Program-made: the position numbers and the translations under genes | Notes under the pieces: generated by a model | What the model saw: the letters and a program-made list of their open reading frames with translations, nothing else | What the model was told of the DNA's origin: nothing | Databases searched by the model: none | Shown: one piece after another, positions 1 to 64,000 of the stretch | How the letters are laid out: every line of letters begins with the position of its first letter | How positions within the stretch are numbered: the stretch's first letter is position 1 | Source of the DNA: Planococcus sp. PAMC 21323 | GTDB lineage: Bacteria > Bacillota > Bacilli > Bacillales_A > Planococcaceae | Reading direction: 5' to 3' | NCBI RefSeq assembly: GCF_000785555.1 | Contig: NZ_CP009129.1 | Coordinates: 1,488,001-1,552,000 of the forward strand | Length of the DNA: 64,000 nucleotides

Positions 1-220
1 CGATAAAGCCACTGAACCAAAACCATGGCTCAGCCTGGAAATGGAAAAGAGTCTCACCTTCGAAAACGAGTCCTGCTAAAAATGAAGCGACAAAGCCAAG
101 AAGAAGAACAAGAGCTGTCGTCGACCAGACACTTACCCTTTTTTTGACGTTTGCATTAAAGGTGTTTTGGACGCACACAAATGCGCCACCTATAAAAGCT
201 AGCAGTATGCCGATTGCCAT
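1..220 (-). CDS. DMT-superfamily YdcZ-type small transporter (3' part outside window)
   Basis: Reverse-strand reading frame starting at an ATG (218-220) with a GGAGGAA ribosome-binding site just upstream; it runs off the window edge, so only about 73 N-terminal residues are seen. The peptide starts MAIGILLAFIGGAFVC and has a second hydrophobic segment (TTALVLLLGFVASFLAG), the pattern of YdcZ/DUF606 proteins: small four-helix members of the drug/metabolite transporter superfamily that often work as pairs. It lies 11 bp after a Crp/Fnr-type regulator and is the second YdcZ gene of the same operon, suggesting a two-subunit transporter. Substrate unknown. Confidence 0.8.
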   Translation of the reverse strand, partial: MAIGILLAFIGGAFVCVQNTFNANVKKRVSVWSTTALVLLLGFVASFLAGLVFEGETLFHFQAEPWFWFSGFI

Positions 221-231
221 TAAAGTTCCTC

Positions 232-909
232 CTATTCGTAAATGTTGTTGCCAAACTGTTTTAGCATGGAGTCACGGTTTATTATCGTTATTTTTCCGCG
301 TTTTTTCAAAATCCATCCCTGTTCTTCAAACTTCTTTAGCACACGATTCAAATGCCGGTAGCTTGTGCCGATTAAATCTGCCATGTCTACGAGTAAAGTA
401 GAGTCGAGCGCGGTATCATCTGGCGTCATTGCCAATAAGTAACTGGCCACCCGAACATCGACTGCATACAACAAACTAAAATTCATGGCATGCGATTTAA
501 GCTCGAATTTGTGGGTAATCGTCTCTAACAAAAATTGTAGCCATTTCGTGTTGTTCGTCATGTTATTCTCTAGTGCCTCATACGGAATGCGAATAACTGT
601 TGTTGTGGAAACGGCTTCAACTGTATTAATCAGCGTAGATTTTCGGATATATTCAATATCTCCAACAAAGTCAAAGGGAGATTTAAACGCCAATATAAGT
701 CTTTTGCCTTCCGGCGATAACCTTGACACTTTTAATTTTCCTTCAACTAGCAAATACAGCGTATCGGATTTCTCACCTTGTGAAAACAAAAGGCTTCCAC
801 CTGTGTAAGTTTCCAATTGCATGGCTTGTTGTACGCGCTCAGGGAACATTGTGCTCAAGCTATATTGCTTAAGGTAACTTAAAACGGTTTCTTTTTTCAA
901 AGTAGACAC
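232..909 (-). CDS. Crp/Fnr-family transcriptional regulator, YeiL-like
   Basis: A 225-residue protein with an N-terminal cyclic-nucleotide-binding fold (about residues 15-120; GGSLLFSQGEKSDTLYLLVEGKLKV is the typical beta-roll) and a C-terminal winged helix (about 150-220; DLIGTSYRHLNRVLKKFEEQGW is the recognition region). No Cys cluster for an Fe-S centre is evident, so it is not a classical Fnr. The layout resembles YeiL-like regulators. It sits between two YdcZ transporter genes, 4 bp after one and 11 bp before the other, so it probably controls this transport operon. The effector is unknown. Confidence 0.85.
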   Translation of the reverse strand: MSTLKKETVLSYLKQYSLSTMFPERVQQAMQLETYTGGSLLFSQGEKSDTLYLLVEGKLKVSRLSPEGKRLILAFKSPFDFVGDIEYIRKSTLINTVEAVSTTTVIRIPYEALENNMTNNTKWLQFLLETITHKFELKSHAMNFSLLYAVDVRVASYLLAMTPDDTALDSTLLVDMADLIGTSYRHLNRVLKKFEEQGWILKKRGKITIINRDSMLKQFGNNIYE

Positions 910-913
910 TCCT

Positions 914-1339
914 TTACCATTTCAAGACAATAACGCCTGCAATCATCAGGGCAACACCGAGGATGTGATGGCGGCCAATGGTCTTTTTTGGCATATCCAG
1001 CCAACCTTTAGAGTCGATCAGCACAGCTGCGATCAGTTGTGCAATTAAAAAAACGCCAATCGTCAGTGTCACGCCCATACGGTGAACCGCTGTCATGTTA
1101 CTGAACAGAACGATTGCTGCTAGCACACCGCCTGATGCATAAAGGGGAGAGACCTGTGTCAGCTGTTGATACGACCGATCTTTTAGCACCAAGACGATTG
1201 CCAATGCTAAGATAAAACCAGAAAATTGAGTCATGGTTGCAGCTTGCCATGTGCCGATTTGCGAACTGATGGCAGCGTTTGCGACACTTTGAAACGTCAG
1301 AAAAAATCCTCCTGCTAATGCAAAAACTATGCCCTTCAT
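914..1339 (-). CDS. DMT-superfamily YdcZ-type small transporter
   Basis: A 141-residue, very hydrophobic protein with about four transmembrane helices (around residues 3-22, 34-52, 66-85 and 92-112, with a final segment GVALMIAGVIVLKW). Length and pattern fit YdcZ/DUF606, half the size of a classical EamA exporter. It is the first gene of a minus-strand operon followed by a Crp/Fnr-type regulator and a second YdcZ gene; the two YdcZ proteins may form a heteromeric pair. The ATG at 1337-1339 is preceded by an AAGGAGTG ribosome-binding site. Substrate not predictable. Confidence 0.85.
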   Translation of the reverse strand: MKGIVFALAGGFFLTFQSVANAAISSQIGTWQAATMTQFSGFILALAIVLVLKDRSYQQLTQVSPLYASGGVLAAIVLFSNMTAVHRMGVTLTIGVFLIAQLIAAVLIDSKGWLDMPKKTIGRHHILGVALMIAGVIVLKW

Positions 1340-1540
1340 TCAATTCACACTCCTTATATTCTATTAACTGTACAAGCAGTATAAAAGTACCGAAAGGACA
1401 TATGTCCCATTATTATTCCCTTATTGTTATTGCTTGTCCAGTAGCATTGAAAAAAGAGTTTCATCATTATTTGGTTTAGCTTCCGTCTTTTACGATAAGC
1501 AGATTAAATGACTTTTAGTTTTACTAATTGTTCCTATAAT

Positions 1541-1589
1541 AAAGGCGCGATGGGCATCAGCTTTTTAGCTGAAGTCCATCGCGCCTTTT
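1541..1589. terminator. Bidirectional hairpin terminator
   Basis: Arms AAAGGCGCGATGG and CCATCGCGCCTTT enclose a smaller inner helix (ATCAGC...GCTGA). On the minus strand it ends the 3-hydroxybutyrate dehydrogenase transcript; T-rich flanks on both sides would allow it to work in either direction. The 1340-1540 stretch shows no gene. Confidence 0.75.
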
Positions 1590-1600
1590 GGTTTATAGAG

Positions 1601-2377
1601 TTATTGTGCTGTGTAACCGCCATCGATGACAATTGTTTGACCAGTGATGCTTTTCGCTTTGTTGCTTGCCAAGTATAAAGCGGCATCTGCAATTTCAGCA
1701 ACGTCAAGTAACCGTTTTTGAGGCACGAGCGGTAATAGAACTTCTGCAAGTACTTTTTCGATAGGAACATTACGCGATTTAGCTAAGTCAGCCATTTGAC
1801 CGCGTACTAAAGGTGTGTCGACATAACCAGGTGCAATTGCGTTTACTGTAATGCCATGTTCTGCTCCTTCTAAAGCAGCAACTTTTGTCAAACCAATGAC
1901 GCCGTGTTTGGCGCTGTTGTAAGCAGCTTTTCCAGCAAATCCGATCAAACCATTGATTGAAGAGATGTTGATAATGCGCCCAAACCCTTGCTCTTTCATA
2001 ATCGGGAAAACTGTTTTTGTTAAAATAAAGGGAGCAGTTAGCATGATTTTTAGCATCAATTCATATTTAGCTGTAGGAAATTCCTCGATAGGTGACACGT
2101 GTTGTAAACCAGCGTTGTTAATAACAATATCGACTCGGCCATAAGTTTTTTTAGTTTCTGCAACTAAGTTTTGGAGTTCAGGTTCACTTGTTACATCTGC
2201 TTTAATACCAATTGCTTCAAAGCCGTCGTTTCTTAGAGATTGTGCAGATTCTTGTAAAACCTCTTCATTGATATCCGATAAAACTACTTTTGCTCCGCTT
2301 TCTGCAAAATGCTTACCAATTTCAAAACCGATACCGCGAGCGGATCCTGTAATAATTACGACTTTTTGTTCTACCAT
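1601..2377 (-). CDS. bdhA: D-3-hydroxybutyrate dehydrogenase (SDR family)
   Basis: A 258-residue short-chain dehydrogenase: NAD-binding GSARGIGFEIG near the N-terminus, INNAGLQHV, catalytic Ser in ISSINGLIGF and the YNSAKHG active-site Tyr-Lys. The NNAGLQHVSPIEEFP stretch and the C-terminal insertion typical of 3-hydroxybutyrate dehydrogenases separate it from FabG-like enzymes. The family oxidises (R)-3-hydroxybutyrate to acetoacetate with NAD+. I chose the ATG at 2377 because GGAGGAA lies 6 nt upstream; an earlier in-frame ATG overlaps that ribosome-binding site. It follows a GntP permease by about 40 bp in the same direction, which suggests uptake and use of 3-hydroxybutyrate. Confidence 0.85.
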   Translation of the reverse strand: MVEQKVVIITGSARGIGFEIGKHFAESGAKVVLSDINEEVLQESAQSLRNDGFEAIGIKADVTSEPELQNLVAETKKTYGRVDIVINNAGLQHVSPIEEFPTAKYELMLKIMLTAPFILTKTVFPIMKEQGFGRIINISSINGLIGFAGKAAYNSAKHGVIGLTKVAALEGAEHGITVNAIAPGYVDTPLVRGQMADLAKSRNVPIEKVLAEVLLPLVPQKRLLDVAEIADAALYLASNKAKSITGQTIVIDGGYTAQ

Positions 2378-2418
2378 GATAAATTCCTCCATATAATTTA
2401 ATGTAATTTTTTAAGTGG

Positions 2419-3702
2419 TTATACTAAGCCAATTCCACCCATAATAATGCCGACGATTACAGCGATTGTTGGGATGATTAATGCTACAACGAAAACGTCT
2501 TTATAAGTTTCTTTATGAGTTAGACCCGTTACAGCTAGCAGAGTTAAAAGGGCGCCATTGTTTGGCAAAATAGATGCGCCCGCTGCAACAGAAGCCATGC
2601 GGTGGAAAACTTCTGGATTAATACCAGTAGTTTGCGACAAATTATAAAACGTATCGCCGAGTGTACTAAGCGCAATTCCCATTCCACCAGAAGCTGAACC
2701 TGTAATCATCGCCATTACTTGAATCGCTAACGATTGTGCAACCAAAGGGTTGTCGGATACATTAAGTAGCCATTCTGTAATATTGTCAAAGGCAGGGACA
2801 ATAGCAATTACGGCTCCAAAACCAACTGCTGCACTAGTATTTAAGATAGCCATTACCGAACCTTTTGCACCTTCATTAATCGAAAAGATAAACTTCTTAT
2901 AATCTTGTACATTGATCAACATAATGCTGACAATTCCTAGCATTAGCGCATAAATTGGCTCAAGTTTTACAATGTTCAAAAGGATAACAACAACAGTTAG
3001 AGGAACAATCGATGAAATCCAATTGGGTGTAGAACTTTCATCAGCTTTAGATGCGCCAGCTTTTTCGCGCATTGTAAAACCTTCACCTTTAGCTGAAAGC
3101 TTCTTCTCACGATAAGCTAACCAAGCATAACCGCCAACTGCCATGATTAAAGTAGTAACGATACCAATTACTGGTCCCGCCATTGGGGTTGTATTGTAGT
3201 AAGCAATCGGTATTAAGTTTTGAATCTGCGGTGTACCAGGCATCGAAGTCATCGTAAATGTGAATGCTCCGAGTGCGAAAGTTGGTACTAAAAGTTTGCG
3301 TGTAACGTTTGCTTCTCTAAACAGTTCAAGTGCGATTGGATATACTGCAAAAACGACAACGAATAAACTAACGCCACCATATGTTAACAATGCTGATGCA
3401 ATCAGTACGCCCAAAATTGCGCGTTTACCACCAATCAATTGTGTAACTTTTTTAGCTACAGCTCTCGCTGCCCCCGTTTCCTCCATCAATTTACCAAATA
3501 TTGCACCTAGCAAGAAGATCGGAAACCATTTTTGTACAAAACTTACTAAACCGTTCATATACGTATCTGTATATGTTGAGTAAACGTCTAGTCCGCTTAA
3601 AAGTGCTACGACTCCTGCCGCTAACGGAGCCACCCATATAATAGACCACCCTAAGTAGGCAAGTGCCATTAATAGGATCAATCCGATAAGAATGCTTAAC
3701 AT
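2419..3702 (-). CDS. GntP-family permease, likely hydroxybutyrate importer
   Basis: A 427-residue integral membrane protein with about 12 hydrophobic segments. The conserved GntP/ArsB-like features are visible: FLLGAIFGKLMEETGAA near residue 70, the TYGGVSLFVVVF loop, MPGTPQIQN near residue 155, and GSASGGMGIALSTLG near residue 345. Its gene is directly upstream of 3-hydroxybutyrate dehydrogenase, so the likely substrate is 3-hydroxybutyrate or a similar small organic acid rather than gluconate (inference from context). It is a close paralogue of the divergent permease at 4070-5497. Confidence 0.85.
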   Translation of the reverse strand: MLSILIGLILLMALAYLGWSIIWVAPLAAGVVALLSGLDVYSTYTDTYMNGLVSFVQKWFPIFLLGAIFGKLMEETGAARAVAKKVTQLIGGKRAILGVLIASALLTYGGVSLFVVVFAVYPIALELFREANVTRKLLVPTFALGAFTFTMTSMPGTPQIQNLIPIAYYNTTPMAGPVIGIVTTLIMAVGGYAWLAYREKKLSAKGEGFTMREKAGASKADESSTPNWISSIVPLTVVVILLNIVKLEPIYALMLGIVSIMLINVQDYKKFIFSINEGAKGSVMAILNTSAAVGFGAVIAIVPAFDNITEWLLNVSDNPLVAQSLAIQVMAMITGSASGGMGIALSTLGDTFYNLSQTTGINPEVFHRMASVAAGASILPNNGALLTLLAVTGLTHKETYKDVFVVALIIPTIAVIVGIIMGGIGLV

Positions 3703-4069
3703 ATGTTCTCTCCTCTTTCTAATCTGTGAATCTAATATTTTTGTAGAAACAAGAATTGATTATACACGAATAAAGATATATTGAAATAAATAAAGTTTAG
3801 TTATGAAAATAAAAAACAATTGCGATATTTACATTTTTTCTTGTAATTTTGTTATTGTTGCTATTTAATTAAGCTTCTACAAGTATGATTGATTGCGAAA
3901 ATTTTTATTAATATGATTGTGAAAAGCATATTTTATTTTAATGTTATTTTGAAATTATTAAATGTGCAAAAAGTGAAATTATTTAAAATGAATTTCCAAT
4001 TGCATTTGATAATTTTACAATTCATGCTGCAATCTTTCGCCACTTAAGAAAAGAATTGGAGGAAAACTA
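3703..4069. promoter_or_regulatory. Divergent promoter region between two GntP permeases
   Basis: A 367-bp, strongly AT-rich gap between divergent genes. It must hold both promoters. I see no adjacent regulator gene and no clear operator. GGAGGA precedes the rightward ATG (4070). A TGGC...TTGC string near 4027-4041 on the minus strand recalls a sigma-54 promoter, but its spacing is one base short. Confidence 0.5.
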
Positions 4070-5497
4070 ATGGATTTATTTATTATTTTATTAGCGCTAG
4101 GTTTGTTAATGTTTGTGGCTTATAAAGGATTTTCGGTGATATTGTTTGCGCCACTATGTGCTTTATTAGCAGTTTTCTTGATTGATCCAGCAAATATTTT
4201 GCCGTTTTATTCAGGCATTTTCATGGATAAAATGGTCGGTTTTATCAAACTATACTTCCCAGTATTTTTACTAGGTGCTATATTTGGTAAAATTATCGAA
4301 ATGTCAGGTATAGCAGAATCAATTGCGAAAACAATTGTGCGTTTTATTGGGGCAAAGCAAGCGATGCTTGCCATTATCATTTTAGGAGCGATTTTGACGT
4401 ATAGCGGTGTTAGTTTATTTGTTGCGGTTTTCGCAATTTATCCGTTTGCGGTGCAATTGTTTAAACAAGCAGATATTCCAAAAAGGCTTATGCCCGCTAC
4501 GATTGCACTCGGAGCGTTCACGTTTACGATGGATGCACTACCGGGAACGCCTCAAATTCAAAATGTCATCCCAACTTCGTTTTTTGGTACAGACATCTAT
4601 GCTGCACCAATTCTAGGAATTATTGGCGGCGCAGTTGTATTGTTTACCGGCTTATCATATTTGGAATTCAGACGCAGACAGGCAAAAAAAAGGGGGGAAG
4701 GCTATAGCGGATTTTCTGATAATGCTTCTATCAGCACATTAGATTCAGAAGACGATTCTATCTTAGAGTTATCTTCTGACAACTCTATAATTCGACAGAT
4801 TTTCGCTTTTGTTCCACTGGTTTTAGTAGCTGTAATGAATAGTTATTTGGTTCGAGCAATTCCAGGCTGGTATCCGGATGGTTTTGACTTTGCGGCTTTA
4901 GGGCTTGATAACTACTCGATAGATGTCGCATCAAATGTTGCTATATGGGCTGTAGAAATTGCCTTAGTCGCAGGGATTCTTGCAGCGCTTCTATTCGATT
5001 GGAAGCGAGTTATGGTAAATATGAAAGATGGTCTTAATACGAGCATCAATGGATCATTATTAGCTGTAATGAATACGGCATCTGAATATGGATTTGGCGG
5101 CATCATTGCAGCACTTCCTGGTTTCGCGAAGATCAGTGACAGTATTTCAGGAACTTTCACTAATCCACTGGTTAATGGTGCGGTTACTACGAGTGCGCTC
5201 GCGGGTATCACAGGATCTGCTTCAGGTGGAATGGGGATTGCGTTAAGTGCGATGGGCGATCAATTCAATAAAGCCATAGCTGCGGCTAACATCCCGCCAG
5301 AAGTTATGCACCGCGTTGTCGCAATGGCATCAGGCGGAATGGATACTTTGCCGCATAACGGCGCAGTTATAACGTTGCTAGCGGTCACTGGACTGACGCA
5401 TAAACAATCTTACGGTGATATTTTTGTCATCACGTTGATCAAAACTTTAGCTGTTTTTGTGGTCATTATCATCTATACATTGTTTGGTATTGTCTAA
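4070..5497 (+). CDS. GntP-family permease (second paralogue)
   Basis: A 475-residue membrane protein with the same landmarks as its divergent neighbour: FLLGAIFGKIIEMSGIA, TYSGVSLFVAVFAIYPF, LPGTPQIQNVIP and TGSASGGMGIALSAMG. It is about 48 residues longer, mainly from a hydrophilic, acidic, Ser-rich insert in the central cytoplasmic loop (around residues 215-245, with DSEDDSILELSSDNS) and an extra loop after it. No catabolic gene follows; it is monocistronic and ends at a terminator. The two permeases may differ in affinity or in the acid they carry. Confidence 0.85.
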   Translation: MDLFIILLALGLLMFVAYKGFSVILFAPLCALLAVFLIDPANILPFYSGIFMDKMVGFIKLYFPVFLLGAIFGKIIEMSGIAESIAKTIVRFIGAKQAMLAIIILGAILTYSGVSLFVAVFAIYPFAVQLFKQADIPKRLMPATIALGAFTFTMDALPGTPQIQNVIPTSFFGTDIYAAPILGIIGGAVVLFTGLSYLEFRRRQAKKRGEGYSGFSDNASISTLDSEDDSILELSSDNSIIRQIFAFVPLVLVAVMNSYLVRAIPGWYPDGFDFAALGLDNYSIDVASNVAIWAVEIALVAGILAALLFDWKRVMVNMKDGLNTSINGSLLAVMNTASEYGFGGIIAALPGFAKISDSISGTFTNPLVNGAVTTSALAGITGSASGGMGIALSAMGDQFNKAIAAANIPPEVMHRVVAMASGGMDTLPHNGAVITLLAVTGLTHKQSYGDIFVITLIKTLAVFVVIIIYTLFGIV

Positions 5498-5511
5498 ACT
5501 AGTCACTAACT

Positions 5512-5549
5512 AAAAAGCTGCCAAGTTCTATAAGATTTGGCAGCTTTTT
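5512..5549 (+). terminator. Rho-independent terminator
   Basis: Perfect 13-bp stem AAAAAGCTGCCAA / TTGGCAGCTTTTT, 14 nt after the GntP permease stop codon. Confidence 0.85.
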
Positions 5550-5705
5550 ATCGTCTCTTGAAGATGGAACTTTAAAGTAAGTATTTAAGTTAAAATAGAG
5601 GGAGGAATAATTAGAAAGTAATTGAATTACTAATGGACAAGCTTACAAAAGCTAATACTCGTTTAGAACGAAGTCATTAGTGGGAAATCGATGGGAGTGC
5701 TTTAA

Positions 5706-6242
5706 GTGAGAAAGTTAATTTTAAATTTAGCTATTAGTTTAGATGGTTTCATTTCAGACGAGTATGGTGGATTTGATTGGATTGTTGGTCATGGAGATAG
5801 TAAAAATGACACAAAGGATGTTTTTGATTTTGCCGAATTTATGGATAGTATCGATACTATCATTATGGGATCAAAAGCATATGAAGATGTAGTGTTAACA
5901 AATTTGGATACATACGAAGACAAAAAAATCTTGGTTGCAACGACTAGAGAGCTTGAGAAAAGAGACAATGTAGAATTTATTCAAGGCGATGTTTGTAAAG
6001 TTGTCTTGGCATTAAAAGAATTAAAAGGAAAAGACATGTGGTTGTATGGAGGAGGAATTCTTGCCGAACCTTTTGTTAAAGCGGACCTTGTAGATGAATA
6101 CATTATCGGCATTATTCCAACCATTTTAGGAAGTGGGCGGACATTATTTAAAGGCAACAATAAAAAAGTTGATTTGCATCTTGATCGTGCTACTGTTGTA
6201 GATGGTATCGGCATGTTGATATATAGCCGAAGACTAATATAA
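5706..6242 (+). CDS. Dihydrofolate reductase-like / RibD C-terminal domain reductase
   Basis: A 178-residue cytosolic protein of the RibD_C/DHFR-like superfamily: start RKLILNLAISLDGFISD, then a GFDWIVG loop, IIMGSKAYEDV, MWLYGGGILAEPFV and a C-terminal PTILGSGRTLF. These match the small stand-alone YwjB/YyaP-type proteins that bind NADPH but whose substrate is generally unknown. The start is a GTG (5706) with a GGGAG ribosome-binding site. It appears monocistronic. Confidence 0.8.
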   Translation: MRKLILNLAISLDGFISDEYGGFDWIVGHGDSKNDTKDVFDFAEFMDSIDTIIMGSKAYEDVVLTNLDTYEDKKILVATTRELEKRDNVEFIQGDVCKVVLALKELKGKDMWLYGGGILAEPFVKADLVDEYIIGIIPTILGSGRTLFKGNNKKVDLHLDRATVVDGIGMLIYSRRLI

Positions 6243-6248
6243 AAAATT

Positions 6249-6277
6249 GGAGAGAAGTTATGACACATTTTCTCTCC
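6249..6277 (+). terminator. Possible weak terminator hairpin
   Basis: GGAGAGAA / TTCTCTCC, an 8-bp stem with a 13-nt loop just after the reductase stop. The T-run begins some bases downstream, so it is a weak candidate. Confidence 0.4.
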
Positions 6278-6300
6278 GGTAACATTTTTCGTTTTAAATT

Positions 6301-7065
6301 TCATTTTGCTAATATGTAGTAAAATTCACTAAGAAGTTTATTGGTTTCAAAATCTACTTGGGCGAGTTCTTTGTTTATAAATTTTTGGATGTTCGCTTGT
6401 TCTACGTCATACAACACTTCAATTTCTTTAGAAAACAATAATTTTTCTTTTTGCAGTATTTCTGAGAGTGGTGCTGGTTGTTTTGCTCTAGGCGTTACAG
6501 AATTTAGCACTTGTTTTAAACCGTCGACGTATTTCTCAAACGATTGTCCTCCTACAATTCTTACTCCTCTATTTTTAGCATTTACCATTATTATTGAAGG
6601 GAATCCTCTTGCACCTAAACTCCTTGCTAAAGCAAAATCATCAGTTAATAATTTTCGCATAGCTGGTTGGTTTGCGGCGCTGACAATCGATTCGCCTTCA
6701 AGTCCCATATCATTCAACAGTTTAATCATAACGTCATCTTTTGAGATATTTTGGTTGAATGCAAATAACGCTTCGCGAGCACGGCGTAAATATTCGTTGG
6801 CTTTTTCATTACCAAACTGTTGTTGTAGTACTTGAAACACGCGAGAAGGTGGATAAGATGAGTGTACCGGATTATTGATCATTAGCGATCCGTCAATCGG
6901 CATTCTTGAATGTTCGCCAACTTCTCTCCAATGGCCAGCAACATCCGCTGGTTTGTAAATTCCATTAGCAGGGTCGATCGGTCCAGCGTACCATTTTTCA
7001 AGCAACCCACCCATAACCGTTTGAAAATCAAAATACTCACCGTAATAATAAGCGGATTGTGTATC
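6301..7065 (-). pseudogene. DsbA-family oxidoreductase lacking its N-terminal CxxC region
   Basis: A minus-strand frame whose last 237 residues (from an internal Met at 7014) match the C-terminal two thirds of thioredoxin-fold DsbA-like proteins: VMGGLLEKW, SYPPSRVFQVLQQQ, then LGARGFPSIIM with the cis-Pro. Homology-like sequence continues upstream of that Met (GEYFDFQT, to about 7044) but the frame meets a TAA at 7066-7068. The expected N-terminal strand with the redox CxxC motif, normally about 30 residues further up, is absent in all frames. Without the CxxC the protein could not act as a disulfide oxidoreductase. I regard it as a 5'-deleted gene; no good ribosome-binding site precedes the internal Met. 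Confidence 0.65.
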
Positions 7066-7153
7066 TTAAGCATCACATATTACGTAAAAAAGATGAAAGT
7101 AAGGCAAGTGTATAATGAAGTTATGAAATAAATTAACTAAGTAAACTAAAGGG

Positions 7154-7186
7154 GCAGCTAGCGAATATTTTCGTTAGCTGTCTTTT
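7154..7186 (+). terminator. Orphan rho-independent terminator
   Basis: Stem GCAGCTAGCGAA / TTCGTTAGCTG with a TCTTTTATTT tail, oriented to the right, yet no intact plus-strand gene precedes it. The only plus-strand coding-like sequence is a short open tail ending ...VKKMKVRQVYNEVMK at 7131. It is probably left from a gene deleted in the event that truncated the DsbA-like gene. Confidence 0.6.
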
Positions 7187-7306
7187 ATTTGTGCAGTTTT
7201 TAAGGAGTTTGTTTAATCTTGTTTATTACAAACTATAGCAGGGAAAATTTTATTACACGGTATATGTCGCATTAACATGTTTAGAACAAAGACTGGAGGA
7301 AAAAGA

Positions 7307-8599
7307 ATGGCAGATTATAAGAAGAACAGTATTTCCTTAACAGGGGCTGTCGGTTTAGGAACTGGGGTGATGATTAGCGCAGGAATTTTCGCCTTGCTTG
7401 GACAAGTCGCTCAACTTGCAGGAGCTTGGTTCCCGTTAATATTTATTGCGGGTGGGCTTGTCACAGCGTTTAGTGCTTATTCGTATATTAAATTGAGCAA
7501 TGAATTTCCATCGGCCGGTGGTATTGGCATGTTTTTAGTTAAAGCATATGGTAAGGGCACGATTACAGCTGCAGCAGCATTATTAATGGCAATCTCAATG
7601 GTCATTAACCAAAGTTTGGTAGCCAGAACATTTGGTACGTATACGTTACAACTTTTTGATGTGGATCAATCAAGCTATCTCGTTCCACTATTGGGGGTTG
7701 GGTTACTAACTTTCGCATTTCTAGTTAATATTTCTGGCAATAACTTTATTCAATCATTTACATCCGTGGCGTCACTACTGAAAATTGCTGGGCTGGCTGT
7801 TTTTGGTATAGGCGGATTAAGTGTCGTAGGGTTTTCTTTCGCACCTGCAGAAAGTGGGGGCAATTCGGTAGATCCTACCGTCGCAAGCTATATTGCTGCT
7901 GTCGCGTTAACAATTTTAGCGTTTAAAGGATTTACCACGATTACAAATAGTGGTTCTGAAATAACCAAGCCCAAGAAAAATGTAGGCAGAGCCATTATGA
8001 TTTCGATTTCAATCAGCTTGCTTGTGTATTTATTAATTGCATGGTCAGTTTCAAGCAATTTGCCGTTGGACCAAATTATTAAAACAAAAGATTATGCACT
8101 TGCTGAAGCAGCTAGACCTGCATTTGGCGATTATGGACTTTGGTTTACTGTAGGCATTGCCATCATCGCAACAATTTCTGGGATTATTGCAAGTGTCTTT
8201 GCGGTATCTCGAATGTTAGCGATGTTGACCGATATGAAACTGATTCCTCACAAACATTTCGGTATGCCTGGAGATATTCAAAAGCACACATTGGTTTACA
8301 CGATCGTGTTGGCAATGTTCTTAACCATCTTTTTTGATTTAAGTCGAATTGCTTCAATGGGTGCAATTTTATACTTAGTGATGGATATGATTATCCATTG
8401 GGGCGTGTTCAAGCATTTACGTGAAAAAGTTAGTGCCAATAAAGTGATTGTATTGACCGCGTTAACATTAGATGCAGTCATACTCTCTGCCTTTCTATGG
8501 GTGAAAATAAACTCTGACTTATTTGTAGTTGGTGTCTCCTTAGTGTTTATTTTGTTAATCTTTGCAGGTGAACGTTTCTTTTTAAAACGTACAGCGTAA
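7307..8599 (+). CDS. APC-family amino acid permease
   Basis: A 430-residue membrane protein with about 12 helices. The N-terminal helix LTGAVGLGTGVMISAGIFALLG carries the Gly-rich unwound segment of APC transporters; LAFKGFTTITNSGSEITKPKKNVGRA near the middle is the conserved TM6-TM7 region. It is probably a proton-coupled importer or an exchanger; the substrate cannot be read. I chose the ATG at 7307 because GGAGGA lies 7-8 nt upstream; a start 30 nt earlier lacks a ribosome-binding site. It is monocistronic, ending at a strong hairpin. Confidence 0.85.
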   Translation: MADYKKNSISLTGAVGLGTGVMISAGIFALLGQVAQLAGAWFPLIFIAGGLVTAFSAYSYIKLSNEFPSAGGIGMFLVKAYGKGTITAAAALLMAISMVINQSLVARTFGTYTLQLFDVDQSSYLVPLLGVGLLTFAFLVNISGNNFIQSFTSVASLLKIAGLAVFGIGGLSVVGFSFAPAESGGNSVDPTVASYIAAVALTILAFKGFTTITNSGSEITKPKKNVGRAIMISISISLLVYLLIAWSVSSNLPLDQIIKTKDYALAEAARPAFGDYGLWFTVGIAIIATISGIIASVFAVSRMLAMLTDMKLIPHKHFGMPGDIQKHTLVYTIVLAMFLTIFFDLSRIASMGAILYLVMDMIIHWGVFKHLREKVSANKVIVLTALTLDAVILSAFLWVKINSDLFVVGVSLVFILLIFAGERFFLKRTA

Positions 8600-8617
8600 G
8601 ATTTTTAAGTATTGTAA

Positions 8618-8675
8618 AAATAAATAGCCCCAGAAAGTTAGGAGAAACACTAACTTTCTGGGGCTATTATTTATT
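8618..8675. terminator. Bidirectional terminator between convergent genes
   Basis: Long near-perfect stem (AAATAATAGCCCC-type arms continuing into AGAAAGTTAG / CTAACTTTCT) between the APC permease and the multicopper oxidase, flanked by A- and T-runs, so usable by both. Confidence 0.9.
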
Positions 8676-8676
8676 T

Positions 8677-10179
8677 TTAATAGATTTCAATTTGTCCCAT
8701 CATGCCATTATCTTCGTGTTCTAAAATATGACAATGAAACACGAACACACCTTTTTCCGGAAAAGTGACGAGCAATTTTACTTTTTCGCCGGGATTAACT
8801 AATACACTGTCTTTCAAACCTTGCTCACTTTGAGCCACTTCTTTACCATCACGAGAAATAACTTTAAATTGAGTCCCGTGAACATGGAACGGATGAATCA
8901 TCCCACCCATCATATCTTTTTTATTGTACACTTCCCACACTTCGGTCACGCCTTGTTCTTGGCGTAAGTCAATGCGATCGGCATCGAACTTTTTACCATT
9001 AATCGTTACCATATCCATCATGCCAAATAATTCAATGTTTTTTTCAATCGGCATTTCTTGTTCCTCTTGCGATAGGAAGGGCTCATCAGTTGTCCACATT
9101 TCAGTTGAATCTACGGTAGAACCGTCAAGCTCTACATCAAATGGCAATAATTCAACGCCTTCATCATTTATGATAGCGAGCGATTCTTCAGCTGTTAGTT
9201 TTGAAAAATCTATCAGAATCTCTGCACGCTCTGATGCTGCCAATGTTAATTCTTGAATCTCAACGGGTTCATCGAGCAAACTGCCATCAGATGCAATTTG
9301 CGTAAAGCTAGCGCCATTGCTCAAACTGAATGTGTAGTTACGCGCATTCGATCCATTTAATAGACGGAAACGCATTATCGGTTCCGTAATCGTTAGTTTA
9401 GGATTCACTGTGCCATTAACTATAGAAACGTCTCCTAATGTGCCATCTTCATTCATTAATCTTTTGTAATTCAACTGTTTGTTTTCATCAAAAAGGCGGT
9501 CTTGGAAAATCAGTGGAATATCATTGACTCCATATTCATTTGGTATAATAGGATCTTTCTTATCAGAGCTATCGATAAGCAACATACCTGATAATCCTCT
9601 GTACACTTGCTCAGCAGTTTTTTCGTGCACGTGTGGATGGTACCACAACGTTGCAGCAGGCTGGTCAGCTTCTAATGTGACGATTCGACTTTCACCAGGT
9701 TGGATTTCATCACTAGGGCCACCATCAATTTCACTAGCCACTTCAAGGCCGTGCCAATGAAATGTAGTAGGTTCACTTAAATCATTGGTAATTTTAACAT
9801 CAACCTTTTTTCCTTCTTCTATTTTAAGTGTAGGGCCAAGTAAGTTACCGTTATATCCATATGTTTCTGTTGAAACTCCTTTAAAAAATTCAGTAGTTCC
9901 TTCTTGTGCAACAACTTCATAATCGTAATCTTGATCTTTTTGCTTTTCGAGTAATGGAGGGATTGCCAAATCATTTAATCCTTCGGAAGAAGTAAGGGAA
10001 GGTACATTTCCATGATCCATCATTGATCCCATACCTCCTTGGTTCGTTCCACCCATACCTTGGTCAGCATCTTCTTCACTCATCATATTTGAGTTCATGC
10101 CCCCATTATTACTAGAACAAGCAGATAGAATTATTGCTAAAAAAAGCAATAGACTTATCGCTCCATTTTTTCGCTTCAT
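8677..10179 (-). CDS. Lipoprotein multicopper oxidase (CueO-like)
   Basis: A 500-residue secreted lipoprotein: signal peptide with lipobox LSAC (Cys about residue 21), then a Met/Gly/Asn-rich low-complexity stretch (residues 24-55, with SNMMS and GSMMDHG) likely to bind Cu(I), then three cupredoxin domains. The four copper motifs are all present: HWHG (about 142), HPHVH (about 182), HPFHVHG (about 430) and HCHILEHEDNGMMGQ at the C-terminus, so type 1 and trinuclear centres should form. The family oxidises Cu(I), phenols or metal ions with reduction of O2 to water. It is divergent from a lipoprotein gene and a CopB-type copper ATPase, supporting extracytoplasmic copper detoxification. Confidence 0.9.
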   Translation of the reverse strand: MKRKNGAISLLLFLAIILSACSSNNGGMNSNMMSEEDADQGMGGTNQGGMGSMMDHGNVPSLTSSEGLNDLAIPPLLEKQKDQDYDYEVVAQEGTTEFFKGVSTETYGYNGNLLGPTLKIEEGKKVDVKITNDLSEPTTFHWHGLEVASEIDGGPSDEIQPGESRIVTLEADQPAATLWYHPHVHEKTAEQVYRGLSGMLLIDSSDKKDPIIPNEYGVNDIPLIFQDRLFDENKQLNYKRLMNEDGTLGDVSIVNGTVNPKLTITEPIMRFRLLNGSNARNYTFSLSNGASFTQIASDGSLLDEPVEIQELTLAASERAEILIDFSKLTAEESLAIINDEGVELLPFDVELDGSTVDSTEMWTTDEPFLSQEEQEMPIEKNIELFGMMDMVTINGKKFDADRIDLRQEQGVTEVWEVYNKKDMMGGMIHPFHVHGTQFKVISRDGKEVAQSEQGLKDSVLVNPGEKVKLLVTFPEKGVFVFHCHILEHEDNGMMGQIEIY

Positions 10180-10364
10180 CGTAAACCCTTCTTTCTTTCG
10201 TTTCTATTTATACTTTATCTAAAATATATGCATAACCCGTGCAGGATTAGTGGCGTTCATATGGCTTTTTAGACTGGCTTTAAAAAGCCGTGAATCTGCA
10301 CAAAAAATCAAAACCTTTCCTTTACACTTAAATGAGAACTGATCGTCTAGAAAGAGGGAGAACC
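10180..10364. promoter_or_regulatory. Divergent promoter region of the copper genes
   Basis: The 185-bp gap holds promoters for the oxidase (left) and the lipoprotein-ATPase operon (right). I find no recognisable CopY box (TACAnnTGTA) or CsoR-type site, so the regulator remains unknown. Confidence 0.45.
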
Positions 10365-11273
10365 ATGATATTTAAGAAATTAGGCTGGATAATTGTTTTT
10401 AGTACATTAATTTTGATGGGCTGTAATGATAGTTCAGATCTAAAAAAAGAAATTCCGTATAGTGGCGAACTCAATCATGTTCATGGAATAGGCTACGCTG
10501 GAAATGATGGTGGTTTGTATTTTGCGGCCCATACAGGATTGAAAATTTACCGTGAAGGTGAATGGTTTGCCATTTCTGATAATTTTTTTGATTATATGGG
10601 TTTTAACGCAATAGACCAAGGATTTTACACATCGGGACACCCGAGTGCTGACTCAAATATTCCAAATCCACTTGGGATTCAAAAAAGTTTAGATGGCGGA
10701 AAATCTCTGGAACATATTGCGTTCGAAGGGGAAACGGATTTTCATACGATGGCTGTAGGATATATTAGCCAAGACATTTTCTTGTTAAATCCAGAAGCGA
10801 ACACTGAATTAGACGCTGGATTTTACAAACTCTCGAGAGAGGACGAACAATGGGAGAATGCAAAAGGTACTGGTTTAGAAGGAGAAGTTTCAGCACTTGC
10901 TTTACATCCCACCGATTCCAACATTGTTGCGGCAGCTACATCTAAGGGAATATATATATCAGAAAATGGCGGCGTACAGTTTGAACGGATTACAGATGAT
11001 AATGAAACGGGAACAGCTATTTTCTTTAATGAAAACGAATTGTTTTATGCAAGCTCCGGAAAAAGTGCAATGTTGACTAAATATACCGTATCAACTAAAG
11101 GAGAAGAAAAAGTCAGTTTGCCAAATCTTACGCAAGATGCAGTAGCTTTTATTTCTCAAAATCCTGCTAATAAAAAGGAAATCGGGATATATACAATGCA
11201 AGGAGAAGTTTTTTTTACACAAGATAATGGGAGTACGTGGTTGCCTTTACTTCAAGAAGGCAAAGTAGATTAA
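10365..11273 (+). CDS. F510_1955-type beta-propeller lipoprotein
   Basis: A 302-residue lipoprotein: short signal peptide with lipobox LMGC, then repeats of the BNR/sortilin type (HVHGIGYAGNDGGLYFAAHTGLKIY, SLDGGKSLEHIAF, VAAATSKGIYISENGGVQF, TQDNGSTWLPL). Such proteins are commonly called F510_1955 family glycosylhydrolases, although no hydrolase activity is implied by the visible sequence. They are often next to copper ATPases, as here (about 50 bp upstream of CopB), which suggests an extracytoplasmic accessory role. I chose the ATG at 10365 (GAGGGAG upstream) over an in-frame ATG at 10332 that would precede the signal peptide. Confidence 0.75.
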   Translation: MIFKKLGWIIVFSTLILMGCNDSSDLKKEIPYSGELNHVHGIGYAGNDGGLYFAAHTGLKIYREGEWFAISDNFFDYMGFNAIDQGFYTSGHPSADSNIPNPLGIQKSLDGGKSLEHIAFEGETDFHTMAVGYISQDIFLLNPEANTELDAGFYKLSREDEQWENAKGTGLEGEVSALALHPTDSNIVAAATSKGIYISENGGVQFERITDDNETGTAIFFNENELFYASSGKSAMLTKYTVSTKGEEKVSLPNLTQDAVAFISQNPANKKEIGIYTMQGEVFFTQDNGSTWLPLLQEGKVD

Positions 11274-11322
11274 CATAAAACGTTTATAGGCAAGGAGAAG
11301 CCAATAAAAAGGAGTGGTTAAG

Positions 11323-13368
11323 GTGAACGCTAAAAACTCACATCATAATCATGAAAAACAGTCACCAGAACACGCGCATGATAAAAACAATGCAAATCAT
11401 TCAAATCACGATCACCAAGGTCACGGGGGTCACGGAGATATGGTGGCAGATTTTAAAAAACGTTTTTTTATATCATTGATTTTAACTTTACCAATTTTAG
11501 CGTTATCACCAATGATTCAACATTTTTTAGGACTCGATTTGCGCTTTGATAATGACATGTATATTTTATTTGTCTTATCAACAATTGTTTTCTTTTATGG
11601 TGGATGGCCGTTCTTAACTGGAGGAATTAGAGAACTAAAGGATAAAAATCCTGGTATGATGACGTTAATCGCTTTAGCTATTACAATTGCCTACGGTTAT
11701 AGCACGATGGTTGTCTTTGGTTGGGACGGCAATCAATTGTTCTGGGAGTTGGCAACATTAGTTGTCATTATGTTACTAGGTCACTGGATTGAAATGCGTT
11801 CCATTATGGGAGCATCCAATGCTTTAGAGGAATTAATTCAACTCATGCCAAGTGAAGCACATAAGTTAGACGAAAATAACGAAGTTCATGATGTGCCACT
11901 AGCTGAAGTTCAAAACAACGATCGTTTATTAGTAAAACCCGGCGAAAAAATTCCGGTAGATGGTTTGATTATTGAAGGCAAATCTACAATTGATGAATCT
12001 ATGTTAACTGGAGAATCGCTTCCTATAGAAAAAGAAGAAGGCGATCAAGTTATAGGGGGTTCAGTAAATAATGAAGGTTCTTTAACCATTGAAGTAGAAA
12101 AAACAGGGGAAGCTTCTTATTTATCACAAGTCGTTAAAATGGTGAAAGAAGCGCAAGAGTCCAAATCTAGAACTCAAGATTTGACGAATCGCGCAGCCAA
12201 GTGGTTATTTTACTTAGCAATAGTAGCAGGTCTTGTAACGTTTTCTGTTTGGATACTCCTCGGATACACAGTAGATGTGGCAGTAGAACGAATGGTAACC
12301 GTAATGGTTATTACATGTCCTCATGCATTAGGTCTAGCAGCACCACTTGTAGTTGCTGTTTCAACTTCGATTTCTGCTAAAAAAGGCTTATTAATTCGAA
12401 ATCGCGCCGGATTTGAGGACGCTCGTCATTTAAATGCAGTGGTGTTTGATAAAACAGGCACATTAACAAAAGGCGAATTCGGCATTACTAATATTATACC
12501 TAGTGGCGATTACACAAAAGATGAGGTTTTGCAGGTTGCTGCTGCAATAGAGCAAAATTCAGAGCATCCCATTGCAACTGGTATTGTAAAATCTTCGAAA
12601 AAGCGAGGGCTTGAGCTCAAAAAAGTAACAGAATTTGAATCGATTACTGGAAAAGGCATTCAAGGAATAGTAGATGGACAGAAAATAAATGTAGTAAGTC
12701 CAAGGTTTGTTAACGATAACAAGCTCAGCTTTGATCAAACTCAGTTTAGTGAGTTATCAGAAGAAGGAAAGACAGTTGTGTTTGTGTTAGTCGAAGATCA
12801 ACTCGCTGGTATGATTGCACTCGCTGATATCGTTCGAGAAACTGCTAAAGAAGCCGTATCTGCTTTAAAAGAACTAGGAATTCATTCAATTATGTTGACA
12901 GGGGACAATCAAAAAGTTGCCAATTGGGTAGCTGAACAGCTCGGCATTGATGAAGTATACGCCGAAGTGTTACCGGATGATAAGGCAAACCAAATTAAAA
13001 AATTAAAAGAAAAAGGTTGGAAAGTCGCCATGACTGGGGACGGTGTCAATGATGCACCGGCATTAGCAACAGCACACTTAGGAATTGCAATAGGCGCTGG
13101 AACAGATGTAGCAATGGAAACAGCAGATGTCGTTTTGGTTCGAAGCAATCCTAATGATGTTGTCGACTTAATCGACTTATCTCAAAAAACGTATCGAAAA
13201 ATGGTTCAGAATTTGTGGTGGGCAACAGGCTATAATATATTTGCTATTCCATTAGCTGCCGGTGTATTAGCACCTTGGGGAATAATTGTCAGTCCTGCGG
13301 TAGGTGCAGTTTTAATGAGCTTAAGTACGATCATTGTTGCCATTAATGCGAAGTTATTAAAAGCTTAA
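11323..13368 (+). CDS. copB: CopB-type copper-translocating P-type ATPase
   Basis: A 681-residue P1B-ATPase. It has a His-rich N-terminal tail ([17 protein letters not shown]) instead of CxxC metal-binding domains, eight membrane segments, the TGES actuator loop (LTGESLP), a CPH motif in the transport helix ([12 protein letters not shown]), the phosphorylation site [15 protein letters not shown] and the hinge [13 protein letters not shown] rather than CPC is the hallmark of the CopB (P1B-3) class, which exports Cu(II) or Cu(I). I chose the GTG at 11323, 8 nt after GGAG; a GTG at 11314 overlaps that site. It is co-directional with the preceding lipoprotein gene. Confidence 0.9.
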
Positions 13369-13373
13369 TAAGA

Positions 13374-13417
13374 AAAGGCGATCCCCTTATTACTAATTTA
13401 ATGGAGGATCGTTTTTG
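13374..13417 (+). terminator. Probable terminator after copB
   Basis: CGATCC / GGATCG arms (13379-13384, 13406-13411) with a 21-nt loop and a following T-run. Confidence 0.5.
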
Positions 13418-13554
13418 TTTTGAAAATAATGAAAAGATTGTGGTATTTCACATTTTTTTCATTTTTAGATAGCATATTAGTAAATTTCCTGTAATATGAA
13501 ATAAAAGATGTAAAAAATAATAAGAAGTATAGGTCAATCGAAGGGGGCAAGGAT

Positions 13555-14826
13555 TTGAGCAATAAATCAAAATGGTTGATAACGAATATTTCTATTGTAT
13601 TGGCTCTTTCCATAAATATGCCGATAATGAACGCTAACACATTAGGTGAACTAGAAAAAAGGCAACTAGAAACCGAGAGAAAGAAAAGTGAATTGTATAC
13701 AGGTATTAAAGATAAAACGGCAGCCATAAGTACAAATCAAACGGAATTATACAAAATTATGGACAAAATTACTGAACTATCTAATAAAATTAACGAAATG
13801 GAATACCATGTTGCTGAAGTTCAAGAAGAAGTTAACCAACGAAAAATTGAAATTGATGAGTTGAAAATGTCTATTGAAATATTTGAAAACAAAATAACGG
13901 AGCGTTCAGAGTTATTAAAAGAACGAGTTCGAGCTATACAGATAAGTGGTGGATCGATTGATTATATGGATGTATTGTTAAGTGCGAATAGCTTTGTTGA
14001 CTTTATTGACCGTTTTTCAGCTGTAAATACATTGATAGAAGCAGATCGTGAAATTATGATAAAACAAGTTGAAGATACTAAGTTATTAGCTAAACAAAAA
14101 GTAATAGTTGAAACAAAGCTTATTGAACAAAAAGAACGCCATTCAACACTGCAAAACATGAATGATTTAATTGCTACTCAAAAGATAGAACACGCTGAAT
14201 TTGTAGTTGAGCTTACTGCTGAACAACAACGATTAACAATTTCGAAATCTGAATTAGAAAATCGTTTTGAAGAAGAACTAGAGTTAAGCGAAAAACTAGA
14301 AAAACAAATTTTAGATGAACAAGATCGTCTTGCGGAATTAGCAAGAAAAGCTGAGGAAGAGCGAATACGTAATCTTTCTAGTAACCAATTCTCATTAGAC
14401 TTTATGGATAAAATCGATAATTCTCCTTTTATGCGACCAGCGGCAGGGCAACACACATCTGGCTTTGGAGGACGTGATATTGGGGACGGTGCTGAAACGC
14501 ATTTAGGTTATGATATTGCGAATGCCACTGGAACTTCGGTTGTCGCAGCGGCAGATGGTTATGTATCATTTGCAGGAGTCATGGGTGGATATGGGAACGT
14601 GGTAATATTAACTCATTCTATTAACGGTCAAACACATGCTACGGTTTATGCGCATTTGAACTCGATAAATGTCACTCTCAGTGAATTCGTTTCTCAAGGC
14701 CAACAGGTTGGTGGTATGGGGAACACTGGACGCTCTACAGGAACGCATGTGCATTTTGAAGTTCACGTAGGACCTTGGAATGGATCACGATCGAATGCCG
14801 TAAATCCAGCTCAATATATATGGTGA
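13555..14826 (+). CDS. EnvC-like murein hydrolase activator / M23 endopeptidase
   Basis: A 423-residue exported protein: signal-type N-terminus ending around PIMNANT, a long coiled coil (about residues 28-280, rich in E/K heptads) and a C-terminal LytM/M23 domain (about 300-420). The zinc residues look intact (HLGYDIA for His...Asp, and HVHFEV for the His pair), so it may be an active D,D-endopeptidase rather than only an activator as in EnvC/NlpD. It starts at TTG after a GGGGG-containing ribosome-binding site. The next gene encodes SpoIIP, another wall hydrolase, so the two may act together at the septum or in engulfment-like remodelling. Confidence 0.85.
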   Translation: MSNKSKWLITNISIVLALSINMPIMNANTLGELEKRQLETERKKSELYTGIKDKTAAISTNQTELYKIMDKITELSNKINEMEYHVAEVQEEVNQRKIEIDELKMSIEIFENKITERSELLKERVRAIQISGGSIDYMDVLLSANSFVDFIDRFSAVNTLIEADREIMIKQVEDTKLLAKQKVIVETKLIEQKERHSTLQNMNDLIATQKIEHAEFVVELTAEQQRLTISKSELENRFEEELELSEKLEKQILDEQDRLAELARKAEEERIRNLSSNQFSLDFMDKIDNSPFMRPAAGQHTSGFGGRDIGDGAETHLGYDIANATGTSVVAAADGYVSFAGVMGGYGNVVILTHSINGQTHATVYAHLNSINVTLSEFVSQGQQVGGMGNTGRSTGTHVHFEVHVGPWNGSRSNAVNPAQYIW

Positions 14827-14832
14827 GCTTTT

Positions 14833-14869
14833 AAACAATCATCACTGATAAAAAGTGACGATTGTTTTT
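14833..14869 (+). terminator. Terminator or attenuator between the M23 and spoIIP genes
   Basis: AAACAATCATCACT / AGTGACGATTGTTT with one mismatch and a T-run. It lies only 35 nt before the spoIIP start, so spoIIP expression needs read-through or its own promoter. Confidence 0.7.
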
Positions 14870-14903
14870 CTTTTATAAATTCTATTGTAAAGTAGGGCAT
14901 TTC

Positions 14904-15965
14904 GTGTCAAAAAAAAACAAAAATACCACAACAGAAGAAAACACCAAAAAGAAAATCCCTATATTGACGGGATTTTTCTATATTTCAATCATTTTTGTAG
15001 CCAGTCTATTGCTCATTGTTCTAGGGTTTGTCTACACAGGTTTTAAAAATGAGGCAACAAACAATTCTCAAACTACGAACTCAATATTATCGGAAGATAC
15101 AGGTGATGATAAATCCACCTTTTATTTTAAACTCTTCAATCAATCGGCAGAAACCAACTCTTTAGCATCTACTTTAGATTCTAGTTTGCAAAATGAGCAG
15201 CTTACAAATGATGAATTCCTTCCGCCTATGAAAGTTTTTAAAGATGAAAAAGAGTTATCAGTAGATTTTAATGAAGTGCTGTTCGCTCAAATTAGCTCTG
15301 GGATAAATCTTGACACGGGTCATTCAACTTTTGACAAAGACGTTATTTATATTTACCAGAGTCATAGCAGAGAATCATTTTTACCCTATTTGAAAAACGT
15401 AAACGCACCCGAAGAAGCTTTTCATTCAATAGCTAATGTCACTCTAGTGGGAAAAATGTTAGGAAAAGCTTTAGAACGAAGAGGGATAGGTACTACAGTT
15501 AATTCTGCAGACATTGTTAAGGAACTAGATTCAAGAGGAATGGATTATGAAAGTTCATATTTTGTATCAGGGGAACATGTAAAAAGAGCAATTCAAAAAA
15601 ATCAGGATTTAGAAATTTTCTTAGATATCCACCGTGATTCATTGCGCAAAGATTCTACAACAATCAACGTAAATGGAGATGATTATGCTCAATTACTATT
15701 TATTGTAGGTACAGGGCACAAAGAATTTGAAAAAAACTTAAACTTCGCTAGAGAATTGCAATTACAGCTCGAAACAAATTATCCTAAGGTTTCAAAAGGC
15801 ATACTTGAAAAAGATAAGAGCGAGGGAAATGGCGTTTACAATCAGAACTTAGCTGCTAACGCAATTATTGTTGAAATAGGTGGAGTTGATAATACGGTAC
15901 AAGAATTGTACCGTACTGTTGAAGCTTTGGCTGATGTACTGAGCAGTAACTATTGGCACGATTAA
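14904..15965 (+). CDS. spoIIP: Stage II sporulation protein P family wall hydrolase
   Basis: A 353-residue, single-pass membrane protein (TM about residues 22-45, IPILTGFFYISIIFVASLLL) with a SpoIIP catalytic domain. IYQSHSRESFLPYL (His of the motif), DIHRDS and the C-terminal NAIIVEIGGVDNT are the signatures of this amidase_3-like family, which cleaves peptide stems and glycan strands of peptidoglycan during engulfment in spore formers. The GTG at 14904 is the most likely start; upstream TTG codons lie in the terminator. It is next to an EnvC-like M23 gene. If the organism does not form spores, as most Planococcus do not, another role in cell-wall turnover is likely. Confidence 0.85.
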   Translation: MSKKNKNTTTEENTKKKIPILTGFFYISIIFVASLLLIVLGFVYTGFKNEATNNSQTTNSILSEDTGDDKSTFYFKLFNQSAETNSLASTLDSSLQNEQLTNDEFLPPMKVFKDEKELSVDFNEVLFAQISSGINLDTGHSTFDKDVIYIYQSHSRESFLPYLKNVNAPEEAFHSIANVTLVGKMLGKALERRGIGTTVNSADIVKELDSRGMDYESSYFVSGEHVKRAIQKNQDLEIFLDIHRDSLRKDSTTINVNGDDYAQLLFIVGTGHKEFEKNLNFARELQLQLETNYPKVSKGILEKDKSEGNGVYNQNLAANAIIVEIGGVDNTVQELYRTVEALADVLSSNYWHD

Positions 15966-15989
15966 CTAGTACATTGATTCTTTAAAAGA

Positions 15990-16031
15990 AGCAAACCCGA
16001 CTAAAGAGTTACTGTTGGGTTTGCTTTTTTT
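15990..16031. terminator. Terminator between convergent genes
   Basis: AGCAAACCC / GGGTTTGCT stem, 18-nt loop and a seven-T tail to the right; it serves spoIIP and perhaps the convergent TetR gene. Confidence 0.8.
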
Positions 16032-16044
16032 AATTCGACTCCTT

Positions 16045-16701
16045 TTAGTCTGTAACTTTGAAGGTAATGACTTCACGTATATACTTCATAGTCCGCTCAT
16101 GCGCCTCTTCTGAAGTGTACCGATTACGGTTATTTAATACCTTAGTAAACATGCCTTGCCAAATTAAATTTGTGATTTCATTGAGTTCTTCAGCTTCACC
16201 TTCAGTTAATAAACCAGCATTAATCATATAGCTGATCGCAAAACGTCCGCGTTCATCAATGCTACGTTCCATTAATGCTGGTTTTAACTCTTCTGAAACG
16301 TCTAATAAATCTACTGGGTAGAGTTCGTAATAATGAGTAAGTAAGCTTTCCGGATGTTCACCGAGGTCCATTAGAAAAGCTGAATGGAACACCTCGGGAG
16401 AATTAAAAGAATATTTACTAAAAACTTCCCAGGCCACTAAGTATTTCTCGATAGGATCGGTTTTTAATTTCATTTCTTCTGTAACCTCTTCAATATAAGG
16501 TTTTAAAAACTTTAACGAAGCAAAAAATAGCAGATGGGACAACTCCCCGAAATAATTATAAATAGTAGCGCTATTGTATCCGGCTTTTTCTGCAACTTTA
16601 CGTATCGTTACTTGTTGGAAACCTTCTGTGTTGATCAACTCTTCTGTTGCATCAATAAAGTAAGTCCACATTCGGCGTTTTTTTAATTCTTTATTGTCCA
16701 T
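16045..16701 (-). CDS. TetR/AcrR-family transcriptional regulator
   Basis: A 218-residue protein with an N-terminal helix-turn-helix (about residues 12-50; GFQQVTIRKVAEKAGYNSATIYNYFG) and an all-alpha ligand domain. It is divergent from a BCCT transporter followed by a CocE-type hydrolase. A 16-bp perfect palindrome in the shared promoter region is a likely operator. It probably represses the transporter-hydrolase operon until a ligand, perhaps a quaternary amine or ester taken up by the transporter, binds. The ligand is a guess. Confidence 0.85.
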   Translation of the reverse strand: MDNKELKKRRMWTYFIDATEELINTEGFQQVTIRKVAEKAGYNSATIYNYFGELSHLLFFASLKFLKPYIEEVTEEMKLKTDPIEKYLVAWEVFSKYSFNSPEVFHSAFLMDLGEHPESLLTHYYELYPVDLLDVSEELKPALMERSIDERGRFAISYMINAGLLTEGEAEELNEITNLIWQGMFTKVLNNRNRYTSEEAHERTMKYIREVITFKVTD

Positions 16702-16785
16702 AGTAAATCACTTCCTTGAAAATTTTTTATTTTTAAAAGATATTGATTATTCCTTTAATAACATGATAACATGAAAAATGTCAAA

Positions 16786-16801
16786 AGTAATCATGATTAC
16801 T
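16786..16801. promoter_or_regulatory. Candidate TetR operator palindrome
   Basis: AGTAATCATGATTACT is a perfect 16-bp inverted repeat in the divergent region between the TetR and BCCT genes; a further half-site (CGATTACT) follows about 10 bp to the right. Size and symmetry fit TetR-family operators. Confidence 0.6.
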
Positions 16802-16843
16802 AATTAACCGCGATTACTGATATTGATCAAAGGGGGAAGTAAT

Positions 16844-18403
16844 ATGAACAAAGTTAAAATTGATCCAACGGTTTTTTGGTCTTCGTTAATAGTGATTGTC
16901 GTAGCAACTTTATCACTAGTTATTTTTAGGGGATCAGCAGAACCGGTAATGAACAAAATGATGACAAGCATTACATACAATCTAGATTGGGCATTTCAAT
17001 TTCTAACTTTCGGGATTTTCATCTTATTAGTATGGTTGATTTTCAGCCGCTATGGTAAAGTGCGTCTTGGTGATGAAGCACCTGAATTTTCAACGTTTAG
17101 TTGGGGAGCGATGCTGTTTTGCGCAGGGATGGGCACGAGCATCATGTTCTGGTCGATGATGGAACCACTTTATTATTATATGGGGCCACCATTTGGTATT
17201 GAACCAAATAGTACTCAGTCTGCTGAATGGGCAGTGGCATATGGCATGTTCCATTGGGGAATTTCAGCATGGGCATTGTATGCTTTGCCAACGGTGACAA
17301 TTGCTTACTCGTTTTTTGTGAAGAAAAACCGCTCGTTAAAAATTAGTACGGCATGTCGTGGTGTTTTAGGAAAACATGCAGATGGACCAATTGGTAAAAT
17401 AATTGACATTATGGTTATTTGGAGCTTGGTTGGTGGACTCGGAACTTCACTAGGTCTAGGTGTTCCTATGGTGTCTGCGGTTATTGGTGAGATTTTTGGA
17501 GTTCAACAATCTTTGCAACTAAGCATAATTATTATTGTCATTTGGACAGTTATTTATGGTGCAAGTGCTTATATGGGCTTATATAAAGGTATTCGTAAAC
17601 TAAGTGACTGGAATGTATATTTGGCATTAGGCTTGGCATTATTTGTTTTAATCACAGGTCCGACTTTGTTCATTTTGTCGAACTTCTCAAATAGTTTTGG
17701 CCTCATGCTTCAAAATTTCGCATTAATGAGTTTTTCAACAGATCCAATTGAAAAAGGAGGGTTCCCACAAGCGTGGACAGTGTTTTATTGGGCTTGGTTT
17801 GCAGCGACTGCACCGTTTATCGGTTTGTTCGTAGCAAGGATTTCTAGAGGACGCACAATACGTGAGTTAATCGTCCATATTTTATTATGGGGATCATTGG
17901 GCAGTTGGATTTATTTCGGTATATTTGGTGGATACACGATGAATCTACAACTGACAGGTGCATTAAATGTCGTTGACATGCTAAATACTAGCGGAGGTCC
18001 AGCTACAATCGTTGAAATTTTGCGAACGATCCCGCTCGACTTTTTAGTGTTACCATTTTTCGCTGTGCTTGCTTTTATCTTCTTGGCAACATCTCTCGAT
18101 TCTGCAACGTACATTCTTTCAGCAATTGCAACGAAGGAATTAATTGGCGACCAAGAACCGGCACGTTGGCACCGTATGCTATGGGGAGCAGTTCTCGCTG
18201 TTCTTGCCGTATCGCTATTGATGATTGGTGGACTAAAAGTTATCCAAACTTCATCTGTTATTGTATCGGTGCCGGTTATACTTCTATATTTACTTTTAAC
18301 TTCTTCTCTTTTGAAGTGGTTAAAACAAGATTTTCCTGAACAACCAAATAGCAGTCTTTCTATAACTCAACAGATTCAGGCAAAAGAAAATGAAACGCTT
18401 TAA
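16844..18403 (+). CDS. BCCT-family betaine/carnitine/choline-type transporter
   Basis: A 519-residue, 12-helix membrane protein. FCAGMGTSIMFWSMMEPLYYY carries the conserved glycine-rich helix and the Trp-rich box of the family is at about residues 310-325 (TVFYWAWFAATAPFIGLFVARISRGRTIRE). BCCT proteins import quaternary ammonium compounds with Na+ or H+, for osmoprotection or catabolism. The ATG at 16844 has GGGGGAAG upstream. The next gene, 34 bp downstream, is a CocE-type hydrolase, so here the transported compound may be a substrate to be cleaved rather than an osmolyte (inference). Confidence 0.85.
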   Translation: MNKVKIDPTVFWSSLIVIVVATLSLVIFRGSAEPVMNKMMTSITYNLDWAFQFLTFGIFILLVWLIFSRYGKVRLGDEAPEFSTFSWGAMLFCAGMGTSIMFWSMMEPLYYYMGPPFGIEPNSTQSAEWAVAYGMFHWGISAWALYALPTVTIAYSFFVKKNRSLKISTACRGVLGKHADGPIGKIIDIMVIWSLVGGLGTSLGLGVPMVSAVIGEIFGVQQSLQLSIIIIVIWTVIYGASAYMGLYKGIRKLSDWNVYLALGLALFVLITGPTLFILSNFSNSFGLMLQNFALMSFSTDPIEKGGFPQAWTVFYWAWFAATAPFIGLFVARISRGRTIRELIVHILLWGSLGSWIYFGIFGGYTMNLQLTGALNVVDMLNTSGGPATIVEILRTIPLDFLVLPFFAVLAFIFLATSLDSATYILSAIATKELIGDQEPARWHRMLWGAVLAVLAVSLLMIGGLKVIQTSSVIVSVPVILLYLLLTSSLLKWLKQDFPEQPNSSLSITQQIQAKENETL

Positions 18404-18437
18404 AAGGGAATTAAAATGCTAAAGAGGGGGAAGAATA

Positions 18438-20483
18438 ATGGTATTTAATGTTCGAGAAAGCACACGTAGTATTAAAAGAGAGTTTCCACATGAAGTAGAA
18501 GTGATCGACCATATTTGGATTTCGATGTCTGACGGAACTAGGTTGTCTGCGAAGCTTTGGATACCCAAAAGTGCATATGAGAATCCTGTACCGGTCGTTT
18601 TAGAATATCTTCCATATCGCAAAAACGAATTTACCGCATTACGTGATTCAATTCGTCATCCTTATTTCTCGGGCCATGGCTATGCCAGCGTTCGTGTAGA
18701 TATTCGTGGATGCGGTGATTCAGAAGGCATCATTTACGATGAGTATACAAAACAAGAACAAGATGATGCATTAGAAGTTTTGGATTGGATTACAAAACAA
18801 GAATGGTCAACTGGATCTGTTGGCATGATTGGCAAGTCGTGGGGCGGTTTTAATGGCCTACAAGTTGCAGCACATAATCATCCAGCGTTAAAAACCATCA
18901 TTACACTATGCTCAACAGATGATCGTTATGCAGATGACGTCCATTATAAAGGTGGTGCTTTACTCGCTTCAGACATGCTTTGGTGGGCTTCGACAATGCT
19001 TGTTTATAATGCTCGACCACAAGATCCTAAACATGTAGGTGAATCATGGCGCGAAAACTGGTTAGAGCGTTTAGAAAAAACACCGCCATTTGTGGAAGAA
19101 TGGATGCGTCACCAGCGTCGAGATGATTATTGGAAACACGGTTCGATTTGCGAGAATTACGATGATATCAAAATTCCGGTTTACGCAGTAGGCGGTTGGG
19201 CAGATGGCTATACAAATGCAGTTTTTCGCTTGATGGAAAATTTGAAAGGTCCAAAAAAGGGATTGATTGGTCCATGGGCACATGAATATCCAGAAGTAGC
19301 TGTGCCGGGTCCGCAAATTGGATTTTTACAAGAATGTCTTCGTTGGTGGGATCAATGGTTAAAAGAAGAAGATACAGGCATTATGGATGAACCGGTGTTG
19401 CGTATGTGGCTTCAAGACGCCGTACCACCTAAAACCGATTACCACATTCGTCCAGGTGAATGGGTGCTCGAAAATAGTTGGCCAAGCCCTAACACGGAGG
19501 ATAAGCACTATTTCCTTGGTAATCATCAACTTACAGAAACTCCAGATAGCGGATCTGAAATATTGAAAACTCACCAACAGCACGGCTTGTATGCAGGGGT
19601 TTATTGTCCATTCGGGCAAGAAGGCGACATGGCTTCAGATCAGGCAATTGAAAATGGCTTATCGAATACATTTACCAGTGCACCACTAGAGGAAGAGTTG
19701 AGCATTCTTGGCTTTCCAAAGCTGAAAGTAAAATTAATGAGTGATAACAAACGTGCTAATCTTGCTGTGAGGTTAAGTGATTTATCACCTACGGGAACTT
19801 CAAAATTGATTTCGTGGGGACAGTTAAACTTAACTCATCGGAATAGTCACGAGTCTCCAGAAGATGTACCAGTCGACCAAGAGTTCACAGCCGTAGTGGA
19901 GCTGGATGCCATTGGCTATAAAGTGCCTAAAGGACATAGTCTTCAATTATCCATTTCACCTACTTACTGGCCGCATGCTTGGCCAACGGCAAATGAAGCA
20001 GAACTGTATATTATTAAAGACAAAGATACGCACTTTGTATTGCCAACTTACAACAATATAACGAAAAAAGAAGATATCATTCCATTTGAACAGCCAGAAA
20101 CAGCTGCTGTAATGGAACGTGAAGTTCTTCGTGAAGCTGGACGAACGCGAGAAATTAACCACAATACAGTTACAAACGAGTGGGTATTGAATGACTTCTC
20201 TGATGAAGGATGCAGACGTTTACCAGCTAATGGGCTCGAATACGGCAGTACGAATAAAAATATATACCGTATTAAAGAAGGCGATCCATTGTCAGCTTCT
20301 GTTCAATGTGACTGGACCTTAACGGTCGGACGTGAAGAGTGGCAAACAAGTTTGGAATCTGTTTCGACTATGACGGCAGATGCTAAAAAGTTCTATATCA
20401 CGAGCCAGTTAAAAGCGCTCGAAGGTGACAAAGTACTTTATGATACATGTAGAACTTTTGAAGTCGATCGTGATTTTATTTAA
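18438..20483 (+). CDS. CocE/NonD-family alpha/beta hydrolase
   Basis: A 681-residue cytosolic hydrolase of the X-Pro dipeptidyl-peptidase/cocaine esterase type. The N-terminal alpha/beta domain has DIRGCGDSEG (oxyanion region) and the nucleophile elbow GKSWGGFNG (Ser about residue 135); GGWADGYT should hold the acid and GPWAHEYP the catalytic His. A C-terminal jelly-roll domain (about 430-680) follows. No signal peptide. It lies in one operon with a BCCT transporter and an UPF0316 gene, controlled by a divergent TetR; the natural ester or amide substrate is unknown. Confidence 0.85.
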   Translation: MVFNVRESTRSIKREFPHEVEVIDHIWISMSDGTRLSAKLWIPKSAYENPVPVVLEYLPYRKNEFTALRDSIRHPYFSGHGYASVRVDIRGCGDSEGIIYDEYTKQEQDDALEVLDWITKQEWSTGSVGMIGKSWGGFNGLQVAAHNHPALKTIITLCSTDDRYADDVHYKGGALLASDMLWWASTMLVYNARPQDPKHVGESWRENWLERLEKTPPFVEEWMRHQRRDDYWKHGSICENYDDIKIPVYAVGGWADGYTNAVFRLMENLKGPKKGLIGPWAHEYPEVAVPGPQIGFLQECLRWWDQWLKEEDTGIMDEPVLRMWLQDAVPPKTDYHIRPGEWVLENSWPSPNTEDKHYFLGNHQLTETPDSGSEILKTHQQHGLYAGVYCPFGQEGDMASDQAIENGLSNTFTSAPLEEELSILGFPKLKVKLMSDNKRANLAVRLSDLSPTGTSKLISWGQLNLTHRNSHESPEDVPVDQEFTAVVELDAIGYKVPKGHSLQLSISPTYWPHAWPTANEAELYIIKDKDTHFVLPTYNNITKKEDIIPFEQPETAAVMEREVLREAGRTREINHNTVTNEWVLNDFSDEGCRRLPANGLEYGSTNKNIYRIKEGDPLSASVQCDWTLTVGREEWQTSLESVSTMTADAKKFYITSQLKALEGDKVLYDTCRTFEVDRDFI

Positions 20484-20513
20484 TCGGCTATCTGAATAAT
20501 GGGCGGGGACTTT

Positions 20514-21053
20514 GTGAATTCAATATTAATGCTAATTATTTTAATTAACGTTGCCTATATGACCCTTTTCACATTGCGTATGATTTTAGTGATTAAAGGC
20601 TATCGTAAAGTAGCTGTATTCTTGTCCATGGTAGAAGTTTTTATTTATTTGATGGGGTTAACGATTGTTCTTGATAATTTAAGTAACCCATTCAATCTTG
20701 CCGCATACTGTATCGGGTGGGGAATCGGCGTCTACCTCGGTGGCATAATCGAAAATCGTCTCGCACTCGGTTATATCGTGTTTGATATTATAGTCGATGC
20801 ATTAGAAATTGATTTACCGATGCACCTAAGAGGTAAAGGCTATGGGGTTACTTCGTGGACTGCCGAAGGGAAAGACGGCGAACGGTTATGTTTAAAAGTG
20901 TTAGCAAAAAGGAAAAATGAAACCAAACTCCGAAGTTTCGTGACGCAGTTGTCTCCAAAAGCATTTATCATTTTCTATGAGCCCAATCGCTATAATGGTG
21001 GTTTTCTTATGGGAAGCTTTGAATCCATTATTCAGATTAATAATAAAGTTTAA
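20514..21053 (+). CDS. UPF0316/DUF2179 membrane protein
   Basis: A 179-residue protein with three N-terminal membrane helices (about residues 2-20, 30-50, 55-78; the AYCIGWGIGVYLGGIIENRLALGY stretch is typical) and a cytoplasmic DUF2179 domain (about 90-179; RGKGYGVTSWTAEGKDGER). DUF2179 resembles PII/YitT-type small-molecule-binding domains. The function is unknown. I chose the GTG at 20514 with a GGGGAC ribosome-binding site; an ATG at 20499 has none. It is the last gene of the BCCT-hydrolase operon. Confidence 0.75.
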   Translation: MNSILMLIILINVAYMTLFTLRMILVIKGYRKVAVFLSMVEVFIYLMGLTIVLDNLSNPFNLAAYCIGWGIGVYLGGIIENRLALGYIVFDIIVDALEIDLPMHLRGKGYGVTSWTAEGKDGERLCLKVLAKRKNETKLRSFVTQLSPKAFIIFYEPNRYNGGFLMGSFESIIQINNKV

Positions 21054-21115
21054 ACGCTAGAATATAGAAAAGACTTCTTGTGAATTCACAAGAAGTCTTT
21101 TCTATATTCTAGCGT
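21054..21115. terminator. Perfect 62-nt palindrome, bidirectional terminator
   Basis: Positions 21054-21115 are their own reverse complement from end to end (centre TTGTGAATTCACAA), starting one base after the UPF0316 stop and ending three bases before the convergent oxidoreductase stop. The GAAAAGAC / GTCTTTTC part places T-runs on either strand. Confidence 0.85.
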
Positions 21116-21118
21116 CGA

Positions 21119-22210
21119 TTATTCATAAAGATCTTTATACCGTTTCATAAATTTACGGTCAATGTATTGTTTCATCTTCCACGGAATTTTGCCATGAAAA
21201 AGCTGGCTTCCATAAGATAAGAAAGCTTCGCCATCGCCTGTAGAAAGAATGGAAATATATCTCTTTTGAGGAGTAAAGCGTACTAATTGGCCTTTCGATA
21301 AGCTCTTTTTTAAGTTTTCCCAAAGAATCGGACCTTGGCGTACCGCATAAACACCATTTTTAGCTAGAGCGGGATACTGATCAATGGTTACACAATCACC
21401 AGCACCAAAAATTTCAGGATGTTGATTATTTTGCAACATTTCGTTTACTAACAAATATCCGTTGGTATCTGTAGGGAGTCCAGAAGTTTGAAACAACTCA
21501 AAGCTTTTCGGACCTGTTAGCCATAAAACATCTGACTGTGGATGACTGTCACCTGTACTTGTTCTCACATTGCTTTCATCAACTGACTCTATGCCCACGC
21601 CTGAATAAAAAGACAATGCTTTTTGCGTGGCGATTTTCTCGATTTTTTTTGAAGCTGCAGTTCCTTGACTGACTAGCAATTTGGTTGAACTAAAGAGTGC
21701 TACATTGCTAGGTAGACGATTTTTCTTACGCCAAGACAGAATTGAAAAGGCCAATTCTACTCCAGACGCGCCACCTCCCACGATTACTGGGTGAGTAGAT
21801 TCACGCATTTTGACCAATCGATCGGGAAAGCGATAGTTTGGTTTGATCGATAATGCATGGTTTTCAACTGCCTCAGGGATCGCGATTTGTGAGCCAATAT
21901 CAAATGATACAACATCATACGGATAAACTGCTCCGTTTAGACCTGTCAGCTTTTGCGACTTTGCATCGATATTCACGATTGCATCTTCTAGAAATTCAAC
22001 ATTGATGCTATGGGATAGTTTAGGTAAGTCAATCCTGACATCGTCCAAGCTATATACACCTTCTGTATATCCAGAGAACATGCCAGAATAATATTGATAA
22101 GGAGACGGTGAGATCAATACGACGCGCCAGTCTTTTTGAGAATCGTTCTTTAATCGCTCTAGACAATGCAAATGCGCATGTCCGCCGCCTACTAATACGA
22201 GGGTTTTCAT
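21119..22210 (-). CDS. FAD/NAD(P)-dependent oxidoreductase of the SelD-associated family
   Basis: A 363-residue flavoprotein: N-terminal dinucleotide fold with the unusual signature VGGGHAHLH, a second Rossmann fold (PVIVGGGASGVELAFSI, about residue 142) and a C-terminal FAD contact GAGDCVTID. GGGHAHLH with SPYQYYSGMFSGYTEG is typical of the family seen as the N-terminal half of some fused selenophosphate synthetases (TIGR03169-like) and related to type II NADH dehydrogenases. No CxxC redox pair is visible. It is co-transcribed with a CDP-alcohol phosphatidyltransferase and divergent from a second oxidoreductase and an ABC importer. The electron acceptor is unknown. Confidence 0.8.
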   Translation of the reverse strand: MKTLVLVGGGHAHLHCLERLKNDSQKDWRVVLISPSPYQYYSGMFSGYTEGVYSLDDVRIDLPKLSHSINVEFLEDAIVNIDAKSQKLTGLNGAVYPYDVVSFDIGSQIAIPEAVENHALSIKPNYRFPDRLVKMRESTHPVIVGGGASGVELAFSILSWRKKNRLPSNVALFSSTKLLVSQGTAASKKIEKIATQKALSFYSGVGIESVDESNVRTSTGDSHPQSDVLWLTGPKSFELFQTSGLPTDTNGYLLVNEMLQNNQHPEIFGAGDCVTIDQYPALAKNGVYAVRQGPILWENLKKSLSKGQLVRFTPQKRYISILSTGDGEAFLSYGSQLFHGKIPWKMKQYIDRKFMKRYKDLYE

Positions 22211-22226
22211 TTCTCACTACTCCAAT

Positions 22227-22808
22227 CTAGTTTAAAATACGTTTTGCTTCAGCCATACGTTGGTAAATGGTGAAAAGTTGAATTGCGACAAAAATTAACG
22301 TAATGGCGATCAAATGCGTTGAAAACACTATCATTAGGGTAAACAATATAAAGCCTTCCGTTCTTTCTGCTAGTCCAGCTTGATAGTAGAACGACTTTAC
22401 TCCTTTTTTATCAGTTAAAGCCCCAACGGTTAGAAAGACAGTCATGGCAACAATAATGGAAGTGCTTAACAATAAAAGCGCCCACATCGCGTCTGGAAAA
22501 CGGAAAGCTAGTCCCAAAATCACGCTAATTTCTACCATTCTGTCAAAGCTAATATCAAGCAATGTTCCCCACGGAGAAGGTTTTGTTTTTCTGGCCATGG
22601 TTCCATCGACAACATCTAAATAGCCGGATAACCAAAGAACAATGACTGCCCATAAAGGTTGATCGAGGTAAATAAAGACGCCTGATGATAGGCCGACTGC
22701 AAACGCAATTTTGGTCACACTGTTGGCTGATAAGCCTATTTTCAATAAAAAATCAGCTGTTTTATCTACGACTGGTTGTACATGTTTTCGTGCATGGGTA
22801 TCGAGCAT
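22227..22808 (-). CDS. CDP-alcohol phosphatidyltransferase (YnjF-like)
   Basis: A 193-residue membrane enzyme. The CDP-alcohol phosphotransferase motif is complete: DVVDGTMARKTKPSPWGTLL followed by DISFDR, giving D-x2-DG-x2-AR-x8/9-G-x3-D-x3-D. Several membrane helices surround it. Such enzymes transfer a phosphatidyl group from CDP-diacylglycerol to an alcohol. The family member in E. coli next to ynjBCD is YnjF; the same neighbours occur here. I chose the ATG at 22808 (AAGGTG upstream); an earlier in-frame ATG would add 35 polar residues overlapping the divergent gene. Confidence 0.8.
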   Translation of the reverse strand: MLDTHARKHVQPVVDKTADFLLKIGLSANSVTKIAFAVGLSSGVFIYLDQPLWAVIVLWLSGYLDVVDGTMARKTKPSPWGTLLDISFDRMVEISVILGLAFRFPDAMWALLLLSTSIIVAMTVFLTVGALTDKKGVKSFYYQAGLAERTEGFILFTLMIVFSTHLIAITLIFVAIQLFTIYQRMAEAKRILN

Positions 22809-22982
22809 GAGTTTCACCTTTTCGTTTTCAGTATAAATTAAGTATAAGTGATGTTCACAATTGTAACCTGTATTAACACTCGATTCAAAATAATCACATG
22901 TTATTGAGTGCAATTAAGCGAAATATGGGGTTCTCTATTGTTAAGATGGATTTACTTTAAAAATAGAAAGGAATTGATAGTA

Positions 22983-24866
22983 ATGGTCAAAAAATATGAT
23001 ATTGCCATAATTGGAGCAGGTGCAGCGGGGTTAACTGCTGCTTTTACAGCCGCAGGATTTTCAAAAAGCGTCGTTTTAATCGATAAAAACTTACCTGGTG
23101 GTGAATGTACTTGGTCAGGCTGTATTCCAAGTAAATCACTTATTAATATCGCAAAAGAAGTACACAGCGCAAAAAAATATACGCCAGATTTACAAGTAGA
23201 TACTTCAGTTGTCTTAAAAGATATACAAGACGTTATACAAAAGGTCTATGCGGGCGAATCACCAGATGTATTAGAAGAAGCAGGCATAGACTTTATCAAT
23301 AGCTACGCAAAATTTATCGAGCCTCATGCACTAGAAGTAGATAATGAGCGTATTGAAGCGAAAAAAATCATTCTTTCAACAGGATCTTCTCCGATGGTTC
23401 CGCCAATTGAAGGCTTGGATCAAGTTTCATATTTAACAAACGAAACCATTTTTACTCAAACGACGTTCCCGAAAACAATGACGATCCTTGGTGGTGGTGC
23501 AATTGGCGTGGAACTGAGCCAAGCATTAAATCGCATTGGTGTTAAAGTCACACTTGTCGAAAAATTCGAGCGCATCTTGCCAAAAGACGAAGAGGATCTC
23601 GTGTTGATGATTCAGCAGCGCTTGATCGATGAAGGTGTTACGATTCACACCGGCGCAACTGCCGTTCGTGCAGAGCAAAGCGGTGAAATTATTGATTTGA
23701 TAATCGAAAAAGATGGCAGTGAACAAACGATTAGTGGAGAAGGGCTTTTAGTAGCGCTTGGCCGTCAAGCAAATGTAAAAGGTTTTGGATTGGAAACTGC
23801 GGGTGTCGAATATGATTCGAAAAGCATTAAAGTTGACGATTATTTAGAAACAACTACTAAAGGAGTATATGCGATAGGCGACGTCGTAGGACCTTATCAA
23901 TTATCACATATGGCAAATGCACAAGGAATTTTAGCAACACAAAATGCGATTTTACCTATAAATCGAAAAATGGATTATGAGCACGTAACGTGGTGTACAT
24001 ACACTGATCCTGAGCTCGGACGCTCTGGATTATCCGAAGATGAAGCTCGCGAGAAATACGGCGATTCTATTCGCGTATATGAACACGAATATGCAGACTT
24101 AGACCGTGCCAATACAAAAAAAGACAGCATTGGGAAAGTAAAAATTATATTAGATAAAAAAGGTTATATTTTAGGTGCTAGTATTCTTGGTGACCGCGCT
24201 GGTGAAATCATCAGCCAAATTCAAACGATTAAAACCTTGAAGATCAATATGGGCAAACTATCAGGTGTGATACACCCGTATCCAACTTATAGTGAAGTGC
24301 TAGTGAAAATTGGTAAAAAAGTATTTGTAGACAACTTATTAAATCAGCCTGTTGTTAAAACGTTCAACCAAGCTAAAGCGGGTGAATTGCCTGCCAAAAA
24401 GATTGGCATTTACGGAGCTGTTGCGACAGCGGGGATCGGTATCGCCAATTTGGTTCTCAACAACAATTTAAAACCAAAACTAGGTGTTGAAAATGGCCGT
24501 TTAAAAGAAATACCTTCAACACCAAACGCCATCTCTTCTCAAACAACTAAACAAGAAATGCACGTTCCAGCATGGCCATACAATGGCAACAAGCATATGG
24601 CAAAACAAAGTTTGCTTAGGATGCTAGAAAATTATGAAGGCATCAAAATCCAGCAAAACGATGGCAATTACGTACACGCCGTAGCTGTATCCAAACCACT
24701 AGGCTTTAAAGATGATATCGAATTTTACTTTAACGACCAAGCCGAAAGAATCGAGTACCGATCAGCATCTCGCGTTGGCTATTCAGACTGGGGCGTCAAC
24801 CGAGAGCGTTACGATGATATGAGAGGTCGTTACTTTAGCATTTTGGCGCAAAAGCAAAACCTATGA
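22983..24866 (+). CDS. Dihydrolipoamide dehydrogenase/mercuric reductase-like enzyme fused to DUF1499
   Basis: A 627-residue protein. Residues 1-455 are a class I pyridine nucleotide-disulfide oxidoreductase: IIGAGAAGLTAAF, the redox-active GGECTWSGCIPSKSL (Cys pair), ILGGGAIGVELSQ for NADH and YAIGDVVGP for FAD, then a dimerisation domain ending with the HPYPTYSE motif (His of the base pair). After a linker with a hydrophobic segment (IYGAVATAGIGIANLVL, about 485-500), residues 525-627 look like a DUF1499 domain (YRSASRVGYSDWGVNRER). The missing N-terminal HMA and C-terminal Cys pair argue against a true MerA. The start at 22983 has GAAAGGA. It overlaps the TVP38 gene by 4 bp. Confidence 0.8.
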   Translation: MVKKYDIAIIGAGAAGLTAAFTAAGFSKSVVLIDKNLPGGECTWSGCIPSKSLINIAKEVHSAKKYTPDLQVDTSVVLKDIQDVIQKVYAGESPDVLEEAGIDFINSYAKFIEPHALEVDNERIEAKKIILSTGSSPMVPPIEGLDQVSYLTNETIFTQTTFPKTMTILGGGAIGVELSQALNRIGVKVTLVEKFERILPKDEEDLVLMIQQRLIDEGVTIHTGATAVRAEQSGEIIDLIIEKDGSEQTISGEGLLVALGRQANVKGFGLETAGVEYDSKSIKVDDYLETTTKGVYAIGDVVGPYQLSHMANAQGILATQNAILPINRKMDYEHVTWCTYTDPELGRSGLSEDEAREKYGDSIRVYEHEYADLDRANTKKDSIGKVKIILDKKGYILGASILGDRAGEIISQIQTIKTLKINMGKLSGVIHPYPTYSEVLVKIGKKVFVDNLLNQPVVKTFNQAKAGELPAKKIGIYGAVATAGIGIANLVLNNNLKPKLGVENGRLKEIPSTPNAISSQTTKQEMHVPAWPYNGNKHMAKQSLLRMLENYEGIKIQQNDGNYVHAVAVSKPLGFKDDIEFYFNDQAERIEYRSASRVGYSDWGVNRERYDDMRGRYFSILAQKQNL

Positions 24867-25522
24867 ACAAGAAAAAAAGTTTACAACTAGCAAAATGGAT
24901 AGCGATTGCTGCGTTAATTGGGATCGTGATTTGGCTTAGCCGCTCTGTTTTTCAAGTAGATGCCAATGATCTTCGTAATTGGATTTTGTCATTTGGTTTT
25001 TGGTCGCCCGTTTTATACATTTTAATTTATACTGTTCGACCGCTCATCTTTTTTCCCGCATCGGTATTATCCATTGCAGGCGGCTTAGCTTTTGGGGCTT
25101 GGCTAGGGACACTTTATACCATTATTGGCGCAACACTTGGCGCGATGTTGTCTTTTTACGTTGCGAAAACTCTAGGGAAGAGCTTTGTTCGTAAATCATG
25201 GACCGGTAACGTTGGGAAAATCCAGTCTCAAATGGAACAAAACGGCTTTTTCTATGTCTTGCTGTTTCGTTTCATCCCGGTAATTAATTTTGATTTGATC
25301 AGTTACGTAGCGGCTTTTGCGAAAGTACGATTTTCGTCTTTCGCGTTAGCTACATTTATCGGAATCATCCCGGGTACGTTTGCTTATAATTTTTTGGGCA
25401 GTAGTTTTGTTAGCGGAAATCCAAAAATCATTGTTCTTGCTGTCGTCGTTTTCGTTATACTAACAGTAGTGCCAATTGCTTTACGCAATCGGTGGAACAA
25501 AAAACAAAAGCTCGATAAATAA
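24863..25522 (+). CDS. TVP38/TMEM64-family membrane protein (DedA superfamily)
   Basis: A 219-residue protein with about five or six membrane segments. The central SNARE-associated/VTT domain is clear: RPLIFFPASVLSIAGGLAFG, then GAMLSFYVAKTLGKSFV, FRFIPVINFDLISYVAAF and GIIPGTFAYNFLG. Members are lipid scramblases or transporters. ATGA overlap with the preceding oxidoreductase gene indicates translational coupling, and the ABC importer follows 35 bp later. E. coli has two members (YdjX, YdjZ) upstream of ynjABCD, so the pairing with YnjBCD seems conserved. Confidence 0.85.
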   Translation: MNKKKSLQLAKWIAIAALIGIVIWLSRSVFQVDANDLRNWILSFGFWSPVLYILIYTVRPLIFFPASVLSIAGGLAFGAWLGTLYTIIGATLGAMLSFYVAKTLGKSFVRKSWTGNVGKIQSQMEQNGFFYVLLFRFIPVINFDLISYVAAFAKVRFSSFALATFIGIIPGTFAYNFLGSSFVSGNPKIIVLAVVVFVILTVVPIALRNRWNKKQKLDK

Positions 25523-25557
25523 TAGCCATTTTATCAACGGATTTGGGAAGTGTGAAA

Positions 25558-26805
25558 ATGAAGAATTCCGTATTACTGGTTTCATCCATACTAGCGTTAA
25601 CCTTAACAGCTTGTACTCAAGCCACTAAAGAAAAAACAGCTGAAGAAACAGATCAATTGCTGACTAGTGATTGGCAAACAATTGCAGATTCAGCAACGGG
25701 TCAGCAAGTAAATATGTATATGTGGGGAGGCAGTGACAACATTAATCGTTATATCGATGAGTGGGTTGCGCCTCGCTTGAAAAAAGACCATGACGTGGAA
25801 CTAAACCGAATTCCGATGAACGATTCGCAAGACATTGTTAATCAATTAGTTGATGAAAAATTTGCTAATAAGTCCAGTGGTAGTATGGACATCATTTGGA
25901 TTAACGGTGAAAATTTTAAAGTCGCTAAAGATAATGAGCTGCTATGGGGAAGTTTTAGTGGACAGTTACCAAATTTTAACGACTTTGTCGATAAAGAGGC
26001 ACCTGAAATTGCCAATGATTTTGGTGAGCCTGTAGAAGGCCTCGAAGCACCATGGGGCAAAGCACAATTTGTTTTCGTCCACGATGAAAGCAAATCGCCA
26101 AATCCACCAAAATCGATGGATGAACTAGCTAAATGGGTCGAAGAAAATCCAGGACAGTTTACGTATCCGGCTTTACCCGACTTTACGGGGAGTGCGTTTG
26201 TCCGTCACGTGTTATATGAAACAACGGGTGGATATGAGCAGTATCAACAACCGGCTGAGTCGTTTCCAGACTTGGAGACACATCTAGAGCCGATGTGGGA
26301 TTATTTAAATAGCATCGAGCCACATTTGTGGCGTGGTGGGGAAACGTATCCTGAAAATTTAGCAAAACAAGATCAATTGTATACAAGTGGGGAAATTGGC
26401 GTAACTATGAGTTATGACCCTGCACTTGCTGCAAGTGAAGTGCTAAAAGGAAGATTTCCGGATTCTACGCGTACCTTTATGTTAGATGCTGGAACGCTTT
26501 CCAACACACATTTTCTTTCGATACCATTTAATTCTTCTGCAAAAGCAGGAGCGATGGTGGCGATCAATGAATTAATGTCACCAGCCGCCCAAACAGCTAA
26601 ATTGTCTCCAGAAAACTGGGGAGACTTATCAGCACTCGACTTAAATTTATTGTCATCTGAACAGCAACAGGCAATGAACAACGTTGATCTAGGCACAGCT
26701 ACATTATCGTTAGCAGAACTAGAAGATAATCGTCTCCCAGAACTTTCATCTGACTATATTGAAATTATTGAAAAAGGTTGGTTGCAATATGTGGCAAAAG
26801 AATAA
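25558..26805 (+). CDS. ABC transporter substrate-binding lipoprotein (YnjB-like)
   Basis: A 415-residue lipoprotein: signal peptide MKNSVLLVSSILALTL with lipobox LTAC, then a two-lobe periplasmic-binding fold. MYMWGGSDNINRYIDEWVAP and IIWINGENFKVAKDN are typical of YnjB-type proteins (COG4134), distinct from sugar, spermidine and iron binders. The ligand is unknown. I chose the ATG at 25558, 7 nt after GGGAAG; GTG and TTG codons just upstream are alternatives. It is the first gene of the ABC part of the operon, and its end overlaps the first permease gene by 17 bp. Confidence 0.85.
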   Translation: MKNSVLLVSSILALTLTACTQATKEKTAEETDQLLTSDWQTIADSATGQQVNMYMWGGSDNINRYIDEWVAPRLKKDHDVELNRIPMNDSQDIVNQLVDEKFANKSSGSMDIIWINGENFKVAKDNELLWGSFSGQLPNFNDFVDKEAPEIANDFGEPVEGLEAPWGKAQFVFVHDESKSPNPPKSMDELAKWVEENPGQFTYPALPDFTGSAFVRHVLYETTGGYEQYQQPAESFPDLETHLEPMWDYLNSIEPHLWRGGETYPENLAKQDQLYTSGEIGVTMSYDPALAASEVLKGRFPDSTRTFMLDAGTLSNTHFLSIPFNSSAKAGAMVAINELMSPAAQTAKLSPENWGDLSALDLNLLSSEQQQAMNNVDLGTATLSLAELEDNRLPELSSDYIEIIEKGWLQYVAKE

Positions 26806-27673
26806 ACCGTATCTCTTATTGCTTCCGGCTGTCGGAACCATTGTCCTCCTGTTTTTCGGGGGACTTTTTGATGGCTTTTTAAAAAGCCTCGGTTATTTTC
26901 CAGCACTTGGGCAACGTGACTTTAATGCCGACGCGTATCGAGCGTTGTTCGATTCATCGGAATTTTGGGTATCACTTGGATTAACTTTTCGCGTAGCGTT
27001 ACTATCTTCTTTTTTCGCAGCTATTTTGGGTGCGGTTTTGGCGATTTCACTATTTACGCTAAAAGAATCGACTAATGGTGAGAATTCGTCTATTTGGCAA
27101 CAATTATTTCAATTGCCTTTGACGATCCCCCACCTAGTTGGTGGTTATATAATGGTGTTGTTGTTTATGCAAAGTGGCTTTTTGTCGCGAATTCTAACCA
27201 ATCTTGGCATAATCGATACAATTGCAGAATTTCCGGTGTTGGTGAATGATTCGTTTGGGTGGGGCATTATATTTACATACGCTTGGAAAGAAGCACCCTT
27301 TATTTCGTTAATGATTTATCCCGTGCTGTCCCGCATTCACCACTCTTGGCGAGATGTTTCGCGCGTATTCGGCGCAAATCGGTGGCATTACATTCGAGAA
27401 ATTGTTGTCCCGGTTATGATGCCAGCTTGGACAATCGCCACATTTATCGTCTTTGTTTTCACGTTCTCTGCTTTTGAAGTTCCGTTTTTATTGGGGGTCA
27501 CGTATCCGAGCACATTGCCCGTGTATTCCTATCAACTCTATACAAGTGGTACGCTAACAGACCGGCCAGAAGCACTTGCGGTCAACATTCTTTTGGCTAG
27601 TTTCACTGTATTATTAGGTGTCGTTGTTTACGCAATTAATAAACGGTGGAACGCTTTTAAGGGGTGGGATTGA
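26789..27673 (+). CDS. ABC transporter permease (YnjC N-terminal half-like)
   Basis: A 294-residue inner-membrane permease with six or seven helices and the EAA-loop-like signature SRVFGANRWHYIREIVVPVMMPAW near residue 200. The ATG at 26789 lies inside the last codons of the substrate-binding gene. In E. coli YnjC is a single ~510-residue protein with two permease modules; here the modules are two genes (294 and 271 residues). The stop overlaps the next start (TGATG). Confidence 0.85.
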   Translation: MWQKNKPYLLLLPAVGTIVLLFFGGLFDGFLKSLGYFPALGQRDFNADAYRALFDSSEFWVSLGLTFRVALLSSFFAAILGAVLAISLFTLKESTNGENSSIWQQLFQLPLTIPHLVGGYIMVLLFMQSGFLSRILTNLGIIDTIAEFPVLVNDSFGWGIIFTYAWKEAPFISLMIYPVLSRIHHSWRDVSRVFGANRWHYIREIVVPVMMPAWTIATFIVFVFTFSAFEVPFLLGVTYPSTLPVYSYQLYTSGTLTDRPEALAVNILLASFTVLLGVVVYAINKRWNAFKGWD

Positions 27674-28488
27674 TGAACAAACCTCGCGCGATTTTGAAGA
27701 TCATCCTGACTGCTGTAGTTTTTGTTTTAATATTCTTGCCTTTTATTCCGCTAGTTCTAACAAGTTTGTCGTTTGGTTGGCAATGGCCGGCCGTTTTACC
27801 AGAGTCGATTAGTTTTCGGGCGTGGAATTACGTGCTATTTGGCAGTTCGGGAACATGGCAAGCGGTCGGTATAAGTTTGCTAATTGCGTTAATTGTGACA
27901 GCTCTAAATATACTGCTCGCAGTACCAGCTGCCAATGCACTGGTGCGCAATTCGTTTCGTGGCAAATGGCTAATAGAAGCCATTATTTTTGCACCAATTA
28001 TTATTCCACCTTTTGTCGCAGTTATGGGCATTCATTTAACATTTTTAAGACTGGGATTAACAGAAACGATAGGAGGTGTGGTATTAGCTCATATTGCGCC
28101 GACCTTGCCCTATATGGTGCGTGCTATTATGATAAGTTATCAAACTTTATCTATCGATTGGGAAGACCAAGCTCGTATGCTCGGTGCAGGTCCTGTTTCT
28201 CGCTTTAGCTTTGTTGTATTGCCTCATTTATTACCTGGTATTATCGCTGGGGCAAGCTTGAGTATGTTAATTTCATTGGGTCAATACTTGATCACCTTTA
28301 TTATTGGTTCTGGTCAAGTAGTTACTTTGTCTATACTGTTATTTCCATTTATAAGCGGAGGAGACCCTGCAATCGCTTCGGCATATTCGTTAATGTTCGC
28401 AGGCATGGCAATCATGACCTTATTTGGATTAGACGTTCTTTTGAAAAAATACTACCAGCAGAAAAAAGCAGTAACAATTAACGACTAA
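27673..28488 (+). CDS. ABC transporter permease (YnjC C-terminal half-like)
   Basis: A 271-residue permease with six helices; the coupling loop is ARMLGAGPVSRFSFVVLPHLLPG near residue 175. The ATG at 27673 shares its first base with the stop codon of the preceding permease and follows GGGGTGGG, implying coupled translation. It forms a heterodimeric channel with the neighbour and works with the ATPase 12 bp downstream. Confidence 0.85.
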   Translation: MNKPRAILKIILTAVVFVLIFLPFIPLVLTSLSFGWQWPAVLPESISFRAWNYVLFGSSGTWQAVGISLLIALIVTALNILLAVPAANALVRNSFRGKWLIEAIIFAPIIIPPFVAVMGIHLTFLRLGLTETIGGVVLAHIAPTLPYMVRAIMISYQTLSIDWEDQARMLGAGPVSRFSFVVLPHLLPGIIAGASLSMLISLGQYLITFIIGSGQVVTLSILLFPFISGGDPAIASAYSLMFAGMAIMTLFGLDVLLKKYYQQKKAVTIND

Positions 28489-28500
28489 GGGAGTGAGAAT

Positions 28501-29574
28501 GTGAGTGATTTGCGAATTGTTGATATGGAAAAACAATATAAACAACCGCGACAAAAAGACAACTCTGCCTTTTCTTTGCATCCAGTCAATTTGACGATTC
28601 ACGAAGGCGAATTTTTCTCATTGCTTGGACCTTCTGGTTGTGGCAAAACGAGTCTTTTAAAGTTAGTTGCAGGTTTGCTTCAAGCCGATAGCGGAGAAAT
28701 CTGGATTGGTGATCAAAATTTAACTCGAGTCCCATCAGAAGAACGAAACTTCGCAATGGTTTTCCAACAATCGTTATTGTTTCCGCATATGACAATAGAA
28801 GAAAATGTTGCTTTCGGATTAAAGATGCAAAAAGTTAATAAAAAAGAGCGTTTAAAAAAAGCGCGCGATATGCTTGAGCACGTCGGACTCCGTGGCTACG
28901 GCAGCCGATTTCCTGACGAACTAAGTGGAGGCCAACAGCAACGCGTGGCCTTAGCAAGAGCATTGGTAGCCAATCCGCGCGTGTTATTAATGGATGAACC
29001 ATTTAGTGCACTAGATCCTGGACTGCGTGAGGAAATGCGTGATTTACTTAGCCGGATTCAACAAGAGTTTCGTGTCACCGTATTGTTTGTAACGCATGAC
29101 CGAGAAGAAGCCTTTACATTATCAGATCGTATTGCCGTAATGAGCCAAGGCACGGTGTTGCAAGTGGGAAGTGCAAAAGAGTTATACGAGCGTCCGAAAA
29201 CAACAAAGGTAGCCTCGTTCCTTGGCTTAAAAAATATCATAGAAGGAACTGTTGAAAAAGGTCGTTTTCAGTCTGCAGATGGTCGCTTTGAGTTTTTAGT
29301 AGAAGATGCCACGGAGACAGGTCCAAGTTGTTTGATCATACGACCTGAAGTATTGCAGGTCGTAACTGAAAATTCACCTTCACTGCGCGTCTTTCAAATT
29401 CACGGAGTGGTAGAACAGATCAAGTTTAACCACGGTTTTTATTCAGTTAAAATAAGCGTAGGAGACTCTCATTTAACTTGCAGTTTGACGAGTCAGCAAA
29501 TCGAGCTATTCAGCATAGGGCAAACCATTTCTCTACAAGCAGAGAGAAGGGATTTATGGGTTGTGAAAAAGTGA
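28501..29574 (+). CDS. ABC transporter ATP-binding protein (YnjD/PotA-like)
   Basis: A 357-residue ATPase: Walker A GPSGCGKTSLLK (about residue 44), Q-loop MVFQQSLLFPH, signature LSGGQQQRVALARAL, Walker B VLLMDEPFSALD and H-loop FVTHDREEA. After about residue 240 a C-terminal TOBE-like domain (LIIRPEVLQVV) follows, longer than E. coli YnjD, suggesting regulatory or subunit contacts as in PotA and CysA. GTG start with GGGAGTGAG upstream. Last gene of the operon; no strong terminator lies just after it, so some transcripts could enter the ars genes. Confidence 0.85.
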   Translation: MSDLRIVDMEKQYKQPRQKDNSAFSLHPVNLTIHEGEFFSLLGPSGCGKTSLLKLVAGLLQADSGEIWIGDQNLTRVPSEERNFAMVFQQSLLFPHMTIEENVAFGLKMQKVNKKERLKKARDMLEHVGLRGYGSRFPDELSGGQQQRVALARALVANPRVLLMDEPFSALDPGLREEMRDLLSRIQQEFRVTVLFVTHDREEAFTLSDRIAVMSQGTVLQVGSAKELYERPKTTKVASFLGLKNIIEGTVEKGRFQSADGRFEFLVEDATETGPSCLIIRPEVLQVVTENSPSLRVFQIHGVVEQIKFNHGFYSVKISVGDSHLTCSLTSQQIELFSIGQTISLQAERRDLWVVKK

Positions 29575-29751
29575 ATAATTTATATTCAGTACATTTTATT
29601 AAGTTATTCAATTTATTCATCTAAAAAATAGAAGATAAATGAATATTTATATTAAATTATTCATTACCACTTGATAACTCTTTAAATGAATATAAGCTTT
29701 GACTTATATAATAAGGTTGGCATACACTTAATCTAAAGGAGTGGATCTTAA
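29575..29751. promoter_or_regulatory. arsR promoter with repeated TATTCAT/ATGAATA half-sites
   Basis: This AT-rich gap contains five TTATTCA/ATGAATA-type elements near 29604, 29613, 29638, 29658 and 29694. AATGAATA (29638-29645) and TATTCATT (29658-29665) form a perfect inverted pair, a plausible ArsR operator. TTGACT near 29700 could be a -35 box for arsR. GGAG precedes the ATG. Confidence 0.5.
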
Positions 29752-30099
29752 ATGGAGACTTTATCAACACAATCTGCAGCTGACGTTACGGCTTGTCTAA
29801 AAGCTGTCAGCGATCCAACTCGTCTAATGATGATGAAATTGCTTGAGACGAACGAGTATTGCGTATGTCAATTTGTTGAAATGTTTGGCATGAGTCAGCC
29901 AGCAATTAGTCAACATTTGCGAAAGCTAAAACAAGTAGGGCTTTTAAACGAAAATAGAAGAGGGCAGTGGCGCTTTTATTCGATGAATATTGATTCAGCC
30001 CACGCCGACTTGCTGTTGGATATTTTAAGTCATATTAATGACTCGGATGCACAACTTCAATCTTTGCGTGCGAAAGAAAAACCGGTAGATTGCTTTTAA
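29752..30099 (+). CDS. arsR: ArsR/SmtB-family arsenic-responsive repressor
   Basis: A 115-residue winged-helix repressor. The ELCVCDL-type metalloid site appears as NEYCVCQFVEMF (Cys pair at about residues 41 and 43) at the start of the DNA-binding helix region MSQPAISQHLRKLKQVGLL. This Cys-x-Cys placement is that of As(III)/Sb(III)-sensing ArsR rather than zinc sensors. It is 30 bp upstream of an arsenate reductase gene and probably represses both. No arsB or acr3 pump gene is in the operon. Confidence 0.85.
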   Translation: METLSTQSAADVTACLKAVSDPTRLMMMKLLETNEYCVCQFVEMFGMSQPAISQHLRKLKQVGLLNENRRGQWRFYSMNIDSAHADLLLDILSHINDSDAQLQSLRAKEKPVDCF

Positions 30100-30129
30100 A
30101 ACTATAGCTATGTTAAAGGAGAATCAAGT

Positions 30130-30549
30130 ATGACGAAAAAAATTATTTACTTTTTATGCACAGGAAATTCTTGCCGTAGCCAAATGGCTGAAGGTTGGGC
30201 AAAACAACATTTAGCACCCGAGTGGGACGTATACAGTGCAGGAATTGAAGCTCACGGATTAAATCCAAATGCTGTGAAAGCAATGAATGAAGTGGCTATT
30301 GATATCTCTACTCAAACTTCAGACATTATTGACGAAGAGTTGCTCAACCGCGCGGATTTTATCGTGACTCTTTGCGGCGATGCAGCGGATAAATGTCCAA
30401 TGACGCCTAATCATATTCGCCGCGAACATTGGGGTTTTGAAGACCCGGCAAAAGCACAAGGAACAGAAGAAGAAAAATGGACTGTTTTTCAAACGGTTCG
30501 TGATGCTATCGGAACGCGCATAGAATCGTTTGCGAAAACAGGTATCTAA
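30130..30549 (+). CDS. arsC: Thioredoxin-coupled arsenate reductase
   Basis: A 139-residue enzyme of the low-molecular-weight phosphatase fold, pI258/B. subtilis ArsC type. The nucleophile loop [15 protein letters not shown] (Cys about residue 11) and the redox pair in [14 protein letters not shown] are present, followed by [10 protein letters not shown]. It reduces arsenate to arsenite using thioredoxin. GGAG upstream of the ATG. The arsenite exporter needed for resistance must be elsewhere. Confidence 0.9.
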
Positions 30550-30562
30550 TAGACTAATTTTT

Positions 30563-30596
30563 ACCCCCACAAGCTTATAAAAAGGCTTGTGGGGGT
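30563..30596 (+). terminator. Rho-independent terminator after arsC
   Basis: 12-bp perfect stem ACCCCCACAAGC / GCTTGTGGGGGT with a 10-nt loop and T-rich tail. Confidence 0.9.
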
Positions 30597-30709
30597 TTAT
30601 TTATTTAAATTGTCGACCTATTCCGATAACTGTATTGACACAGTTGAGAGGGCTAATTATACTTGCTATATAACAGAGTTAGTTATTTTCACACGAGAGG
30701 GGTCATATA

Positions 30710-32305
30710 ATGTTAGCAACATTAACACCACTAGATTGGAAACGTCGTGCAGTAAAATACTATCCAGAAAAAGTAGCAGTGATTGATGGAGATAAAAAGT
30801 TTACATACAAGGAATTTGGCAAACGGGTAGATCAGCTCTCCATCGCTTTACATAAAGCGGGTATTGGCAATAATGATCATGTGGCGGTTATGCTGCCGAA
30901 TAATCACGCCATGCTCGAATGCTTTTACGGCATTCCACCACTCGGAGCGGTTATCGTACCGCTCAATTACCGATTATCAACAAAAGATTTAACGTATATT
31001 TTAAAACATAGTGATGCAAAAATACTCATAGTAGATGCGGAATTTGGCAAAATGCTTGAAGAAGTGCAAGATGAGCTGCCGATTGAAACGTACATTGTTG
31101 TCGCAGTAGATGGAACGGAATCCGCAATTAAAGGTGAAGACTACGAAGACTTTATCGGAAACATAGCAGTTGATGCAAAAGTTCCTCAAGTTGAGTTAGA
31201 TGAAAACCAAATGCTGTCGCTAAATTATACGAGCGGTACAACGTCTAGTCCAAAAGGCGTTATGCAAACGCACCGCACCAATTACATGAATGCTGCGAAT
31301 TTCTTGCACCATTTAGAGATCAAATATGATGACGTGTATTTACATACTTTGCCAATGTTTCATACGAACGGATGGGGTGGTGTATGGGCAATTACTGCAG
31401 CGGGAGCGACGCATGTTTGTTTGCGTAAAGTTGATCCACCTCTGATTTTAGATCTATTTGAAAATCATGGCATCACGTCACTTTGCGGTGCACCGACCGT
31501 AGTCAATATGCTCGTCAATGAACCAAAAGCGAATAGACTTCAGTTAACACAAACGATCCGGATGGGAACTGCAGGTGCACCACCAGCCGCAGCACTTATT
31601 GCGAAAGCGCAAAGTATTCTCGGGTTGAATATGATGCATGTATACGGATTGACTGAAACTTCACCGTTTATCCTTTATTGCGAATGGAAAAACGAGTTTA
31701 ATGACTTGGATCCTGAACAACAAGCATCTATAAAAGCACGCCAAGGGATAGAGCTCGCTTTTAACGGCGAAACAAAAGTCGTCAACCAAGAAGACGGCGA
31801 AGAAGTAGCCTGGAACGGCAAAGAACTTGGTGAGATTGTCACGCGTGGCAACGTCGTTATGGCCGGTTACTACAAAGATCCTGAAAAAACAGCAGAAGCT
31901 ATTCGCGATGGTTGGTTTTATACAGGGGATTTAGCAGTGACGCATCCGGATGGCTTTATCGAAATCCAAGATCGTATTAAAGACATGATCATTTCTGGAG
32001 GCGAAAACATTTCTTCAACTGAAATCGAAGGGGTCTTGTACAATCATCCGGCCATTGCTGAAGTGGCTGTGATTGCCGTGCCGGACGAAAAGTGGGGGGA
32101 AGTACCAAAAGCCATTATTGTGCTGCATGAAGGAGTACAAGCAACAGAACAAGAAATTCTCGATTATACACGCGAACACATGTCACGCTTTAAAGTACCA
32201 AAATCAGTAGACTTTGTTGAGGCTTTACCGAAAACGGCAACAGGGAAACTGCAGAAATTCCAGTTGCGCGAAATGTACTGGGGTAGCGGGAAAAAAGTAA
32301 ATTAA
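30710..32305 (+). CDS. Acyl-CoA synthetase (AMP-forming)
   Basis: A 531-residue member of the adenylate-forming superfamily. P-loop YTSGTTSSPKGVMQTH (about 170-185), YGLTETSPF (about 315), YTGDLAVTHPDGFIEIQDRIKDMI and the C-terminal Lys in LPKTATGKLQKF are present. Length and sequence fit medium/long-chain fatty-acid CoA ligases used in fatty-acid activation. AGAGGGG precedes the ATG at 30710. Monocistronic between two terminators. Chain-length preference cannot be read. Confidence 0.85.
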   Translation: MLATLTPLDWKRRAVKYYPEKVAVIDGDKKFTYKEFGKRVDQLSIALHKAGIGNNDHVAVMLPNNHAMLECFYGIPPLGAVIVPLNYRLSTKDLTYILKHSDAKILIVDAEFGKMLEEVQDELPIETYIVVAVDGTESAIKGEDYEDFIGNIAVDAKVPQVELDENQMLSLNYTSGTTSSPKGVMQTHRTNYMNAANFLHHLEIKYDDVYLHTLPMFHTNGWGGVWAITAAGATHVCLRKVDPPLILDLFENHGITSLCGAPTVVNMLVNEPKANRLQLTQTIRMGTAGAPPAAALIAKAQSILGLNMMHVYGLTETSPFILYCEWKNEFNDLDPEQQASIKARQGIELAFNGETKVVNQEDGEEVAWNGKELGEIVTRGNVVMAGYYKDPEKTAEAIRDGWFYTGDLAVTHPDGFIEIQDRIKDMIISGGENISSTEIEGVLYNHPAIAEVAVIAVPDEKWGEVPKAIIVLHEGVQATEQEILDYTREHMSRFKVPKSVDFVEALPKTATGKLQKFQLREMYWGSGKKVN

Positions 32306-32310
32306 ATTTT

Positions 32311-32353
32311 AAAACCGTTTATCCATGAGATTGTGCATGGATAGACGGTTTTT
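32311..32353 (+). terminator. Rho-independent terminator
   Basis: AAAACCGT-TATCCATG / CATGGATA-ACGGTTTT stem with one bulge pair and a T-run. Confidence 0.85.
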
Positions 32354-32367
32354 GTGATTGGTTAACA

Positions 32368-32529
32368 TTACAAAATGGCTACAAAAACTAACGTGACTAT
32401 TAAACTTATGACGGTTGAATTAACCCAGTAATTTTTGTCACGAATATTCAGCAGAAGAAAACCAACAATAAAATTAATGAATAACATCGCGATAAACACA
32501 AGTGTAACGGTGCTCATTATATATATCAT
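32368..32529 (-). CDS. Small membrane protein of 53 residues
   Basis: A short minus-strand frame starting at ATG 32529 with CGGAG 9 nt upstream. The product has two hydrophobic helices (TLVFIAMLFINFIVGFLLL and TVISLIVTLVFVAIL) joined by a charged turn with RDKNYW. The good ribosome-binding site and the two-helix design support a real gene. No family recognised. It lies downstream of another minus-strand small gene (32714-33034). Confidence 0.5.
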   Translation of the reverse strand: MIYIMSTVTLVFIAMLFINFIVGFLLLNIRDKNYWVNSTVISLIVTLVFVAIL

Positions 32530-32713
32530 CTAGTCAATCTCCGTTCGGTTTATTTTTTACCTTTGATTTCTTCTGAAAGTTTGACGATTTTTAATTTTAA
32601 TTTTCAATCGTTTTGAGTTTTTTTAAATAATACTTAGTGAACAATGACAATGAGTACAATAGCCATACCTACAAAAACCCCCATTGCATTATTCAACTAT
32701 CTATTAAGCTGTT

Positions 32714-33034
32714 TTACTGGCTAGTTTCGATTAAGTTGTTTGTGTTATCTTCTATCGAAACCAAAGATCCATCGCCGCTCAGTTTCACTTCTAAATAGTA
32801 CTTTCTCTGTTGTTTATTTTGCACGATAACAAAATAATTACCTCGGCCGAAATCATATTTAGTTCCTCCACGAGACAAATTAGTACTCTCGCTATATTCA
32901 GTTACCACAAATTCTTTAGCATAATTAAATGCAGCCATTTTATTTTCTTTGTGTTCATAATACAAAGAAGCTGCGCCAACGATGATTCCGATAAACAAAA
33001 GGGAAGACAAGCATGCGATTACGATTTTTTTCAT
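32714..33034 (-). CDS. Small exported or membrane-anchored protein, function unknown
   Basis: A 106-residue protein with an N-terminal membrane segment (VIACLSSLLFIGIIVGAASLYY) and a polar extracytoplasmic part of about 80 residues ending with YYLEVKLSGDGSLVSIEDN. The shape recalls small DUF3139-like proteins but I cannot assign it firmly. The ATG at 33034 is preceded by GAGGTAAA. Between it and 32529 lies about 180 bp of AT-rich sequence with no other gene. Confidence 0.65.
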   Translation of the reverse strand: MKKIVIACLSSLLFIGIIVGAASLYYEHKENKMAAFNYAKEFVVTEYSESTNLSRGGTKYDFGRGNYFVIVQNKQQRKYYLEVKLSGDGSLVSIEDNTNNLIETSQ

Positions 33035-33346
33035 GAAATTTACCTCTACAATTTAATGATAGTTATAATGTTGGTTTCGAATGGGTGTAACCTATGTAAA
33101 TAATTTATCAAACTTTCCAGGCATAATCCGGTAGTTTTTAACTTCTGTCATATATGTTGTGAAATTTAGAGGAAATCCAATTTGCTTACTGACTAAACTG
33201 ATTGATGGAAGCATTTTAAACATATAAATCTTGAGATAGCCCTATTATATCTCGGCACTGAGTACCGTTTTCTAAAATTTCCTTTGCATACTGTCTGACA
33301 ATGCAATTAACAACTATAAACTTAAGACTCGAATTCGAATACTATA
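33035..33346. other. Intergenic stretch with no recognisable feature
   Basis: About 310 bp, AT-rich, no coding-like frame with a ribosome-binding site and no clear hairpin; it leads into the Fur-box promoter. Confidence 0.4.
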
Positions 33347-33395
33347 TTGACATTTCTTATCATGCATTTATAATTGATTATGATAATCATTTTCA
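33347..33395 (+). promoter_or_regulatory. Strong sigma-A promoter overlapped by a Fur box
   Basis: Perfect -35 TTGACA (33347-33352) and -10 TATAAT (33369-33374), 16-bp spacer. Directly after the -10 lies TGATTATGATAATCA (33375-33389), a perfect 7-1-7 inverted repeat one base per half from the B. subtilis Fur consensus; the overlapping TGATAATCATTTTCA (33381-33395) differs from the consensus by one base. Fur bound here would block transcription start. The first complete gene downstream is the carrier-protein gene at 33629. Confidence 0.75.
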
Positions 33396-33628
33396 ATTAG
33401 CTCGAGTAAATAAAAGGAGCTAGTCCAAGCCACATGACGATTTTAAAAATGCATGAACTAATGAATTCAAAGCGAAACTAGTTTTAAAGACCATATAAGT
33501 AAGTAGAGCGGAGGACGAGTTAGGTTCAATTTCAAAAAGCAGTAGTATAGTTGGCAGCTATAAAGTTATTTCCGCAAAAAAGATTTTCACAGATGCAAGT
33601 GACAGTATGGTTCGAAAGGGTGTAAATG
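33396..33628 (+). other. Leader or gene remnant between the Fur-box promoter and the dlt-like cluster
   Basis: The 233-nt stretch begins with an AAAGGAG site followed by a 15-codon frame at 33434-33481 (MTILKMHELMNSKRN), and later a 25-codon frame reading to the TAA just before the carrier-protein gene (33549-33625). Either this is a long 5' leader with short peptides or the residue of a deleted iron-regulated gene. Confidence 0.35.
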
Positions 33629-33877
33629 ATGAAAAATATCGAAAAATACAGAAATGCTTTTATAGATGCGTTGGAATTAGAAGAGGACGAGGTAAGTGAA
33701 GATTTGGCATTAGGAGAAACAAGTGAATGGGATTCACTTGGACATATGATTCTCATTTCTACGATGGAGGAAGTTTTCGATGTGTCATTAGATTCTGAAT
33801 GGATGACAGAGTTCAATTCTTACCTGTCAGGGATAGAGCTATTGAATCGTTTGGGAGTAGACTTTGTAAATGAATAG
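33629..33877 (+). CDS. Acyl/peptidyl carrier protein (DltC-like)
   Basis: An 82-residue acidic helical protein. EWDSLGHMILISTMEEVF holds the phosphopantetheine attachment Ser (about residue 37) and helix II of a carrier protein. It is the first gene of a four-gene cluster whose members parallel DltC, DltA, DltB and DltD, in that order. It probably carries an activated acyl or aminoacyl group as a thioester from the AMP ligase to the MBOAT protein. ATG ATG start; the second (33629) is better spaced from AAAGGG. It overlaps the ligase gene by 8 bp. Confidence 0.8.
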   Translation: MKNIEKYRNAFIDALELEEDEVSEDLALGETSEWDSLGHMILISTMEEVFDVSLDSEWMTEFNSYLSGIELLNRLGVDFVNE

Positions 33878-35264
33878 TTTCAAAAATTTTGAGGTGTTCG
33901 GAAACCGCACCGCTGTAGTTGCTGAACGAGACTATTCGTACGCTGAAATGGTGGATATTGCGGACGCTATTTGCGGTAAAGTAGGTGAAAGAACACTTGT
34001 TTTTTGTTTGTGTTCAAATAACAAAGAATCTTTATTTGGCTACGTAGGTTTTCTTAGAGGTCATGTTGTACCGGTCCTTTTGGATGCATCTATACAGACT
34101 GAGCGGTTGAATAAACTGATTACTATATATAAGCCTGCATACATTTGGGCGAGTAGTGATAATCAAGGGCTAATAAACACAATGGGTCGCTCATTTGTGT
34201 ATGGTGAATACACATTATTCAAAAGTCCGACATTTTACCAGCATAAGCTTGATGAACATCTTGCGCTTCTTTTAACAACCTCAGGAAGTACCGGTAGCCC
34301 CAAATTTGTTCGCTTAAGCTACGAAAACGTCTTTAAAAATGCTGAATCGATTGTGAAGTACCTTGAGATTAAAGCGGACGATAAGCCAATCACAACACTT
34401 CCAATGAATTACTCTTATGGTCTATCGATCATCAACAGCCATTTTATATGCGGCGCGACAATTATTGTCACGGATGCATCGATCGTAAAAAAAGAGTTTT
34501 GGAACTTATGTAAAGAGCAGGGAGCAACAACTTTTGGTGGAGTTCCTTTCGTGTACGAAATGCTTGATAGGTTGAAGTTTGAAGACTTTGATTTGCCGAG
34601 TTTAAAAACACTCACGCAAGCGGGTGGAAAACTAAACTCAACGCTGTCGTCTAAATTTGCGGAGGTATGCAATCAAAAAGGGATTCGATTTTTCACGATG
34701 TACGGTCAAACAGAAGCAACGGCGCGGATGAGCTATTTGCCTGCTGAAAAAAACCTTGATAAAGCCGGAAGCATCGGGATTGCCATTCCAGGTGGAGAAC
34801 TGATGCTGCAAAATGACAACGGCAACTGCATTACAATACCTAACGTGATCGGCGAATTGATCTATAAAGGTGCAAATGTTTCTCTAGGGTATGCGGAGTC
34901 GTTAGGCGACTTGTCGAAAAAAGATGAGAATAACGGGACGTTGCATACAGGTGATCTGGCGTACTTTGACCAAGAAGGATATTTCTTTGTAACAGGGCGC
35001 ATCAAACGAATAATTAAAATCGCTGGAAGCCGAATCAGCTTAGATGAAGTGGAAGGGCTTTTAAATGAGTATGGTCACGAATGTGTCTGCGCCGGAGCGG
35101 ATGATCAACTACATATCTATACATTAAAAGAAGACCGTATTCAAATTAAAAAAATAATTAAGGAAAACTTAAACTTAAAGGGCTTTAAAGTTATGAGAAT
35201 TGAGAAAATTCCACGCAACCATTTTGGGAAGATACTCTATAGCGAGTTACCTGAATCTAAATGA
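33870..35264 (+). CDS. AMP-forming ligase of a dlt-like cluster (DltA-like)
   Basis: A 464-residue adenylate-forming enzyme, shorter than acyl-CoA synthetases. P-loop LTTSGSTGSPKFVRLS (about residue 135), MYGQTEATARMSYLP, HTGDLAYFDQEGYFFVTGRIKRIIKI and a C-terminal FGKILYSEL (catalytic Lys) are visible. Its gene starts inside the end of the carrier-protein gene, so it likely loads that protein. Which acid it activates cannot be told by eye: a D-alanine DltA is one option, a fatty or hydroxy acid another. Confidence 0.8.
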   Translation: MNSFKNFEVFGNRTAVVAERDYSYAEMVDIADAICGKVGERTLVFCLCSNNKESLFGYVGFLRGHVVPVLLDASIQTERLNKLITIYKPAYIWASSDNQGLINTMGRSFVYGEYTLFKSPTFYQHKLDEHLALLLTTSGSTGSPKFVRLSYENVFKNAESIVKYLEIKADDKPITTLPMNYSYGLSIINSHFICGATIIVTDASIVKKEFWNLCKEQGATTFGGVPFVYEMLDRLKFEDFDLPSLKTLTQAGGKLNSTLSSKFAEVCNQKGIRFFTMYGQTEATARMSYLPAEKNLDKAGSIGIAIPGGELMLQNDNGNCITIPNVIGELIYKGANVSLGYAESLGDLSKKDENNGTLHTGDLAYFDQEGYFFVTGRIKRIIKIAGSRISLDEVEGLLNEYGHECVCAGADDQLHIYTLKEDRIQIKKIIKENLNLKGFKVMRIEKIPRNHFGKILYSELPESK

Positions 35265-35356
35265 TTTACGGCTATTTGAACCCGAAACCATAAAAGCACG
35301 ATACGTAAAAATCGTTTTATGAAAAATCTTAAGTTTATTTTTGATCAGGTGATTAG

Positions 35357-36808
35357 ATGACTTTTATATCAATTGAGTTTCTTTTATTTTTCGCAGGTAT
35401 CGTTTTTACCTATTATTTAATCCCACACAAGTGGAGATGGATTCTTTTACTCGTTGCAAGTTATAGTTTTTACGCTACGTTGAGCGGTTACTTTGTCTTG
35501 TTACTCCTTACGAGCACAGTGTTTACTTATTTTACGGGAATAGTCATTGAAAAACAGGAAACCAAACAACAGAAGAAAAGAGTCATGCTGCTTGGTATTT
35601 GCGTATTGCTGTTTTTTCTCGGTTGGTTTAAATATTTTAATTTCCTAAATGATTCCATTCGAGCCATCTCAACATACTTGAATTGGAACTATACCCTACC
35701 GTACCAAGAAATTGTACTGCCGTTAGCTATTTCTTTTTATACATTTCAGGCAGTCAGTTATCTTGTAGACATCTCTAAAGGAAAGCAAAAAGCAGAAAGA
35801 CATTACGGCTATTTCTCCATCTATTTTGCCTTTTTCCCACAACTCGTTGCGGGACCGATTGAACGTGCTAAGAAATTGCTTCCTCAATTTAAAATAGAAC
35901 AAACCTTAAATTATGACAATATAAGCTATGGGATGAAGCGAATCGCCTGGGGATTTTTTAAGAAAACCTTAATTGCGGACCGACTCGCGCCAATTGTAGC
36001 GAGTGTTTACGATAGTCCAGACCCAACCGGTTCTCAAATCGTCCTAGCAACAATTTTATTCTCGGTTCAATTATACGCGGATTTTTCAGCACTTAGTGAC
36101 ATTGCCATTGGTTGTGCACGAATGCTTGGGATTAGACTTACCGAAAACTTTAAGCAACCGCATTTTGCCACGTCAATCGGAGATTTCTGGAATAGATGGC
36201 ACATCACGCTTTCGACATGGCTTAGAGACTATATCTTTATGCCTTTATGTAAAGGAAAAAAGAAAAGAAGCGAAATTTATGTAGCTATCATCATTACGTT
36301 TTTAATAAGTGGCATTTGGCACGGAGCGGCTTGGACTTTTGTGTTGTGGGGACTTATTCACGGGTTTTACCGCGTCTTTGGAGATCACACAAAACATACT
36401 CGTGGAAAAATGGCGTCATTAGTTCAATTAGATAAAAATCCAGTAGTGCATAAATGGCTGAAAATCACGATTACGTTTCTTCTTGTATGTTTTTCTCGTG
36501 TATTTTTCCGGTCAAATTCGGTTACAGAGGCATTTGAAAATGCACGTCATTTCTTATCACCTAGCTCCTGGAATCCGTCGGGAATCATTGCGGCATTTGA
36601 AATGTTTTCTTTGCTCGATTTAGTGATTTTCAGCTTTTTCTTTATCGTGATGCAGCTGTATCATTACATCGAAAGAAAAAATACGTCAACGTGGACCTGG
36701 TTATCGCAACGCCCGGCAGTTGCTCGTTTTGCCGTGTATGTTTTAATCGTTGTCTCAGTTTTGGTGTTCGGTGCTACAGGTCAAGGATTTGTTTACGGTG
36801 GGTTTTAA
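35357..36808 (+). CDS. MBOAT-family O-acyltransferase (DltB/AlgI-like)
   Basis: A 483-residue polytopic membrane protein with about 11 helices. Family landmarks: VGPIER-like LVAGPIERAKKLLPQF (about 170), FWNRWHITLSTWLRDYIFMPL (about 275-295) and GIWHGAAWTFVLWGLIHG with the invariant His (about 320). Such proteins move an acyl group across the membrane from a carrier protein or CoA to an extracellular acceptor. Placed after a carrier protein and its ligase and before an SGNH-type protein, it should be the transmembrane step of a Dlt-type pathway. Confidence 0.85.
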   Translation: MTFISIEFLLFFAGIVFTYYLIPHKWRWILLLVASYSFYATLSGYFVLLLLTSTVFTYFTGIVIEKQETKQQKKRVMLLGICVLLFFLGWFKYFNFLNDSIRAISTYLNWNYTLPYQEIVLPLAISFYTFQAVSYLVDISKGKQKAERHYGYFSIYFAFFPQLVAGPIERAKKLLPQFKIEQTLNYDNISYGMKRIAWGFFKKTLIADRLAPIVASVYDSPDPTGSQIVLATILFSVQLYADFSALSDIAIGCARMLGIRLTENFKQPHFATSIGDFWNRWHITLSTWLRDYIFMPLCKGKKKRSEIYVAIIITFLISGIWHGAAWTFVLWGLIHGFYRVFGDHTKHTRGKMASLVQLDKNPVVHKWLKITITFLLVCFSRVFFRSNSVTEAFENARHFLSPSSWNPSGIIAAFEMFSLLDLVIFSFFFIVMQLYHYIERKNTSTWTWLSQRPAVARFAVYVLIVVSVLVFGATGQGFVYGGF

Positions 36809-36818
36809 TCGTAAACAG

Positions 36819-36840
36819 ACTGACTCGCAAACGAGTCAGT
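36819..36840 (+). terminator. Intra-operon hairpin
   Basis: ACTGACTCG / CGAGTCAGT with a four-base loop (CAAA), 10 nt after the MBOAT stop. No T-run follows, so it is more likely an RNA-stability or partial attenuation element than a full terminator. Confidence 0.5.
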
Positions 36841-36883
36841 CCATCAGTTTAATAAAAAGAGTAAAAGATCGAAAGGATTTGCC

Positions 36884-37795
36884 ATGGGCCGTTTATTTAT
36901 TAAGTTAACTATTATCATCACTGCGGCTTTACTATTGTTTATACCTGTAAATAACTTTGTAAAGCAATCTCGGAGCTACAACATCAACGACGACATCTTG
37001 ACGTTTAAAAAAGATCCATATCCAGTTGATGTTATCAATCTAGGTGCCTCTCATTCTATGTATGGCTACTATTTTAAGCCAACGGGTTTGGCTCACCTGG
37101 ATTTAGCTCTGCCTGGTCAGACTCTCGAGTACGACTTTAAGTTGTTAAAAGAGTACGGCGAGTATTTGAAACCGGATGGAGTTGTCATTTTATCCATTTC
37201 TCAAATGACGTTCATAAATAGCGAGAACGAGGAAGTAGACGAAGGACGTTATTTCGAAATTTTAGATCGTTCGCAAATTGAATCGTTTCGTTTGCTGGAT
37301 TATTACAAGTACATGTATCTCCCAGGAACAAATAGTGACAATTTTACTTCTGCGCTTTCAAGCAAATGGAAAGGCTTTAAATGGACTTCTCATCAATCTT
37401 GGGCAAATGACGGTAAGAACTATGCGGAAAGAAAGTCTGAATACGTAGAAGAAAACTATAGAAAAGCAGCTGAAAAAAATTACGTGGAACAAAATATAAA
37501 GCAGCTACAAGAGATAATTGCTTATTGTGAAGAGAAAGGATACGAAGTCGTACTCACTATGGAGCCCGTTCATCAAACTTATCAAGACCACTTTGACGAA
37601 GAAGTGATGAATCGACTTGTTTTTCAGCACCTAAACAAACTTGACTTAGATGTCCCGTTTTTAAATTACATGAACGATCAACGATTCGCTGACAACCAAG
37701 ACTATTTTATTGATTCCGATCACTTAAACAGTGCAGGAAGAAAAGAATATTCGTGGATCGTTTATAATGACCTCAAGAAATTAGGGTATTTCTGA
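36884..37795 (+). CDS. SGNH-hydrolase-like membrane-anchored protein (DltD/AlgX-like role)
   Basis: A 303-residue protein with one N-terminal membrane anchor (LTIIITAALLLFIPVN) and an extracytoplasmic SGNH/GDSL-like domain. The nucleophile block is NLGASHSMYGYY (Ser about residue 53) and the C-terminal Asp-His pair is in DSDHLNSAG. This fits acyl-transfer partners of MBOAT proteins such as DltD, PatB or AlgJ/X. It ends the four-gene dlt-like cluster and is followed by a strong terminator. GAAAGGA precedes the ATG. Confidence 0.75.
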   Translation: MGRLFIKLTIIITAALLLFIPVNNFVKQSRSYNINDDILTFKKDPYPVDVINLGASHSMYGYYFKPTGLAHLDLALPGQTLEYDFKLLKEYGEYLKPDGVVILSISQMTFINSENEEVDEGRYFEILDRSQIESFRLLDYYKYMYLPGTNSDNFTSALSSKWKGFKWTSHQSWANDGKNYAERKSEYVEENYRKAAEKNYVEQNIKQLQEIIAYCEEKGYEVVLTMEPVHQTYQDHFDEEVMNRLVFQHLNKLDLDVPFLNYMNDQRFADNQDYFIDSDHLNSAGRKEYSWIVYNDLKKLGYF

Positions 37796-37881
37796 GTGAT
37801 TGCTGGTACTAGTTATTATTGTTGAAATTTATGTAATACACGTAAACATACTAGACAGAGAGCAATGACAGTTCTGCAAAA

Positions 37882-37927
37882 ACCTCCTAGACGACAAGAA
37901 ACGTTTGTCGTCTAGGAGGCTTTTTTG
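37882..37927 (+). terminator. Rho-independent terminator
   Basis: CCTCCTAGACGACA / TGTCGTCTAGGAGG stem with a short loop and a six-T tail, ending the dlt-like cluster. Confidence 0.9.
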
Positions 37928-38036
37928 TGTCCTCAATTTTTGTAGAATGAGATTAAGAAGTAATAGAAGAGTTCATTTTTCAAATCGTACTAATGTTTTT
38001 CTGGCATTTCGATTTGATCAATTGCAAAATGATAAT

Positions 38037-38513
38037 TTACTCGAACTTACAATCTTGAATGAACTTATGTAGTCGATGCAATTGCCACTCACGTTCTTCC
38101 GTTGCCTTGTTTAACTCATTATTAAATGCGAGGTTCATTGTCTTAATCACATAATCTGTAGCCACCATTGCATGACCTCTCATATGACCTACGGCAATGG
38201 CATGTCCTATAGCCCTTGCTGCAGCCTTTGCTGTTTCTTTTTTACACTCTCTGGCTAGTTCATGAACTTTAAAGCCAGCTTTTCTAACTTGATGAACTGT
38301 TGCTTCCTGGTTTTGCCAGAGTTCAATTATTCTAATTCCATTTAGTACTTTTTCATCTTGAGGAAATTCTTGTTCAAGATATGGTAGTACACGCTCTGCG
38401 GCATCAATAGCCCATTTAGCCAACTCTATTTGATCAAGTAGTTCAGTATTATCTACAATTTCATTTCGTAATTTCATATCGTCAACAATTTTAATTTTAG
38501 GTTTACTGATCAT
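38037..38513 (-). CDS. Putative Imm5-like immunity protein
   Basis: A 158-residue soluble, helical protein. The central ARECKKETAKAAARAIGHAI followed by AVGHMRGHAMVATDYVIK is the typical core of small proteins annotated as putative immunity proteins (Imm-5-like). No partner toxin gene is nearby, so it is an orphan. The ATG at 38513 has AGGAGAA upstream. Its role as an antitoxin is an inference from family naming. Confidence 0.7.
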   Translation of the reverse strand: MISKPKIKIVDDMKLRNEIVDNTELLDQIELAKWAIDAAERVLPYLEQEFPQDEKVLNGIRIIELWQNQEATVHQVRKAGFKVHELARECKKETAKAAARAIGHAIAVGHMRGHAMVATDYVIKTMNLAFNNELNKATEEREWQLHRLHKFIQDCKFE

Positions 38514-38852
38514 ATAAATTCTCCTAGCTTTGCAAAGTCATAGTCCATTCTACAAGTTGCTACAGTTTAATCTTTCTAGAAAAAACAATAGTTAAAGTAT
38601 CCATCTATTCAGTCATTTTATCAACAGGGCATGCACCTTCCATAACTTGACTAGTTGTTATGGAAAAATCTAAAGTTCAATTTATTTTGAATTGCATAGC
38701 ACATATTCAATAGTGCAAACAAAAAAGACGCAGTTTTTCTATAACAAAATTAGTGTATTAAACTGTGCTGTAAATTACTTTGAACTAGTTAACATAAAGT
38801 ATCGATCTAAAAGAAGCAAGATAAAACAGACGATAAATCTAGATATTTTTGG
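38514..38852. other. AT-rich intergenic stretch
   Basis: About 340 bp with no plausible gene. It should contain the promoter of the leftward immunity-like gene; nothing else is visible. Confidence 0.4.
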
Positions 38853-38882
38853 TTGAATTAACATGTCCTATGGTAGTATAAA
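38853..38882 (+). promoter_or_regulatory. Candidate sigma-A promoter of the DMT transporter
   Basis: TTGAAT (38853-38858), 18-bp spacer, TATAAA (38877-38882), followed by GGGAGG and the ATG at 38908. Confidence 0.5.
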
Positions 38883-38907
38883 TGAATTAAAGTTGGGAGG
38901 GATTGAG

Positions 38908-39807
38908 ATGGAGAATAAATCAGCGTGGTTACTTATTGCGATTGGAGCTTCATTATGGGGTGTAATCGGTATTTTCGTGACCTACCTTTACGAAGTGGGT
39001 TTTACACCTATCGAAATCGTTGCTGTGCGCGTGTTAACGGCTTCTATCATTATGGTTCCTTATGTTTTTGTAAAGAATCGTCATCTATTCAAAATAAGGG
39101 TGAGAGACTCGAAGTATTTTATAGGTACCGGTATTATTAGTATTGTTTTGTTCAATTGGTGTTTGTTCAGTTCGATGAAAGAATCTTCTATTTCAATTGC
39201 CTTTATCTTGCTATATACAGCACCGGCGTTTGTAACGATTTTGTCTCGAATTTTCTTTAAAGAATCGCTTACCGCTCGCAAAGTTACGGCGTTGATAATT
39301 ACCTTAGTAGGGTGTTCGCTTGTTATTGGAATCTTTTCTAGTTCTACTGCATCGATTTCGCTTTATGGATTAGTCCTTGGACTGGGATCTGGATTTTTCT
39401 ATGCCCTTTACAGCATTTTCGGAAAAGCAGCATTATCAAAATATGACTCATTAACGGTAACGGTGTACACGTTTCTTTTCGCAACTGTTGCCATTGTCCC
39501 TTTCAGTGGATTGGGTTCAAAAATGTCTACACTGACTGATGTAAAAGTAATCGGACTCGTGATTGGACTTGGTTTTCTTTCTACAATGTTGCCATTCATT
39601 TTCTATACGAAAGGCCTTCAATACGTTGAGTCAAGTCGTGCTTCGATTATCGCAACAATTGAACCAGTCGTCGCTTCGGTAGTCGGGTTCTTTATTTTCA
39701 ATGAAACCTTATCGACATGGCAATATATTGGCATGATTATGGTGATTAGTTCCGTCATTATTGTACAAGAATCCAAAAACGCAAAAAAATCGCTCGCAAC
39801 AGTATGA
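38908..39807 (+). CDS. EamA/DMT-family transporter
   Basis: A 299-residue, ten-helix drug/metabolite transporter made of two EamA repeats (about residues 8-140 and 155-290). It begins SAWLLIAIGASLWGVIGIF; the second repeat has GLVLGLGSGFFYALYSIFGK and ends with IIATIEPVVASVVGFFIFNE, the classic EamA segment. Probably an exporter of amino acids or other metabolites. I chose the ATG at 38908 (GGGAGGGATTGAG upstream) over an upstream ATG without a ribosome-binding site. Confidence 0.85.
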   Translation: MENKSAWLLIAIGASLWGVIGIFVTYLYEVGFTPIEIVAVRVLTASIIMVPYVFVKNRHLFKIRVRDSKYFIGTGIISIVLFNWCLFSSMKESSISIAFILLYTAPAFVTILSRIFFKESLTARKVTALIITLVGCSLVIGIFSSSTASISLYGLVLGLGSGFFYALYSIFGKAALSKYDSLTVTVYTFLFATVAIVPFSGLGSKMSTLTDVKVIGLVIGLGFLSTMLPFIFYTKGLQYVESSRASIIATIEPVVASVVGFFIFNETLSTWQYIGMIMVISSVIIVQESKNAKKSLATV

Positions 39808-39871
39808 CCAAGCAGACGCCTGACGCATACTGTATGATAGTAGAAATTTTTTATCTTGGGAGGTAGTTGTA

Positions 39872-40028
39872 TTGTTAAATTATCCTGCTCCTACAACTCG
39901 GAGTGAAAAATTCGATATGATTGCTGTGTTGCAAGACCGGTTGCTTGCCGCTCATGGTGAGCATATTGTTAACTAAATGGATGGAGTCGTTAGGAGTGGA
40001 TTACCGGCTCGATAAATTACCAATTTAG
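39872..40028 (+). pseudogene. Remnant of a KNTase-like nucleotidyltransferase with an internal deletion
   Basis: GGGAGG and a TTG (39872) open a 34-codon frame MLNYPAPTTRSEKFDMIAVL... ending at TAA 39974-39976. This looks like the first strand and helix of kanamycin-nucleotidyltransferase-type proteins, just before the GxYGS motif. In another frame, overlapping that stop, KWMESLGVDYRLDKLPI (39975-40028) looks like the C-terminal end of the same kind of protein. The middle, roughly 200 codons, seems deleted with loss of frame. Family call from memory, moderate confidence. Confidence 0.5.
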
Positions 40029-40074
40029 AGCGGGAGCTTTTTATCCTAGTCACACTTTAATAAGGAGGAGTAAA

Positions 40075-40536
40075 ATGCATATACGCAATTCAGCTAAGGC
40101 AGTCATCCATAAAGAAGGTCATGTGTTACTGACAAAAAATAAAGATGCTGAAGGGTTCTTTTATTTGTTTCCAGGCGGGGGACAAGAGCACGGGGAAGTG
40201 TTAGTCGATACCATCAAACGAGAATGCTTAGAAGAAACAGGTTATCAAGTAGCTGCAGGAGATCTCCTCTATGTACGCGAATACATAGGAAAAAATCATG
40301 AACATGCACATGATCGAGACTTTCACCAAATTGAGTTTTATTTTGTTTGTACAATCGAAGCGGGGTCAGTAGAAATACCGGTTCCAACCAATCCAGATTC
40401 ACATCAAATTGGCATAGAGTGGGTAGCAATCTCTAAATTACCAGAGCTTCGTATGTACCCAAAAGAAATTGGGGTGCCAATACAACAATTTGCAGAAAAC
40501 CAGAAAGCTGCAGTGTATTTAGGAGATATTAACTAA
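40075..40536 (+). CDS. Nudix hydrolase
   Basis: A 153-residue protein with a complete Nudix box: GGGQEHGEVLVDTIKRECLE followed by ETGY, about residues 34-57 (G-x5-E-x7-REUxEExGU). The N-terminus NSAKAVIHKEGHVLLTKN is typical. Cytosolic pyrophosphohydrolase acting on a nucleoside diphosphate-linked compound; substrate unknown. The ATG at 40075 has AAGGAGGAG upstream. It directly follows the decayed nucleotidyltransferase gene. Confidence 0.85.
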   Translation: MHIRNSAKAVIHKEGHVLLTKNKDAEGFFYLFPGGGQEHGEVLVDTIKRECLEETGYQVAAGDLLYVREYIGKNHEHAHDRDFHQIEFYFVCTIEAGSVEIPVPTNPDSHQIGIEWVAISKLPELRMYPKEIGVPIQQFAENQKAAVYLGDIN

Positions 40537-40639
40537 GAAAAAATCGTTTAAAGAGCAATTATGGTTTTTATTATAAATGTAGTTATCTACTTAAGGATTA
40601 TTTTTTAAATTCAAATAAGGTCAATAAATAAGTTAACAA

Positions 40640-40804
40640 TAGTAAGTCAATGAAATAATGAAGATATTCTAGTCGCAAAGTGTCGAGTATATCCTGATAA
40701 AGCTGTTAAAACAAGCAGGAATTCTTCTAAATGGCTACTGCCAACAATAACAAAAATGTTGTATAGTAATGAAGGATATAAAGAAGTGAAAGGTGTTATC
40801 AGGA
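40640..40804 (+). pseudogene. Possible C-terminal remnant of a coding gene
   Basis: An open frame without a start codon, reading ...DILVAKCRVYPDKAVK... and ending MLYSNEGYKEVKGVIRI before a TGA. The end recalls the last strand of GNAT acetyltransferases (LYxxxGYKEV). It abuts the MFS gene. Weak evidence. Confidence 0.25.
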
Positions 40805-40805
40805 T

Positions 40806-42014
40806 ATGATGCAAAACCCGAAAGGAAGAAAGCGACTGGGTCTCGCGTTGATCCTCAGTATGCTTGGAATTTTAGCGCCGCTGAATATCGATATGTATTT
40901 GCCGGCTTTTCCTGCAATCGCAGATGAACTAGATGCGCATGTGTCGTTAGTGCAGCTGAGTTTGACCGCATGTTTGATCGGACTTGCGGCTGGACAAATT
41001 GTTGTTGGGCCATTTAGTGACGCTGTCGGAAGACGAAAGCCGCTCATCATCTCTGTCATTTTGTTTGCGCTGTCGTCCGTACTATGTGCTGTAGCTCCAA
41101 ACATAGAGACTTTGATTGCAGCTCGCTTTGTACAAGGTTTTACGGCTTCTGGTGGGGTGGTGTTATCGCGAGCGGTCGTTAGTGATGTGTTTACCGGACG
41201 CGAAATGACGAAGTTTTTTGCGTTGTTGATGGTAATTAATGCTGTAGCTCCGATGGCTGCACCGATTGCAGGGGGCGCAATTTTAGCTTTGCCGTTTGCA
41301 GGATGGGAAACGATTTTTTATTTTCTTGGATTCTTAGGTGTGATGATGGTGATCGTGGTGACTTTGCGCTTACCGGAAACCTTGCCTCCTGAACAACGCG
41401 TACCAAGTTCAATAGGACATTCGGTTCGGACGATGGGCAGTTTGTTTAAAGAACGCCCTTATATCGGTTACGCATTAGTGGTGGGCTTAATCCACGGTGG
41501 TAGTTTTGCCTACGTTGCCGGTACGCCATTTGTATACCAAGAGATTTACGGCGTTTCACCGCAAACCTTTAGTGTGTTGTTTGGCATTAACGGAATCGCG
41601 ATGATTCTCGGTAGTTTTATCATTGGGAAGTTTGGCGGCATTGTTTCTGAGCATCGTTTGTTGCAAGGAGCGGTCATTGTAGCTGTGAGCGCGACGTTTG
41701 TTCTGTTGATCATGACCATTATCCAAGGACCACTCGCTTCACTTGTAATCTCGATTTTTATTTACATGATAGCGATTGGGATGATTTTTACGAGCTCGTT
41801 TACGTTAGCGATGAAAGGACAAGGACACCGAGCAGGGAGTGCCAGTGCCGTTGTTGGAATGTTGCCTTTAGTTGTAGGTTCGCTCGTTTCACCTTTAGTT
41901 GGAATCAACGAAACGTCAGCAATTCCCATGGGTGCGATTTTATTTGGAACTTCTATACTCGGAATGATGGCCTTTTTCTTTTTAACTGGGCATCGACAGC
42001 AAATAAAACATTGA
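40806..42014 (+). CDS. Bcr/CflA-type MFS drug efflux transporter
   Basis: A 402-residue, 12-helix major facilitator protein. LAPLNIDMYLPAFPAIADEL at the N-terminus and QIVVGPFSDAVGRRKPLI (motif A) followed by RFVQGFTASGGVVLSRAVVSD (motif C-like) are the hallmarks of the Bcr/CflA DHA1 subfamily, which exports bicyclomycin, chloramphenicol, sulfonamides or cysteine in relatives. ATG ATG start with AAAGGTG upstream. Monocistronic. Confidence 0.85.
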   Translation: MMQNPKGRKRLGLALILSMLGILAPLNIDMYLPAFPAIADELDAHVSLVQLSLTACLIGLAAGQIVVGPFSDAVGRRKPLIISVILFALSSVLCAVAPNIETLIAARFVQGFTASGGVVLSRAVVSDVFTGREMTKFFALLMVINAVAPMAAPIAGGAILALPFAGWETIFYFLGFLGVMMVIVVTLRLPETLPPEQRVPSSIGHSVRTMGSLFKERPYIGYALVVGLIHGGSFAYVAGTPFVYQEIYGVSPQTFSVLFGINGIAMILGSFIIGKFGGIVSEHRLLQGAVIVAVSATFVLLIMTIIQGPLASLVISIFIYMIAIGMIFTSSFTLAMKGQGHRAGSASAVVGMLPLVVGSLVSPLVGINETSAIPMGAILFGTSILGMMAFFFLTGHRQQIKH

Positions 42015-42152
42015 TTTGAAAACAAGGGTTGAGAATTTTTTCTCACTCTTGTTTTTATTTTCAAAAATAAAAGAAACATTCAATTAATTAAACCGTCAAC
42101 TGGTTTTATTTGGTATATTAGGTAAAAGAAATTTATTTTAGGAGGGTTCTTT

Positions 42153-42532
42153 ATTAAAAAGCTACTCGTGTTGATGATGTTACTCTTACTAACTGCCTGC
42201 GGAGACGAAACCAATCGTACAATTTTAAAGGCAGTAGTGACAACTGGGATCTGATCTATGTGGTAAACGTCACGAGTTCTGATAGCCAAGATAAAAGCGG
42301 AACGGTTATCTATACAGGTAAAGGTCAAGCACCCGAAACGGTCGATTACCAAATTACTACGTCTTCAAGTGGATCTGAGGGGACTGGAGTTGTGTTAGAA
42401 AGCGACAAAGCGGGAAGCATTGGAAAGGTCTCTTGTGAAGGCTGCACCGTTATTCAAGAAGACAAAGAGATACAAGTCGAAATTAGCTGGAATGGACAAA
42501 CTGAGGAATTTGTTTTAACTAGGGATAACTAA
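42153..42532 (+). pseudogene. Frameshifted small lipoprotein gene with a lost start codon
   Basis: AGGAGGG precedes an ATT (42153) that opens IKKLLVLMMLLLLTACGDETN, a lipoprotein signal peptide with lipobox LTAC; the frame stops at TGA 42252. The mature domain continues in another frame: FKGSSDNWDLIYVVNVTSSD... to 42532, with FKGxSxNW typical of small Bacillaceae lipoproteins. So the ancestral gene has an ATG-to-ATT start change and a frameshift near 42205-42220. A GTG at 42168 could still start the first frame. Confidence 0.65.
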
Positions 42533-42572
42533 TCCGTAACGATTGATTAAGTAACTAGTAGGAGGAATCAAA

Positions 42573-42848
42573 ATGAAGAAGTTTTTTGTTTCATTGTTTG
42601 GAGGGTTACTAATCGGCTTGCCTTTAGCGTTTTGGTGGATAGGTTATGAAACCATTAGCTATAGCCAGTTAAATGTTACGGGTGTGGACGAGGTGATTGT
42701 GCGCGAGATGGATTTTGACTTTGTTTTTTATGCTTCGTTACTCGTTGTTGCAATTGCTGCGATAATTTACTTTGTGTGGAGCTTCATTAGCAAAAAGCGT
42801 GATGAGAAGTTTTACCGAGATTATGATAAAAATCGTAAACACTCGTAA
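42573..42848 (+). CDS. Small two-helix membrane protein, function unknown
   Basis: A 91-residue protein with two membrane helices (FVSLFGGLLIGLPLAFWWIG and FDFVFYASLLVVAIAAIIYFVW) separated by a 30-residue acidic outside loop, and a charged C-terminus (SKKRDEKFYRDYDKNRKHS). AGGAGGAA lies before the ATG. It is 40 bp after the decayed lipoprotein gene, perhaps a former operon partner. No family recognised. Confidence 0.7.
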   Translation: MKKFFVSLFGGLLIGLPLAFWWIGYETISYSQLNVTGVDEVIVREMDFDFVFYASLLVVAIAAIIYFVWSFISKKRDEKFYRDYDKNRKHS

Positions 42849-42865
42849 ATGAATAGTAAGCAAAT

Positions 42866-42905
42866 AAAAGCAACGGGTTTGTTACTCCTCGTTGCTTTTT
42901 TTTTT
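42866..42905. terminator. Terminator between convergent genes
   Basis: AAAAGCAACG / CGTTGCTTTT stem, 14-nt loop, and a long T-run to the right. Confidence 0.85.
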
Positions 42906-43710
42906 ATTGAACTGTATGTTGGTACTGCTGAATGCGGTACTGACGAGGTGTTAAGCCTGTTGCTTTTTTAAAAGCTGCTTGAAACTGAGTATTACTTTTA
43001 TAGCCAACTTTGCTGGAGATCTTTGAAATAGGGCTATCACTCGTACATAGCAAATATTTCGCCGTATTAATGCGACAGGAGATAATGTATTGAAGCGGAC
43101 TCATGTCAGTCACTTGCTTGAACAAACGTGCTAACTGGTATTTATTTAGCTCAAATCGCTCAGCAAGCTCCTCTAACGATAGCGTCTGTGAATGGTTTTC
43201 CTCCATATAGTATTTAATCTCTTGAATCGTAGCTTCTACATTAGAGTACTCGTTTGTTTCCGGTTTAGTGGCAGAGCGGTATACAAATAACAAGATCGCG
43301 TTGATCAAGTGATGTGCCATTTGTTTGGAGTCAGCTCCAGGTTGTTCTTTTTCTAGCTGCAACTGCAAGAAGAGCGACTTTAAGTTAGCAATTTGGCTAA
43401 TAGATATAATAGACGGGTAATTAGCGTAACTAGCGGGGTCTAGTGGACAAAAGGTAAGTCGGTAGCCACAATATGTGTCTGAAGCTACATATAGCTGTTC
43501 ATGCCAAGAACCTGCTTGTATAAAAAGAACGGTTCCAGCTGAAGCATGATAAGTTTGTCCGTCGATCTGACAGTGTATTGTCCCATTTAACACCAATAAT
43601 AATTCAACTGTATCTGGGTGATGGTGGAGCGGGACTTGCTTTGACGTTCCATCGGGGACTGAAAAAGATTGAATGCTGTGAAACAGGAAAGAATCCGTGG
43701 CTATAGGCAA
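42904..43710 (-). CDS. AraC-family transcriptional regulator
   Basis: A 268-residue protein with an N-terminal cupin sensor (about 15-95; HHHPDTVELLLVLNGTIHCQ) and two C-terminal helix-turn-helix motifs (about 165-265; SLEELAERFELNKYQLARLFKQ and ISKISSKVGYKSNTQFQAAFKK). This layout fits sugar-responsive regulators. The annotated start is a TTG (43710) with a poor ribosome-binding site. A better start, ATG 43723 after AAAGGA, is in another frame (MSDILAYSHGF), so a single-base change may have disturbed the N-terminus. No obvious target gene adjoins it. Confidence 0.75.
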   Translation of the reverse strand: MPIATDSFLFHSIQSFSVPDGTSKQVPLHHHPDTVELLLVLNGTIHCQIDGQTYHASAGTVLFIQAGSWHEQLYVASDTYCGYRLTFCPLDPASYANYPSIISISQIANLKSLFLQLQLEKEQPGADSKQMAHHLINAILLFVYRSATKPETNEYSNVEATIQEIKYYMEENHSQTLSLEELAERFELNKYQLARLFKQVTDMSPLQYIISCRINTAKYLLCTSDSPISKISSKVGYKSNTQFQAAFKKATGLTPRQYRIQQYQHTVQ

Positions 43711-43946
43711 GTATATCGCTCATTTCTTTTCCTTTAAGTTTAACAAGAATTGATAAGAAAATCTGTATAATACCCGTATATTTAGTAACAAATTCATTAG
43801 TTACTACAAGAATCAATAGGAACTATTTTGTGAAAGCATATTTAAAAGAGATAACTAACTAAATCTATACTAATATGAATATTATGATAATTGAAGTAAA
43901 ATAAAAGTAAGATGACTACCTAATAAATGAAAGAAGGTTGAGTGAG

Positions 43947-44333
43947 ATGAAGCAATTATGGATAAATTTACCTGTTAGCGACTTAAATCGAGCAAAGGAG
44001 TTTTTCAGCATTATTGGCGTAGCAATCATGGAAAACCAAAGTAAGACAGATCAAATGGTCGGTTTACTCGTTGGAAATCCACAAGTACAAATTATGTTAT
44101 TTCAGGACGAACAATTTAAAAGGTTTACTCAAAGTGAATTAACTAACACAAACGAATCAACAGAAGTATTATTTTCAATCTCAATAGAGACTAAAGAAGA
44201 ACTTGATGAGACGATTAAAAAAGTGAAAAAAGCAGGTGGATTTGTATATAGCGAACCGGTAGAGCAAAACGGATTGTACGGTGCAGGATTTGCAGATTTG
44301 GACGGACATCGGTGGAATTTGCTAGTGATGTAG
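43947..44333 (+). CDS. VOC-family (glyoxalase/bleomycin resistance-like) protein
   Basis: A 128-residue protein with the two beta-alpha-beta-beta-beta modules of the vicinal oxygen chelate fold: LWINLPVSDLNRAKEFFSIIG at the start and YGAGFADLDGHRWNLLVM at the end, where the last Glu/His metal ligand position is replaced (DGHRWNLL instead of DGHxWEL), so metal binding may be altered. AAGGTTGAG precedes the ATG at 43947. Similar to PhnB/YjdN-like or resistance proteins; substrate unknown. Confidence 0.8.
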   Translation: MKQLWINLPVSDLNRAKEFFSIIGVAIMENQSKTDQMVGLLVGNPQVQIMLFQDEQFKRFTQSELTNTNESTEVLFSISIETKEELDETIKKVKKAGGFVYSEPVEQNGLYGAGFADLDGHRWNLLVM

Positions 44334-44419
44334 TTAAACGAAGTTTGTAAGCTGAAAACTAATGTATATGGAAACATGATAATTTGTATGTACTAAAACC
44401 CAATTTATAAAAAGAAATA

Positions 44420-44458
44420 TTACTGCAGAGTTTCATAAGCAATAAAACTCTGCAGTAA
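44420..44458 (+). terminator. Hairpin downstream of the VOC gene
   Basis: Perfect 14-bp arms TTACTGCAGAGTTT / AAACTCTGCAGTAA with an 11-nt loop. The tail is A-rich rather than T-rich, so termination efficiency is uncertain. Confidence 0.5.
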
Positions 44459-44991
<533 letters not shown>

Positions 44992-45020
44992 AATCCAGCA
45001 CCCTTTAAGGATGCTGGATT
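44992..45020 (-). terminator. Rho-independent terminator of the UbiB-like gene
   Basis: AATCCAGCA / TGCTGGATT stem with an 11-nt loop; on the minus strand a TTTTTATTATT tail follows. Confidence 0.85.
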
Positions 45021-45022
45021 AC

Positions 45023-47026
45023 TTAAGTACTGCTACGTTTCATATCTCGTATCGCTTGTATTGATAGCCGAACCAGCAAGATGACACAAAGAAACAATCC
45101 GGTATAGGCTGCTGTATTCAAATATACGGCGTAAGCATTATTGATAAACTGTGCTATGGCTAATAAAGCTGCGGAAATCAGTCCAAATGTGATTCCGGAG
45201 AACAATAACACAAACCGCGAGAACAGCTGCAAGATGAAATTGGCATTGTGCTTATCAGAAAAAACATCGTGATGAAGAATCATTTTCCCACCTTCGATAC
45301 GCTGGATCAATTGATCAGCGCGTTTCGGCAACTTCATCAGTTCGGGAATTAACAGGGCTAACTCTTCTTCGATTTTCTGTTTGGTTTCACGCGGTTCTTT
45401 AAAGGGCTTTTTCAAAACGGCGGTTTTGTATTTTTTTGCAAATACTTTTGCTTCAGTAAACATATCGAATTTCGGATCGATTGTGTGTAAAGTACCGTCA
45501 AGACTGATCAATGACCGAAGCGCCATTCCGACTGATGGATAAAACGATAAGCCAAACTCACGGACGATTTCAAACATCGCATGAATCAGTTCTTCGGTTT
45601 GAATTTTATCAACATACACAATCTTCAGCAGCAATTGACCAACAGATTGTTCCAGTTTCTGACGATCAATATGACTATTGTCTTCTACTAGCACGTTAAT
45701 CGCGTCACAAATGACTTCTGCGTCATTTTGCTGCACACCGATGATAAAGAGGTTAAGACCATCTTGTTGTTGGGCAGCGAGACGTCCAACAGCACCAAAA
45801 TCGAGTAAAATGGGCTTACCGTCTTGTTCATCGATAAAAATATTGCCTGGATGTGGATCGGCATGAAAAATACCCGAAAATAACATTTGCTCGAAAAACG
45901 AAAATAAAATCGTGCGACCAAACTCTTTTTGATCAATCCCAAACTGATCAAAAACTGCTTGCCCACGGGATATGCTTTTTCCTTTAAAATACTGCATCAC
46001 GATCAAATTATCATTACAATATTCCGGATAAATATGTGGGATTTTCACCGGATAATCACTTTTTCTTAAGGCATTCGCTACTTGAATCGTGTTGCGTGTT
46101 TCAATTTCAAAGTTAATTTCTTCACGCAGTCCGTTCGCAAAGCCGATAGCTAACTCGCGAAAACCAATGTTCTCAGCCCATGTGGATTTACTCGTCACCC
46201 ACTCGGCAAACTCTACGAGAATATCTAAGTCGTTACGCATCACCCCTTTAACTTCGGGACGTAATAGTTTGACGACGACTTTTTCTTGTGTCGATTTCAA
46301 CACTGCTTGATGAACTTGTCCAATCGATCCTGCAGCTAAGGGCTCCATATTGAACTCTGAGAATACATCTTCTACACCAGCAGATAACGATTTCTTTAAA
46401 ATCGCCGTTACTTGTTCACTGGTTAACGGTTTAACATCTTGCTGTAAAGTCTCTAATTCTTCTATAAAGACCGGTGCAAACAACTCCGTGCGCGTAGATA
46501 AAACTTGGCCAAATTTGATGAAAATTCCACCACTTTGTTCTAACGTATCACGAAATGCAATGGCGAAATCGCGGTTGCTTTCTCGGTGACGCGCGTACCT
46601 TATCGTGCGTGAAAACCCATTTCTTACGGCGATTTCCACCACTTGGCTCAATCGTTTTTGACGTCGCCAGCGATGGCGTAATCGTTGTACGATGAATTTT
46701 TGACCTGTAATCCGTTCTCCTCGCTCACCAATTTCAATTGGATCAAACAATTCAAAGAACAAGTAAAATAGCATGGAAATGAGCAACATACTGCCGACCC
46801 AAATGATTGCACTGGCATCTGCGACCGCAAATCCAATGCCTTCGCTTAAAAAGTCAGTGTGACGTAAATAGGAATACCAATAAACAAAAGTTGTTAAACT
46901 AACGCCTAATAAAACCGAAAGAATTCTCTTAGTGAAATTAACTTTCGAGCCCATTAAACGCCCGCTGACATAATAGATAAATAATGCGATCACCAATAAT
47001 TCCAGCAGCATAATGAAATAAATCAT
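45023..47026 (-). CDS. ABC1/UbiB-type atypical kinase-like membrane protein
   Basis: A 667-residue protein with two to three N-terminal membrane helices (to about residue 90), an ABC1/UbiB kinase-like domain (about 130-520) and two C-terminal helices. SGGIFIKFGQVLSTR is the KxGQ motif; EPLAAGSIGQVHQA replaces the P-loop with the Ala-rich form; HADPHPGNIFIDE and LLDFGAVGRL give the catalytic loop and metal-binding DFG. In relatives these proteins support quinone synthesis or lipid homeostasis through ATPase activity. N-terminal membrane helices are unusual compared with E. coli UbiB. GAGGAG precedes the ATG. Confidence 0.85.
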   Translation of the reverse strand: MIYFIMLLELLVIALFIYYVSGRLMGSKVNFTKRILSVLLGVSLTTFVYWYSYLRHTDFLSEGIGFAVADASAIIWVGSMLLISMLFYLFFELFDPIEIGERGERITGQKFIVQRLRHRWRRQKRLSQVVEIAVRNGFSRTIRYARHRESNRDFAIAFRDTLEQSGGIFIKFGQVLSTRTELFAPVFIEELETLQQDVKPLTSEQVTAILKKSLSAGVEDVFSEFNMEPLAAGSIGQVHQAVLKSTQEKVVVKLLRPEVKGVMRNDLDILVEFAEWVTSKSTWAENIGFRELAIGFANGLREEINFEIETRNTIQVANALRKSDYPVKIPHIYPEYCNDNLIVMQYFKGKSISRGQAVFDQFGIDQKEFGRTILFSFFEQMLFSGIFHADPHPGNIFIDEQDGKPILLDFGAVGRLAAQQQDGLNLFIIGVQQNDAEVICDAINVLVEDNSHIDRQKLEQSVGQLLLKIVYVDKIQTEELIHAMFEIVREFGLSFYPSVGMALRSLISLDGTLHTIDPKFDMFTEAKVFAKKYKTAVLKKPFKEPRETKQKIEEELALLIPELMKLPKRADQLIQRIEGGKMILHHDVFSDKHNANFILQLFSRFVLLFSGITFGLISAALLAIAQFINNAYAVYLNTAAYTGLFLCVILLVRLSIQAIRDMKRSST

Positions 47027-47105
47027 GGAAGAGATTCTCCTCTCATTGCTAAACTTTAAACGAATCTAGTATTACTAATCCGATTGTCTAGTTAATAACT
47101 CCCGA

Positions 47106-48365
47106 TCACTTATTAGCAACTGGGTTTGGCAGTTTTTTTAGTAGTTCGAGTAAGCCGTTAGGATAAAGAACGGTTTGATTACCTTCTAATTCATCAAGTG
47201 ATACCCATTTAGCTTTTGTCATTTTGCCATTTTCAAAAACATTAAATGTCTCCTGGTCATAAAGATTAGCTTGTTCTAATTCCACTTCATAAACCAAAGA
47301 AATTTCGTGAAAAATTTGATTTTTTAAGGTATAAATATTCTCTAACACATCTACATAACGAACAATCGTAATACCAACACCGAGTTCTTCTTTAAACTCT
47401 CTTTGCAATGTTTTAGTCGATCGTTCGCCAAGTTCTATCGTTCCCCCAATTGGGCGATAAAAAGGACCTTCTCCACTTGAATGACGCGCAAATTGCTGTT
47501 CTACTAAAACAGAATTACCTCTTCTTAAAATCCCTAACGCGTTAGCTCTAGGTCGCGAATGTCGATTCTTTTTTTCTTCGTAGTCAGCGATAGTAGAAGA
47601 AACAATATGGAGTGAATCCCACTCTCCTTTTGACAATGTAACAATGGGATAGTTTTTAGGGAATAGTTGTCGTTTTATATCGTTTGGAGTTACGCCATTT
47701 TGATAAAGGTAGATAATTTTTTCTTGTAAGGCCTCTAAATAATGTAGTTTTTGCTCTACTAAAGCACGCCCATTTTTAAGATAGCCGGCATGACTGCAAA
47801 AAACAGATTGAAACGGAAGCGCCAATAATTTGCGCAGTGATGTTTTAATCTGTGAGATTGATTCCCCTTTCATCACAACTCGTGTTTTCGGTGATACAAA
47901 CAAATCTCCAGTAAACAAACGACCCGATTCTGAATGATACAACGCCACGTGATCGTCTGCATGGCCTGGCGTATAGATTACTTGCCATTCAAGCGTGCGC
48001 GAATTTATGCATTCATTTAGAACTTGAGTACGAAAAGCTTTGCGATTTCCCCATGTGAGTTGACGATAAGCTGGATAATCGCCATCTTTATCCGTAATTT
48101 CTTGACCATATGGATGAATAAAAAATGGAACTTTATAATTTTGTTGAATCCAAGCTGCATTTCCAGTATGGTCTTCATGATGATGCGTTAAAACAACTTG
48201 ATCAAAAGAAAGCTTGCATAACAGGTCTTTTAGCTCGTCCTGTATTTTCTCAGCGCCAGTATCAATCAGCATACCGTCTACTAAATATAGAAAAACTTTA
48301 CTACGGGTTTCTTCTAAAATTGCTTCCATACACACAACTTGTTCATGTTCATAAACTTTTAGCAT
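47106..48365 (-). CDS. Fusion of metallo-beta-lactamase fold hydrolase and Nudix hydrolase
   Basis: A 419-residue two-domain protein. Residues 1-210 form a metallo-beta-lactamase domain: THHHEDHTG (zinc motif), TPGHADDHVALYH, FTGDLFVS and SHAGYL. A helical linker follows (about 210-270; LEALQEKIIYLYQNG, LACTB2-like). Residues 280-415 form a Nudix domain with GGTIELGERSTKTLQREFKE then ELGV. One polypeptide could thus combine hydrolysis of a phosphodiester or thioester with pyrophosphohydrolase action. I chose the ATG at 48365, preceded by GGGGGG; an upstream alternative start overlaps that site. Confidence 0.8.
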   Translation of the reverse strand: MLKVYEHEQVVCMEAILEETRSKVFLYLVDGMLIDTGAEKIQDELKDLLCKLSFDQVVLTHHHEDHTGNAAWIQQNYKVPFFIHPYGQEITDKDGDYPAYRQLTWGNRKAFRTQVLNECINSRTLEWQVIYTPGHADDHVALYHSESGRLFTGDLFVSPKTRVVMKGESISQIKTSLRKLLALPFQSVFCSHAGYLKNGRALVEQKLHYLEALQEKIIYLYQNGVTPNDIKRQLFPKNYPIVTLSKGEWDSLHIVSSTIADYEEKKNRHSRPRANALGILRRGNSVLVEQQFARHSSGEGPFYRPIGGTIELGERSTKTLQREFKEELGVGITIVRYVDVLENIYTLKNQIFHEISLVYEVELEQANLYDQETFNVFENGKMTKAKWVSLDELEGNQTVLYPNGLLELLKKLPNPVANK

Positions 48366-48540
48366 GCTGAATCCCCCCTGAATCATAAACTCTCTTTTCT
48401 ATTATGATACAGACTTTATCGAGTAGCTGCTATAGCTTTGATCATGTACTTTTAGTGTTATTCACTTTTCTTGTTGACGGGTTTGATTTTATGTGTTAAT
48501 TCCTTAAGTAGTTTGTTACATATCTTAAGAAATAGAGATG

Positions 48541-49056
48541 TTATGTCTCTTTAAGTCCCAACTTTATTAGTAAATCGTCAAATTCTTTTTTATTGTTTAC
48601 AACTATTGGTTTTTCTTGCACCGCTCCTAACTTCATCATAAATTCAGGTTTCATTGTGTCTTCAAAATAGCGGTTCCATTTGAACATTTTCTGCAACATA
48701 ACAAAACTAGGGTGATAATTGGCTGCTTCCTTCCCTGCTACTTGTTTAATATAGCGAATAATAAACCGTAACGTTCTTGTATGATATGGAATATCTAAAA
48801 AGATTACCTGATCTGCTTGATAGATCGCTTTGTCAGTCCACCCAAAATGCACACCTTCGATAATCCAATCAGACTGCTCTAATGCTTCTGAAAACTGGGC
48901 ATTTCTTATTGATGCATGGTTTCGAACATCCCCCTTTTTGTGACGTTGCCAAACGAAACTATCTGTTTCAAAATGTGGAATCTGTAAATTTTGAGACAAT
49001 CGACGGGCTAAAGACGTTTTCCCGCTCCCGACAGAACCAATAATATAAATCTTCAC
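48541..49056 (-). CDS. P-loop kinase-like protein (DNA topology modulation/FlaR type)
   Basis: A 171-residue nucleotide-binding protein: Walker A GSVGSGKTSLAR at residues 7-18, then LQIPHFETDSFVWQRH, SDWIIEGVHFGWTD and VIFLDIPYHTRTLRFIIRYIK. This is the pattern of adenylate-kinase-like proteins often called FlaR or topology modulation proteins; the actual substrate is unknown. Its start overlaps the stop of the preceding SRPBCC gene by 4 bp, so the two are translationally coupled. Confidence 0.8.
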   Translation of the reverse strand: MKIYIIGSVGSGKTSLARRLSQNLQIPHFETDSFVWQRHKKGDVRNHASIRNAQFSEALEQSDWIIEGVHFGWTDKAIYQADQVIFLDIPYHTRTLRFIIRYIKQVAGKEAANYHPSFVMLQKMFKWNRYFEDTMKPEFMMKLGAVQEKPIVVNNKKEFDDLLIKLGLKET

Positions 49057-49502
49057 GATTCAGCCGCCTTTTTTACACGCTCTATCAATTCCAGAACTTC
49101 TTGCTTGCTGCTATTTTGCGCATCAAGCTTAAGTAAAGTTCTGCCGATCAAGTTTGCCCCTCGATTTGAACCACTGTAAACGAATAAAGTTTGATTATGA
49201 TCTAGCTTTTTAAAAACAAAGCTCAATGTAATTTGAAACAAGCCCGCTGGGACAAAATAAAGGTCTTTTTGTTTAAAGTCAGGTCTATCTACATAACTAG
49301 TAACTTCCATCACGTAATTCACTACACGGCCTTTTATGCGGTTTTGTTGTGCGTATTTCGAGCCTACTTGATTAGGGTGTCCTTCGATTAATTGATGCTT
49401 TTCAAGTTGAGGCATAATAGTTTGTAGCCTGGCGTCTGAAAACAATGTCCATACATCTTCGATTGATGCGTTAATTAGTTGTTGTTCCGTCCATTCAACC
49501 AT
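49053..49502 (-). CDS. SRPBCC-family protein (copy 2)
   Basis: A 149-residue START/Bet v1-like protein: TEQQLINASIEDVWTLFSDA opening, a central GSKYAQQNRIKGRVVNYVME and a long C-terminal helix. SRPBCC proteins bind hydrophobic ligands in a deep cavity. It is a diverged tandem copy of the next gene (49520-49972). Coupled to the kinase-like gene by a 4-bp overlap. Ligand unknown. Confidence 0.8.
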   Translation of the reverse strand: MVEWTEQQLINASIEDVWTLFSDARLQTIMPQLEKHQLIEGHPNQVGSKYAQQNRIKGRVVNYVMEVTSYVDRPDFKQKDLYFVPAGLFQITLSFVFKKLDHNQTLFVYSGSNRGANLIGRTLLKLDAQNSSKQEVLELIERVKKAAES

Positions 49503-49519
49503 CCCACCCCACTCTCCTT

Positions 49520-49972
49520 TTAGCTTTTCAGCGCTTCTTCTTTTACCCGATCCATAAATGTCATGACAGTTTGCTGTCGCGTCTTTTTACTACCAGACAA
49601 TAACATCACCTTCCCGAGTAAACCTTTGCCTTTATTCAATCCTTCGTAGACGAACGTTGTTTGATTTTCATTTTCTTTCCTCAACGTAAACGAATAAAAC
49701 ACATCGAAACTTTGACCCATTTCAAACTGTGTTTGTTTCAGCTTTTTATCTGACATATCTTCATAGCCAACGGTCTCCACAATATAGGTTTGCAATTGAC
49801 CGCCTTCGTGATAGCTTTGAGCATGTTTTGCGCCCAATTCATTATTATTGTTTTCGAGTAAAATATGTTCTTCAACTTTTGGCATTAATCGTTTAATGTT
49901 TTCGTCTTGGAATAAACGCCATACCTTTTCGATATTTGCGTTAATCGTCATTTCTTCTTTCCATTTAACCAT
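49520..49972 (-). CDS. SRPBCC-family protein (copy 1)
   Basis: A 150-residue START/Bet v1-like protein, KEEMTINANIEKVWRLFQDE at the start and GAKHAQSYHEGGQLQTYIVE in the middle, sharing the frame of its neighbour 17 bp downstream (MPKVEEH/MPQLEKH, GSKYAQ/GAKHAQ, LIGRTLL/LLGKVML). This shows a tandem duplication. It is the first gene of a three-gene operon that ends with the P-loop kinase. Confidence 0.8.
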   Translation of the reverse strand: MVKWKEEMTINANIEKVWRLFQDENIKRLMPKVEEHILLENNNNELGAKHAQSYHEGGQLQTYIVETVGYEDMSDKKLKQTQFEMGQSFDVFYSFTLRKENENQTTFVYEGLNKGKGLLGKVMLLSGSKKTRQQTVMTFMDRVKEEALKS

Positions 49973-50088
49973 TCGTGCGCCTCCTCGAAATATGTATATT
50001 TGTTAGTATCTCATGTGTGATCAGAACATTCACGTCGCTTGTATTAATTCCGCTCATCTTTATAATAAGAAATGAACGGAGTGATTAG

Positions 50089-50277
50089 ATGAAAACTGCA
50101 ACTATACTTCTATTATTTATCTTAGCCATGCAAGCCATTCTTGCAGCAAACGCGTTGATCTTTGACGGAGTGCTAGGAGATTTAGTGTTTTGGTTCAATT
50201 CGTCCTTATTCATGGCTGCATTAGCTGTTTATGTATACCGGATGGACAAAGACAAATCACAGGTTAAAAACAAATAA
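50089..50277 (+). CDS. Small membrane protein of 62 residues
   Basis: Two hydrophobic helices (TATILLLFILAMQAILAANAL and LVFWFNSSLFMAALAVYVY) and a basic tail (RMDKDKSQVKNK). It starts at ATG 50089 after GAGTGATTAG, is followed by a hairpin terminator and is divergent from the SRPBCC operon. No family recognised. Confidence 0.65.
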   Translation: MKTATILLLFILAMQAILAANALIFDGVLGDLVFWFNSSLFMAALAVYVYRMDKDKSQVKNK

Positions 50278-50285
50278 TCAACAGT

Positions 50286-50331
50286 TAAAACGATCCCACT
50301 AATCAAGCATACGACTAGAGGGATCGTTTTA
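50286..50331 (+). terminator. Rho-independent terminator
   Basis: AAAACGATCCC / GGGATCGTTTT, 22-nt loop, after the small membrane protein gene. Confidence 0.8.
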
Positions 50332-50397
50332 TACGCTGAATTTTCACCAGGAAAATACAATAAGTATTTAGACCTTCAACTGGAAGATTAATAAAAG

Positions 50398-50450
50398 AAG
50401 CACCCCAAATCGAAAAGGTTTCAAAAACCTTGTGAATTGGGGTGCTTTTA
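50398..50450. terminator. Compound hairpin terminator
   Basis: Outer arms AAGCACCCCAA / TTGGGGTGCTT enclose an inner AAGGTTT / AAACCTT helix. It probably ends the leftward phosphatase transcript; T-run present on the right side as well. Confidence 0.75.
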
Positions 50451-50495
50451 TGTTTTAAATTTAAATTATGAATTCTATACAGCTAATTTTGCTAT

Positions 50496-51083
50496 TTACG
50501 TCCCGCTCATCACTTTTTCAAGATGACTAACTTGGTTGTACTTTTCGATCACCCAATTGCGATGATCAAATTGAATATGGCTAAAACAAGCATTCAGCAA
50601 TCTTGTTTTGCCAGAACCGATTTCACCATTTGATAATGTGCCTAGTAATGCGTTTATGACACCCCCGTGAGAAACGAGTAACACCCGCTTGTTTGGGTAG
50701 CGTTCATGAATGGTTTGCAGTCCCGAACTCAAGCGCTCAGCAAACAACTGATTATCTTCTTGGTTTGGATAATGACGATTTGGAAACGTTAATGCCCGCT
50801 CCTCGTAAGTCATGCCTTCAGCATCGCCAAAATGCTTTTCTTCAAACTCCGACATCTCAACAAGCGGCAAGTGTAGTTGCTCGTTTATAAGTCTAGCAGT
50901 CTCTCTAGCACGTTTGAGAGGACTGGTAATAATAACATCCCAACCAGAACTAGTTAAATAGGTCGCACAAAGCCTGGCTTGTTTCATGCCTTCTGTATTT
51001 AAAGGGATATCGGTTTTGCCTTGAATCTTTCCTTGTACATTCCAATCCGTTTCTCCGTGCCTTATTAAACAAATCCTAGTCAT
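50496..51083 (-). CDS. Histidine phosphatase family protein
   Basis: A 195-residue phosphoglycerate-mutase-like phosphatase: LIRHGETDWN at residues 6-15 with the catalytic His, SPLKRARETA, a Glu in EFEEKHFGDAEG and SHGGVINALLG with the second His. This fits broad-specificity or alpha-ribazole-phosphatase-like enzymes. No cobalamin genes are nearby, so a general phosphatase role is more likely. Confidence 0.85.
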   Translation of the reverse strand: MTRICLIRHGETDWNVQGKIQGKTDIPLNTEGMKQARLCATYLTSSGWDVIITSPLKRARETARLINEQLHLPLVEMSEFEEKHFGDAEGMTYEERALTFPNRHYPNQEDNQLFAERLSSGLQTIHERYPNKRVLLVSHGGVINALLGTLSNGEIGSGKTRLLNACFSHIQFDHRNWVIEKYNQVSHLEKVMSGT

Positions 51084-51158
51084 CTACTTCACCTCTTTAT
51101 TTATGCGAATGATTTGACTAGTTTAGCATAAATAAAGAATAGACTCATTAAATAAGCG

Positions 51159-51491
51159 CTAAAATCCTATCAAGTCAATCAACTGGAAATCATTTAATGT
51201 TATTCGATTGCCGCAACCTTTACACGTAAAACTCAATTCAAAGTCGATGGTTTCAGCATAAGCATTTCGGTCAAGTTCTGCTTCAAGTAGTTCTTTACGT
51301 TCTTTATCTGTAATTGCTTTCCCGAGCTTAGATACTAAATCATCTTGAATATTTTCAATCACTTGGCTTTTCCAACTGACACCTACTTGAAAGCTTTGCG
51401 AATTGGAATGAATGCTTATTTCTCCATTTTGACCAGGCGATCGAAACTTTCCAATCGTTTCGCATTCTTCACAAATAATCTGAATATCCAT
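51159..51491 (-). CDS. Zinc-ribbon-like hypothetical protein
   Basis: A 110-residue soluble protein with Cys pairs near both ends (CEECETIGKF at residue 7, CKGCGNRI at about 90) that could bind one zinc ion, and an intervening acidic helical region (KAITDKERKELLEAELDRNAYAE). No family recognised. The ATG at 51491 has GGGGGAG upstream. Monocistronic. Confidence 0.65.
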   Translation of the reverse strand: MDIQIICEECETIGKFRSPGQNGEISIHSNSQSFQVGVSWKSQVIENIQDDLVSKLGKAITDKERKELLEAELDRNAYAETIDFELSFTCKGCGNRITLNDFQLIDLIGF

Positions 51492-51821
51492 CTATTCTCC
51501 CCCTTTACTAAGCAATTAAAAATATAAATTTATAATTATCTGATTATAAAGAGAAAATGTGGAGAAACTGTCGAGATATTGTTTTTCTTGGTTGCGGGTA
51601 GTGAATTGATGGATATATACCTTATGTAAATAGCTACAAAACTTGATTAAACTGACGAAAAAAATCCGCATTTTTAATGGTATCCATTTCAAGGTGTCCC
51701 CTTTCATAAATTTCCAAGTCAATACTCTACACATTCACCTCTTCCACTACTTAAATTCAAATAACCCTGGCTTGTTGTTTATACATTATTTAATACCCCG
51801 CTTTTAAGGAGTAAAAACTAA
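51492..51821. other. Intergenic stretch with short degenerate frames
   Basis: About 330 bp. A 17-codon minus-strand frame (MDTIKNADFFRQFNQVL) with AGGGGA upstream lies near 51630-51685 and may be the leftover of a gene start. Nothing else is visible. Confidence 0.3.
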
Positions 51822-51859
51822 AAAAAACAGATCCAAGGTTTCCCTCAGAGCGGTTTTAG
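51822..51859 (-). terminator. Terminator of the fructose operon
   Basis: Imperfect 14-bp stem (AAACCGCTCTGAGG / CCTTGGATCTGTTT on the minus strand, with G-U pairs) followed by a long T-run. Confidence 0.6.
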
Positions 51860-53767
51860 TTATGCGATTATTCTTTTTTTCAGTGTCCCAGCAACGAGTG
51901 CCGTAACAACAGAACCGATTAAAATAGCTGTAATGTACAGTAGGATGTTCGGTATACCGCCGTCTACTAATCCGATCACAAAGATTCCGCCGTGTGGTGC
52001 GCGTAATGCTATATCAAACAACATAACAAGCGCGCCTGTCACGGATGCCCCTGCAACCGTAGCGGGAATCACACGTGCCGGGTCTGCTGCGGCAAACGGG
52101 ATAACGCCTTCGGTGATAAAGCAAGCGCCGAGAACATAAGCCGTCTTCCCTGCTTCACGTTCGGGTTTTGTAAATTTGTTTTTAAACAAACTTGTGGCTA
52201 TCGCTAAACCAAGTGGTGGCACCATACCAGCTGCCATAACTGCTGCCATGAAGTTGAAGTTTTCCGCATCTAACATCGCCAGCCCAAATGTGTAAGCTGC
52301 TTTGTTGATAGGACCACCCATATCAATCGCCATCATGCCACCTAGTAATAATCCGACAAGTATTAAGTTTGTCCCACCTAAACTTTCAAGGAAAGAAGAA
52401 ATCCCAGTATATACTTTTGTCAGTTGTGGATTGACTAGCATCATGATAATGCCTGTAATTGCAATTGCAAACACTGGGAAAAACAATACCGGTTTTAATC
52501 CTTCTAGAGAGTTAGGCAACCTAGAAAACATTTTCTTCACAAAAAGTGTCACATAACCTGCCAGAAATCCGGCAATCAATCCACCCAAAAATCCAGATCC
52601 TCCACTTGCCCCTTCAACACCTGTTACTGTAATGGCGATTAATCCCCCAATCATACCCGGTGCAAACCCAGGACGGTCGGCAATGCTCATTGCGATAAAG
52701 CCGGCGAGTACCGGAACCATTAAGAAGAACGCTTTCCCGCCTCCGATGGTGCTTAACATTGCCGCAAATTCATTGTATTCAGGACTATCGGGATTGCCTG
52801 CATTGATGCCCCAGAAAAACGAAATAGCAATGAGGATCCCACCACCGACGACAAACGGCAACATATTCGATACACCATTCATTAAATGTTTATAAAAGCC
52901 GCCTTTGCTGTCCCCCGCATCCGCGTCTTCTTTAGATTGCACGTGCGTATACGTTGGAGCATCTCCTGTTACCGCTCGGTTTAGTAATTGGTCTGTTTCA
53001 TAAATCGCTTTCCCCACCGCAGTTTGAATGACCAGCTTGCCGTCAAAACGACTCATTTCCACTTTCGTGTCAGCTGCGACAATAATAGCATCCGCTCCAG
53101 CAATGTCTTCAGCAGTCAATCGGTTTTTAGCACCGCTTGAACCGTTTGTTTCCACTTTAATTGAAATGCCCAATTCTTTAGCTCGTTCATTTAATTTTTC
53201 TGCGGCCATATATGTATGTGCAATGCCTGTTGGACACGCCGTCACTGCTAAAATCTTCTTTTGTGTGGCGTCTACAGACGTTTGTTCGACTTCATCTTCT
53301 GGTTGGTCGACCGCTGCTTCTTTTTTAGAGACAATCTCGACTATTTCTTGTTTTGATTGCGCAGCTAATATATTTCCGCGGAACTTCTCATCCATTAAAA
53401 ATGTGGCCAGGCGCGACAAAGCCTCGAGATGTTCATCGTTTGCCCCTTCGCTTGCGGCAATCATAAAGAACAAATGACTCGGCTGCCCATCTAGCGATTC
53501 AAAATCAAGTCCTTTTGGCGAACGGCCAAACGCAATCGCTGGAAATTTAACTGCAGATGACTTGGCATGAGGAATCGCAATGCCATCACCAATCCCTGTC
53601 GTACTCTGACTTTCACGTTCTAAAATGGCTTTTGTGAAAGCTTGTTTATCGGTTAATTTACCGGCACGGTCTAATTGGTTCGCTAATTCTTCCAAAACCT
53701 GTTGTTTTGTTTTAGCTGATAAGTCTAAAATGATGGTTTGTTCCGTTAACAGCTGTGTGATTTTCAT
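51860..53767 (-). CDS. fruA: PTS fructose transporter subunit IIABC
   Basis: A 635-residue membrane permease with three PTS modules: EIIA (1-145; GIGDGIAIPHAKS with the phosphorylated His), EIIB (about 170-265; AVTACPTGIAHTYMAAEKL with the Cys) and EIIC (about 295-635; GVSNMLPFVVGGGILIA and APHGGIFV). It phosphorylates fructose to fructose 1-phosphate during uptake. The domain order IIA-IIB-IIC is that of Bacillus FruA. Its start overlaps the fruK stop by 4 bp. The last gene of fruRKA. Confidence 0.95.
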   Translation of the reverse strand: MKITQLLTEQTIILDLSAKTKQQVLEELANQLDRAGKLTDKQAFTKAILERESQSTTGIGDGIAIPHAKSSAVKFPAIAFGRSPKGLDFESLDGQPSHLFFMIAASEGANDEHLEALSRLATFLMDEKFRGNILAAQSKQEIVEIVSKKEAAVDQPEDEVEQTSVDATQKKILAVTACPTGIAHTYMAAEKLNERAKELGISIKVETNGSSGAKNRLTAEDIAGADAIIVAADTKVEMSRFDGKLVIQTAVGKAIYETDQLLNRAVTGDAPTYTHVQSKEDADAGDSKGGFYKHLMNGVSNMLPFVVGGGILIAISFFWGINAGNPDSPEYNEFAAMLSTIGGGKAFFLMVPVLAGFIAMSIADRPGFAPGMIGGLIAITVTGVEGASGGSGFLGGLIAGFLAGYVTLFVKKMFSRLPNSLEGLKPVLFFPVFAIAITGIIMMLVNPQLTKVYTGISSFLESLGGTNLILVGLLLGGMMAIDMGGPINKAAYTFGLAMLDAENFNFMAAVMAAGMVPPLGLAIATSLFKNKFTKPEREAGKTAYVLGACFITEGVIPFAAADPARVIPATVAGASVTGALVMLFDIALRAPHGGIFVIGLVDGGIPNILLYITAILIGSVVTALVAGTLKKRIIA

Positions 53768-54696
53768 CCTGTCACATCCTTATCTTCAAATGGGTAAACT
53801 TCTATTTGATCGATCAATTTCGTCACATCTTCTTTTTGACATAGATCGGATTGAAAAGCCGTTGCACTGCCACTGGCAACACCAAAACGGAAGGCTTTTG
53901 CTGCATCTCCATGTTCTGCGTATGAAGCGATAAATCCAGAGACGACAGAATCTCCAGCTCCAACTGTATTTACGACATTTCCTTTTGGTGCTTTTGCGAT
54001 AAGCGCAGTTTTCTCAGAGACGAGCATGGCACCATCGCCTCCCATAGATACGACCACGTGTTCAGTGCCACTTGCGACCAATTTGCGGGCATACTCATAC
54101 ACTTCAGTCATACTAGTAATTTCAACTCCAAACAACTCGCCAAGCTCTTGTTGATTGGGCTTAAACAAAAATACAGGTGTATTCAGTAGGCTTTTTAGTA
54201 TAGGCCCCGACGTATCGAGTACAAACCGAATATTTTTGTTTTCACAAATTCTAGCGAGCTTTAAAAAATAATCTGTTGGAATTGTGTTTGGCAAGGTACC
54301 GGCTAACACAAACCAGTCTCCTTTGTTCATGGTGTGAACTTTTGTTAACAAAGCTTGTAACTGATCTGGACCTAACTCAGGCCCTGGACCGTTTAATTCG
54401 GTTTCAGTTGCTGATTTGATTTTGACGTTAATGCGCGTAACTTCTGCCGTTTCGATAAAATCTGTTTCCACGCCTTCATTTTTCAAATACTCTTCTATAT
54501 AACGTCCTGTAAAGCCACCAGCAAATCCGAGCGCTTTGTTTGCGACGCCAAACCGTTTTAATACGCGAGAGACATTTATGCCTTTCCCCCCCGGATAATA
54601 ATACACACGGTTTGTCCGGTTTAACTTCCCGTTGTCGAATTCAGGTAAATACGCGGTATAATCAATAGAGGGTGCCATGGTGCACGTATAAATCAT
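53764..54696 (-). CDS. fruK: 1-phosphofructokinase
   Basis: A 310-residue PfkB/ribokinase-family enzyme: YYYPGGKGINVSRVLKRFG (substrate-binding GGKG), and NTVGAGDSVVSGF with the catalytic Asp near residue 250. It converts fructose 1-phosphate to fructose 1,6-bisphosphate. ATGA overlaps on both sides (fruR upstream, fruA downstream) show tight translational coupling. Confidence 0.95.
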   Translation of the reverse strand: MIYTCTMAPSIDYTAYLPEFDNGKLNRTNRVYYYPGGKGINVSRVLKRFGVANKALGFAGGFTGRYIEEYLKNEGVETDFIETAEVTRINVKIKSATETELNGPGPELGPDQLQALLTKVHTMNKGDWFVLAGTLPNTIPTDYFLKLARICENKNIRFVLDTSGPILKSLLNTPVFLFKPNQQELGELFGVEITSMTEVYEYARKLVASGTEHVVVSMGGDGAMLVSEKTALIAKAPKGNVVNTVGAGDSVVSGFIASYAEHGDAAKAFRFGVASGSATAFQSDLCQKEDVTKLIDQIEVYPFEDKDVTG

Positions 54697-55445
54697 GATT
54701 TCGCCACCTTTACAATTGTCTTTTTTTCGAGTACAGCATTGGCTTCTTGAGTAATTTCATCTACAATTAAGGTGGCATGTTCTAGGTCCATAATTTTAGC
54801 AAAGCTGATTTTATTATTTTTGGAGTGATCCGCGAGTACGAACGTCTTTCTCGATAACGAACTTGCCATTTTTTTGACGGCCGCTTCTTCTGGGTCTGGT
54901 GTCGTATAGCCATACTCTGGATGAAATCCATTAATACCGAGGAAACACACATCAAACCGGTAGTTCTGCAAAGCTTGAATCGTCTGTGATCCAACAAACG
55001 CACCTGTACGAGGTTTCATTAAGCCACCTGTTAAATAGGTGGTAATGCCTTGGTTGTTTAGTGCCTCGACAAGCGTTAAGCCATTTGTCACGACAACAAG
55101 GTCTTTATCTTTCAAAAACGGAATCATTTGAAAGGTTGTGGTACCGGCATCTAGATAAACGCTATCGCCTTGGTGTATAAAGGATGCAGCTAACTTCGCA
55201 ATTTCAATTTTTTCAGTTAATAATTGTGTTGATTTGTCTAAAATGCTCGGTTCTAGCAAGTTTTTTCCAGTGAGCGTTGCGCCGCCGAAAACACGTTCCA
55301 ACTTTCCGGCGTGTTCAAGGTCGACTAAATCTCTTCGGATCGTTGATTCAGATGCGCCGGTCGATTCAACAAGTTCTTGAATTTTGACTGTTTGTTTTTC
55401 TTCTAGTAATTGCATAATAAAGAGATGTCGTTCGTTCGTTAGCAC
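54693..55445 (-). CDS. fruR: DeoR-family repressor of the fructose operon
   Basis: A 250-residue regulator. N-terminal winged helix (about 1-55; VKIQELVESTGASESTIRRDLVDLEHAGKLERV) and a C-terminal sugar-phosphate-binding domain (YLDAGTTTFQMIPFL, FVLADHSKNNKISF). Likely released from DNA by fructose 1-phosphate. First gene of the fruRKA operon. Its promoter region contains a cre site and AATCA/TCATAA repeats that may be its operator. Confidence 0.9.
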   Translation of the reverse strand: MLTNERHLFIMQLLEEKQTVKIQELVESTGASESTIRRDLVDLEHAGKLERVFGGATLTGKNLLEPSILDKSTQLLTEKIEIAKLAASFIHQGDSVYLDAGTTTFQMIPFLKDKDLVVVTNGLTLVEALNNQGITTYLTGGLMKPRTGAFVGSQTIQALQNYRFDVCFLGINGFHPEYGYTTPDPEEAAVKKMASSLSRKTFVLADHSKNNKISFAKIMDLEHATLIVDEITQEANAVLEKKTIVKVAKS

Positions 55446-55637
55446 ATTTTCACCCTCTTTTTAATAGTTTAAAAGTTCTGTTAAAGAGATAATACTTGAA
55501 ATCGCTTCCACAATCAATCATAATCATTCATAAGTAATCAAAAAACGTCATTTATATATTAAGAACAATCATAAACCGTCGATAACGGTCACTATTTTGT
55601 TCGAAATGACGACACCCATTAAAGGAGGAATTTAATC
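55446..55637. promoter_or_regulatory. Divergent fruR / ptsH control region
   Basis: The 190-bp gap contains repeated AATCA/TCATAA elements between about 55512 and 55548, possible FruR sites, and an AAAGGAGGAA ribosome-binding site before ptsH. Confidence 0.45.
55497..55510. promoter_or_regulatory. Catabolite-responsive element (cre)
   Basis: TGAAATCGCTTCCA matches the CcpA consensus TGAAAnCGnTTnCA at every fixed position. It lies about 52 bp upstream of fruR, placing the fructose operon under carbon catabolite control. Confidence 0.8.
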
Positions 55638-55907
55638 ATGGTAGAAAAACAATTCACAATCACAGATACAGCAGGTATGCATGCACGTCCAGCTTCAGCA
55701 TTAGTAGGAGCAGTGTCTAAATTCTCATCAGATATCACACTTGAACACAACGGCAAAAAAGTTAATTTGAAATCAATTTTAGGTGTTATGTCTCTAGGTA
55801 TTCCAAGTGGTTCAGTTGTTACAATTGCAGCTGATGGTGCAGATGAAAACGAAGCGATTGAACAAGTAGGAGCAGTCATGGAAAAAGAAGGGATTTCAAA
55901 CCAATGA
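55638..55907 (+). CDS. ptsH: Phosphocarrier protein HPr
   Basis: An 89-residue protein: GMHARPA with His-15 for PEP-dependent phosphorylation, and [10 protein letters not shown] with the regulatory Ser-46 phosphorylated by HPr kinase in Firmicutes. It passes phosphate from enzyme I to sugar EIIA domains, including FruA next door, and with Ser-46-P it is the CcpA corepressor. Its stop overlaps ptsI by 4 bp. Confidence 0.97.
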
Positions 55908-57622
55908 CCCAAACAATGTCCGGAATAGCAGCCTCAAATGGAATTGCCATCGCGAAAGCTTTTCGCTTGGAAAATCCGGAATTGAATGTTGATAAACGAA
56001 CAGTTTCGGATGCAGATAACGAAATAACACGATTAACTTCGGCATTAGAAAAGTCAATTGCTGAATTAGAAGTGATCCAGAAAAAAACAGCTGAACAAAT
56101 TAGTGAAAAAGAAGCGGCCATCTTTGGCGCTCACCTACTTGTATTAAGCGATCCTGAACTCGTAGGACCGATTACAGAAAAGATCAAAACTGAAAACGTC
56201 AATGCAGAATTTGCATTACAAGAAGCAACGGATATGTTTATTGGCATGTTTGAAGCGATGGACAACGAGTATATGAAAGAACGCGCTGCAGATATTCGTG
56301 ACGTACGTAAACGTGTACTCGCTCACCTATTAGGTGTAACTATTCAAAGCCCAAGCATGATTTCTGATGAAGTGATCATCATTGCGGAAGATTTAACCCC
56401 TTCTGATACAGTGCAATTAAATGCGCAGTTTGTGAAAGGTTTTATTACTGATATTGGTGGACGTACTTCCCACTCGGCGATTTTGGCGCGCACTTTGGAA
56501 ATTCCTGCAGTCGTAGGTGCTAAAAAAGCAATGGCCGATATCCAAAACGGCATGGTGGTTATTGTTGACGGATTAGATGGTATGATTTTAATCGATCCTG
56601 AAGACAGCGTTATTGAACAATACAAAAACAAACAAGCGGCCTACGAAGAACAAAAAGCTGAATGGGCTGTTTTGAAAAACGAAGCAACGGTTACGGCTGA
56701 CGGGCAAGCTGTTGAACTTGGCGCGAATATCGGGACACCTAAAGATATTACAGGTGTTGTCGATAACGGCGGCGAAGCAATTGGCTTGTATCGTACGGAA
56801 TTTCTTTATATGGGACGCGATTCATTCCCTACTGAAGACGAACAAGTAGAAGCATACGCTGCAGTTTTAAAAGGTATGGAAGGCAAACCAACTGTTGTGC
56901 GCACACTTGATATTGGTGGCGACAAAGAATTGTCTTACTTGGATTTACCGAAAGAACTAAATCCATTTCTTGGCTTACGTGCAATTCGTTTATGCTTAGA
57001 AATGCCAGATATGTTTAGAACCCAATTGCGTGCACTGTTACGTGCGAGTGTTCATGGCAATTTGAAGATCATGTTCCCTATGATTGCAACGCTTGACGAA
57101 TTCCGTTCCGCAAAAGCGTTGTTATTAGAAGAAAAAGCGAAGCTTCAAGCTGAAGGCGTAGAAGTAAGCGAAACGATTGAAGTCGGCATCATGGTTGAGA
57201 TTCCATCAACCGCTGTCATGGCTGATACATTCGCAAAAGAAGTTGATTTCTTCTCGATTGGAACAAATGACTTGATCCAATACACAATGGCTGCAGATCG
57301 CATGAATGAAAGCGTGTCGTATTTGTATCAACCATTCAATCCAGCCATTTTGCGTTTAGTCAAAATGGTCATTGATGCTTCTCACCGCGAAGGTAAATGG
57401 ACGGGCATGTGTGGTGAAATGGCAGGAGATGAAATTGCGATTCCGATTCTTCTAGGTCTTGGCCTTGATGAATTCTCGATGAGTGCTTCATCTATTCTAA
57501 AAGCACGCGCACAAATCAGTAAACTGTCAAGAGCTGAAATGGCGCAACATACAGACCGTATCCTAGCACTAGGCACTTCGCAAGAAGTTGAAGACTACGT
57601 AAAACAATTGCCAACTAAATAA
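55904..57622 (+). CDS. ptsI: PEP-protein phosphotransferase, enzyme I
   Basis: A 572-residue cytosolic enzyme: N-terminal HPr-binding and swivelling domain with the phosphorylated His in [12 protein letters not shown] (about 190), and the C-terminal PEP-binding barrel with [39 protein letters not shown] and the active Cys in GMCGEMAGD. Standard length. It forms the ptsHI operon, divergent from fruRKA. Confidence 0.97.
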
Positions 57623-57662
57623 AAAAATGAGCTAAGGAATCTTTTCCTTAGCTCATTTTTTA
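57621..57662. terminator. Bidirectional terminator
   Basis: AAAAAATGAGCTAAGGAA / TTCCTTAGCTCATTTTTT, a near-perfect stem with a four-base loop, shared by ptsI and the convergent small gene. Confidence 0.9.
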
Positions 57663-57848
57663 TGGCGATTCTAATGTTATCCCAAACAAAATAAACATTA
57701 GTAAGATTAAGGGTCCAAAAATAGTTACCACGTACTTTCTATTTCTATCCGTTTCAGAAATACATCTTAATACGAAAGCAGGCTTGATTAGGCCAATACA
57801 AAATACCGTTATTGATAAAAGAAGTAAAATAAAAAACAAATCCCCCAC
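57660..57848 (-). CDS. Small hydrophobic protein of 62 residues
   Basis: Two membrane helices (LFFILLLLSITVFCIGLIKPA and VVTIFGPLILLMFILFGITL) flank a short basic loop (RCISETDRNRKY). The pattern recurs in small conserved Bacillales membrane proteins without known function. GTG start at 57848 with AGGAGG 8 nt upstream; convergent with ptsI. Confidence 0.65.
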   Translation of the reverse strand: MGDLFFILLLLSITVFCIGLIKPAFVLRCISETDRNRKYVVTIFGPLILLMFILFGITLESP

Positions 57849-58180
57849 TTAGTAACCTCCTGTTTATAGTGCATTTGTAAAATTTCTCTGCTAAAAGTAT
57901 TATGTGTTCTTTTAAAATTTTAAGTTACTATATCTTTCAAAATTCTATAATTGATCCTTTCATAGATTTTTTATACTATGTATATAGATTTACATATATT
58001 GTAATAGTTTTCCACTAAAATTACAACTAAGTTTATTGAATGATATTTATTCTATACTTCAATCATATCAATTCAGATGCTATTTTATATTTTATTGAGC
58101 GTCATTTTGCGTAAAACTTAATATCCCCTCACTTCTTGTTGAAAAGGATGCAGCGGGTTGTTACATTTTTTTAAATTATG
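57849..58180. other. AT-rich intergenic stretch
   Basis: About 330 bp without a plausible gene or RNA; many stop codons in all frames. Confidence 0.4.
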
Positions 58181-58230
58181 GTAACTCTATATAAATCCTA
58201 GTCATTGGACTAGGATTTATATAGAGTTAC
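58181..58230. repeat. Orphan perfect inverted repeat
   Basis: 23-bp perfect arms (GTAACTCTATATAAATCCTA-GTC and its complement) with a four-base loop (ATTG). No T-run follows on either side and no gene ends next to it. Its GTAAC...GTTAC ends recall, but do not match in the core, the palindromes found at 59.7-61.9 kb. Confidence 0.7.
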
Positions 58231-58349
58231 TTATTAGAAGATTTACATTCACTTAACCTAAATCGGAGATAAAAACAAATAATCTACTTCTTAATAAAAA
58301 ACTCTTCCAAGACATACGTTTCGATAAGTAATAACACTGAAATAAAATA

Positions 58350-58393
58350 GGATACTCTCAACAACAGCATGAATCTTGTTGAAGAGAATATCC
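58350..58393 (-). terminator. Probable terminator downstream of the DoxX gene
   Basis: GGATACTCTCAACAA / TTGTTGAAGAGAATATCC imperfect stem with an 11-nt loop about 80 bp after the leftward stop, followed by a T-rich tail on the minus strand. Confidence 0.55.
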
Positions 58394-58474
58394 TTTTAGT
58401 TATTTTAATTTATTGCTTTACTTGTCTTACATTAATCATCCAAGTCAAGCTACACATATTCTGAAAGTGAATTT

Positions 58475-58825
58475 TTAAAAACGTACGACTGCGACAAGTA
58501 ATGTCAAGCCAATAATGATCACATTAGTAACGATCGCTTTGTATTCTCCACGCTTCGCGTGAAATATCGTCGCAAACACCATAATCAGTAATAAACCTAG
58601 AGCCGCTAAGGGGGTTAAAATTGGCGCTATGCCTAAAGCAAGTGGCAGTATTAAGCCAATCCCTCCTAAAACCTCGACCATACCAATAAATGCAATAAAG
58701 CCCTTCGAATGATTGCTGACCCACGGCAGTGATTTTTTTGCCTTTTCATATTGTAACTTGGTCGTACCCGCACTAATAAAAAGTAATGCTAATAATCCTT
58801 GGATAATCCATAAAGCTATGTTCAT
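58475..58825 (-). CDS. DoxX-family membrane protein
   Basis: A 116-residue four-helix protein: IIQGLLALLFISAGTTKL, FIAFIGMVEVLGGIGLILPLALG, LTPLAALGLLLIMVFATIFHA and a last helix at the C-terminus, the DoxX/DoxD-like layout (GxxK in helix 1, E-x-GG in helix 2). Relatives are membrane partners of oxidoreductases. It is divergent from an HxlR regulator, which likely controls it. GGAGG precedes the ATG. Confidence 0.85.
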   Translation of the reverse strand: MNIALWIIQGLLALLFISAGTTKLQYEKAKKSLPWVSNHSKGFIAFIGMVEVLGGIGLILPLALGIAPILTPLAALGLLLIMVFATIFHAKRGEYKAIVTNVIIIGLTLLVAVVRF

Positions 58826-58948
58826 TTAATTTCCTCCTTGTTTCGAATCAACTACTAAGGCTATAATAAACCCTAGTAAACTTATTGAGAAGTAGGCACT
58901 TTAAAGTGTCATAGTATACAAAAGGATACCTATAGAGGAGGAATTTTA

Positions 58949-59317
58949 ATGGCTACTGAATGTAATGGCGGAATCGAAACAGCTCTTGATTTACTCGTTG
59001 GCAAATGGAAACCCGTAATTCTTTTCCACCTAATGAATAATGGCATTTTGCGTTTTAGTGAACTGCAACGCTCAATTCCCGGGATAACTAAAAAAATGCT
59101 GACTACCCAATTAAGAGAATTAGAATACCACAATATTGTTAACCGCAAAGTCTATGCGCAAGTCCCACCAAAGGTTGAATACTCAATTACCGAATATGGA
59201 AAAGGCTTAGCTCCTACTTTATTGTCTATGCATGAATGGGGTTTTAAACACTTGGAGCACTTAAATAAACTTTATGGCACACACTATGAAGATCAAATTC
59301 AAATAAAAAAGAGCTGA
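58949..59317 (+). CDS. HxlR-family transcriptional regulator
   Basis: A 122-residue winged-helix protein: GIETALDLLVGKWKPVILFHLM, then FSELQRSIPGITKKMLTTQLRELEY (recognition helix) and YSITEYGKGLAPTL (wing). Cys-5 lies at the position of the redox- or electrophile-sensing Cys in HypR/YodB-type members, so it may sense quinones or aldehydes. Divergent from a DoxX gene. AGAGGAGG precedes the ATG. Confidence 0.9.
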   Translation: MATECNGGIETALDLLVGKWKPVILFHLMNNGILRFSELQRSIPGITKKMLTTQLRELEYHNIVNRKVYAQVPPKVEYSITEYGKGLAPTLLSMHEWGFKHLEHLNKLYGTHYEDQIQIKKS

Positions 59318-59332
59318 TACTCACTCTTTTTA
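59307..59332 (+). terminator. Short hairpin at the HxlR gene end
   Basis: AAAAAGAG / CTCTTTTT, overlapping the stop codon, with a T-rich right arm; a small terminator. Confidence 0.5.
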
Positions 59333-59482
59333 TCACGATCCAGTTCTTGAAAAAATTTATTGTAATAAACTTTCCTATTAGCCTAGCTATGAATGAAAAA
59401 AGATATTAGGTAGATTTATTGAAACTGAATTGATTAACAAAACTAGAAACACCATATGAAATTGCTCTTAAAAAGAAAACTT

Positions 59483-59518
59483 AAACGCCTAACCAGTTTC
59501 CTGGTTAGGCGTTTTTTT
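59483..59518. terminator. Strong rho-independent terminator
   Basis: AAACGCCTAACCAG / CTGGTTAGGCGTTT stem, four-base loop TTTC and seven T. It is 165 bp after the HxlR gene; the gap between them has no gene. Confidence 0.85.
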
Positions 59519-59725
59519 GTACAAGAAGATTTACAAGTAAGGCAATAGGAAAACAAAGGTGACAAGCTTATACTTGAACCTCTTGCCTTTTGGTTGGCTG
59601 CGATATTTAAATTTTTATTCACTCAAGATACGATCTTGAAGCCTTATAATATAGATATTGAATGCATCAATTTTCTGCAACTTCAATTTTGCTGGTTTTT
59701 CTCGGGAATGCAATGGAATCTATGA

Positions 59726-59763
59726 TTTGAATGTAACTTAATTAGGATTAAGTTACATTCAAA
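59726..59763. repeat. GTAAC palindrome, copy 1
   Basis: Perfect 17-bp arms TTTGAATGTAACTTAAT / ATTAAGTTACATTCAAA with loop TAGG. First of five related palindromes within 2.2 kb; this one marks the left edge of the immunity-like array. Confidence 0.85.
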
Positions 59764-59775
59764 ACCATAATAAAA

Positions 59776-59791
59776 TGACTACCGGTAGTCA
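59776..59791. promoter_or_regulatory. Orphan TetR-type operator
   Basis: TGACTACCGGTAGTCA, a perfect 16-bp palindrome of the kind bound by TetR-family repressors. No tetR-type gene or intact target gene is next to it. Confidence 0.45.
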
Positions 59792-59800
59792 ATGAATGAA

Positions 59801-59938
59801 GGAGATGCGCTGTTTTTTAATAAATGGGGCTACATAGTAAGCAATAAGGAATACACTTATGGACCTGGATTAACTAAAGTCGTAATCTTTTGTGTACGCG
59901 AAAGAAAAAAACGCAAACACCTTTTTGAAGCTTTTTAA
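59801..59938 (+). pseudogene. Possible gene fragment downstream of the orphan operator
   Basis: A 45-codon open stretch without a start codon (ALFFNKWGYIVSNKEYTYG...REEKKR-like basic end, HLFEAF then stop). It may be the tail of a deleted gene once controlled by the operator at 59776. No family recognised. Confidence 0.25.
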
Positions 59939-60002
59939 ATTATCACTAGTTGATTATTTCCTTATATTTCTCAATGAAAATAAGGATAATACAAAGGAAT
60001 GG

Positions 60003-60045
60003 AAAAGGTTACCTACGGGATTCTCAATCCCTTGGGTAACCTTTT
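60003..60045. terminator. Hairpin terminator
   Basis: AAAAGGTTACC / GGGTAACCTTTT outer arms with an inner GGGATT / AATCCC helix and a T-run, immediately left of palindrome copy 2. Works best for rightward transcripts. Confidence 0.7.
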
Positions 60046-60081
60046 TGAATGTAACCTAATTGCTATTAAGTTACATTCAAA
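60044..60081. repeat. GTAAC palindrome, copy 2
   Basis: TTTGAATGTAACCTAAT / ATTAAGTTACATTCAAA, loop TGCT, one mismatch. It overlaps the end of the membrane protein gene that stops at 60077. Confidence 0.85.
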
Positions 60082-60399
60082 TTTGTCGTTCATTACCTAT
60101 ATGATCTCTTTTATTTTTAAAGAACTCCATAACAAGCATATTTATGAATGTGTTTATCGGAATGAAAAATAGTAACGTCACTATACCCATTGAATCAAAT
60201 AAACCTTCTGTCTGTTTATGAAAAGGTTGAACGTCCAATTTGTAAAGATAAGCCGAAGCAATTGAAAGGATAAGTGCGTTTACAAAAAAGACTGCCAAAA
60301 TTCTTGTCCATTTATTTGCTTTTTTTTTATCATCCAAATAGCTGCTAGAGAAGAAACAAGTAAAGAAAATAGAATAATTTCTAGAAATACTGGATGCAA
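60077..60399 (-). pseudogene. Small membrane protein gene split by a frameshift at an A9 tract
   Basis: AGGGGGG then TTG (60399) open a frame reading HPVFLEIILFSLLVSSLAAI then WMIKKK, one membrane helix and a basic turn, which runs out of frame at nine A (minus strand; T at 60320-60328). The next 86 codons, down to 60077, are open in the other frame (ANKWTRILAVFFVNALILSI..., then FDSMGIVTLLFFIPINTFIN). One extra A would join both into a natural three-helix protein of about 108 residues, similar in shape to YesK-like proteins. It may be a broken gene, a slippage-corrected gene or a phase switch. The downstream part alone could start at a TTG (60337) without a ribosome-binding site. Confidence 0.55.
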
Positions 60400-60433
60400 A
60401 TATGTCCCCCCTAGATTGATTTTGTTAGGAAAC

Positions 60434-60465
60434 GAATATAACTTAATTCATGATAAGTTACATTC
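60434..60465. repeat. GTAAC palindrome, copy 3
   Basis: GAATATAACTTA / TAAGTTACATTC with an 8-nt loop and one mismatch. It lies between the split membrane protein gene and the gene at 60545. Confidence 0.75.
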
Positions 60466-60544
60466 ACGTCCGATTTTTTCAATCGAAATAATTGGCTTAA
60501 AATCTACAATCCTAATGGTAATTAAAAATACAAACTTGTAAGTA

Positions 60545-60835
60545 TTAAAGGTAAACAGTCTTTCCAACTTCTTTGTAAGGAGATTTAATTACTTTCGCTT
60601 TGGCCCTCCCTTTTTTGAATTTCACATTATTTAACCATTCAACTATTTCAGGCGCAGCAAAATTCGGAATAGATTCTCCTACATCTTCATCTTCTATCCA
60701 ATATTTCTTATTCTTACTCTCATCGTGGAACCAATTTATCATTTCATCCGCTACTTTATTGATTTTTCGTCCTACCTTGGCTGAGCAAGAAATGTATTGA
60801 ATCATATCATTGCCAAAATCAAATTTCACAATCAT
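60545..60835 (-). CDS. Small soluble protein, immunity-like, function unknown
   Basis: A 96-residue protein starting MIVKFDFGNDMIQYI, with a helical middle (VADEMINWFHDESKNKKYWI), an acidic patch (EDEDVGES) and a basic tail (KKGRAKAKVIKSPYKEVGK). Size, charge pattern and neighbourhood fit small contact-toxin immunity proteins, but I do not recognise a family. AAGGAAG precedes the ATG at 60835. It is flanked by palindrome copies 3 and 4. Confidence 0.6.
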   Translation of the reverse strand: MIVKFDFGNDMIQYISCSAKVGRKINKVADEMINWFHDESKNKKYWIEDEDVGESIPNFAAPEIVEWLNNVKFKKGRAKAKVIKSPYKEVGKTVYL

Positions 60836-60862
60836 TTTTAACTTCCTTCTTTCCACAAATAT

Positions 60863-60892
60863 AATGTAACTTATTTACTAGTAAGTTACATT
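60863..60892. repeat. GTAAC palindrome, copy 4
   Basis: AATGTAACTTA / TAAGTTACATT perfect 11-bp arms with an 8-nt loop, between the genes at 60545 and 60905. Confidence 0.8.
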
Positions 60893-60904
60893 CGTTCTCA
60901 ACTT

Positions 60905-61273
60905 CTAACATATCTCAATTGATTTACAGGTAATCTGACAATCCATCATAGGGATAACCATTTTAACTTGATAAAGATGGACGTCTTCTACTAATATTTC
61001 TCTAATTGAGATGTCATGAAAATAGAAAGCTAAGTCGTGGGGGGATTGTGGAATATCTCCTTTTGCCCCTTCCAGCCAATTATTGAAGATGGTTGAAAAA
61101 CATTCTTTAAACAGAACGGTATACTCTCTTTCTTCGCCCTCAAAATCGCTTAAACCCATATATTTCATTGTCACTAAATGCTTGGTATGATCATAGTTTA
61201 AACCCTTTAATTCTGAATCAATATAGTGAGTAGCCATTAATTTCTCTTCGAGTTCTTGACCACTTAGTTTCAA
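60905..61273 (-). CDS. Soluble immunity-like protein, function unknown
   Basis: A 122-residue protein: LSGQELEEKLMATHYIDSEL at the start, a beta-rich middle with YTVLFKECFSTIFNNWLEG, and LYQVKMVIPMMDCQITCKSI at the end. The LxxxxYDHTKHLVTMKY pattern recalls Imm50-type proteins but this is only suggestive. TTG start (61273) with GGAGGT 8 nt upstream. In the same direction as its neighbours, between copy 4 and a degenerate half-copy near 61327. Confidence 0.55.
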   Translation of the reverse strand: MKLSGQELEEKLMATHYIDSELKGLNYDHTKHLVTMKYMGLSDFEGEEREYTVLFKECFSTIFNNWLEGAKGDIPQSPHDLAFYFHDISIREILVEDVHLYQVKMVIPMMDCQITCKSIEIC

Positions 61274-61343
61274 TCTTTATAACCTCCACTTCTAAACTTC
61301 AAATCAAAAATGCTGTAATTTTTCGGTTTTGAATGTATAAGAT

Positions 61344-61853
61344 TTATGGAATTATGAATCCCCATTCCCAGAATTTTGATCCCTGTGCGATGATAATTTT
61401 TTCAAGCCAATCTTCAAAGGTCATGCCAATGAACATATTATCTTCGAAGTTATAGCCAGTATCCATGACATAAAGATAGCCATTGCCTACCATTTTGTCC
61501 GTCACGATCAAATAACAGCCATCATATCCATAAGCAATCGGATACCAGTTATCAGGATAGTCATAGCCAGGGATAGCTCTGTGTTCCAAAACTTCATCTA
61601 CAGTAAAAAGTTCAAAGCCCCCACCATATTCGGGATGGTTGAAAATAAGTCCCCCATTATGCAAACGAAGAAACTCTTCGTAGTCTTTCGGTACATTAAA
61701 TGGCAATTTCTTCAGATCTTTTTCTGCTGCCGGAGGATTAAAGAGCACTTCCGCTTTCTCCAAATATCCCTCTTCCTGTTGAATTTCCAAAAGGCCATTT
61801 CTATCGAGACGCTTCTTCAAAGCTTCTAAAGTAATTTTTATCTTAGACATCAT
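61344..61853 (-). CDS. SMI1/KNR4 (SUKH) family immunity-like protein
   Basis: A 169-residue protein with the SUKH core: PAAEKDLKKLPFNVPKDYEE then FLRLHNGG near residue 60, FELFTVDEVLEH, and WYPIAYGYDGCYLIVTDK followed by GYLYVMDTG. SUKH proteins are the commonest immunity proteins of polymorphic toxin systems. No toxin gene is adjacent. GAGGGGGAG precedes ATG ATG. It is the first gene, in transcription order, of the palindrome-separated array; palindrome copy 5 lies about 40 bp upstream. Confidence 0.85.
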   Translation of the reverse strand: MMSKIKITLEALKKRLDRNGLLEIQQEEGYLEKAEVLFNPPAAEKDLKKLPFNVPKDYEEFLRLHNGGLIFNHPEYGGGFELFTVDEVLEHRAIPGYDYPDNWYPIAYGYDGCYLIVTDKMVGNGYLYVMDTGYNFEDNMFIGMTFEDWLEKIIIAQGSKFWEWGFIIP

Positions 61854-61893
61854 CTCCCCCTCCCCTCTAATTGCTTCTTTTTATCTTTAAAAC

Positions 61894-61927
61894 TGAATGT
61901 AACTTAACTGCACTTAAGTTACATTCA
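61894..61927. repeat. GTAAC palindrome, copy 5
   Basis: Perfect 14-bp arms TGAATGTAACTTAA / TTAAGTTACATTCA with loop CTGCAC. Right edge of the immunity-like array. Confidence 0.85.
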
Positions 61928-62167
61928 AATCCTAGTCTTTACTCAATTCTTTTCTATACTGCTTAGGTTGTTTTCATATTTTATCTTATGTAACTAAAAT
62001 CGAAGCTCATACATTAAATATACTTAGAATTTTAAAAAATAGCTAGATAATTCTGGAAATAAAACCATTCGTAAAAGTACACTTTTACAGACAAAAATGT
62101 TTGAAACAGCTGTTTTAGAAAGTAAATTTTGTCGCACCACAATTTTTGCTGCAAACATCAAAGCGTA

Positions 62168-62206
62168 AAAACACCCGCTCACTTTTGTTAAGTAAGCGGG
62201 TGTTTA
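62168..62206. terminator. Rho-independent terminator
   Basis: AAACACCCGCT / AGCGGGTGTTT with a 17-nt loop and A/T-runs; on the minus strand it ends the SDR gene. Confidence 0.8.
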
Positions 62207-62247
62207 AGATAGTACATAATAAATTTAGCTGTCAATCTAGCTGTGAC

Positions 62248-62967
62248 TTAAAAAGGATTTGTTGCCCACTGACTTGAAGTCGGAATAAATATGCGTGGGT
62301 GAAGCTTTAACTGCGCTACCATGTATTCAGCTAAATCTTCAGGCTGCATAAATTTCTCTTTTTCTTGATCGGTTTCCCCTTCTTTAAATGTTAAATCAGT
62401 TACTACACGGCTTGGGGTTAACGCAAATACGCGAATATTATGCTTTCGAACTTCTTGTGATAGCGATTCTGTCATTCCTAAAATACCGAATTTAGAAGCG
62501 CTATAAGCACTTGATCCAGCGGTTCCTCGCAAACCTGAGCTGGAGGAAATATTGATGATATCTCCCCCGTTTTTTTCAATCAGTTGCGGCAATACTGTAC
62601 GGGTAACATAGTACATGCCCATTAAATTAACATCTATCATCCGTTTCCACTCTTCTGGCTCTAACTCTAAAAAAGGTCCATATTTACCGATTCCCGCATT
62701 ATTAATCAATATATCGGCGCTGCCGATTTCACTTGTCAATTTCTCAATGGCTTTTTCTACTTGAGCAAGATCCGAAACATCTGCCACAGCATAAGCGACA
62801 CGACCGCGCAATGACTTAATTTCTGTAGCTAGTTTAATTAAATCAGCTTCGGTTCGTGCGATTAATCCGACATTGACTCCCTCGTTGACCAAAGCTAAAG
62901 CTGTCGCGCGTCCAATCCCTTTACCCGCTCCTGTAATAAATGCTGTTTTCTCTGTTAATAACTGCAT
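62248..62967 (-). CDS. Short-chain dehydrogenase/reductase (FabG/YqjQ-like)
   Basis: A 239-residue classical [18 protein letters not shown] (NADP-binding), [10 protein letters not shown], catalytic Ser in [10 protein letters not shown] and YSASKFG (Tyr-Lys). It resembles stand-alone 3-ketoacyl-ACP-reductase-like proteins; the C-terminal [20 protein letters not shown] is common in YqjQ/YkvO-like members with unknown substrate. AGGTGG precedes the ATG. Monocistronic. Confidence 0.85.
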
Positions 62968-63398
62968 ATTCTATTTCCACCTCTCGCTTAATTTTCCAAA
63001 TTTATAGTTGCTTTGCTTATATAGATTCATCTTTAGGATTCTTTTATAATATTTTATTTACCCATAAAAGGTGACGGCATAAACGAGAAGTTACATAAGT
63101 TTTTTAGTAAATCACATTTTTCTTTATCTCTGTAAATACAATGAATATACTTATTCATTTCTCGATTTCATTCATTCATAAATATTCACTCAGCGATTTC
63201 CCTTCGTCAAGCTCCTTGAATAATATTCATTTTTCGAAGGAACAGTGAAACTCCATTGTATTTACATAGAGGTCAACCTATTTTGAAAACCAATCTTTTT
63301 TTACCGAAATAACTAACGCTCTTTCTCCAATTAAAAGACTTTGCCCTGTATCGACTAAAGTTTAGGTTTCTACCTTTATTACATAAGTTCCTCTTGCC
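62968..63398. other. AT-rich intergenic stretch
   Basis: About 430 bp with several ATTCAT/ATGAATA-like words but no gene. It should contain the SDR promoter. Confidence 0.4.
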
Positions 63399-63804
63399 CT
63401 AACTACCCCAAATTAAACTTTGCAGCCAAATATACGGGTTAGATAATTGGGTCGGTTGTTTTTCAATCATGATTTGCACTCTTTTATGCGCAATGAATCT
63501 ATTCATCGAGGAGTGATAAGCAAGTACTTTAGTATATAAAAGCTTTTTATATCCATCCATTAAAGTTGCAAATTTTTATTTAAATTCAACTTTTGGGAGT
63601 AAGTATCTTTATCTAATAAGTATGGACCTAAACATTTAACAACAGGAAATTGACTTCGCAAGTGTACGACCAGTTCAATAAGATTTTTACATTTAAACGA
63701 TACCTTTCATCTGGATCGTTTCCAATATGCACCTGTATAGTCTGTTCCGCAATAAATCCTAAGAAAGTAGATGGTTTTGCAATTTTCAAAAATATTACGT
63801 ACTG
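63399..63804 (-). pseudogene. Degraded protein-coding remnant in three frames
   Basis: Minus-strand coding-like text continues across frame changes: 63804-63628 reads KIAKPSTFLGFIAEQTIQV...NDPDERYRLNV, then LIELVVHLRSQFPVVKCLGP ending at 63560, then MDGYKKLLYTKVLAYHSSMN...NPYIWLQSLIWGS from 63560 to 63399. No ribosome-binding site precedes any part. The composition looks like real protein. I do not recognise the family. Confidence 0.4.
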
Positions 63805-63852
63805 TTAAGTAATCTTGAACTATACATTTATAAGTTAGGAGGAACGGTTAAA

Positions 63853-64000
63853 GTGAATATGCCTGAAAATATTTGGACCGAAAAGCACGTTAAGTCTACA
63901 CTCCCGATAAGAGATGCAAAAAGTCATAAAAGAAGCTACGGAACAGCTTTGTTAATAGCCGGTACTAAGGATATGCCTGGTGCAGCATTACTTGCAGGAC
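63853..64000 (+). CDS. nnrD: ADP-dependent NAD(P)H-hydrate dehydratase (3' part outside window)
   Basis: Only the first 49 residues are in the window: after a GTG (63853) with AGGAGGA upstream, the peptide includes WTEKHVKSTLPIRDAKSHKR then SYGTALLIAGTKDMPGAALL. The HK-x-SYG-x-LLIAGS-type strand and GAxxLA are the start of the YxkO/CARKD ribokinase-like domain, which repairs hydrated NAD(P)H. The lack of a YjeF epimerase domain ahead suggests the stand-alone Bacillus form. Confidence 0.8.
   Translation, partial: MNMPENIWTEKHVKSTLPIRDAKSHKRSYGTALLIAGTKDMPGAALLAG

Follow-up and report, generated by a model that had tools for sequence, protein, structure and literature searches.

The palindromes that separate small genes in this stretch of the Planococcus sp. 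PAMC 21323 genome are probably recombination sites of the Xer kind, at which a plasmid recombinase would exchange gene cassettes, the core of each site acting as the address of a slot. The best reading of the sequences is a cassette system resembling dif modules in a Gram-positive genus, with recombination presumably taking place at the sites.

The preliminary description of this DNA reported five palindromes lying between small genes, and a degenerate half near position 61327. In the window, that is, the whole 64-kb stretch that was analysed, a search for the 12-base arm with at most one mismatch yields 10 matches, all inside the five named copies; chance would give 0.63, and as many as ten never occurred in 100 shuffles. 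A narrower site pattern finds no match in the window. The anatomy is the same in all five copies: 32 bp, made of a 12-bp arm, exactly 8 bp, and a second 12-bp arm. The middle of a site contains a 6-bp core, of which four classes can be told apart: A (GTGCAG), B (TGTGAA), C (TAGCAA) and D (nnCTAA). The features of the window are the following.

44611..44638, plus strand: candidate chromosomal dif
57850..62247, no strand: array-carrying insertion, also holding genes for a DoxX-like protein and for an HxlR regulator, from comparison with L127-L132
59655..59726, minus strand: conserved array-end "tail" module of about 75 bp beside the D site, ending with the half-arm-like GATGCATTC (nhmmer E 2e-10, match L020 7727-7656, the window copy being itself among the model-building sequences)
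59729..59760, minus strand: D-class site, array end, core TCCTAA
59761..60046, minus strand: C-to-D segment in which a simple gene caller finds no ORF, with an inverted repeat at 60003-60045
60047..60078, minus strand: C-class site, core TAGCAA
60077..60337, minus strand: cassette ORF of 86 amino acids with a TTG start, previously called a split membrane protein
60434..60465, minus strand: B-like site, core CATGAA, two changes from TGTGAA
60545..60856, minus strand: cassette gene, 96-103 amino acids depending on the choice of start, no Pfam family above cut-off
60862..60893, minus strand: C-like site, core TAGTAA, one change from TAGCAA
60905..61273, minus strand: cassette gene of 122 amino acids, no Pfam family above cut-off
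61327..61342, minus strand: decayed site, with remaining half-arm TATACATTC on the minus strand
61344..61853, minus strand: SUKH-1 (SMI1/KNR4) cassette gene of 169 amino acids (PF09346, E 1.4e-11)
61895..61926, minus strand: A-class site, array head, core GTGCAG

The degenerate half is real: a cassette block shared at 97% identity with another genome (L133) ends at about 61335, and at the equivalent point L133 has a B-class site with two arm changes. The cassette of the 122-residue gene is 97% identical to L133 14711-15182, where it lies between B and C, and the junction homologous to the site at 60862..60893 is also C-like in that genome (L133:14710). The cassette of the ORF at 60077..60337 has 92.7% identity to L136 10383-10805. 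That each small gene is bounded by a palindrome is mostly correct, but the segment 59761-60046 is free of ORFs according to the simple caller, and the SUKH and 122-residue genes are parted only by the decayed site. The whole insertion is missing from all six relatives compared (L127-L132), where ptsI adjoins SDR and no sites are present.

The genome of strain PAMC 21323 contains 35 places that match the site with at most three mismatches, against 0 for a reversed-pattern control. They form six clusters, in our grouping, and are not evenly spread through the genome. Sites are present in 45 of the 46 genomes of the genus Planococcus, and on all 14 Planococcus plasmids examined. On the chromosome, 41 of 42 arrays point toward dif, and 30 of the 42 lie in the third nearest to it. 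A phage origin was checked and set aside: nothing in the phage collection matches the window region, and the exact site pattern is absent from IMG/VR. Relatives of the recombinase described below are found there at 7 loci, one of them with a similar single site.

A logo of the 239 distinct sites lying at most one mismatch from a class displays the 6-bp core flanked on each side by a recombinase arm of about 11 bp, as in pdif. Along the arrays, the classes follow the order A-B-C-D: among 174 classed neighbour pairs, 153 go forward, 9 are equal and 12 go backward, six of the latter ending in A, the start of a new array; 38 further pairs involve an unclassed core and are outside this count. Out-of-order arrays occur, for example L024, L027 and L068. 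Sites of one array share the same orientation, except in two stretches where it is mixed (L049, L136). Adjacent sites share their core in one of 278 pairs, where 38.6 would be expected if cores were dealt over arrays, and 5.97 if they were shuffled within arrays (P 0.009). A small mobile palindrome, as had also been proposed, fits poorly with ordered clusters and four core classes.

The suggestion that the palindromes are cassette boundaries is supported: of the 60 ends of blocks with identity of at least 90%, 30 are no more than 8 bp away from a site, where 2.4 are expected, and genomes differ in their cassettes at these boundaries. The same cassette is found in different arrays with unrelated DNA on either side, the switch occurring at the sites; L052 and L065, for example, have in common a 496-bp cassette at 99.8%, and their flanks are at random level outward from the site edges.

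Cassette pairs with both flanks unrelated can be sorted into those occupying the same slot, different slots, or ambiguous ones. Slot-keeping drops with divergence: the counts (same/different/ambiguous) are 11/1/6 at identity of at least 0.94, 7/5/0 between 0.85 and 0.94, 2/11/3 between 0.78 and 0.85, and 0/14/4 between 0.60 and 0.78. Since a single A-B family supplies seven of the 11 same-slot pairs in the first group, the pairs were recounted by family, with class C widened to take in TAGTAA: this gives 11/5/3 at or above 0.85 (n = 19), and 1/13/1 below (n = 15). Under looser classes, the six ambiguous pairs at 0.94 or more become five changed and one kept, for a total of 12 kept and 6 changed. 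Strict slot inheritance is rejected, as cassettes also change slot, both flanking cores then differing (L025/L051). Slot-keeping and the avoidance of repeated cores would both fit, indirectly, with exchange between sites of the same or nearly the same core.

The only plasmid fusion seen, G021:C4, has its crossover in the D site or in the approximately 326 identical base pairs that adjoin it. Because this interval includes so many identical bases, homologous recombination is possible, and the fusion was dropped as a decisive case. The record pPA05-1 is a plain dimer.

We now turn to the enzyme. On small plasmids, a gene for a tyrosine recombinase of 187 amino acids (PF00589, E 1.2e-21) lies just past the D end, the end site and tail being about 0.2-1.1 kb upstream of it. 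The residues R-K-H-R-H-Y, which are the motif set of tyrosine recombinases, are invariant across ten sequences. The family of this recombinase is represented in 830 plasmid records; the predicted structure of the enzyme is poor, with a mean pLDDT of 45. The gene is found in 20 of the 46 genomes of the genus, 18 of these having close copies. The genome of PAMC 21323 has 35 sites yet no copy of the gene, and its four PF00589 proteins have coordinates outside all six array regions. Thirteen relatives of the recombinase were compared: three (L106, L111 and L163, with 47%, 67% and 66% identity) carry a single similar site, located 101-138 bp upstream of the gene, seven show nothing similar in the 700 bp upstream, in two there are other palindromes, and L112 shows a weak resemblance. 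A likeness to the tail is seen by eye in L163 and L111, while the tail model at E 0.01 matches none of L163, L111 and L106.

These elements suggest the following mechanism. The palindromes, each with two inverted, near-identical arms flanking a 6-bp crossover core, would be core sites where a tyrosine recombinase of the Xer kind acts on double-stranded DNA, and the segments that they delimit would be cassettes, mostly of one gene. An array would be laid out as a head A, then B, C, and an end site, usually D, joined to the 75-bp tail; on small plasmids, this end site and tail would be the resolution site of the 187-residue enzyme itself. We infer that this enzyme cuts the sites, that cores have to match, and that the deletion of repeats creates the order. 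To pass between a plasmid array and a chromosomal one, a cassette would undergo a crossover at both of its bounding sites, and partner cores should match, by analogy with Acinetobacter Xer sites. If they match, a cassette would normally go back to a slot bounded by the same two cores, so that the core would serve as an address. A rare mismatched exchange would place a cassette in another slot; the resulting direct repeat of a core would be deleted, so that arrays would stay ordered and nearly free of repeats. On the broader conjecture of a natural address-coded exchange platform, with a genus-wide pool of cassettes passing between plasmids and chromosomes, a small plasmid recombinase, four ordered 6-bp slot addresses, repeat deletion and an orientation locked to the terminus, our judgement is evenly divided.

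The sites might instead be recombined by the host XerC/XerD, as Acinetobacter pdif modules are, a somewhat unlikely alternative with several points in its favour. Each array arm agrees at 9 of 11 positions with the XerD arm of E. coli dif, and at 7 of 11 with the corresponding arm of the local dif. The XerD arm of Acinetobacter pdif, as given in PMC13141974, also agrees at 9 of 11. Sites are present in 45 of 46 genomes but the plasmid enzyme in 20, and the arrays concentrate in the dif-nearest third (30/42). However, the two arms of a site are alike, while the XerC side of the local dif agrees with them at only 5 of 11 positions, and three relatives of the plasmid enzyme have a similar single site beside their own gene. 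It is quite unlikely that no site-specific enzyme is active, exchange being due to homologous recombination through 32-bp repeats and order being inherited. Sites of the same class can indeed match over all 32 bases, the fusion G021:C4 is compatible with this process, and 26 of the 46 genomes are without the enzyme; but it leaves aside the fixed 12-8-12 geometry with a variable middle, the conserved tail and the adjoining recombinase, and some cassettes have moved into slots whose cores differ, with only the arms in common.

It is very improbable that the sites work like the attC sites of integrons, each palindrome being recombined as a folded single strand: integron integrases are longer than 187 amino acids, attC sites are longer than 32-bp palindromes, a folded palindrome of 32 nucleotides would give one arm duplex only, and the anatomy of near-perfect 32-bp palindromes argues against attC-type folding. 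This reading has on its side the mostly single-gene cassettes, the presence of an end module, and the biased orientation of the arrays with respect to replication (41/42), comparable to that of sedentary chromosomal integrons in PMC11023631. Least probable of all is a role of the palindromes as transcription or RNA signals, in a polycistronic locus whose cassette pattern would be a by-product. The sites do lie between genes that mostly share one transcriptional direction (179/239 ORFs), and cassette leaders show no enrichment of sigma-A-like promoters: a promoter scan, which is a weak test, gives 3/89 short leaders (10.5 expected from shuffles), 7/38 long leaders (7.9), 4/40 opposite-oriented cassettes (10.3) and 15/85 for the 150 nt upstream of A (19.8), with 34/120 (24.2) for control genes. 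Against it, both a GC-rich stem and a T-run are absent, the 6-bp cores are ordered, the exchange boundaries are exact and a recombinase is linked. The constant geometry, the order of the cores and the exchange boundaries led us to discard ordinary terminators, dispersed repeats and an array with a purely regulatory function; a shared regulatory role of the sites is not needed, although it may be an added one.

The reading as Xer-kind sites served by a plasmid recombinase invites comparison with known systems. Engineered cassette exchange with heterospecific lox or FRT sites uses pairs of sites with different cores to direct a cassette to one slot; the Planococcus system differs in being natural, with four addresses and Xer-like arms. 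Some Bacillota plasmid sites of the resolution type likewise lie closely upstream of a small tyrosine recombinase gene (the three relatives above), and presumably resolve plasmid multimers; in Planococcus, such a site is multiplied into an array that holds cargo. With Acinetobacter pdif, as described in PMC13141974 and PMC11705084, the arrays share two arms with a variable 6-bp core, a XerD-like arm, small gene-carrying modules and plasmid fusions at sites; in Acinetobacter, recombination is reported between sites whose cores are identical or almost so. In contrast with pdif, which has one XerC-type and one XerD-type arm and neighbours alternating in orientation, Planococcus sites have arms that are alike and are nearly always co-oriented within arrays, with four core classes in fixed order, a head and tail module, an adjoining small plasmid recombinase, and chromosomal arrays throughout a Gram-positive genus. 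The traits shared with integrons, as described in PMC11023631, are mostly single-gene, co-directional cassettes, varied cargo and a special end module, and, with sedentary chromosomal ones, a fixed orientation relative to replication. The arrays differ from integrons by short two-arm palindromes in place of attC, by cassettes that appear to be addressed by core and slot, and by the lack of IntI beside the array, the enzyme of plasmid arrays having 187 amino acids. Among the papers listed by searches of an open-access library, none describes these Planococcus arrays.

The cassettes mostly carry one ORF, an integron trait: with a simple caller, 151 of 198 have exactly one, 27 have more and 20 have none. 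A Pfam scan covered 114 of 157 family representatives of the cassette proteins. Among the 25 of 62 Pfam families listed, each matches at most two proteins; they span SUKH, WapI-like, NUDIX, redoxin and signal peptidase families, with many DUFs. A second SUKH-1 protein is encoded in an A-B cassette (L078:2454-2981), and some DUF proteins may be immunity proteins. A polyimmunity locus, in the sense of a defining function, is unsupported by the mixed families of this list: immunity-like genes are one part of a mixed cargo.

Integrons, the best-known gene-cassette platform, are mostly found in Gram-negative bacteria. If our reading is true, the multiplication of a plasmid resolution-type site has given a Gram-positive genus a cassette platform, which would also supply natural distinct-core sites together with a compact enzyme of 187 amino acids. 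Its simple code, four 6-bp cores in a set order, allows a direct test of whether matching cores determine where a cassette lands. The platform would also help account for the common pool of small genes, often with no known function, in Planococcus species.

The preliminary description had claimed that a palindrome occurs five times among small genes at positions 59726..61927 of the window, and all five are present: the ten matches to the arm found in the window with at most one mismatch every one lie in these copies, for 0.63 expected, and the middle of the site is exactly 8 bp long in each. The window's own genome has 35 site places in six clusters (at most three mismatches), and a control with the reversed pattern yields 0. 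In a family-wide search of 261 genomes, sites occur in 46: 45 of the 46 genomes of the window's genus, which we infer from the matches to be Planococcus in the wide sense, and one of the 215 others. The 15 plasmid records matching the array region are from Planococcus in every case, and each of the 14 fetched plasmids carries at least one site. When named genomes were scanned for the A-class site, defined below, 57 stretches came up, all from Planococcus or Planomicrobium except for one 11-kb contig titled Gracilibacillus boraciitolerans (L028, NZ_BAVS01000052.1). This contig has an A, B, C array, whose A-B cassette is 97% identical to a cassette of P. wigleyi (L054), and may reflect either a transfer between families or an assembly contamination.

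The main information of a site is carried by its middle. In the 239 distinct sites within one mismatch of a class, drawn from 283 sites with at most five arm mismatches, the 12-bp arms are almost without variation, and the middle begins with A or T and ends mostly with T. The six bases in between, the core, fall into four classes, A (GTGCAG, 83 sites), B (TGTGAA, 63), C (TAGCAA, 43) and D (nnCTAA, 50), whose sharpness is partly by construction, the classes being defined on the first arrays seen. From head to tail, the array order is A, B, C, D: among the 174 pairs of neighbours whose cores both belong to a class, 153 go forward, 9 are equal, all of them D-D, and 12 go backward, six of these ending in an A that starts a new array. 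The count covers pairs of like orientation at most 3.5 kb apart, of which 38 more had a core without class, and the 57 stretches from named genomes were selected by the presence of an A-class site. Mixed site orientation is seen in two fetched loci, L049 and L136.

After the last site, usually a D, comes the tail, a module about 75 bp long that is conserved and is found in the window at:

59655-59726, tail of the window array

A model trained on 34 copies downstream of D sites, and thus favouring D, has 92 matches, duplicate records included: 87 lie within 60 bp after a site, nearly all within 8 bp, and five have no site in reach. The sites preceding the 87 are 58 D, 15 C, 13 B and one unclassed.

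The DNA between neighbouring sites forms cassettes. A first set of 198 has a median length of 496 bp, and a simple gene caller finds exactly one ORF in 151 cassettes, more than one in 27 and none in 20; the main ORF is oriented head-to-tail in 143 of 178. Different arrays hold the same cassette with unrelated neighbours. Loci L052 and L065 share a 496-bp A-B cassette at 99.8% identity, and the flanks of 100 bp on each side have identities of 0.44 and 0.43, the random level (random mean 0.48), the change occurring at the edges of the sites. The six arrays of the own genome were also compared with the other fetched loci: of the 60 points where a block with at least 90% identity stops, not counting those where a fetched stretch itself stops, 30 are no more than 8 bp away from a site, for 2.4 expected, the points being non-independent. 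The window array is inserted between ptsI and an SDR gene, which adjoin in the six relatives examined. Beside it, at 58475-59317, stand a DoxX-like gene and an HxlR regulator; a 98% identical stretch lies elsewhere in genome G002, likewise beside an array. The two places have the DoxX-HxlR pair, the tail and the D site in common, and differ in the DNA past D.

Two observations are in favour of the core as the address of a slot, the array position set by a pair of flanking cores. The first is that, in cassette pairs with both flanks unrelated, near-identical cassettes keep their slot and diverged ones lose it. Counted as same/different/ambiguous slot, the pairs give 11/1/6 at identities of at least 0.94, where seven of the 11 belong to one A-B family and looser core classes turn the six ambiguous pairs into five different and one same, 7/5/0 at 0.85-0.94, 2/11/3 at 0.78-0.85 and 0/14/4 at 0.60-0.78. 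When each family counts once and class C also takes in TAGTAA, the counts are 11/5/3 at identities of at least 0.85 (19 families) and 1/13/1 below (15 families). One cassette, at 95% identity, sits in slot A-B in locus L025 and B-C in L051, with the new slot's own cores on both sides: the core thus belongs to the array position. The second observation is the avoidance of repeated cores. Adjacent sites share a core in one of 278 pairs, versus 38.6 expected when cores are dealt randomly over arrays and 5.97 when they are shuffled within arrays (P 0.009), and any core at all occurs more than once in 12 of 92 arrays. A recombinase that matches cores would delete the DNA between direct repeats of one core, which would explain this avoidance.

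A candidate enzyme is found in small plasmids that share a plan: cassettes, end site and tail, a tyrosine recombinase of 187 aa and a replication gene; several also have a MerR-like gene at their A end. In many of them the recombinase starts about 0.2 kb from the end site; the largest distance, in L072, is about 1.1 kb. It matches PF00589 (E 1.2e-21), and ten of its sequences keep the catalytic residues of tyrosine recombinases. In the search of the 46 genus genomes it is found in 20, two of these with matches of 33-38% only, and not in the window's own genome, which has four other proteins of the PF00589 family (L101-L104), two of them possibly XerC and XerD. Plasmid records with a relative of the enzyme number 830, of which 558 are from Enterococcus and 85 from Bacillus. 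Within 700 bp upstream of the genes of 13 relatives, three have a single similar site, at a distance of 101-138 bp (Macrococcus L106, Planococcus element L111, and L163, the viral-collection contig IMGVR_UViG_3300045996_004580, whose recombinase is 66% identical); one shows a weak likeness (L112), two have other palindromes (L108, L109), and seven have nothing similar. L163 and L111 have a half-arm about 75 bp past the site, tail-like when judged by eye and without a match to the tail model. We infer that end site and tail form the resolution site of the 187-aa enzyme. Recombination of the sites by host Xer proteins remains a rival, since the arms resemble XerD arms: they agree with those of E. 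coli and Acinetobacter at 9 of 11 bases and with the local dif at 7 of 11. As to the plasmids themselves, one 22,457-bp contig, G021:C4, reads as a circular multimer made of two copies of a 7-kb plasmid and one copy of an 8.4-kb plasmid, which is also present as a separate contig (G021:C3).

Of the 46 genus genomes, 45 have a dif-like site; the window contains:

44611-44638, candidate chromosomal dif, about 15 kb from the window array

On 13 chromosomes, that of the own genome and 12 others, with the origin assumed opposite dif, 58 of 59 A-class sites are oriented head-to-tail toward dif, as are 41 of the 42 arrays grouped by hand, the sole exception being in G002. Co-direction with replication was gauged in 20 stretches sampled from the own genome, where it holds for 177 of 240 genes and for 23 of 30 runs of at least three genes; against these baselines, and with orthologous arrays kept in, the bias of the arrays has P ~4e-5 and 2e-4. 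The third of the chromosome nearest to dif holds 30 of the 42 arrays, some chromosome lengths being rounded. Sedentary chromosomal integrons follow a comparable orientation rule, according to PMC11023631.

The 239 cassette ORFs form 157 families, with a median of 116 aa. Representatives of 114 of the 157 were scanned for domains, and match 62 Pfam, 27 PADLOC and 119 NCBIfam families. Among the matches listed, 25 per database, no family matches more than two proteins, and the cargo comprises SUKH, WapI-like, toxin-antitoxin parts, HTH, NUDIX, redoxin, signal peptidase and many DUFs. One of the 114 proteins matches models of FosB/FosM-type fosfomycin resistance (E 1.2e-79). Immunity-like genes are one part of this cargo. 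Sigma-A-like promoters are not enriched in cassette leaders in a promoter scan, a weak test whose result would fit read-through expression. Some plasmid arrays (L083, L085, L092) have genes with a defence-type annotation (Qat, NB-ARC, AlwI restriction and ABC-three component) no more than about 10 kb away.

Site anatomy, array order, cassette behaviour and slot fidelity are established as computed results, as are the avoidance of repeated cores and the linkage to the recombinase. Partly by analogy with Acinetobacter pdif, as reported in PMC13141974 and PMC11705084, the 187-aa recombinase would act at the sites, exchange would need a match of cores, and the deletion of repeated cores would keep the array order. 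Both arms alike and a single orientation of sites set the arrays apart from pdif modules; integrons have IntI, whereas no IntI lies beside the Planococcus arrays. The Planococcus system would work like both, and is a member of neither.
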